Assembly: GCA_019677205.1 (NCBI GenBank) | Contig: JAAMXY010000556.1 | Span: forward strand, 1 to 38,768 | Reading direction: 5' to 3' | DNA from: Pinguiococcus pyrenoidosus | Lineage: Eukaryota; Sar; Pinguiophyceae; Pinguiochrysidales; Pinguiochrysidaceae | DNA length: 38,768 nt | Part shown: positions 1-38,768 of the stretch, piece after piece | Position numbering within the stretch: the stretch's first letter is position 1 | Layout of the letters: each line of letters starts with the position of its first letter | Program-made: the position numbers and the translations under genes | Notes under the pieces: generated by a model | What the model was told of the DNA's origin: nothing | Databases searched by the model: none | What the model saw: the letters and a program-made list of their open reading frames with translations, nothing else

Positions 1-188
1 CATCGGCTGAGGTAAGCTCGAGGTCGGGGGAATCCAATGGCCACAACGAAGCGGCGGAAGACAGCAGCTCACACCGGTTGTAGGCCAGCAGCCAGGACGC
101 CGGAGAGCATGGGCAGCCCAAGCGCCGGCGGGTTTCGCAGCCCAACGACCCGGCCATCGTCTCCTCGTCGGAGGCGGCCACGTCGAGA

Positions 189-1664
189 ATGGCGCCAACG
201 GAGAACAGGCGATCGCTTTCGCTCACGTCCAACGAGTCCTACGGCAGCACGCCGTTTCGCCCAGGAACGGACGCCTTCCCGAAGTTCCAACGGAACGACG
301 GCCCTCGACGCCACATGTTCATGCCGCAGCCGCCGACCATGTCTCGGCGAGGGAACCATGGCTACCAGTACAACGACCAGCAATCTGGCGGCTTCAGCAG
401 CGACACGGACAAGACGGAAGCCATGGACGATGCCTCTGCGCAAGGCAGGGGGCTTTACCGATGCGCCCGATGCGGACAGCAGAAGAAGGGCCACATCTGC
501 CCGTATGGCGACGTCGTCGTCGGTCGCTTCCGAGAGCTCGCGCAGCCGCCTCCCGAAGTGATGCGCGCATCACAGAAGCGCTCCAAGAAGAAGCAGACCG
601 CGGGGCCGAAAGCCGAGGGGCCGTTCAACCACACCGACCAGGAGTTCATCTTCCTCTACGATCACTTTGCCACTGGTCTTAAGGAACGACTCCAGGCGCT
701 CGAGAGCGGCAACCTTCAGCCGCTCTACATGGCCCTCCTGGAGAAGCGCCGAACTCTGGGGGACGGCATGCGCGACGCCCTTCTGAAGCCCGAGTGGATC
801 TCCGACTTCACCTACGAGCTCGTGCAGTGGTTTCACAGTCTCCTGAGCTCACAGGTTTCCGGCACGCCCGGGGGAGGCACGCCCGGGGGAGCCGCGCCAA
901 CCGCCCACCAGAAGCCGTGGGACAGCGCGAGAGGTGGTGCACAGCGAAGCGACCACGTCCTCGGAGACGCCGCCAGCGGCAACAACCGGAAGAGGCTGCG
1001 TCCCGATAGCTCAGCGTCTACCATCCTGTCCGAAAAGGCGATGGCCTCGAGAGCCATTGCGGGCATGCAAAAGCTCGACAAGATCCGCGCCCCGGATGCT
1101 GACGCACCTCCTGTGCAAGGTGCGACCGGGCAAGGACGGGTCGACGGCTTTCCACAGGCGGAACAGTATCCAAGAAGAGACGGCATGGCCTCGGCCACGA
1201 GCCTAGTCCCAGCGACGGCCCCGGGCCTCACGCCAGCCATGGTGCCAGTCATGGCACCTGCCTTGGCACCTGCCTTGGCACCAGCCTACCCGCCCCGGGA
1301 AGCAGCAGCCACCGCGAATAGGCCGCCTTTGCCGCAACCGTCGTCGGAGTGGCACCAACGGGCGTCCTCCACGTTCGACGGGCCTGTGCCGGCGAGGGGA
1401 AGTGGAAGCTCTGAGAATGGAGACCCGCCGGTCAGGCAGTCTCAGCCGGTCGCTGATGCCCCGGCGCATTCTTGGTACTCGACGCGTCGGCCTTCTGGGA
1501 GAGAAGCCAGCCCGCAGAACCTCGACTTTGGTTGGCCTCGCAATCCTGCGCTCGGTGCAAATCGCAACGGGCCTGGCGTGTACGAGGCCCCGAGCACGCG
1601 GCAGCGGCCTGGCTCATTCGAACCGCACGGCGTCGCGCCGTACGTGGAGAATCAGGGAATGCAT

Positions 1665-1710
<46 letters not shown>

Positions 1711-2201
1711 CGACCCAGTTCGGCGGGCCAGCAGCTCTGTGGCCGCCCGCGAATCAGCCTTCGTATCCTGTACAGAACAGGCTGGACAACTACGGCAACG
1801 TGGGCCACCAAAGCCCGTGGCAAGGCTCAGTGAATGCTGCGCCCATGCAGGCAATGCAGTCCGGGGAGCAGGTGAATCGGACTTCGGCTTTGCCCGCATG
1901 GCCGCAGAATCAGCCCGCTCCGTATCAGTTCAACGACGGACAAGCCTGGAGCTCCGAGCAGGGCTTTCACCAGCAGAATGGCTATCAGGATAGGTTCTAC
2001 GGGCAGGGATCCCGACCGTCATCGCAGCAGCTACAGCACAATCCTCAACCGGTGCCGCCCCCGCAAGGCTACCAGCATTCCTTCGCAAGAGGTAACGACT
2101 TCTCGCCCATGCAGGGGCAGCGGATGAACGATGGGCAGCATGGGCGGCTCAACGAAAATGCAAGGCAGCAGATGGACGAGTCGTACTTTCACAAGGTGTG
2201 A
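189..2201 (+). CDS. Gln-rich protein with N-terminal CxxC..HxC zinc knuckle (unrecognised)
   Basis: Intronless 670-aa reading frame. The ATG at 189 follows an in-frame stop at 81-83, so it is a reasonable start. Around residues 90-105 there is a Cys-rich motif (RCGQQKKGHICPYG, CxxC-type with His-x-Cys) that looks like a small zinc knuckle. It is followed by a folded-looking, probably conserved block (about residues 145-220, beginning DQEFIFLYDHF) and then a long low-complexity region rich in Pro, Gln, Ser and Asn. That region has a short run of MAPALAP-like repeats near 1250-1290 and a poly-Gln tract near residue 495. This composition is typical of nuclear transcription or RNA-associated proteins, but no named family is recognised. 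A nuclear regulatory role is inference only. The gene is followed by an apparent 3' untranslated stretch. Confidence 0.75.
1668..1709 (+). repeat. CAG trinucleotide tract encoding poly-Gln
   Basis: A pure CAG run of 14 units, in frame with the Gln-rich protein, so it encodes poly-Gln. The other two plus-strand frames read Ser or Ala runs, which explains several overlapping spurious frames here. It is a likely length-polymorphic microsatellite. Confidence 0.95.
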
Positions 2202-2644
2202 AGAGGCATGCTGGTGCGTGCGAGAGTGGACGAGAATCGGAATCCGCCGATGCCTCCCTCTTGTGAGCGAACTTTTTGAGCAGGTCCCAGATTAGTATCA
2301 GTAGTCAATTTTGAGTCACGTACGCAGGAATCAGAGCCCGATGCTGTGTGCGCAGTGGCAGGTATTGTAACAACTGTAGGCCCGCGTGTTGTTGCGGAAG
2401 ATGAACGAGTGATTCGCCGCAAAGAAATGATTTTTTCGCAAGGTCCGACGTAGCTGTTGGCCATCAGCAATCAGCAGCAAAATCCGCATCTGTCTCCAGA
2501 GCACAATGGAATCCACGATCACTCTTCACACCGCCGTGAGCGGCTTCACTGGCTCTTGCAGACTACAGCAGATATGTACAAAGGCCTCTCGAAGGCACGG
2601 TACCAGTGACACGACCTCCAAGCGCCGAAGGGTTCGCAACCTTC
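2202..2644. other. Intergenic region, tail-to-tail
   Basis: This lies between the stop of the Gln-rich gene (+) and the stop of the epimerase gene (-), so it should hold two 3' untranslated regions. It is less GC-rich than the flanking exons. No convincing coding sequence, RNA gene or repeat was seen. Confidence 0.6.
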
Positions 2645-3660
2645 CTAGGCTTGTGCATGGCCGTACGTCTTGATGCTTCTCCGCATGGCGTCCATGGTCT
2701 CTCTGGATTGCTCGACATTCTTGAAGATGGAGCTTCCTGCCACTATGACGTTGGCGCCAGCCTTGGCCGCTGCGTCAATCGTGTCGAGGCTGAGGCCGCC
2801 GTCCACCTCGATGTCAAGATCGGGAAACGCGTTTCTCAAGGCTTGCACTTTAGGCATCATGTCCTCCATGAAGCGCTGGCCCCCAAAGCCGGGCTCTACG
2901 GTCATTACCAGCACCTTTTGGCAGCGACGTTATGCTTTCTCCATCCCGTAGCGCGGGAGCTCCTGTTTGCCTTACCATGTCGAACAGCTCTACGTACGGC
3001 ATCAGCGCTTCCACAGGCGTGCCGGGCTTGATGACGATGCCACAGCTCATGTCCAAGCTCTTGACCTGATCCCGAAGGCCCTTGACCGCCGCCATCTGCG
3101 CCTCTGCACTGGCGTCCTCCGGCAGCTGCGCCAGAACGGCCTCCAGGTGGAAGGTGAAGTTGTTGGTCCCCGCGTCGGCGAGGGGCTTGAGCCACGTCTC
3201 GGGGTTGGTGACCATCAGGTGGCAGTCCAAGTACGCATCCGGCAGGCTCTTCCGCAGGCTCTTCACCACGGGAGGGCCCCAAGTGAGATTTGGGACGAAA
3301 TGGCCGTCCATGATGTCCAAGTGAAGGTAGTCGGCGCCTACGAGCCGCGAGCGATTAGCGATCTGGACAGAGACGACGACGCAGCGTCGGCCCCAAGTTA
3401 CGCTGCGTCGTGCCGCTGAGCTAGCGCGTATGTGCCACCGCCTTCTGCCGGATCTCGAGCGGAAATCGCGGGTTTTCGGCGGAATTTGCGCAATTCGTAC
3501 CATTGGAGAGCACCGTTTGCGCCTCGGAGGCCAGATTCGCGAGGTCGCAGGCCAGCAACGAGGGCGCGATGATGGCCGGCTTGGCGTGCGGCTGGCACTG
3601 CACCTCTGACGAGGCCATGGAAGTCTTCTGGCGCTTTACAGAAGGTGCTGAAAGCGCCAT
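2645..3660 (-). CDS. RPE: Ribulose-phosphate 3-epimerase
   Basis: Interconverts ribulose-5-phosphate and xylulose-5-phosphate in the pentose phosphate pathway (or the Calvin cycle). Predicted as complement(join(2645..2914, 2976..3337, 3501..3660)), 263 aa, or 249 aa from an in-frame ATG at 3618. Introns of 61 and 163 nt have GT-AG ends and give an exact frame. Family motifs are [18 protein letters not shown] at the N-terminus, [17 protein letters not shown] (metal-binding His and Asp; the Gly codon is split by an intron), [26 protein letters not shown], and [10 protein letters not shown] then [12 protein letters not shown] for phosphate binding. This covers a full-length TIM barrel. No obvious plastid or ER leader precedes the catalytic domain, so a cytosolic enzyme is the simplest reading. 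It is head-to-head with the PP6-like gene. Confidence 0.93.
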
Positions 3661-3937
3661 TTGCAACGTCGAACGCGCGACAGACGAAGTTGCAGTTTTC
3701 AAAGTATGTTTTCCGATGCAACTCTGCTGTACATTATCCATATACAGAATTTGCTCAAGATGTAGACTGTGATTCACCAATGAAGCGTCGTACAAAACAG
3801 CGAGAAGATAATCAAAGCAATGTAATAGCAAGGTTACTCCTATATCTATTCTTTAAAGAGGTGAATCTTTGATTTAAACTACCTGGGGAGCCCTCTGCGC
3901 GCCGGCTTCGCGCGCTTTTCCCGCGGTTGTCACCAGC
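3661..3937. promoter_or_regulatory. Divergent promoter region between epimerase and PP6-like phosphatase
   Basis: A 277-nt gap separates the two start codons, which point away from each other. Its middle (about 3700-3880) is clearly AT-richer than the surrounding exons and includes TATA-like stretches near 3840-3860. A shared bidirectional promoter is inferred from position and composition. No specific element can be assigned. Confidence 0.4.
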
Positions 3938-5233
3938 ATGGTGAACCTCGACGCGTGCATCGAGCAGCTGAAGACCGGCGAGTGCCTCACCTACGCGGAG
4001 CACAAGGCTGTCTGCGAGATTGTCCAGGTGCGCAAGCAAGTTGCCTCTCTTTCTCGGGGCTTCTGCGCCGTTCGGAAGTCGCGTACGCCGCAAAGCCACT
4101 GCGCACTCTCCTCAAAGTTGCAGCCTTTGGCTCTTGCTTCGTGCCTCTGACGCACTGCCCACAGGATGTGCTGGCCGGAGAGGGCAATGTGGCTCACGTG
4201 GCGGCGCCGGTGACGGTCTGCGGAGATATCCACGGACAGCTCTTTGACTTGGTTACGCTGTTCCAGACGGGTGGAGAGGTGCCCCAGAATATCTGCTCTG
4301 GGAAGCCCTGTGAAGCTGCCGTGTCGCTGACCTGGCTTGTGCGCAGATGCCGGAGACGAAGTATGTGTTCCTTGGGGATTATGTGGACCGCGGCCACCAC
4401 AGCGTGGAGGTTATGCAGCTGTTGTTCTGCTTGAAAGCGCGCTATCCGGACCTGATCACGCTCATCCGCGGCAACCACGAGTCGCGCAGCGTCACCACCA
4501 CCTACGGCTTCTACCAGGAGTGCCTGCAGAAGTACGGCAACAACAACGCCTATCGCGTCTCCGTGGAGACCTTCGACTACCTCAACCTCGGCGCCTTGAT
4601 TGACGGGAAGATCCTCTGCCTGCACGGAGGCATCTGCCCGGAGGCGCCAACCATCGACGTGCTTCGGATGATCGACCGGGTAGGAGAGATACCCACCGAC
4701 GGCGCGTTTTGCAACATCATGTAAGGAAGCCCAGCCACCTTCCCGCGGTTGGAAGGGGAACTGAGCTACGGTGGATGACGCGCGCCGCTTCGCAGGTGGG
4801 ATGATCCGGAAGAGAACCTGGATGGCTGGACGCCGAATCCCCGGGGCGCCGGGTATCTCTTCGGCTCGGGCGTCACGGAGGCGTTTCATCACGTCAACGA
4901 CACGCAGTTGTTGTGTCGAGCGCACCAGGTGGTCATGGACGGGTACAAGTTCGACTTCGAGGAGCAAGTCTGCACGGTCTGGAGCGTGCCGAACTACTGC
5001 TATCGGGTGGGAAACAAGGCGTGCGTCTTGAAGCTGGACTCACAGGTACGCACGCGAAGGATGCCTCTCCCGTGGCGGCTTGCTTCATGAGGCGCAACCC
5101 TTCTCTAATCCATGGCTGATCCGTATGTCCATGGCAGCTGAACAAAGAGTTCCGATTTTTTGACCACACGCCGGACAGCGAGTTTAACGTGCAAGCGCGG
5201 AAAGAGGTTGTTCCGTACTTCCTGAACAAATAG
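3938..5233 (+). CDS. PP6/PP4/PP2A-type Ser/Thr protein phosphatase catalytic subunit
   Basis: Metal-dependent PPP-family phosphatase. Predicted as join(3938..4027, 4165..4278, 4347..4720, 4796..5045, 5138..5233), 307 aa, four GT-AG introns, exact frame. Metal and catalytic motifs are all present: GDIHGQ, GDYVDRG, RGNHESR, and the late metal-site His of CLHGG and [16 protein letters not shown] and [12 protein letters not shown], plus the 307-aa length, resemble PP6 (about 305 aa) more than PP1 or PP2B. Two oddities: [10 protein letters not shown] replaces the usual GDxVDRGYYS, and the protein ends PYFLNK, whereas PP2A, PP4 and PP6 normally end exactly at ...YFL with a C-terminal Leu that is carboxymethylated. 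Subfamily assignment (PP6 versus PP4 or a divergent PP2A-like) is uncertain; phosphatase identity is not. Confidence 0.93.
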
Positions 5234-5406
5234 GCCTGACGAGAATTTCCCCCCAAGAAGAGCGAAGGCCGGACGCAGAATGCAAAACAGCTGTCTTTGT
5301 ATGTATGTGTCTACTCCGGGACATCGAACACGAATTCGCTCTCATCTACACCGTGGCACAAGTACAAAGCACGGCCTGGACACCGCCGTCGGTCTCTATC
5401 GAGAAT

Positions 5407-8300
5407 TCATGCCACGTTGTAATCAAATCTGCGATCGTCGATCGCGGCCACAACGTTGGGAGGGACAATAACTAGGTAATCCTCCACCGGCTTCTGCCGG
5501 TTGTATGAGATGGCCCCAATGCACACAATGGCCAGCGTCACGCCGCCCATGATCACGCCAACGACCATGAGGAAGACTGCGCGGTCGACGCCCCCATCGT
5601 CCTCCGCGGGGTCTGCATTCTCCGACCGGCGTCGGGTGGGTGCAGCGGACGGCGCGGAGCTCTCGACCACCGTCGGGCTTCTGGTCGTGCCGAACAGCGT
5701 CGGCGACGAGGTCGGTGCGCTGGACTCGACATTGGTCGGTGCCTGAGACCAGACAGTGGGCCTGGTGACAGAGAGACGGCAGCCGTTGTCAGCGGACGTT
5801 CAGAATCTCTTCTTTGCGGGGCAAGAGCAGGGGAAAAGAACACGAAGCATCCATCGAGGCGAGTGATGGCACTTACGCAAGGGATGGGGGCACGCCGATG
5901 CTGAAGTCGTAGCACTGATTTGGCTCCGTCGACGTTTTGGCCTCGATGCTGCCACTGAGCTCGCAGCCCGAGTCCTGGCACTGCACGGAAGCAAGCGTTG
6001 GTGGAATCACGCGACGACGACAAGAGCCTCCCATCATGCGAGACCTACCCTCGCGAAGTCGCTGTATCCCGCATCGCCTTCTCCACAGGAAAAGTCGGAG
6101 CCCACGACGTTCTCGCAGCACTGCTCGCAGCTTCAAGCGAGACAAAGAAGGTTGCTTAGAGGGGGACGAGAAGAGGAGGAGGAGGAGGTGTGGGAAGACG
6201 AGACGAGGAGGAGAGAGGTACGTTACGAGCATGCGCAAAACCCCATCGTACCAGTCGCCGCCATCGTACAGACTACGCCGGAGATCAAAGTACGCGCGGC
6301 GTTAGCAAAGCGTTGTGAAGCGCCACGTCGCGGTGGTTGCGATGTTCTTTACCATTCTTCGTTGTTGTTCTGGCTGTTGCAGAAGCCATCGCCCACCAAG
6401 CTCTCGAGGCAGAACATGGTGTCCACGTGATAGCAGCGCTTGACGTCCGTCCGTAGAGGGCCCTGGCCCTGGTTCCATCCTTCAATTGTGATCTCATCGG
6501 AACCGTCGGGACAGGCCTTGCACGACCTGGCGTTGGCCGATCAAAGGGACGTGGTGAGTGGCAAGGAACCGCTGCTGGTGCTGCAGGTGCTGCAGGGCGC
6601 GAGAACGTACGTTTGACCCGGTTCATCCTGGTACGTCCCCTCTGGACATGCTTGGCACTGGTCCGCCGAGTCGTCATGGAACGACCCCAGGATACACGAT
6701 GTGGCCTCGGCATCATCTAGGGACTGCGAGATCATGTCTGGCTTGTAGACCGCCAGCATGTACAGCATCCGCTCGAATTGACCAGTCTAGCAGGAGACAT
6801 CCCATGGTTTCGCGGGAGTGAGGACGTGGAAGTGAGCACCGAGGAAGGAAGGAAAGGAAAGGACCCACCGTGAACTCCGAGAGACACACGTCGTCCGAGT
6901 GGTCCATGTAGTTGTGGATCGGATCCGGCTCGTCGTTGGGCTCCACACACGTGTTTCGGGACGCACATCCATCAGCATCGCCTAAGGGACGTCGTTGCAC
7001 GATGAGCGAGTCTGTGGTCTGCTGCTTTCCCTTTGTCCGGCATTTGCGGCGTACCAAAGAAGTGCGGACCGTTCTCAGGTGCTGCGGAAACGCGAGGGGG
7101 ACGCAAAGGGGGACGCAAAGGGGGACGCAAAGGGGAACGCAAAGGGGGACGCGAGGAAAAGGAACAAGCTGAGTCTCCTGCGAACGAAGCCTCCGCTGCG
7201 GTGCGCCAGGACTTACGTGTGTCCTCGACCAAGTCGCCCCAGGTGCAGTCGCATTGGGAGGAAGCGAGCGACTGGAACGTGTGGAAAAGTCCTGGAAAAC
7301 GACTAGGAGTCACCGACGGAGACTGGTGAGCTCGGGGGAAAACGCCTGCAGCCGTACCAAAGCCGTGGCCCCACTCGTGGACGGCCGTGTCGCCTTGGCA
7401 GCCACCGCGGCATTGCGTACTGCTGTCGATCGTGCGGTAGTCATTCATCACTCCATGCCGCTGTGCGGAGAAGAAGATCGCGTGTTAGTTTGCTGGTGCG
7501 GACCAGCTGGTCTCGATGCGCGCGAAGCGCGGAAAGCCACCTTATCCTTCTCGTCGAAAGCCCACGGGAAGACGCCGATGCCGAAGAAGCCGAAGGAGAT
7601 GCAGTCCAGGAAGTATGTGTTGAGGGCGTCCGGATCCGCGTGGTCCCGCTTGAAGCGATCCATCCTGCGAGTATCACACCGTTGTGAGCCTCTCCTTTGC
7701 GCGTGTCGTCCCGCGCACGCTGCCATCCTCTTCGTCCCTCCCGAAGCTTCGGAGCCTTGGGTTCGGCCAATTCGGCCAACTTACTTCCGGATGTTTCCGC
7801 AGCCGTTGGAGAAGATGTCGTCGTCGACGTGGTCCTCTCGGCGCCAGTCCTCGAAGGAGATGTAGGGCGCGAAGGCGTCGTTGAGCACGTCAAACTGCTG
7901 CTGCAGCTGGCCGTCCGTGAGAGCGCCTTCTCCCGAGCTGTGCCGGATCACCTGGAAGACCATCATGGGGAAGGCCACCGTGTCCACCGCGTAGTCGCCC
8001 AGTCTGCGGCGGCGCCCACTCTCGCCAGAAGCACGGCGATACACCTGCTCCAGCTGGCGCCGGTGGTCGTCGGGCAGCGCCAGCCTCCGAACCTGTTCCA
8101 AAAAAAAAGGTGGCGGGGGAAGGCTTACAACAACGGTTCTAGCGCCGAGGTGACCGCGTTGGCTGCACCTCCTCGGGGGAGGGGTCCTCGGTGCCGCAGG
8201 CAAAGGGCAGCCCAGCGTCCGGCCGAGGCCGCGAGGCGTCCAGGCCGTCGTGGGCCAACGCCGAGGCCATGAAAGCCATCGCCAAGCGCGGGAGGGACAT
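5407..8300 (-). CDS. Membrane-anchored pappalysin-like (M43B) metalloprotease with GCC2/3 and LNR domains, paralogue A
   Basis: Predicted complement(join(5407..5761, 5877..5980, 6049..6130, 6252..6272, 6353..6526, 6611..6786, 6869..6981, 7055..7081, 7217..7291, 7358..7460, 7541..7664, 7785..8092, 8169..8300)), 597 aa. Starts at MSLPRLAMAFMASALAHDG, a short signal peptide, then the CGTED segment typical at the start of M43B proteins. The zinc site is HEWGHGFGLFH (about residues 216-226; HExxHxxGxxH, metzincin). The Met-turn region is NYMDHSDD (Met 282), with His where B and C have Tyr. Downstream come a GCC2/3-type Cys motif (CQACPEGTYQDEPGQT..CKAC), one LNR repeat (CLYDGGDCC), a Ser/Pro/Thr stalk, a transmembrane helix about 541-564 and a 33-residue tail. 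Expected to cleave extracellular proteins at the cell surface. It is transcribed divergently from paralogue B. Contains exons of 27 and 21 nt. The start Met and the last acceptor (5762) are the least certain points. Confidence 0.85.
7101..7154. repeat. 12-nt tandem repeat in an intron of paralogue A
   Basis: About four to five copies of a 12-nt unit (ACGCAAAGGGGG, with one variant carrying GGGGAACGC) inside the intron 7082..7216 of metalloprotease A. On the gene strand it is C- and T-rich and could reinforce the pyrimidine tract. Otherwise a simple minisatellite. Confidence 0.85.
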
Positions 8301-9237
8301 TCTGTGCCAAGGCGTTGAGCAGCGTGCGCTTGGCGGTGGACCAAAACAAGCCAAGCAAGGGACGGCGGGAAGGTCGCCACTGCCGGGAGGATCGAGGGAG
8401 CGACGCCTCGGCGGGAGGCGCCGCTGGCGGAGGGCAACGATGAGATCGTCGGCACTCCCTTTCAGCGCTGTCATGCGTCCTCCGCGACCTTGGCGAGCGT
8501 TGGCTGCCTCTATTACAGCTGCATTGTTACGCGACGCGGCCAACGTGCTTGGAAGACTGTCTTCGACGTTCTCTGCCAATCGCAGGCGCTCGTTGGGCCT
8601 CAAGTTGTCGCAAAGGATGAAAGGACTAGAACGCCGAACTGAACGGAAAAGGTGTGATTCGGCCAATGGAGGGAAAGGAAGATGGGAGTGTTTCGTGACT
8701 CGCAGCGCCAAACAAGCCCAAGTGGTCGAATGACGCTTCGCGATTGGTCGCGACAGCTGGATCAACCGGTCTATGCGCTATTGATTGCCCTGCTGCTCGC
8801 GCTTCCGTTGACAAGTATGCGGGATACTCCTCGCTGAGGTGATTGGTCAAGCTGACCGGAGAAGTGAAAAAATGCAAAAGTGAACAGGCAGGATACCACT
8901 GCTGCTGTACGCGCGTCTTCTGATTCTGCGGAATGGCGCCATAAGACAGCGTAGTAAGACTCGATCATGCGATCTGTTGTTCGCAGCGCCCTATCATCCA
9001 TTGGCTTGAGTTTGATTGTCTTCGATATCTTTCTCCTGCTTCCTCCAATCTCTTTCCGATTCCATCTGTCTTCGCCGGCAAGCTCCCCTGTGTACGCGAG
9101 GATTCTCGCCCTGCCAGATCACGTGATCTTCTACTCTACCTAGCATACGGCCTCGGAATTCAAAGCTCACGCTATTTTCGTCAGCGCGGGGTCCAGCCAA
9201 CTCGGGCCACCCAACGGCGCTAGAACCTCTGGCACCA
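8301..9237. promoter_or_regulatory. Divergent intergenic region between metalloproteases A and B
   Basis: A 937-nt interval separating the divergent starts of A (-) and B (+). It should hold both promoters. The minus-strand frame of A stays open upstream to about 8765 with other in-frame Met codons, but that stretch is not hydrophobic or conserved with B or C, so I place A's start at 8300. No RNA gene or repeat was recognised. Confidence 0.45.
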
Positions 9238-11938
9238 ATGAGGCCTCTGAGCGCCTCCTTCTGGGCGGCCTCGGCCGCCCTCTGGCTAGCCTCGGCTAGG
9301 CTGGCAGGGGCGCACTCCATCCGCCACGGCAGCCGGAGCCTGGCGGAAGCGAAGGAATTCGAAAGCACCCAATTCAACTGCGGCACCGAGGACAGACACC
9401 CTGACGAAGTGCGGCGGCTGGCGTTGCCCCAGGGCCATCGGGAGGTACTAGAGAAAGTGTACAATACGCCCCATGGCCAACACCGCCGTCGGCGTCTGGC
9501 CGACTACGCCGTGGAGAGCATCGAGTTCCCGTCCATGGTTTTCCACGTGATACAGAGCAGCACCGAGGGCAACTTGACCGACGCGCAGTTGCAAAGCCAA
9601 TTCGACCGGCTCAACAGCGCCTTTGGGCCGCATATCAGCTTCGCGTCCTGGACGCGCATTGACCACGTGGAGGCCAGCACCTTCCAGAACGCCTGCAACT
9701 CGCAAGCAACGTAAGGCGCCAGTGCGAGGAATGATTGGAGTGGAATGAATGGCGGATGATTGATGACAAATGCCTTCTGCAGCATGCGGGCCTTCCAGCA
9801 GAGCAACTTTGTGGCCTCGGCCTTGAACACGTACTTCCTGGACTGCCTGAGCTATGGCCTCTTCGGCTACGCGTACTTCCCGGACTCCGCGTCGGAGGAC
9901 CACTGGATCCACGGTACCATCAACGACTACCGCACCATCGACGACCCCACAGAGTGCAGCGGGGGTTGCCAGGGCGACACGGCGGTGCATGAGTGGGGCC
10001 ACGCCTTCGGTAAAGCAATTGGCAGGCGAGGCGGTCAAGGGAGAAGCGAGCCGCGCGGACTAAGCATTCTTCGCAGGCCTGTTCCACACCTTCCAGTCGC
10101 TCACGGACGGCCAATGCGACTGCACGTGGAATGACCTGGTGGAGGACACGCCTCCCGAATACGGACCACACTACGGCGGTATGTGTCTCTCTATGATCTC
10201 TTTCTGTTTCTTTTTTTTCTCGTTCCTGTGTTTGTTCGTTTTTTTTTTAGATGTTTTGTGTTTGTGGCCGAAGTCGCAGCCTCATGCGTATGGACGTGAA
10301 TGCTCCTGCCCTCCCCTCTCCTCCCCTCTAATCTCCTAACCTCTAATCTCCTCCTCCTCCTCCTTCTCCTTTATTCACCTCCTCCATTATTCACCTCACG
10401 CCATCTTCCTTGCCCGGCTTGAATTCTCAGGGGCCTTCGACAGCTGCTCCGGCAGAAACACCTGCTCGGAGCCTGGCGATCTGCAGGATCCCATCACCAA
10501 CTACATGGACTACTCGGACGACGTGTGCCTCTCCGAGTTCACGGTAACGCAGCACGAAGCAGAGAGGCCGAGACGATATCTTAAGCAGCTCCCTTTCGTG
10601 TTCCTCGACTGCGTATCAGGACGGGCAATACGAGCGGATGCTATACCAGCTGGCGCTGTACAAGCCCAACATGATCTCTGCGTCCTTGCTGGGCTCCGAC
10701 CAGACCGCGTGCGTGGTGGGCTCCTTCTACAACTCGACGACGATGCAGTGCGAGGCCTGCGGAAGCGGCACTTACCAGGACGAACCCTCCCAGACGTGAG
10801 TGGCCGTAGCTGTCTTCCTCTGCCTCTGCGCGCGAGATTCCGACGCTCTCTGCTTGTCTTGGTCTCTCCTCTGCGGCCTCGCGAAGGTCCTGCAAGGCGT
10901 GTCCCACAGACACGGGCTCCGTGTACTACGAAGGCACGAACAACGGCTTCGGCACGCTGCGCATTGATGAGAAGCAGTGCTACACGATTGACACGTCCTT
11001 CTGCATCGACCATTGGCTGGCGGACCAATATTGCGACGAGGTGAACAACAATGCCGAGTGCTTCTACGACGGCGGAGACTGGTGCGTGCTTGACCGCTTC
11101 TCCGCGAGGGACAGCATCCTCGCAGCCGACGCCGTCGCCCTCACAGTCTCCTTGCGTTGCCAGCTGCGAGACGTGCTGCACAAGCAATCCAGACAACCCG
11201 TACACGGACAGCGTGTGCGGTTCTGGCGACCAAGGTCATGATCTATATCAAGAGGTAGGTCCGCTTCGACCTTCTGTGAAGCGCGGCAAAGCTTGGCTCA
11301 CGTGGAAGTGCCTTCACCATCGCAGTGCTTGGATCCTTCCTGCGCGTCGAGCGCCGTCCCGGATCACATCAATCGGGTACCGCCGAGCGGCTCCGACCAA
11401 TGCTTCAACTTCCGCATCACCGAGTCGCCGACCCCCGGGTAAGAAGGCCGCCGTGGTCTCTCTGAAGGGAGCATCGAGCCCTTCTCCTGGCTCCCCTTCC
11501 AAATGGTCCTAACTTCCTTGGCGGCGGCATCCTAGGCCCACGCTCTTGAGTGCTTCTCCCTCCGCGGCGCCGACGATTTCCCCATCCGCCGCGCCGGTGC
11601 CATTGCCGTCGGATCCGCCCACGCCAGCTCCGGTGCCAGCGCCATCTGCTGCGCCCACTCCCATCGCAAGTGAGATGCCTTCCAATGGTCCCACGGCTGC
11701 GCCGGTTCCGACCTCTTCGCCGAGCAGTGCTCCCACCACGGAAGCGCAGGGGCGCTCCGACGACGGCGGAGACGACGGCCTCCTGGGCCTTGGCGTCGGG
11801 AGCACGGCCATGGAGATTGGCGTCGTTGTCGGCGTTGTCGTCATCGTCGGAGGCATGCTCATGACGCTGGCCATGTGCCTCTTGAGGAAGCAGAAGCCGC
11901 CGCAAGGGTTCCAGAACCAGAGGCCTCGAGGATACTAA
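9238..11938 (+). CDS. Membrane-anchored pappalysin-like (M43B) metalloprotease with GCC2/3 and LNR domains, paralogue B
   Basis: Predicted join(9238..9710, 9783..10009, 10077..10178, 10431..10543, 10620..10795, 10887..11081, 11164..11254, 11326..11438, 11536..11938), 630 aa, exact frame. Signal peptide about 1-25; CGTED motif with Cys 48; zinc-binding HEWGHAFGLFH at 227-237 (catalytic Glu 228; the intron after G lies inside the motif); Met-turn NYMDYSDD (Met 293); GCC2/3 (ephrin-receptor-like) Cys motif C349xxC352...C366xxC369; LNR/Notch repeat about 395-430 ending YDGGDCC; a long Ala/Pro/Ser stalk; transmembrane helix about 589-613; basic tail starting RKQK. Known for the family: pappalysins are zinc endopeptidases, and LNR modules in PAPP-A bind calcium and help substrate choice. 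Inference: a type I surface protease. B lacks three introns present in A and C, with exon lengths equal to the sums of theirs. Confidence 0.9.
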
Positions 11939-12812
11939 AATTGAATGTAGTAGTCGTGCCTTGGTGGCACTAGCTCTGTCCTTGTGTGGAAGAAACAGCT
12001 TGCATGTGAAACGAGTACGAGCGGCCAAGCGGTGCTGGGCCGGCAGACGAGATTCGAATTGCAGGGAGCCGTCCTACGAAGGCTTTGAACCTGTGAAGCT
12101 TTTGTCGACTATGATGATGCTGAGGCAGCAGCGCGGGGGCATCGCAGCAAAGCATGCCAGTGCCTCAGCAAACGAAGGTGAAAGACCGAGCCGATTGCGC
12201 AAGGGAAGCATCTGGCAGTTGCTATTTTATCGGGAACGACGACGGACTTCCCGGCGCTCCTGGCCTTTCAACCTTTCAACCTTTTAACCTTTTAACCTTT
12301 TAACCTTCGCTTGTACATAGTCGGCATTCGGTGAGCTTGCCATCATCCCGACCACAAGTCTCTGACACAGCGAGATGCCCCTCAAGGCAGCCGAGCGCCA
12401 AGGAGGGATCTCGATTGATCTGTCGGAATCTGGCGGGCAAAATCACAATCCACTCCTCTGTCCCCGTGCTTTACAGCATCCACAAGATCCCGATATGCAA
12501 AATGCAAAATCACAATCCCATCAGGTCTCCTATGCTATCGCTCCGATCGCCCGCGAAGACATTCCCTCCTCTCCTGATTGGTTTGAATGCACCAATCATG
12601 AGACCGTGTTCCTATTCCTTCGAACCACCACTGACGAATGGCGTCGAGTTTTTGACGCCACGGACTGAATCCTGACGCGGCCAAATCTTCGGCCGAACTG
12701 GCAGGCGCCGCAGGGCGAAGAAGCTTCGCGGTCCTCAAGATCGTTGCTGGAGTGCGGAGGGGGAAGGCGTTGGCGCAGGCATCCTGCAGAGCCCTTTCCA
12801 CAGCAGCCAAAG
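11939..12812. other. Intergenic region between metalloproteases B and C
   Basis: An 874-nt interval holding the 3' end of B and the promoter of C. It contains a short run of TTTCAACC/TTTTAACC repeats at about 12265-12306. No gene could be supported on either strand. Confidence 0.55.
12265..12306. repeat. CCTTTTAA-type short tandem repeat
   Basis: Five near-identical 9-10-nt units (ACCTTTCA, then ACCTTTTA forms) in a row, upstream of paralogue C. Possibly a promoter-associated microsatellite; no function is assigned. Confidence 0.8.
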
Positions 12813-15800
12813 ATGATTGTGCCCTGTGTGCTGCTCGTTCTCTGCTTGGCGAGAGCCGCTGGCCACTCGCATGCTCACGTCCACAGCCACGGGCTGCATT
12901 CCCATGCGGCGCCGTCGGAGCGCAGGGGCCTCCGAGGCCATAACCATACTGATGCCGAGGACTTTTTACCGGTGGCGACCTGCGGCACGGAAGATCGCTC
13001 CGACGACGAGGTTTGCGCTTCCGACGTTCTGGGGAGAGATGCTTTGCCTGGAGGCTGACGGCAGCAGCAGGTGCGGAAGTTGGCGCTACCGCCGAACCAT
13101 CGAGAGGTGCTGCAGAAGGTGTACAAGACCGCCAACGGCCAGCATCGACGCCGGCGACTCCAGGACTTCGCCGTCGAGACCATCGAGTTCCCCATGATGG
13201 TCTTCCACGTGATCACGAACGAGAATGGAGTGGGGTCGCTCTCCAATCAGCAGCTGCAGCAGCAGTTCGATCGCTTGAACATTGCCTTCGCGCCCTTCAT
13301 CCAGTTCACCGCCTGGCGCAGAGAAGACTACGCCAACGACAACATCTTTAACACTGCCTGCGAAAACTTCGGCCTGTAAGCAATGCGACTTGAGGGCCAA
13401 GGGAGGATGGCGAGAGAAGTTCAGTCTAAAACCTGGCGTGATACCAGGATGCGCGCTTTTAAGCTTGCCAATGCGGACACGACAGCCCTGAACACGTACT
13501 TCCTCGACTGCGTTTCCGCCGGCCTCCTTGGCTACGCCATTTTCCCGGACCAAGCGCCGGAGACCGACTCGGTGCGCCTTGGAAGAAGCTCTGTATCGAC
13601 GGCATTAGCTCCTTTGCTCAGACCCTTGGCCCATGCACCTTCTCCATTTCCTTCTCCACTACCAGATTCACGGGACGGTCAATGACTATCGAACCATCGA
13701 CGACAACTCTTTGTGCTCTGGGCCGTGCCAAGGCGATACGGCCGTGCACGAATGGGGCCATGCGTTTGGTAAGGCCTGCCAAAGCTTTCAATGCGATTGT
13801 GATTGGTTCCAGGCCTGAAGCTTGGTTTGCTTCAAATCCAAGGACTCTTCCATACCTTCCAGTCGCTCGCTTCGAATCAGTGCGACTGCACATGGGGAGA
13901 TCTTGTTGACGACACACGTACGTGACGCACCCCCACATCGCGCGTGCGATACCCCGTACTGACCGCTGCGTTCTCATTCCTGTTTTCCTTGCTTGCCTTT
14001 CCTCAGCGCCAGAGAACACGCCTCATTATGGAGGTAAGAGGAGGAGAAAAGACAAGATCCAGTAGCCAGAAAGAAGACGATGACAGTCGATTTTCTGCTG
14101 CTGCTGATGATGCTGCTGCTGCTGATGATGATGATGATGCCGCTGCTGCTGATGATGATGATGCTGATGGTGATGATGCTGATGGTGAAAATTCCGATTC
14201 CTTGAAGGCTTCACGGACAACTGCGCTGCTCGCAACACGTGCATCGAGCCGGACGACGAGCTCGACCCAATTTTCAACTATATGGACTACTCTAGTGACT
14301 TTTGCCTCTCGGAGTTTACCGTAAGCCTACGAGGGCGCGTCGGCCGGGCGCTTCTTGGTGGTAAACTTGGCTTGTTGGCTTTCAGCTCACAAAGACCGGC
14401 GCTTCTTAGGAAGGACAAGTCGAACGGATGTTCTACATGCTGGCAATCTACAAGCCGAACATGATCTCCATGTCGCTGAACAGTGCCGATCCCTCTGCTT
14501 GCATTCTGGGCACCTTCTTCAACGAAGATGCCAACGAGTGCCAAGCTTGCCCCGAAGGGACGTACCAGGACGAAGCCGAGCAGACGTAAGTTGTTCCGCT
14601 TCGCCATCCTCATTGGGAAGGAGGCTTGTTGGAGTTCTCACCCGTCATCACACCATAGATCCTGCAAGGCCTGCCCGGTGAACTCCGACGAGACCTTCAT
14701 CTCGGGGAATGCTCAGGGGCTTGGGACGCTCAGGATCAACGTCAACCAGTGTTTCGGGGACGGCGGTTCGTGCGTCGACAGCTTCTTCGCTGATCAGTAT
14801 TGCGATCCCATCAACAACAACGAAGCTTGCTTCTACGACGGCGGCGACTGGTACGCAGCAGGGCGTGTAGGGTGTCGACAGTCTCCTTGGTCTTTGCTGA
14901 CTCGGCAATGACGGACGTTGCAGCTGCGAAACGTGCTGCCTGGCAAATCCCGACAACCCCGACACCGAGTACATTTGCGGTGCGGGCAACCCGGCTAGCA
15001 GCGACTTCGCACAGGTGGGCTTCCAACTGCCGATCCGCCGATCCGCCGATCCGCCGATCCGCCGATCCGCCGATCCGCCGATCCGCCGATCCGCCGATCC
15101 GCCGATCTACGTACTTCCAGGCAGGTCCGTTGCTCACGCCTCCTCTTATCTAACCAGTGCATGGATCCAACGTGCGAGGACAGCGTCGTTCCTGAGGCTC
15201 CACCGGCCGGCCCGGCCAACCAGTGCTTTGAGTTTCGGACGGCCACACCGGAGCCTTCTGGAGGGTGAGAGCGAAACGGCCCGAATCCGCGTGCCCCCGT
15301 GATGCATCCGTGCGCTGCTTGTGGCCTGCTGTCTAACGCTTCATGCCACGGACGCCTCAGGCCGACGTCGCCACCGACTGCTGTTGCTTCGGAGCAGCCA
15401 TCCGTGGCACCTTCGGAAGCGTCTTCATCGCCACCGTCCGCGGGGTTGTCCTCGGAACCTTCGGATGCTCCAACCACTTTGCTCCGTCCCAGCCAGGACC
15501 CGACCATTCCTGGGCCGCCATCTCCAGATCCAACGGCTTCGCCCACGGCGTCGCCAACTCCATCACCAACGGCGTCGCCAACTCCATCACCGACAGCGTC
15601 GCCAACTCCATCACCAACGGCGTCGCCAACTCCATCACCGACGGCGTCGCCAACTCCCTCACCGACAGCGTCTCCCACTGCCGAAGAAGACTCTTCGGAT
15701 GGTGACACCTTGGCGTTGAGCGACACCGCAACGTTTGCCGTAGTCATTGGAGCCGTGGTGTTCGCGTCTCTGGCAGTCGGAGGCACTGCGCTGTTCCTCT

Positions 15801-15883
15801 GTCTTCGCACAAAGCCAAGGTCGTTTGACAATGTGGTAGAAGCGACCCCTGTGGCGGTGTCCTTCTCAGAATATACTGATTAG
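12813..15883 (+). CDS. Membrane-anchored pappalysin-like (M43B) metalloprotease with GCC2/3 and LNR domains, paralogue C
   Basis: Predicted join(12813..13010, 13071..13375, 13448..13571, 13666..13768, 13843..13917, 14007..14033, 14208..14320, 14410..14585, 14659..14850, 14924..15014, 15158..15264, 15361..15883), 677 aa, exact frame. Signal peptide (MIVPCVLLVLCLARAAG), then a His-rich propeptide-like stretch (HSHAHVHSHGLHSH) not found in A or B, then CGTED. Zinc motif HEWGHAFGLFH about 237-247, Met-turn NYMDYSSD (Met 303), GCC2/3 motif (CQACPEGTYQDEAEQT..CKAC), LNR ending YDGGDCC, a stalk of repeated ASPTPSPT, transmembrane helix about 628-652 and a 25-residue tail. Same orientation as B and same intron phases. 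Includes a 27-nt exon matching that in A. Two introns carry microsatellites. Likely a cell-surface zinc protease. Confidence 0.9.
14091..14190. repeat. CTG/ATG trinucleotide microsatellite in an intron of paralogue C
   Basis: An interrupted run of CTG, ATG and related triplets fills most of the intron 14034..14207 just before exon 7. It reads without stops as Ala/Asp runs in one frame and His/Gln on the other strand, producing spurious open frames. Confidence 0.9.
15030..15107. repeat. 8-bp tandem repeat (CGATCCGC unit) in an intron of paralogue C
   Basis: About 9.5 near-perfect head-to-tail copies of the 8-nt unit lie in the intron 15015..15157. It starts about 15 nt after the donor site and ends before the pyrimidine-rich acceptor. 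It is intronic because the flanking LNR-proximal and CxDPxC exons join exactly as in paralogues A and B. Confidence 0.92.
15530..15672 (+). repeat. 24-nt coding repeat encoding an ASPTPSPT stalk
   Basis: Roughly five to six copies of a 24-nt unit in the last exon of paralogue C encode alternating ASPT/PSPT. This builds the Pro/Ser/Thr-rich juxtamembrane stalk, a typical site of O-glycosylation. Copy-number change would alter stalk length without a frameshift. Confidence 0.9.
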
Positions 15884-15999
15884 CGATAGATGAGCCGTTG
15901 GAAGCACGCCAGTTTCGTGTCTGCGGCATGCTGAAGTTGAGAAATCTCAGACAGACAAAGAGACGGACAGGTTTTAATCCAGTAGCAACCGGATGAACA

Positions 16000-16028
16000 G
16001 AAGGAACAAAAGGAACAAAAGGAACAAA
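16000..16028. repeat. Short AGGAACAAA tandem repeat
   Basis: Three adjacent copies of a 9-10-nt AAGGAACAAA unit between the convergent ends of metalloprotease C and the glycosyltransferase-like gene. It lies in presumed 3' untranslated sequence. Confidence 0.8.
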
Positions 16029-16095
16029 ATTGCAGATCGGAGCTATTTTGTATCCAGCACTTCGGGTTTGTAGTCTATGCGACGCCGCCCTGCCT

Positions 16096-17609
16096 TCACG
16101 TCTGTTGCGAAAGATGTCTCTTCAGCAGGTACTGAGTAATATGGTCGACCACGGCCTCCGAGAAGACCCCGCTGATCTCCCCGATCTCGTCGTCGGGGCC
16201 GTAGATGATGGGAACTCCGCTGAAGTAGAATGTCTGCGCCACGGCCGGGAAGGAGCTGTGGCCGCGGAGCAGGATGTCTGCCTCGGCCATGTGTGTGAAG
16301 GATGGCAGCGCCAGCTCGTCGTGCTTCGTCCTGCCCGCTTTGAAGCCCAGGTGGGCGTCGAAGGAGATGCCGCCGTCCTCCAGGATTTGCTTCCAGGTGC
16401 CGAGCAGGGGAAATGCGAGCTCCCGCCCCTGGGAGAGGAAGTGCAAGTGGAACTTCAGCTTCGAGCCTGCTTTCCCGAGCCGTTCTCTCACGGCCTGGAG
16501 CATGCGGACCAGGTGCTGGAAGGCCTGTGTAATGTACTCGTCGCCCGTCCAGCGGTCCTTCATCCATCGGTGCACGTCGCCGCGGCGGAGGTGAAACACG
16601 AGGTTCACATGTGGCCCGCGGCCGCGGCCCGAGGCCTGGAACCACGTGAGCTCCTTCTCGGGCATGTCGAACTTGACGCGGTACCAGTAGCGCACGATCT
16701 GCCGGGCGATCATCTTGGAGCCCTTGCCGTCCTTTCTGCCTTTGCCCCGCTCCAGAAGGCACAGCGTCGGCTCCTTGAGCTGCTTCTCGCACGGCCCCTG
16801 CATCCCCGTCTGCCGGCTCACGGTGCTGTGCCGCACCGTCGCCTTCAGGATCGTCTGCTCCGCATCATTGGCCTGGATGTCGACGGTCCGGCCGGACTCG
16901 GGCTTCTCGTACTTGATCCCAGGCTCCATCACCCACTGGTTTTAGTTGAGAGCAGAAGAGGAGAAAGACGAAACAAGCAAAACCACGAAAGCACGGCCAA
17001 GAATCGGGCAGTAGTGGGGTGGCTTAGCCATCAGGTTTTCATGCCTTTTTGGTTTCTTTCTGGCGTCTTCCACCAAGGTCACTTCACCTGAGGACAGCCA
17101 TGGCCAATGCCGAGGTAGGCTTCCAGAAGCTGCCGATCCACTCCGTGGCCCACGATGGACAGGATGTTCGTCCGGTGGACGAAGACGCAATTATTCTGCG
17201 GCGCTTCCGGTCAACAATCCCACTTGTTCCTCCACACAGACGACAGCACTGACCTCCAGCGCGGTCACCATGAACTCAAACACCGAGCCGACCACGGCGC
17301 CCATGCCGCCTCCGGCGCCTTTGTCCACCGGCACTAAGCAATTCCGCATCTGTCCGTTGGCGTCGTAGAGAGAGCACAGCCTTTCCAAGGCCTCCTTGTC
17401 GCTCAGGCCGGTGTGCTGCCGAATGTCGTCGTCGGTGAGGTGCACCTCGGCGTCCTGGCGCTCGCGCTCCGAGCGCGTCAGCGCGGAAGTCAACGGCCTA
17501 GTCCGAGCACGGTTGGATACTGCGTTCAAGCGAAAAGGGCGGGAAAAGCGCCGGCGCCTCGTGAGCCAGCTTACGTATACGCCAGCAACGCCAAGAGGCG
17601 CCACCGCAT
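16096..17609 (-). CDS. Secretory-pathway glycosyltransferase-like protein (fucosyltransferase-type HxRRGD motif)
   Basis: Predicted complement(join(16096..16935, 17088..17195, 17254..17497, 17575..17609)), 408 aa, exact frame. A 35-nt first exon encodes a short hydrophobic leader (MRWRLLALLAYT), so entry to the ER is likely. The central motif VNLVFHLRRGDVHRW resembles the donor-binding HxRRxD loop of GT-B fucosyltransferases (as in FUT8/POFUT-like and GT11 proteins). The downstream segment HMAEADILLRGHSSFPAVAQ then FYFSGVPIIY resembles the conserved C-terminal half of such enzymes, where surveillance of donor binding includes the Ser/Ser-Phe motif. The acceptor and donor sugars cannot be told from sequence. 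It is convergent with metalloprotease C and divergent from the kinase-Roco gene. Exon joining is well supported by phase; the exact glycosyltransferase family is less certain. Confidence 0.7.
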
Positions 17610-18345
17610 GGTGATGTCGCGTGGCAAGGAAAGGCTCCGAAGAGCGCCGGGGGGTTGGCTGGGTGGCGCTCGCGCATGGCTTGGTGGCGCGGCAAAGGAG
17701 GAAGCTCGACCGTGACAGATGGAAAAGGAGATTTGGACGTACTAGCGGGCGTGACGCGGAGAAGCATGAAGAGAAGAAGCTCAGGTTGTGTGAGGAGTGT
17801 GAGGTGGGCGTTGCTGTTTTGAGTTCAGAGTTTGGTGGTCTTTCCCTCTTTTCTCTTTTCCTCCGTTCCTCCTGCGCGCCACTTCAGCTGAAGCAGCCGC
17901 GGGAAATTGCAGAAAGCCTGTCAGCCACAATCCTGCTTCTCATTCCTAAATGTCAACAGTTGAGCTCGTTCCTCGTTCATTGGTGAACGCTCCTCGGGAC
18001 TACTCCTGTATTTCAAAATATAACTTTCCTGATGATTCATCATTTTATTCATGAAGATTCAACATTACCACTGGTCAAAGACGCCCCCAATGTCAATGGT
18101 TTCACCCCTCTGTTCTTCTTTTGCGCCGGACAAGCACGATGAACTGGACCTCTCTGCGAAGGGCACAGCTTCGCGCGCGCGAGCGGGGCTCTCGGTGGCC
18201 CTTTCGCCTCGCAGATGCGTCTTCTGGACTCCTTGTGAGGTTTCGAGCTCGAGCTTTGGATTTCGCGCGGCCGCCGCGCGCTAACGACGCAGATATTCCG
18301 CGAGCTTCCGTTGCCGCCCTCGGTGTCAGAGCGGGTGTTTGAGGG
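17610..18345. promoter_or_regulatory. Divergent intergenic region between glycosyltransferase-like and kinase-Roco genes
   Basis: A 736-nt interval between two outward-facing start codons. The part around 17990-18060 is AT-rich and may contain core promoter sequence. An open frame at 17621-17986 (+) has basic, low-complexity composition and no recognisable domain, and was not called. Confidence 0.4.
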
Positions 18346-21300
18346 ATGACGGACCGAAACGAGCGCAGCTTGGAGCAGGTGGCGCTGGATCACCACCTGA
18401 GTCCCACGGGCTTCGAGCTGCTGAAGACGCTGGCGCTGCCGCAAATCTACGCCAAGGTGTACAACCGACGTGGAGAGCGGCCGGAGGGCGAATGGGACTA
18501 CGACTCGGACGACGATGGGACCGAGGTCCTGGATACGGAATCCATCCAGCAGCAGCGCGCCTCCAAGGCCGACGTGTCCATGCTGCCTCCGTGGATCCGC
18601 TTCAATCCGCTGCAGGAGGACTACGAGCTGCTGCAGCAGCTGGGAGAGGGCACGCACGGAGCGGTGTTTCGGGTCCGGCCCAAGGACGAGAAGGATCCGC
18701 ACGAGTACGCCGCCAAGATGTTCCGCGTGGAAGACGTGGAGATCGAGGTGCTCACCGCGGAGATTGAGGCGCTGGCGGAGTGCCAGAGCGACCATGTGGT
18801 GCAGTTCCGCGGCGTTCACCTGCTCCAGGACGAGGTGTGGCTGCTGATGGAGCTGTGCGCCGGATCCGTGCTGGACATGATCAACAAGACTGGCATGACG
18901 CTGACCGAGATGGAGATCCGGGCGGTCACGGCTCAGACGCTGATCGGGCTTCACGTCATCCACGGCAAGAACTTCATCCACCGCGACATCAAGGCGGCGA
19001 ATCTGCTCGTGACCAAGGAGGGGCAGGTGCGCATCGCGGACTTTGGCGTCCTGGCGAGGATGCGCGACCGCCTGAGCCAGCGCGGAGAGCTCACGAGGCG
19101 CACGTCCGTCATCGGCACGAGCTACTGGATGGCGCCAGAGATTCTCGGCGAGGACGAAAGTGGCTACGACGAGGCGGCGGACATCTGGAGTGTCGGCATC
19201 ACGGCCATTGAGATGGCCAACGGCGAGCCGCCGCGCTTCGGTCTCCATCCAGCTCGGGCGATGTACCTCACGGCCACGTCCCCCGCGCCGACGCTCGACG
19301 ATGATGCGGACTGGACGCCCGCCTTCCACGACTTCATCTCCAAGTCGCTGACGAAGCACGCGGAGAACCGGCCGAGCGTCAACACGCTCCTTCGGCACCC
19401 GTTCGTCATCCGCGAGGTCAGCATGCTGCTGGGCGACATCATGCCCACGCCAGCGATGCCGCATCCCTGCAAGACGCTCCGGGAGCTGCTGAAGCTCGCG
19501 GAGAAGCCGGTGTCCGAGGTGGAGACCGAGCCGGTGTCCCACCTCATCGAGAAGAACATTCGCAAGTATCGGCGAGCGAGCGCGATCATGTACGCGCCGC
19601 TCACCGATCTCCTCTACACCAACGACAGCGCAAATAAGGCGCTTCAAGACGGCGACGAAGAGGGTGAGGGCGGCACCGATCCGGCAAACGCGACCCTGGC
19701 TGCTTCGCGCCAAGGAAGTCGGAAGCAAAAAGGAGGTAAGACTTGCGCGCTTCTTTCATCTCCCGCCTTCTCCCCGTTTCCCCCTTTTCCCCCTTTTCTC
19801 CCCCCTTTCCCACGTTCTATCCGCTTTTCCCCCGTTCTATCCGTTTTGCCCCTTTCCCCCTTTGCTTTTGTCTTTGGCGTCAATCCGATTCGTAATTATC
19901 TTTGCATTCATGTCTTCTCAAGGCGCCGGCAAGCTCTCGAAGACGGTGCCCAAGAAGGCGTCCATGGAGATGCTCATGGACAAGCACACGGCAGTGCTTG
20001 CGCAACGGTTCGTGAGCCAGGAGGCCAGAGTGCCGATCCGCAGCACCCGACTGGCGCTGGTGGGCAATATGAGAGCCGGTAAGACCCCTCAAGGTTGCGG
20101 AGGAGGAGAAATCACGCGCCGCCGACGCCGCTGGACTTCCTTCCTCTAACAAGCACCGGATTCGATTCAATTCATCCTCAAGGCAAGTCTTCCTTGCTGG
20201 AGGCGCTCAAGGGAAACCCGCCGCCAGGCGGCGTTCCGTCCGCCAAGCAAAGGTCGCTGCGATTGCGGGAAGTGGATTTGGCCGCCGAGATCACGCGAAC
20301 CACCCTCACTTCACATGCGCGGTCCGAGAGAAGTATCAACACGCACGACAGCGCCGCCAGCGCCGCCAGCGGTGCCACCGGTGCCAGCGGTGCCAGCGGT
20401 GCAACCGCGACGAGCCACGCCAAGAGACGGAGCGGGGCCTTCAAGAGCGCGGCGGAGACGCTGGAGCTCATCGGCCAGAAGGACGCGATCAACAACATCC
20501 GGCCGCCCAAGAGTGAGCAAGTTCGCGAGACGCTCGAGGGGCCTTCCACGCCGCATCCCTCCATCTCCGGCCCGGAAAGCGGTCCGTTCTCGGTCGCCAA
20601 TCCCATGGCGCGGCGCTCACACGTAAGTCTTCATCGAAAAGAAATGGCCCACCTCGACGTCAACCTCGGGTTCGTCGTAAGGTTGGACTGTCAACTGACC
20701 GCCGCTTTGTGCTGCTCGCTCGCTCCCAGCCCCAGTCGGAGCTTGACCAAGTACTTGACGACGGAGTCGAGGAAGTGACCACCTTCTTCTGCTTTCCCCG
20801 CATCCGGAAGAGGCAGAGCCAGTCGTCGCATTCATCGTCCATTTCCGAGAAGGAGCAGAAAACGATGAAGGAATGGCGCGCGAAGCTGACCAGCATTTCT
20901 ACGCAGAAGAACGGCGATGCCAACGAGAAGAAGGAGGCGCCGAAGATGCCCGCGCGGCAGGCCAGCCCGTCCTCCGTGCGCTTCGTCGACCCAGAGGCGA
21001 TCGGCGAGCTGGAAGCGGTTGAGAGTCAGCGGATCGGCTTGTCGGACGCGGTGGGAGAGGTGAAGGTCAAGAGCGTCCCGGCGGAAGCGGCGGGAGCGGA
21101 AGAAGAGGATCCGGAGGACCTGGTGGCGCTGACCGTCTTCGACTTCGGGGGGCAGGAGATGTTCCAGAGCATGCAGCACCTCTTCCTGTCGAACCACGGC
21201 GTGCAGACCCTGGTGTTTAACCTGGAAGACTTCTTCCCGAAGCTGGGCCTGTCCGCCGTCTCCGAGAAGACCGCCGTGGATGACCTCTCCTTCTGGCTGC

Positions 21301-22658
21301 ACACGCTGCGCGTGTTCGCACCGGCGGCCAAGGTGCTCATGGTCGGCACGCACAAGGATACCGTGGTGCGCGCGATGTCCGCCACGGGCTCGACCGACGG
21401 CGAGGCGGAGTTCATCCAGAAGTGCGAGGACCTTTCGCGGAACTTCGAGGACGTGTTCGCCGCCGAGCAGCTGGAGAACGTCGTTCCCTACAACGACGCG
21501 CCCGGGCGGACCCTAGTCTTCCACCCGACCTCGTCCCACCGGAGCGGGCGCGAGGATGCCGTGCTGGACATCGTGCGCAACAAGATCAACGAGCTCGCCG
21601 TCTCCGATATGATCTGGGACCACGACGCGTCGAAGAACATTCCGTTTGTCGAGCAGCCGCTCCCCGCCTCCTGGATCAAGATCGCGGACGCCCTGGCCGA
21701 GGTCGCCGGGCGACCGAACATCCTGTCGATCTTGAAGGCAGACGCCAAGGGCGAGAACGGCGAAGCCACGACGGTGGAGAGCCTGGGAGAAGCGCATGGG
21801 CTGCTGCTGGAGTCGGACGACGAGCGCCTTCGTCAGGCGAAGATGTCCCAGATGCTGCACCGGCTGCACGAGCTGGGCCGGATCTTCTACGTGGAGGACG
21901 GACCGGGCGTGCTGAACGAGGACATCCTGCTGAAGCCGCAGTGGCTGCTGGACTCGCTGTCCCGCATCTGCCGCGACTTCGAGGCGCAGCCGCTGCCCAT
22001 GGACGAGGCGGCCCGCGAGAGCGATCCGGCCGCGTGGGACGACCTGGTGTCCCATGGCGTCCTCCGGCCCAGGCTGCTGCAGTACATCTGGGCGGCCGAC
22101 ACGGCGGGGTCCCAGGCGCGCTCGAAGGACTACCTCATCGATTTCCTGGAGTTCTCGCTGCTGATCACGCCGATCGAGGGGGAGGACGACGCGTACCTCC
22201 TGCCGCTGGTGCTGTCGGCGAACGGCGCTGCGGCGTACCAGGCGGCGCGGGGCTCCGGCGAGGAGGAGTCGCTCCTCGAGTGCGCCAAGATCAAGTTCGA
22301 GGACTGGCACCCGCGCGGCTTTGACGAGCGCGTGCTGGTGGAGCTGCTGGAGGAGGGCGGCTGCAGGTGCATCAGCATGAGCGCGGGAGCGGCCACCCTG
22401 CTGGTGGGCGGCGTGGAGATCGGCTTCGCGATGGATCACCAGGCTGGCGTCCTGACCTTGTCGATGCCGCCGGACGAGTACCGCTTCCAGGAGGAGGTGG
22501 GCGAGAACAGCTGCTGGAATCCGCTGCTGTGGAGGATCCAGGACGCGACGGCGGTGGTGAACCAGCGCTTCTACAACGAGGGCGTCCGATGGCAGTTCCA
22601 AGTGCTGGATCCGCGGGAGAACGAGTTCACGGACGCGGATATCTGTCAGCCGCTGTGA
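18346..22658 (+). CDS. STE20-type kinase fused to Roc-COR (Roco family) GTPase
   Basis: Predicted join(18346..19735, 19923..20078, 20183..20622, 20730..22658), 1304 aa, exact frame. The N-terminal kinase domain (about 93-356) has a complete active site: Gly loop LGEGTHGAVF, Lys 124 (YAAK), HRD 212-214, DFG 232-234, and VIGTSYWMAPE, which is STE20/germinal-centre-kinase style. A Roc GTPase follows: P-loop GNMRAGKSSLL near 511-520 (the Gly codon is split by an intron), G3 DFGGQE near 800, G4 THKD. Then a COR-like region including LGRIFYVEDGPGVLNEDILL and LKPQWLLDSL. Canonical LRRK proteins run LRR-Roc-COR-kinase, so this order is reversed and lacks LRRs. About 280 residues separate G1 and G3, much of it Ala/Ser/Gly-rich; part could be undetected intron. 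A signalling kinase-GTPase in the cytosol is inferred. Confidence 0.88.
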
Positions 22659-24688
22659 GGCCACCTTCCCGAAGCCCAAGAAGAAGAAGGGTCGCGACGC
22701 GATGCAACTTGACTTGACTTGTGCAGCGGGCTTGACTTGTGCAGCGGACTTTGGCTGAAGCTGAGGAAAAGCGAAAGACGGCGGAAGCGGAGTAAAGGAG
22801 GTTGAAGCTGAGTAAAGAAGGCCGAGGCTGAGTGACGAAGGCGGAAAGGAAAGAAGCTTGGCTGAAAGAGGAGTGTCTTTTTGTCCCGGAGAGAAGAAGT
22901 GTATTGCTGCCTTCTTCCCGATATCAAATCGAAACGATGGACGCAAGGAAGAAACGATAACCAGTCTGTTGAATGAATTGGATGGTGGAGAGCGCGCGCC
23001 ACGCCACCGACGAGGCTCTCGACGAGCGCCGCGGCCCCTGGATGCAGGTCCGGCGTTGCGCCGTATGGCCGTCCAGCAAGTTGAAGCAGCGGATGGGACA
23101 CCGGTGCAGTCAATCAGATGCGCCGCTGATGGCCGCGCTTTCTGCAGTTGCATCCCGGGTACATGCAACGAAGATCATTCACGCGCCGCCGGTTCCTGCA
23201 AGCGAGGCGCCCAGCAGCGCGAATTCAGCCGGCGTAACGCCGTCAGCGGCGCAGGCCAATCGGCTGTGGACGTGGACCACAACGGTTGAGGGAATTCCGA
23301 ACCCGCGCAAAGTGGACGTTTTGCACCGCCAATGCCCGCCACCTTCAAAAAATGGCGGGAGATCCCTTATTCGCATGTGCATCAGCGGAAGCTCTTGCAT
23401 GCGTCTCGACGAACGGCAAAGGGCTTCGGTAAAACCCTCTCCAGAAGCCTTTCCATCCAGGCCCTTCTTAAGGCTTCGGTGCACCAGAGATTGCGCGGGC
23501 ATCCTGAGGGCTGACTTCATTGGTCGATCTGAGAAAAGGCGGGCCGTTGGAAGCGGCGGATTGGCGCGATTGATGTCTGCGCAGAAAAGGAGGGAACAGC
23601 TGTTTTGCTCTGGATCGAGCGTCCCAACGGCCGCGAAGAACGTCAATCACGTCGGAATTCGAACGCGACTTGCGCGGTTGTACGAGAGCCCTACAGAGTT
23701 TCACGGAAGAAAAACCCCATCGCTCTTGCACTTTCGAATCAGCTTGTCCACCCGACAGAGCTCATTGGGCCACAGGATGCGTGACCCAAACGCCGTTAGC
23801 AGGAGGAATCTGAAAAATGCCACAGGCCCCAAGCCCACCTTAGAAACCGTCGGCCTTCGAACGTCGCAACGGACGTTGAAATGGCGGGATGGTTGGCTCA
23901 GAGTTCTTGGGTCCTAGGCTTCAGGCACTCCCACCACTCGGTCTCGTTGTATGCAGGCGCGTCGATTCCGGCCCTTTCGCGCCGAACCTGCCCTGCGCGC
24001 CGTCCGATTCGCCACCGCCTCGGCGCAAGCGCACACCACACGCCGTGCATCCACTGACCGTGTCGCACGTTGGCGTCGCGGCGGAGCAGAGGCGCCAACG
24101 CTTGAGGTGCGTCCGCGACGACGGCTTGAGATGATCCTGCTTCGCGTCCGGATTCGAGGCGCTCGCGTTGCTTCGCTTGCCACCGCACGCGTGCCGGGAG
24201 CGTCAGGCGCGCGGGATCGTCACCGAGCTCTCCGCGCGTCGGCAGGCCGCCGCTGCCAGCGCTGCGGCTTCCGTGAGGCCCGCCGAAGCGACAGAGACTC
24301 TGATGCCAGAGACGAACTGGCCACGAAATCCCGCCAGCGGCGGCACCGGCTTCAACCACTCGCGCCGCCACCCGCTTCCCACCCGCGCGCTCGGCGGTCT
24401 GGCGTCGGGGACGGGGCTTCTCAAGGCGTCTGTGGCGCGGAACTCTCACAAACCTGCCTCCACCTTCTCACAGGAAATCAGGCGTCTCTTGAAGCCACCA
24501 AACCCGAATCGATTGACGCGCACCGGCTTGAGCTTCCCTCCCAGAGGTACGCGACCTTCGCACTTGATGGCGCAGTCGCGTTGCGGACGCGGGAGAGGCG
24601 CTGTGGACTGGTTGAATCGCGGTCTTCTGGAGATCTTTCGCGGCTTCCAGAAGAGCCGCCGCTGACAGTGCGATGCTGCCCACAGACG
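22659..24688. other. Intergenic 2-kb stretch with no supported gene
   Basis: Begins with the presumed 3' untranslated region of the kinase-Roco gene, which has imperfect repeats near 22715-22850 (two copies of CTTGACTTGTGCAGCGG; GAGGCTGAGTAAAGAAGG-like units). From 23951 a plus-strand frame runs open without a stop into the 231-aa gene at 24689, but its Arg-rich, low-complexity translation looks like GC-driven chance. Open frames at 22973-23917 (+) and 23898-24449 (-) likewise show no domains. A divergent or non-coding gene cannot be excluded. Confidence 0.5.
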
Positions 24689-25384
24689 ATGTCTTCGGCC
24701 AGTCGCTTCACCGAGATCATCGACCAGTTCGAGCGCGCCAACTGCGTGCGCATCCTGTGGCTCCAAAGACCGAACGAGGCCGCCACCGCCATCCCCGAGA
24801 TCCTCATGTCCGCCGAGCACCTGTGCCTGCGGAATGACGCGGCCTGCGCGACCCGAGCCATCAACAAGCTGTACAAGCAGCGGGAGGAGCGCATGGAGAT
24901 GGGCGAGGGCACCATGTCCGGCAACATGATCTGGATCGACTACTTCTTCCCGGCCCTGAAGCGCGTGGCGCGCATCCTCGGCAAGCGCGCCGAGAAGACC
25001 GACGAAGACATCGCGAAGATCATCGCCACCTTCGTCTCCCTCACGCTCATGTCGGTGGAGGAGCTCGGCGGCAGCAAGGCCTACCTGCGGGACTGCGAGG
25101 TCTACCAGGAGCGGGACTTCAAGATCTTCTTTCGGCAGCTCCATCGCTCGCTGCAGTGGCTCCTGCCGCTCCAGGCGGAGGCGCTGCGCCTCACGGAGCA
25201 CGATCGCTATGTAATCTGGAAGTGGATCAAGCTGATGCTGATGGATTACAATGATGCGATCCGGGAGCTGTATGCGCCCGAGGTCGGAGGACTCTACTTC
25301 GAGTTCTACGACCGCCACAGTCCGTGGTACGTTCCAGAGCTTGATCGGATCGATGTCCGCGACATGCGCTTCATGCGCACGTAG
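24689..25384 (+). CDS. Unrecognised 231-aa protein, helix-rich
   Basis: The start chosen is the first Met giving protein-like composition (MSSASRFTEIIDQFERANCV). The translation is helical and moderately charged, with many aromatic residues (MIWIDYFFPALKRVARILGK, FFRQLHRSLQWLLPLQ, YVIWKWIKLMLMDYNDAI). It ends with a Tyr/Trp-rich tail (LYFEFYDRHSPWYVPELD). There is no signal peptide, transmembrane span or catalytic motif that I can name. Codon usage is strongly GC3-biased like the other real genes here, and the antisense frame is broken by comparison, so a real gene is likely. The frame stays open upstream to 23951, so a longer N-terminus is possible. It is convergent with the Trm10-like gene, 278 nt away. 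Confidence 0.75.
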   Translation: MSSASRFTEIIDQFERANCVRILWLQRPNEAATAIPEILMSAEHLCLRNDAACATRAINKLYKQREERMEMGEGTMSGNMIWIDYFFPALKRVARILGKRAEKTDEDIAKIIATFVSLTLMSVEELGGSKAYLRDCEVYQERDFKIFFRQLHRSLQWLLPLQAEALRLTEHDRYVIWKWIKLMLMDYNDAIRELYAPEVGGLYFEFYDRHSPWYVPELDRIDVRDMRFMRT

Positions 25385-25662
25385 GCCGCTTGGTGTTTCT
25401 TCAAAGCTTGGTGCGGTGATCAAGAGATGCGTTAGCTTGGATTGAGGTTTGATGTTCTGCGAGACGTTTGGTGATGTGGAATACGGCGTCGGCGTATGGC
25501 GTACGGCGTCGGCGTAGCAAGATGCCACCCCACAATGAGAACTGAAACGCCAAGTTAGCTTGGCGCGATATCAATTTGCAGAATAGCCCGTGTGGACTCC
25601 TCCCTCAGGGTGAGAGCGCTGTGATAGGGAATGCGATGCAGAGACCCCCGACAGGAATTTGC

Positions 25663-26947
25663 TCATTTCGCGTCCTTAATCGGCCCGCGGACTTGTGCCT
25701 CGTCTTCTTCGCCTTCTCCACCTTCTTTTTCTTCTTCCTCTTCTTCTTCCTGCGTATCTTCACCGCTTCGAACCTCTTCCATTCTGTCGTCTTCGGGTGA
25801 TTCTCTCCCCTCCACGTCATCCACACTATCCACACCCTCCGTAGCGACGCCGCGCCGTTCTCGCCGTCGCCTTTCGCGGATTCCTTTGCACTGGAGCCGC
25901 TGCGGAACGGTGGACTCCATCACTCTTTTCCAGTCGCGATCAAGCTGATACTCCACCAGAACTGTGCGCCACAAGGCAGAGCCAAGATTAGGATGAGAAG
26001 CAAAATCAACAAAGAAACCGTCCTGGGAGCGTTCGCAGATGCACTTTGGTAGGCTACGCACCTCGCATAGCAGTATCCACGTTCAGCACGTGCTTCGACC
26101 TGTCCTTGATGTACTCCTGCACGGGCAGCCGGCGGCAAAGGATCCTGGCGTGCCCGGAAGCCCCCGCTTCCGTCGCGCGATCTTTCGTGAGGTTCTTGGT
26201 GACCGTTCTGTCCACGATGCCGCCGATCACGTAGACCTTGTCGTCGTCGACGCTCTCCAAAACCTCCTCCGCATCCGGCGACAAATACACCAGCACGTCG
26301 TCCGGGAAGCACTCCGCTGGCCGCAGCGGAGAGCGATGCACCATCCAGTGGTTCACGCCGCAAGCCTGAAACATCTGCTCCACTTTGCCCGTAAAGGCGC
26401 AGAGGTGCACGCAGGGCGGCGCGTCCATCTTGCGCTTCATGTCCGAGTAGAAGTACCCAAGCTGCTTGGCCAGCGAGTTGAGATCTCGGTCCGACTGCAC
26501 GTCCGCAAAGTCGAGATCCACCGCTATCCGAAGACTGGCGCTCAATGCGCGCTGCATCTTCTCTATCATCTGCTCTTTATCTACTTTCTTTTGGCGCCGA
26601 AACGCCTCCAGCGCCTCGGGCGTAAGTTGCTCTTCGTATTCGCGCAGCTCATCTCCGCGCTTGCGCCGCCTCTCTCGCCTGCGCCGCTGATGCGCCAGCT
26701 TGCGCGCCTCTCGCTTTCGCTTCCGCTTCTCCTCCTTGCTCAGGCGCACAAAGTTCGCGGGTTTCACGTAGCTGCGCCCATTCGCGCCGATGATCACCTC
26801 GTCTTCGGCGGCCGAGGGGGCGGAGCTGCTGAGCCACGACGTACTGAAGAGGGTTCCCATTCCGGACCGCTTCCAAGCAATTCTGCAGCGGTGTCTGTGG
26901 GTGACAGAGCGGCAAAGCGCGCCGAGCATGCTCGCGCGCGCGCGCAA
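25663..26947 (-). CDS. Trm10-like tRNA (purine-9-N1) methyltransferase
   Basis: SPOUT-fold enzyme that methylates N1 of G or A at tRNA position 9 using S-adenosylmethionine. Predicted complement(join(25663..25961, 26062..26947)), 394 aa, one 100-nt intron, exact frame. Before the SPOUT core lies a strongly basic segment (SKEEKRKRKREARKLAHQRR) as in Trm10 proteins. Core motifs are RIAVDLDF (start of the fold), LAKQLGYFYSDMKR, DVLVYLSPDAEEVLESVD, and KVYVIGGIVDRTVTKNLT, with the Asp of the VDR motif. Then come RLPVQEYI and VLNVDTAMRVLVEYQLDRDW, which the splice reconstitutes. The C-terminus is a Glu-rich acidic tail. Alternative starts are Met codons at 26929 and 26857; a short basic N-terminus could be organellar. 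G9 versus A9 specificity cannot be told. Confidence 0.9.
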
Positions 26948-27563
26948 AAGTACGTCCCAGCTTTGCGTTTGGGTTTCGTCCCAAGGCGCGATGGGTTTGT
27001 CAGCGACCTGGCGTTCTATTGGCGAATAGTTGGGAAAAGTGGGGAAATAGAGCCAATCAAGACAGGCATCAGGGACGACGAGGGATCGTCAATTGGGTTA
27101 TGCTGAATTTTCAAAGCTCGGGTTTGGTATTTGCGCTTTTGGATCCGCAAATTGGGGCTCTCGAGATCATGAAAATCGTCGCGCCCCTCTCATGCCCTCT
27201 GGAACCCCCCCCCGAGCGGCGGCCTCCTTTGCATGCCGTACCAGGTGATCTTGGGCATCCTCGATGGCCAACGAGTGGGAGGGTGGCTCCGAAGAAGAAT
27301 GGGAGGGTGGCTCCGAAGGAGCATGGGAGTGGAGTGGTCTTCCAGGGTTTGCCGCCAAGATCGAGGGCACGACGCCAGCGTCAGAGAAAGGAATCAGTGT
27401 CTCTTTGCTTCCATGTGAGTGGTACGCTGTGGCACGAGCTGCCTTGGCTGAGGAACGAACGACTCCTAGAGAGTAGGAAGGTCGCTCCGCGCAGCGGGAA
27501 GCTCGCCGAGGACGGATTCCTCCTTTGTCGCATGCCTTCGCGACCCCATCATTGGAGAAACGC
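26948..27563. other. Intergenic region between Trm10-like and OSCP genes
   Basis: Upstream of the Trm10-like gene and downstream of the OSCP gene. It contains an imperfect 25-27-nt tandem duplication near 27270-27330 (units with GGGAGGGTGGCTCCGAAG), which produces an open frame on each strand with PPSHS-type repeats. No gene was supported. Confidence 0.5.
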
Positions 27564-28661
27564 TTAGAGCAGAGCGCGCTTGATCCGATCAATCTTGCTG
27601 GCTACGCTCAGGTCCATGTACTTGTCCCCGATTTGGACCTTCAACGAGGAGGGCCCAGCCACGATTCAGTGCCTTCCCTTCGTGACGCCACTCCTTCAAG
27701 TTCGTTCGCTTGTCTCACCTGCAGACCGCCCAGCAGCTTGGGATCCACCTTGGCGTCCATCTCGATCTGCTGACCGGATTCCAGCGTCGCCTCGAGCGCC
27801 TGCGAAGGGGAAAGCAGAAGGGAAACGCAGGTGAGCGGGCCTGCCCTCGTTTCCTTTTCGCGGAGCTGAAGCGCACGCCCGTACCTTGCGAATCGCCGTC
27901 TTCTGCGCCTTCGTGAGCTTCGCGGCGGAAGTGACCTGCGCGCGGTGACGGCGAGAAGCAGCGAGTTAGGAAAGCCCCGCGCGCAACTGGACCGAGGTCG
28001 GTCTGCCCATACTTACCGTGGCATCGACGATGCCCTTCTTGGCCTTCATGAGGTCCCCAAAATTCTCCGTCACCTACAAGATCTCAAGTCAGCCCGCTGC
28101 GTGTCACAGGGCAAACCACGCGCAGCACCGAAAAGTCCGCAGACGAGTGCCCTTCCGACGAGCAACTGACCTTGTCGAGCTCGTCCAAGCGAGCGTTGGC
28201 CGCCATGGTCAGCAGCAGGTTCTTCGTCACGCTGGACATGCGGTCTCCTAGGATGCCGTCCAGGTAGGCCACCTTGGCATCCCGGCCCACGGTGGGGTTG
28301 GCCAGAGTGGCCGCGAACGCGGCGTTGGACTTGAGAACACTTCCAATCTGAAAGGGAAGCAGATACCATCGTCAGTCACACCACAGCACGGTGCCAGAAA
28401 GGGAAAACGCTTGAAGGTCTCGACCCCGAACCGTGAAGAAGAGAAGAACTTCGAGGACCACGAATGATGACTTACCGCGGCGATCTCCGTCTCGACCTGA
28501 TCGAGAGATCCCTCCTTCGACGCTGCGGTGTACGCCGCGTTTGCGTAGCGCGCAGTGAGGCCGAAGAGCTTCACTGGCGGGTTATGCGCGTCCGAGAAGT
28601 GGCGCACGGCGAGGCCAAAGGCACGCTTGGGCGCCGCCAGGCGGCGAACGGCGGAGAACAT
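27564..28661 (-). CDS. ATP5PO: Mitochondrial F1Fo ATP synthase subunit OSCP (delta-type)
   Basis: Oligomycin-sensitivity-conferring subunit of the peripheral stalk, linking F1 to Fo in mitochondria. Predicted complement(join(27564..27638, 27719..27799, 27885..27935, 28017..28073, 28171..28347, 28476..28661)), 208 aa. All five introns are GT-AG and phase 0, so each exon is whole codons. The N-terminus (MFSAVRRLAAPKRAFGLAVR) is a typical mitochondrial presequence. It is followed by LFGLTARYANAAYTAASKEG (the family's GRYAxALYxxA helix), then NPTVGRDAKVAYLDGIL and TKNLLLTMAANARL, and the C-terminal IEMDAKVDPKLLGGLQ then IGDKYMDLSVASKIDRIKRAL, which matches the conserved GG(x)x(V/I)xIGDKxxDxSV signature. 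Length fits the family (about 200-210 aa). Divergent from the MRH-EDEM gene. Confidence 0.95.
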
Positions 28662-29087
28662 CGGATGAGCACAGACGGCGGCGCAACGGGGACCGACGAG
28701 AGCGGCGCGCGTTCGTGCGGTTACAGCGCGTATCTATGCGGACTGGATGCAACAAAACTTGACGAGCATCTGCTTTCAAATATTATTTAGTGGAAAATTA
28801 CTATGAAGTTGTGGGAAGCTTTGCATTTTATTGGAAATCTAGTTTCTTTTCGCAGTGCGTCGCAGAGGCTTCCATCTGTCACAACACCTCTTCCCAGCGA
28901 CTCCGGCGCGCTCCGAAGCGCTGGCAAGCCACCACCTCGGATCCGTATGGATCACCAAATCGATACAGCACTGGCAGCATCAGCGGCGCCTCCGCAACGC
29001 CTGTAAGACGCCTCTCTCGTTCGCGTCGAGTGCAGCTGCAGAACATGCGCTTTTCCAAGCTCTCCCGGTTCTCTTAGGCCCCCCAGA
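28662..29087. promoter_or_regulatory. Divergent promoter region between OSCP and MRH-EDEM genes
   Basis: A 426-nt interval between outward-facing starts. An AT-rich patch near 28770-28850 stands out against the GC-rich surroundings and may hold core promoter elements. Nothing more specific can be assigned. Confidence 0.4.
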
Positions 29088-32000
29088 ATGCTCCGGCGGG
29101 GGTTGTGCGTCGCGCTGCTGCTGCTGGCGCGCTGCGCGACGCCCGCGCGCCCGCGCGTGTCCGTCCGTCCGCAGCAGTCTCTGCGCGCGGCGCTCGACGC
29201 GCTGTCCAGCTGCTACACTAAGGCCGGTGCAGATGGATACTGGAGCTATGAGTTGTGCCCGCGCGCCAATGTGACGCAGTTTCACGAGCGCGTGCGGCGC
29301 GGAAAGCGCAGAAACCCAGTTTACCAACTCGGCGCCTTGGAAGAAGAGAGTGTTCACGTCGCACTGGACGACTCTTCCCATCCGGTGCTGCTTCTGCAGT
29401 ACCGAAATGGCAGCTTCTGCCGCAGCGCTTCCGGCCAGTCCTTGCGCCGCAGCGCGACGGTCGAAATGCGCTGCTGCGCCCCGGACAGCGCCGGGATTCA
29501 AGAGATCTCCGAGCCCGTGCCGTGCGTCTACATGCTCCACGCCTGCGACAGCGCCGTCTGCGACATCGATCTGGCGCCGGAAGACCTTCGACGACTTGGC
29601 GAGCCCGTCGTGACGGACGGCAGGACGCTTGGGGCAACGGAGCGGCGCGAGTATCGCGAGGAGGTGCGTACTTGTGCTGGGTCGCCGCTGCGTACTTGTG
29701 CTGGGTCGCCGCTGCTTTGGGGTCGCCTGCTGCCATGTAGAGGGCGCTCTTGGCCAAATCACCGCCAGGGCGTCTCTGCACGCGTCTACCCATATAAACA
29801 GGAAGCAACGAACCTTTGTCTCTCCAGGTGAGGCGCATGTTCGTGCATGCGTATGATGGGTACATGGCCTATGCGTTCCCGTCGGGGGAGATCCGGCCCC
29901 TGAGCTGCGAGCCGGGCAGCTTCGGCTTGGCCAGCCTGGACATGCTGACGCTCGTTGACGCGCTGGACACCCTGGCCATCATGGGCAACGTGACGGAGTT
30001 TCAGAATGCGGTGCGCCTCGTCACCCAGGGCTTGAGCTTCGACGTGGACCAGAACGTGTCGGTCTTTGAGACGTGCATACGGGCTCTTGGAGGGCTGCTC
30101 TCCGCCCACGTCCTGGCCTCGGACGCGCGCCTGAGCTTCGGCTCCGCCCCGGGATGGCAGTACCGCGGAGAGCTTCTCGCGCTTGCGGAGGACCTCGCGC
30201 GGCGTCTGCTGCCGGCGTTCGACACGCCCACGCGGATACCGTACGGAACCGTCAACCTAAGACATGGCGTTCCGGCAGGCGAGACGGTGATCGCCAGCAC
30301 GGCAGGAGCGGGGACGCTGAGCTTGGAGCTCGCGTACCTCTCCGTGCTGACGCAGAACGGGACGTACGCCAAGGCGGGGGACGCGGCGGCACTGGGCCTC
30401 TGGAACCGCCGCTCGAAGCTAGATCTCGTGGGAAAGCACATCAACACGCAGAATGGGCAGTGGACCGAGCCCGTCGCGGGCATGGGCAGCAACGCGGACA
30501 GCTTCTACGAGTATCTCGCGAAGCGATACCTGCTCAGCGGGCTCGAAGACCCCTGGCTCGACGTCTTCCGAGAGGCGGAAGAGGCGGTGGAGAGGAGCCT
30601 TCGGGTGGGCGACTGGTACGCCGATGTGGACGTCCACAGCGGCGACGTGAGGCGCATGCGCTTCGAGTCGCTCCACGCCTTCTGGCCGGGGCTGCAGGCC
30701 CTCATGGGGGACGCCCGGCGCCTGGCGAGCGCGGCGAGGTCCGCGAATGCCTTCTGGCTCATCGCGAAGGATTGGAACTTCCTGCCCGAGGAGTTCGACT
30801 ACGTCTCCTGGCAGCTCGTCGGCAGCGCGCATCCCATGAATCCCACCCAGTCGGTGTCCCACCCTCTTCGTCCAGAGCTGCTGGAGACGACGTACTACTT
30901 CTACCGCATCACGGGGGATCCGAGCTGGCTGACGCCCGCGATTCGATGGGTCGAGTCGCTCGATCGGTACTCCCGCACGCCCTGCGGCTTCACGGTGATC
31001 CGAAACGTGCTCACCCGGGACCGCGGGGACGAGATGCCCAGCTTCTTCCTGTCCGAGACGCTCAAGTACCTCTACCTCCTCTTTGACGAGGATCACTGGC
31101 TCCACGATAAGTCCTTCCTCTTCACCACGGAGGCCCACATCCTGTACAGCGTCAGCAGAGACCCCAACCCGCCGCAGAACTTCGACGGGCGGAGTAGAAG
31201 GGCGGCGCTGCCGCGCAGCACCGCTGCGAAGAAAGGCGCCGAGGCGGCCTGTGATGGCTGGAACGAGCTCGCGCCGTCTTTGCCCTGCATGGTGGGATAT
31301 GAAGATAGTGCCCTGCACAACCAGTGTGCAGTTGTGCAGTATCCCGCCATTCTCGCGCTAGGATTCCAGTGGGGCTTCCAGGATAAGCTCCTCGCGAGCA
31401 CCCACTCGTTGGTGAAGGCAAAGACCGGCCAGTGCCCCGTGCAGAAGAAGCCGCCGCGGATGCCCGCCGTCAGCGAAGACGAAGGAGTGCTCCAGGTCGT
31501 GGACACGCCCATGGGCGCGTTCTCCGTCGAAGTGCTCTCCGACGGCGTCAGCGTCGTGCGACAGGACGACGGAAGCGGCTTCGAGTACACACAGATGGTG
31601 CAGGATAGCGTGTTCCTTAGGGCCTACGGTGCGCACCGCGCCCAGGTGACGCTCCTGGACAGCGAGGGCAGCGAGCTCCGCTGTGGGGTCGCTCTTGACA
31701 CGGACGAACGGGGCTCCTCGGCAGTGCATCCGGACGATGCGCTCATCAACTGCACCCCAGCTGCCTTCGGCCCGAGCTCGGAACAGCCGTACAGCTCCCT
31801 GGATGGCATTCGAGTGCACGGCCCGATCAAGACCGTGCCCGAGCGAGCGGGACCGCTAGGATGCCTGCCGTACAACACGGAGCGGACGCCGCTTGCGGAC
31901 TACCAGGGCGCGATCATCGTGGTGCCACGCGGCGAGTGCACCTTTGAGCAGAAGGCGCTGCTGGCGGAACAGGCCGGAGCGGCGGCCGTGGTCGTGGTGA

Positions 32001-32506
32001 ACAACGTAGATGAGGACGTCACCCTGGTCATGGCGGGGACGAGTCCCGAGGACGGACCGCTCGTCCATCCGTCGACCAGCAAGACCAGCTTGGGTCCCGA
32101 TCGACTCTCCATCCCGGCAGTGATGGTGGCGAAGATGGACGGCGACGCGCTGAAGGAGCTGAGCAAGCGCGACAGGCAAGCCGAGATCATCTTGGAGGTG
32201 ACCCCCAAGGCTGGAGCGGAAGCGCCGTTGCCCAGGCAAGGCACCTCCGTGGACCTCGTGGCGGAAGTCACCGCCTACGCGGCAACGGTTCGCGACACGA
32301 AGCCGCTGCGCATGGCGAGACCCTTGCCCCGGAGTTTCTTCGCGGAGCAGGGCGTCTTCTTCATCGCGCATGAGGAGTGGTCCGTTCTTATCAGCGGGAC
32401 GGCTACGCAGACGCAAGGCGAAGACGCAAAGTCGACAACTTCGCAACTGCTCATCATCGACAACAGTGTCGAGCCCTTTCGTACCATTGCGCGCGATGGA
32501 AGATAG
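29088..32506 (+). CDS. MRH lectin-GH47 mannosidase (EDEM-like)-PA domain fusion, ERAD protein
   Basis: Predicted join(29088..29663, 29828..32506), 1084 aa, one intron. Signal peptide (MLRRGLCVALLLLARCATPA), then an MRH (OS-9/PRKCSH-type) lectin domain about 42-158. Its four sugar-binding residues can be matched: Gln 64, Arg 120/121, Glu 142 and Tyr 148, with paired Cys 42, 57, 111, 129/130, 146 and 158. Next is a GH47 domain from about 193 with family motifs SLDMLTLVDALDTLAIMGN, VFETCIRALGGLLSAH, NADSFYEYLAKRYLL, RPELLETTYYFYRITGD, SFFLSETLKYLYLLFDED and FTTEAHIL. A PA domain (about 868-970, with PRGECTFEQKALLAEQAGAA) follows, as in EDEM3. No KDEL-type tail. The role is inferred as trimming and recognising N-glycans on misfolded glycoproteins in the ER lumen. 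OS-9 and EDEM are separate proteins in animals and fungi, so the fusion is notable. Confidence 0.92.
29665..29712. repeat. 24-nt tandem duplication at the start of the MRH-EDEM intron
   Basis: Two adjacent identical 24-nt copies (TGCGTACTTGTGCTGGGTCG...) begin one base into the intron, immediately at the 5' splice site. The second copy is preceded by C rather than G, so it does not recreate a GT donor. Confidence 0.9.
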
Positions 32507-32807
32507 CAAGCGAGCGCATGTCTGTCTGGTCGTCAAGTAGGTTTGCTCAGTCCCGTAGAAGTGTCCAACGCTACCAGTCCCAATGTCCTGGCATGTGTCC
32601 AAAGCGACGAGACTCGGGCGGACATGAGGTGCGTCGGTCGAGCTGTGCTTGGCCGGGTGGAGCCATGCCGCCGGTGGCCGCAGCGTCCACGGATCGGCCG
32701 CAGGGCTTAGAGATAGAGTGCAAAGGAATGAGCTATCGTGTTCCGAGCGAGAGCAGGAGAGGCACGCGCCATCGAGCACCCAAGACACGCCGGAAAGCAC
32801 GCGAGCA
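32507..32807. other. Intergenic region, tail-to-tail
   Basis: Between the stops of the MRH-EDEM gene (+) and the SET-domain gene (-). It should hold both 3' untranslated regions. No other feature was seen. Confidence 0.5.
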
Positions 32808-35112
32808 TCAAACAATCATGGGACCGCGCGAGGCGCCGCCCTTCGCAGTCGCGACGCGAGAAACCGTGCGCTGGCTGCCGCCCCGAACCAGTGGTTTCAG
32901 CGTGTTGCACAGCTGATCCGCGATGATGGTGTGCTCCCTCGCGTACACGTCTTCGCACAGAGCGTCCATCTCCCCCGAGAGCGCGCGAATACACTTCTGT
33001 GCGAAGTCCTGTAGTTGATAGCGAAAGAAGAAGGCAAGGCGCTTAGCATTCCGTGCCGTCAACAAGCAACCTCTCTGCAGCGCGGCCAACGATACCTTGA
33101 AGAATCGCAACACGACCTTCTCCCCCTTCACTTGAATCACCGCATGCCTATGTTTCGAGAGAAACATGAGATGGGACGAGAGGAATTGGAGATCCGAGGA
33201 GACGGAAGGAGATCCGAGTCGCACTGCTACGCAAGGAGAGCATGCTCATTCGATGATACCTCTCGTTGGAGAACGGCGCCAGCTCTCCGCTTCTCAGCCT
33301 CTCTTCGTCGTCTTCCAAAGGCTTCGAATACGCCGATTCAAGAGCATCCAGCATGTTGTTGAAGAGCTCCATCGCCTGGCGAAGCCGCGGTTAGCTGACC
33401 ACAGAGAGTCCTTCGGCATTTGTGGCTGTCCACATCAGTACCTTCCGTTCGTTGCTGACACTGATCGGCTTCGTGATATTCTTTATTGTGCGGTAGGCGT
33501 ACGGCTGATTCAGTAGCAGCGCCTGCGAGGTGCAGATTTGAATCCTTGCGTCGGAGATCCCGTCGAAATTTCACGAGACCGCTGCGTTGCTCCTTCCTCC
33601 CTGCCTTACCTCGAATTCTTCTTCGTTTGCGACGATGATGCGCAGTAGGCTCAGCGCCAACGTGAGATTATCGTTCCGTGCCACGCACAGACGCAGCCTT
33701 CGCCCTCCAGGGTACCCGTCTCGCAGGAACAGCGTATGCTTCCTCTCGTAGAGCGGATCGGCGTCATTCAGCTCGAAGAGAATGCTGACCTGTTGGCCGG
33801 AAAGTGGAAGAATGGTCAGAGACGTCTCTGGAACGGGATGGCATGCGGCCCGTACGAGCCGGAGCTGCGCTGAAGTTTCATCTAATAGCTGACCTCGTTT
33901 GGACAGAATCCATCTGCTTCGACGTTGTTTTCAATGGAGAATCCATAGTTCAGGAGGAACCGATGATTGCATTTCTGCCCGTAGCTATCATAGATCTGGG
34001 CTCCAGCTGCAGGCAAAAGCGAAATGCGTCAGGCGTGGTGTGTCCGGCAACATGGGCAGCGTTGTTCTCGTCGAGCTAGCGTTCAGATCGCACATACCCG
34101 TGATATCCGCAATCGTGATGATTGTGAAGGCTTGCAAGCTATTGTCAAAAGTCCACTTGGTCTCCCGCGGGCGGTAGTGATTCAGCATATCAGCATGAGG
34201 AACCTATGGCTCTCCAGGTCAGCAGCCGCAATGCAATCTACGCGAGCAACGCAAAACACAAGAACAAGTGGTGGATGCTCCGTCCTTACCATCGCTGAAG
34301 TGCGTACGCCGTTGATCACGAGTCCAAAATTTCGACTGCACACACACATCCGCGCCCACATGAATCTGAGAGAAGAGCAGAGAGAGAGAGAGAGAGAGAG
34401 AGAGAAGCGCAGAAGAGCGCAAGGCCGCAGCGTGAGCAGGGGCGTCCCTGCAGCCCGTGGAAAGCAAAGACCACTCACCCGTCCAGGGTGGCAATCTCGC
34501 TGAACTCCGGAGCAATGTCGCAGATCGCATCGTAGTCCTCGATGATGGCCTCCTTGCGGTCCGCGATCTGCTGCAGCATGTAGCTCCCTTCCAGGTATCG
34601 CAGCTCGTCGTCCGTCCAGAAGATGGGCATGTTCGACATCTTCTGCGGCAGGATGTCGTAGTACGGCTTGAAGAAGCTGCTCTCGTTGCGCATGTCCGTC
34701 AGCATGAACAGCATGAGGAACACGTGCTTGGGCGCATCCAGATCTAATCGCGCGTCGAGGATCTTTCTGCCGATTTCCGTGTCCTGCCGAAGTCCAAAGT
34801 TCTCTTCGCATGAGGCGGTTCAAATCCTCCGAACAGTCCGTGAAGCGCGCCACGCACCTTTCCCATCTCCACCGTGATGAGACAGTTGAGTGGAATGCTG
34901 ATGCACAGCGTGTCCGACTTGATGTCTTCTTTCGCGTGGACGCCACGGACTTCGTCATCGTAGCACTTAATCTCCAGCTGCGGGAACTCCGCGCCGTTGT
35001 CCAGCAGCCACTGCTCGAACACCTCTGTCTTCCTGCGGAAATCCGCTTCGTCTATCAGGTCTACGTTGAACTTCGAGCGGTCCGCGTTCGCGGACGCGTC
35101 AAAAGCGGCCAT
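32808..35112 (-). CDS. SETD3/Rubisco-LSMT-type SET-domain protein methyltransferase
   Basis: Predicted complement(join(32808..33130, 33231..33375, 33442..33522, 33610..33789, 33894..34006, 34098..34203, 34290..34365, 34479..34783, 34858..35112)), 527 aa, nine exons, exact frame. Split SET domain with a long insert, as in this family: GVHAKEDIKSDTLCISIPLN, then FMWARMCVCSRNFGL, then ADMLNHYRPRE (NH motif for S-adenosylmethionine binding) and IYDSYGQKCNHRFLLNYGF. A C-terminal substrate-binding helical domain follows (LFLRDGYPGGRRLRLCVARN onward). Members methylate lysine on Rubisco, aldolase or other proteins, or His73 of actin (SETD3); which substrate applies here cannot be told. Start Met 35112 (MAAFDASANAD) gives the shortest natural N-terminus; the frame is open to 35370. 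The junction 33231/33130 is the least certain. Confidence 0.86.
34379..34404. repeat. GA dinucleotide run serving as intronic pyrimidine tract
   Basis: About 13 GA units on the plus strand. On the coding (minus) strand this is a CT run just upstream of the acceptor at 34366-34367 in the SET-domain gene, so it forms the polypyrimidine tract of that intron. Confidence 0.85.
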
Positions 35113-35877
35113 GGTCCACTCGATCCCGCGCGAAGCCTTTCGGGGCGCGCGAAGTACTTTCGGTCCGCGTGCGACGTTGCGAGCACCGTCTCTGGCGCTG
35201 CGGTGGAAACGCTCCGAAGCGCGACCCTGTGCCAGATGCGTCTGATCCAGGCACTGTGTGCGACGCGCGTGCGATGCGTCGCGCGGGGAAGAGATCTGGC
35301 GCCTGGGACGCTCAGCGGCTGACGGATGGTCCTTAAGTTTGGTCATTCCGGAAGGCGCGAAACATTTCAAACCTCTTTGGCGTGGCGTTATTCTCGGGTA
35401 TTATAGTTGAATGAAGGAAGGCAGACTATGTTCGAAATCCTTCAATCTTTCGAACGAAGGATGAAAAGAAGAAGAGCGGCACTTGCGGAACTTGCAGAAC
35501 GATGATCAGAAGAAGAAGAAGCAAAAGAAGAAGTGTTGGGAGGAATGAAGGAATGACTTAAATGATTGTTGGAAGAGAAGTCCAAAGAAGAGGACGAGAA
35601 CAGAGAACGAAATGGTTGTGACGACTTTGACGACTTTGACGACTGCAAAGGCCTTCGGTCTTATTTTCAGCCCCAGAAAGCGCGTCTCCTCCAAGATGTC
35701 CAACGCCTGTTGTGCTGATAGCAGGACCCCTCTCATACCGCACTGTGGGCTCGTGAACTTTTTCAAAGCTTCTGGACGAGGCTGTCGTCGAAGAGCAGAG
35801 GAATGGAAAGTGAGGGGAGAGGAAGGGGAGGAAGGCAGAGCTTTCACATGACCTCCAATCGCGAAACGGCAAATCGA
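35113..35877. other. Intergenic region upstream of SET-domain gene
   Basis: Lies between the start of the SET-domain gene and the stop of the IQ/SAM/ankyrin gene, both on the minus strand. The section 35400-35680 is AG-rich and AT-richer than exons, with GAAGAA-like runs and ACTTTGACG triplication near 35620-35643. It gives only low-complexity Ser/Phe or Lys/Glu open frames. No gene was supported. Confidence 0.5.
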
Positions 35878-38703
35878 CTACTCTTTCCCAATTCCGTCAT
35901 AAGGCGTCAGGCCCAGATGATTCAGAACGGTATCGTCCGCGCCGCGCGTGATCAGGTACTCTCCAAAATGGCCATCCGGTTCATACGTCATCGCGAAGTG
36001 AAGCGCCGTGTTTCCCTTGGCGTTTTGATGATTGGGTTGGCATCCATGGTTCAACAACATCTCCGCCAGCTGCCGGTCCGTCTGCTGCGCCGCTAGGATC
36101 AAGAGAGTGTTGCCGTGCTCGTCTTCGGCCTCGGAGTCGAACCCAAGGTTGAGAGCGTCCTGAACACGACGTACGCGGCCGTTCCTGGCTTGGGAAAAAA
36201 CCATCTCCAGCGGCGGTAATTCGTCACTTGTGCCATCTCTCCGGTCATCTGTGCTCAGGTCTCTTTGATGAGAATCCCTCTGGACTTTCACCTGACGTCT
36301 CGGCGGTCTCCGCTTGTCGATGCCAACCAAAATCTTGCGGACGTGCAACTTGTGCTCAACGCCGAGGACGTCGCGCAGGTCCGCCTCGCGCAGCTCCAGC
36401 AGGAATTCGCCGTCCACGCAGGCCTCTTGGAACGCTCTGGCGTAGATCTGCAGCGACAGACTATCCAGCCAACGACCCACGTGCTCCACCGTCCACGTGC
36501 GGATGTCCTCGGGAAGAGCCTCCCGTCGTGGAAGACGCTCGCTACGCGACGCATGCATCTGCTCGGTCTGTGCGCCGTTTTTACCGTACGTCGTCGCGGT
36601 CTCATCCGTCTGTTCAGCTTCTTCAGAGGGTTTGGCTATCGCTGCTGCCGCCGCCACCGCCGCAGCCGCGGCGCCAGCCTCGGCGGCGGACGCCACAGCG
36701 CCCTTGGTGATGTCGACGTTCATGTCGCGCATCTGCGAAAGCGCGTTGATCGAACTGAAGTAGGACAGCGACATGGACATGAACTGGAACTTCATGAGCT
36801 CCTCGGTCTGCGCGAACATGGCCTTGGTGCGGCTCTCGTGCTCCTTGGCGCGACAGGCGGTGGCGGCGGCGGCCGCTGCCGACGTGGCCGTCGTCGTTTC
36901 CAACTCGACGCCCTTCTCTCGCAGCGCGTCCAACTCCTCCTTCTGCTCCGCCAGGAGAGACATGAGATCTCGCTGCGCGCAGCTCATCTCTCGCTCCTTC
37001 CTCTCTCGCGTGTCTTCCATGTCGCCCAGATCTCTCTCGAGCCGCTGGAGCGCTCCTCTCTTCCTTGCGACATCATCGTGAACGTGGAGGAATTCCGTCT
37101 CCAGCTCTCGACGACGCCGCTCCCTTTCCGCACGCTGCGTCGCCAGCGCCATCTCGAGAGCCCTGGCTTCCGGCGGCGGACGCGCCAAAGCTGCCTTTGG
37201 ATGGTTCCCTGGCTCCTTTTCACAACCGCGGAGGATGTCGTGCCGCTCTTGAGCCAGGCGCTGAATGTCCGCCTCCAAGGCGTCCACCTCTCCCAACTCG
37301 CTCTCGAGAACCTTGAGGTCCCCGGCGCTCGTCAGCAACTCTGAATAGATGGCGCTGACGCGCGCCTCGGCGCGCTCCTGCGCCTCGTGCAGTGCGTCCA
37401 CCTCGTCGCGCCGGTCGCGGAAAGCCCGCTCCGACGCCTCCAAGAGCTGCGCGCCCAGTTGGACTCTCGCCACGCCCGACCTGGCGTTGCTCCGATGCCT
37501 GCGTCGCCGCGCCACGCGTCGGCCCAGAAACCCTCGAAACACGCGTTGGAGCTCCGTGGCCGCCAGCAGCTCCAGCCGCCGTAGGCGATACATCTCGCGA
37601 GCTGTCATCATCCGCCACAATCCCTGTATCCTCGACGCGCTGACCTGGCGCGCACAAAGTGCCGCAGCCAACAGTCTCTCAGTCTCAGCAGCTCGTCTGC
37701 CTCTCCAGCCTCGAAGAACGCGCTGCAGCGTGCCGGCGTGCAGTTCATGCCGACGCAGTGTAGCCCAGCGGCGGCCGCGACGGCCGCGGAAAACCCGTTG
37801 GACGTCGACTGCGGCATTGTGAAAGCGTTGGCGCTCCGTTCGAAGTCGCCGCTCTTCGTGTGCGCGATGCAAGGCCTGGCGTCGTCGCACGATGCCTTGG
37901 ATCAAGGTACACGCGACGCGGCGCTTACGAGAGGCCCGACGTCGCGACAACAGTTTGGCGGCGGAGCGCCTTGCTAGAAAACCGCGACTCAATCGCTGGA
38001 CGTGCAGCGCCAACCTCTGCTCCTCTCGACGCCGCTCTTCCGCCGCGAAGCGCCGGAGAGCGTTTTGACGCGCCAGCTGCGCCCTAAGCATCCCTTGCTT
38101 CACCGCCATATACTCCGCCGCACTCATGACGCCCAAGTGGCGTTCGGCCGCCAACGCGTCCAGCACTCCCATGGGCCTGTCCTGAACACATGTTGGCAGC
38201 TCAGGGAGAGAGTCGCCACTCTGCGGCCGCAAAGAGCGCGCGACGCCGGTTTTTGCTTCGCTCAGAAGTGCGCAAATCGACAAGGCCGCTTCCGCGCTTT
38301 GCATGCGGCCGCGTGCTTCCTTGCACATCTTTCGCCGAGAGGAAATCCATTGGCGCTGTATTGCTGCCGCTTGCGCCGCGTCTTCAGCGGCGTAAAGGCG
38401 CCGTCGCGCGTCAGCTTGGTCTTCTAGGTTTCGGAGGTGGCGTTCCAGCTGGTCGCGGTGGTGGCGGTGGCGCTCTTGCACGTCGGACTCCCACCGCGAC
38501 TGGAGCTGGGAGACCTCGGCCGCCCAGCTTTGGATATCTGGGATGCTTTCCGATGTTGCGATGGTGGAATGGTGAGAATCCGGCGTCGGATGGCGCGAGG
38601 CGCCGTTCTGAGCGGTTTGGATTGAGAAGGTCGGGGATGATGAACTCAGCGGGGCGACCACAGGCGGCTTGAGAGGCTTTAAGGCCTGCCGAAGTATCGT
38701 CAT
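35878..38703 (-). CDS. IQ-motif / coiled-coil / SAM / ankyrin-repeat protein, possibly N-terminally incomplete
   Basis: A single exon of 941 codons from the first Met at 38703. Residues about 70-230 are charged and helical. About 230-405 holds six IQ-like calmodulin-binding motifs (for example LHVQRLSRGFLARR, VDVQRVFRGRRGRR, GTLQRVLRGWRGRR, TELQRVFRGFLGRR). About 420-620 is a long coiled coil with heptad-like charge. A SAM domain follows at about 733-795 (WTVEHVGRWLDSLSL.. GVEHKLHVRKIL). The C-terminus carries two to three ankyrin repeats (GNTLLILAAQQ, GNTALHFAM). This architecture suits a cytoskeletal or ciliary scaffold regulated by calmodulin, but that is inference. Upstream of 38703 the frame continues through a Thr-encoding repeat to the window edge without a stop, so the true N-terminus may lie outside. 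Confidence 0.82.
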   Translation of the reverse strand: MTILRQALKPLKPPVVAPLSSSSPTFSIQTAQNGASRHPTPDSHHSTIATSESIPDIQSWAAEVSQLQSRWESDVQERHRHHRDQLERHLRNLEDQADARRRLYAAEDAAQAAAIQRQWISSRRKMCKEARGRMQSAEAALSICALLSEAKTGVARSLRPQSGDSLPELPTCVQDRPMGVLDALAAERHLGVMSAAEYMAVKQGMLRAQLARQNALRRFAAEERRREEQRLALHVQRLSRGFLARRSAAKLLSRRRASRKRRVACTLIQGIVRRRQALHRAHEERRLRTERQRFHNAAVDVQRVFRGRRGRRWATLRRHELHAGTLQRVLRGWRGRRAAETERLLAAALCARQVSASRIQGLWRMMTAREMYRLRRLELLAATELQRVFRGFLGRRVARRRRHRSNARSGVARVQLGAQLLEASERAFRDRRDEVDALHEAQERAEARVSAIYSELLTSAGDLKVLESELGEVDALEADIQRLAQERHDILRGCEKEPGNHPKAALARPPPEARALEMALATQRAERERRRRELETEFLHVHDDVARKRGALQRLERDLGDMEDTRERKEREMSCAQRDLMSLLAEQKEELDALREKGVELETTTATSAAAAAATACRAKEHESRTKAMFAQTEELMKFQFMSMSLSYFSSINALSQMRDMNVDITKGAVASAAEAGAAAAAVAAAAAIAKPSEEAEQTDETATTYGKNGAQTEQMHASRSERLPRREALPEDIRTWTVEHVGRWLDSLSLQIYARAFQEACVDGEFLLELREADLRDVLGVEHKLHVRKILVGIDKRRPPRRQVKVQRDSHQRDLSTDDRRDGTSDELPPLEMVFSQARNGRVRRVQDALNLGFDSEAEDEHGNTLLILAAQQTDRQLAEMLLNHGCQPNHQNAKGNTALHFAMTYEPDGHFGEYLITRGADDTVLNHLGLTPYDGIGKE

Positions 38704-38713
38704 CGTCGTCGTT

Positions 38714-38759
<46 letters not shown>
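38704..38759. repeat. CGT/ACG trinucleotide microsatellite at the window edge
   Basis: An almost pure run of about 18 CGT triplets (one TGT interruption). In the minus-strand frame of the IQ/SAM/ankyrin gene it would encode poly-Thr directly upstream of the annotated Met; otherwise it is 5' untranslated sequence. Confidence 0.92.
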
Positions 38760-38768
38760 GTAGGGCAG

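Follow-up and report, generated by a model that had tools for sequence, protein, structure and literature searches.

Does a single gene of Pinguiococcus pyrenoidosus encode both the enzyme that trims the N-glycans of misfolded proteins and the lectin that reads the trimmed product, and what would such a protein do? The locus that raises this question lies on contig JAAMXY010000556.1, analysed here as a window of 38,768 nt. A Pfam search on the predicted spliced protein (1084 aa) recovered PRKCSH/MRH, Glyco_hydro_47 and PA domains, all above cut-offs (Table 1), which bears out an earlier note on this DNA that had placed an MRH lectin, a GH47 mannosidase and a protease-associated domain in one protein. 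The GH47 match is near full length (PF01532 positions 1-453 of 455), and the PA fold is matched, in the model of a relative (P0002), to the PA domain of VSR1 (7f2i, 1.2e-6). These results support a predicted protein that combines three parts: an MRH of OS-9 type, a GH47 of EDEM type with its catalytic residues complete, and a PA domain. The likening of the PA domain to that of EDEM3 stood in part: a PA domain does follow GH47, but PA also occurs in the fungal EDEMs P0067 and P0112, a KDEL-type C-terminal tail is absent from the predicted protein (which ends RDGR), and the tree described below holds no mammalian EDEM3 that could place it. True animal EDEM1 and EDEM3 rows are absent from that tree, and the EDEM3-annotated row P0093 falls among EDEM2 rows and shows no PA. 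An [HKRN]DEL ending was found in 0 of the 118 database proteins with an N-terminal fusion among the matches listed, some of these sequences being incomplete.

Table 1 Features of the fusion locus and neighbouring open frames in the window.
Feature	Position in window	Strand	Residues	Details
tRNA (guanine-N1) methyltransferase-family protein	26054..26947	-		PF01746 5.3e-13
ATP synthase OSCP/delta-like gene start, divergent neighbour	28248..28661	-		Pfam OSCP 0.0016, below cut-off; continues past a short intron (by eye)
Exon 1	29088..29663	+		192 codons; signal-peptide-like N-terminus, residues 1-about 22 (by eye); OS-9-type MRH, residues about 40-162
MRH (PRKCSH)		+	48-111	Pfam E 1.4e-7
Intron, GT-AG, 164 nt (predicted)	29664..29827	+		GTGCGT...CTCTCCAG; two head-to-tail 24-nt unit copies inside
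24-nt unit, two exact copies at intron start	29665..29688 and 29689..29712			
Exon 2	29828..32506, including stop	+		GH47 through PA; inside the 896-codon open frame 29816..32506
GH47, EDEM-type alpha-1,2-mannosidase	29837..31144	+	196-631	PF01532 E 6e-107; genome match 2.5e-107
PA (protease-associated)	31850..32152	+	867-967	PF02225 E 1.8e-16
SAM domain and ankyrin repeats	35878..38703	-		941-aa open frame; IQ-like repeats by eye

The splice that joins the two exons (29663/29828) is one that we infer from the sequence, and it agrees exactly with the junction claimed before, being predicted from the reading frame, the YREEVRRMF helix and the one-chain relatives. All GT-AG pairs with a donor within 29560-29829, an acceptor within 29640-29899 and an intron of at least 50 nt were considered. 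Eighteen pairs were in frame and stop-free, 13 of which retained MFVHAYDGYM, and 29664/29827 was the sole pair among those tried to give YREEVRRMF at the joint. This corresponds to the helix that opens GH47 in EDEMs without MRH, such as P0093 (LREEVRGMF; LREEVRGMFQHAY) and P0066 (LREEVREMF). Third-position GC is 0.80 in exon 1 and 0.84 in exon 2, against 0.54 for the intron read through in the frame of exon 1. Retention of the intron would bring that frame to a stop at 29829-29831 and yield a 247-aa MRH-only protein.

The GH47 family motifs reported earlier were confirmed by alignment with Htm1 (8zpw) and ERManI (1fo2): E273, D416, E542 and T626 line up with the residues of ERManI that act in catalysis and hold calcium, and none of the 119 fusions (those among the matches listed, plus the window) departs from them in a non-gap stretch. 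We take ERManI E599, T688 and the motif positions to be the catalytic acid and the calcium-binding Thr. Passages of PMC7835635 describe ERManI E330 and D463 as essential, Htm1 C65-C445 as a disulfide and the equivalent EDEM3 cysteines as touching ERp46; the pair C219/C578 of the predicted protein aligns with Htm1 C65/C445. The best solved relatives by sequence are Htm1 (8zpw, 8.2e-62) and 29te, with Golgi mannosidase IA behind (1nxc, 1.1e-48), and a Foldseek search with the P0002 model was headed by Htm1 (8zpw, 1.6e-33), followed by the EDEM chain of the Chaetomium EDEM:PDI complex (8pko, 9.6e-30). By Z score with the same model, Caulobacter 4ayo reached 48.2, 8zpw 45.9 (over 472 residues) and 8pko 41.2 (over 480 residues, span 213-1051). 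As mannosidase-I-type and bacterial GH47 structures equal or exceed Htm1 by Z, the fold by itself does not set EDEM apart; it is by sequence that the predicted domain is of EDEM type rather than mannosidase I type. The window GH47 also falls among EDEM-type rows in a tree whose outgroup, the mannosidase-I-like C647 of the same genome, was chosen beforehand.

Searched for in other protists, as the earlier note suggested, the architecture was found in many stramenopiles, and fused proteins are the nearest homologues among the matches listed. Two homologue searches (best 120 of 388 and best 120 of 1397 matches) gave 190 distinct proteins, most without an organism name; this is a best-match sample rather than a census, and fusions beyond stramenopiles may be missed by it. 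A search with the MRH region alone (P0003 residues 20-190) returned P0003 itself alone among 1393 candidates, with too few shared words. Of 191 rows, made up of the matches listed and the window, an MRH profile trained on 18, with calls made at a domain E <0.01, placed an MRH N-terminal to GH47 in 119 (101 among the 173 left out of training), C-terminal to it in 2 and nowhere in 70. Every row with an N-terminal MRH that bears an organism name is, among these matches, a stramenopile: water moulds (Phytophthora, Pythium, Saprolegnia, Achlya, Aphanomyces, Bremia, Plasmopara, Peronospora, Lagenidium and others), the thraustochytrid Hondaea, the pelagophytes Aureococcus, Chrysophaeum and Pelagophyceae sp., and the diatoms Nitzschia, Pseudo-nitzschia, Cyclotella, Thalassiosira and Detonula. 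Lineages were looked up for six of the named organisms, the remaining named ones belonging to the stramenopiles as well. No MRH was called in any named row scanned from animals, fungi or green algae, nor in three named stramenopile rows, P0015 and P0188 (brown algae) and P0039 (Pythium insidiosum, 848 aa). Eight MRH-bearing one-chain relatives are transcript-derived by their record names (MMETSP: P0048, P0126, P0162, P0181, P0186, P0187; Trinity: P0045, P0054), of which P0045 and P0054 comprise MRH and GH47 without PA.

In the GH47 tree (47 rows), the window pairs with P0002 (99/98) within a 26-row group (92/91), and animals, fungi, green algae, the two C-terminal-MRH rows and a further GH47 protein of the window's own genome (C370) lie in another group (91/77); the Hondaea rows, P0056, P0061, P0069 and P0087 are not firmly placed. 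Thirty-three stramenopile-type rows form one side of a weakly supported branch (69/82). An MRH was called in 28 of them and in none of P0061, P0015, P0188 and P0108, while P0057 is a fragment; scoring those four as MRH-absent implies 5 changes on the tree.

The two C-terminal cases resemble the window in carrying an EDEM-type mannosidase and an MRH on one chain and differ from it in the opposite domain order and in having no PA match. In these EukProt records the MRH lies C-terminal to GH47 (P0065, residues 756-890; P0072, residues 626-764), with profile E values of 8.4e-11 and 3.2e-3, respectively; Pfam PRKCSH gives a weak hit below cut-off in P0065 (0.029) and none in P0072, and the ligand residues Q, R, E and Y are kept in P0065 and not in P0072. 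Both group with animal EDEM2 (98/94), and we infer a holozoan source for them. The domain order and this grouping suggest an independent, reversed fusion, although joining the two with the 33 stramenopile-type rows is not rejected (p-AU 0.083).

The earlier note had asked whether the genome lacks a separate OS-9. Replacement of a missing OS-9 by the fusion is not supported: the genome encodes a separate erlectin-like protein and two further GH47 genes, and the candidate picture of a genome without a stand-alone OS-9 was rejected. The assembly (23.7 Mb) is fragmented and was searched exon by exon, so that copy numbers are rough. Five MRH matches were found on four contigs, namely the window, two on C637, and one each on C403 and C449. 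C637 encodes a separate two-MRH protein, both MRHs being of the WW type, whose best solved relative is erlectin (2.1e-19), and C403 holds a glucosidase II beta-like gene. The match on C449 (L008 1093-1902, minus strand) is a 269-aa protein with one divergent MRH (YTYEWC; PRKCSH 4e-5, below cut-off). Of the further GH47 genes, C647 is mannosidase-I-like (by eye) and C370 joins the fungal EDEMs by a long branch. ALG3, UGGT, three Derlin loci and one Hrd1/SYVN1 homologue are also present, and Sel1 repeats were found that were not identified as SEL1L. The family holding ALG9 and ALG12, which we take to include PIG-B as well, has matches on three contigs. With this machinery the genome could generate and recognise the alpha-1,6-mannose signal in the ordinary manner, and the fusion would add to it; given the separate erlectin-like protein, basic recognition does not require the fused lectin.

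The predicted MRH retains all four of the ligand residues attributed to it earlier, as judged by alignment (Q64, R121, E142 and Y148). A tandem Trp-Trp is a specificity motif of the OS-9, Yos9 and XTP3-B lectins; the window MRH has Tyr51-Trp52 at this site, a point absent from the earlier note. Among 104 non-gap rows the first tandem position is W in 58 and Y in 29, and XTP3-B itself has Tyr-Trp in MRH1 and Trp-Trp in MRH2, the domain shown, according to a passage of PMC7835635, to bind alpha-1,6-mannose glycans. Tyr-Trp in place of Trp-Trp makes reading of alpha-1,6-mannose by the window MRH less certain. No fold match stands out at the top (OS-9 13.7, XTP3-B 13.0, GNPTG 12.8; M6P receptor and glucosidase II beta 11.9-12.1), and the fold alone therefore does not give specificity. 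The exon 1 model was built on alignment A3, in which the last ~35 exon residues are scattered, and its low-confidence tail was left unused. A tree of 26 MRH domains, aimed at the origin of the fused MRH, has very long ends and an unsettled bootstrap, with 4 of its 23 inner branches starred. Ligand residues (Q and R, or more) are lost in the fused MRHs of P0069, P0087, P0137, P0040 and others; together with the lack of an MRH match in the brown-algal P0015 and P0188, this indicates that glycan reading is not universally kept.

On this evidence we consider it somewhat probable that the locus encodes, in two predicted exons, an EDEM-family protein whose mannosidase trims N-glycans on misfolded proteins inside the ER and whose own lectin domain then holds on to the alpha-1,6-mannose so exposed. 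In yeast, as set out in passages of PMC12170172, trimming by Htm1/Mnl1 exposes alpha-1,6-mannose, which Yos9 reads at the Hrd1 complex, and Mnl1 picks misfolded clients through a domain after the mannosidase domain, such extra domains varying between lineages. The Pinguiococcus protein would enter the ER through its signal-like N-terminus, might be joined by a PDI partner at the cysteine pair aligned with Htm1 C65/C445, and would trim the C branch with its GH47 domain, the product glycan then being captured in cis by the MRH. A marked client would thereby stay bound to the enzyme while its other glycans are trimmed, after which it would be handed to the Hrd1 complex, where the stand-alone erlectin-like protein would receive it. 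If flexible, the linker that connects MRH and GH47 may bring glycans near the active site within reach of the lectin; in the P0002 model the linker has pLDDT <50 (pTM 0.56), and the relative placement of the two domains is unreliable.

By analogy with glucosidase II, the MRH might instead present substrate, binding mannoses on another arm of the untrimmed glycan and feeding the GH47 site. We regard this as rather unlikely, since solved erlectin and OS-9 chains score, by profile, far above glucosidase II beta (8kes 3.2e-30, 3aih 2.4e-18, 7kad 3.8e-5). Within the genome, the MRH nearest to the fusion-MRH profile is likewise the erlectin-like MRH1 (81.4 bits, against 44.5 for glucosidase II beta), a margin that rests on MRH1, as MRH2 scores 45.4; C449 scores 17.3. 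Further down in probability, the MRH could be mainly protein-binding, docking the EDEM on SEL1L/Hrd3 as OS-9 and XTP3-B do, while binding of glycans takes second place or has disappeared. The fold matches include solved complexes of OS-9 and XTP3-B with SEL1L-HRD1 (9og0, 8ket), passages of PMC7835635 mention one study in which lectin-dead OS-9 still binds Sel1L and an earlier one with the reverse result, and loss of ligand residues in P0069, P0087, P0137 and P0040 would fit proteins that may have turned from reading glycans to acting as scaffolds; such docking is nevertheless improbable here, as most rows, the window among them, retain the four ligand residues, which a pure scaffold could do without. 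Highly improbable is a pair of separate genes, one for an MRH protein (exon 1 plus intron, 247 aa) and one for a GH47-PA protein starting in exon 2, for although the exon 1 frame is open across the intron and the 880-aa database record P0001 begins within exon 2, that record has no signal-like N-terminus (by eye) and starts inside the GH47 domain, the splice joint rebuilds the first GH47 helix, and both domains share one chain in 118 database proteins (among the matches listed), several of them transcript-derived.

The likeliest reading of the predicted protein is that it both makes and recognises the alpha-1,6-mannose signal, the two steps being coupled. More tentatively, stramenopiles as a group may have joined writer and reader of the sugar code for ER degradation in one chain, so that the enzyme holds its own product and a diffusible mark becomes a processive commitment, an animal-side lineage having done likewise, independently and in reversed order. 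How the trimmed-glycan signal moves on from EDEM to OS-9/XTP3-B is incompletely understood, and a natural fusion retained by many members of one major group of eukaryotes would argue that both domains act closely together. In a one-chain construct, trimming, product capture and handover would be separable by point mutation. ERAD models from yeast and mammals would then not transfer directly to diatoms, pelagophytes, thraustochytrids and water moulds.

Proteins of this kind are already known to databases, whose pipelines assign all three Pfam domains to them under names that are automatic in the matches listed: the Phytophthora boehmeriae entry (PHYBOEH_002600) is a 'MRH domain-containing protein' and that of Hondaea fermentalgiana a 'Mannosyl-oligosaccharide alpha-1,2-mannosidase'. 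No paper describing an MRH-GH47 fusion by title or abstract was found in the open-licence PMC literature searched, and a term search of a diatom N-glycoproteome study found an EDEM but neither MRH nor OS-9 (PMC8678454). The stramenopile MRH-GH47-PA proteins, including these two, share the domain order of the window, and most of them, among the matches listed, keep the lectin and catalytic residues; oomycete fusions have Trp-Trp in 11 of 11 rows checked, where the window has Tyr-Trp. Glucosidase II is composed of two subunits, a catalytic alpha with a GH31 catalytic part and an MRH-bearing beta; it resembles the predicted protein in pairing an ER glycosidase with an MRH lectin. Htm1/Mnl1 and EDEM1-3 (yeast, human, Chaetomium) share the GH47 catalytic residues with the window protein, and EDEM3 and fungal EDEMs share the PA domain as well, but the extra domains of Htm1 and EDEMs sit after the mannosidase domain, as passages of PMC12170172 describe, whereas the window MRH sits before it. 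OS-9, Yos9 and XTP3-B share the MRH fold and the Q/R/E/Y ligand set and, unlike the window protein, are separate lectins without a mannosidase domain. Glycan trimming and glycan reading lie on separate proteins in yeast and human, whereas in the window both would fall to one predicted protein.
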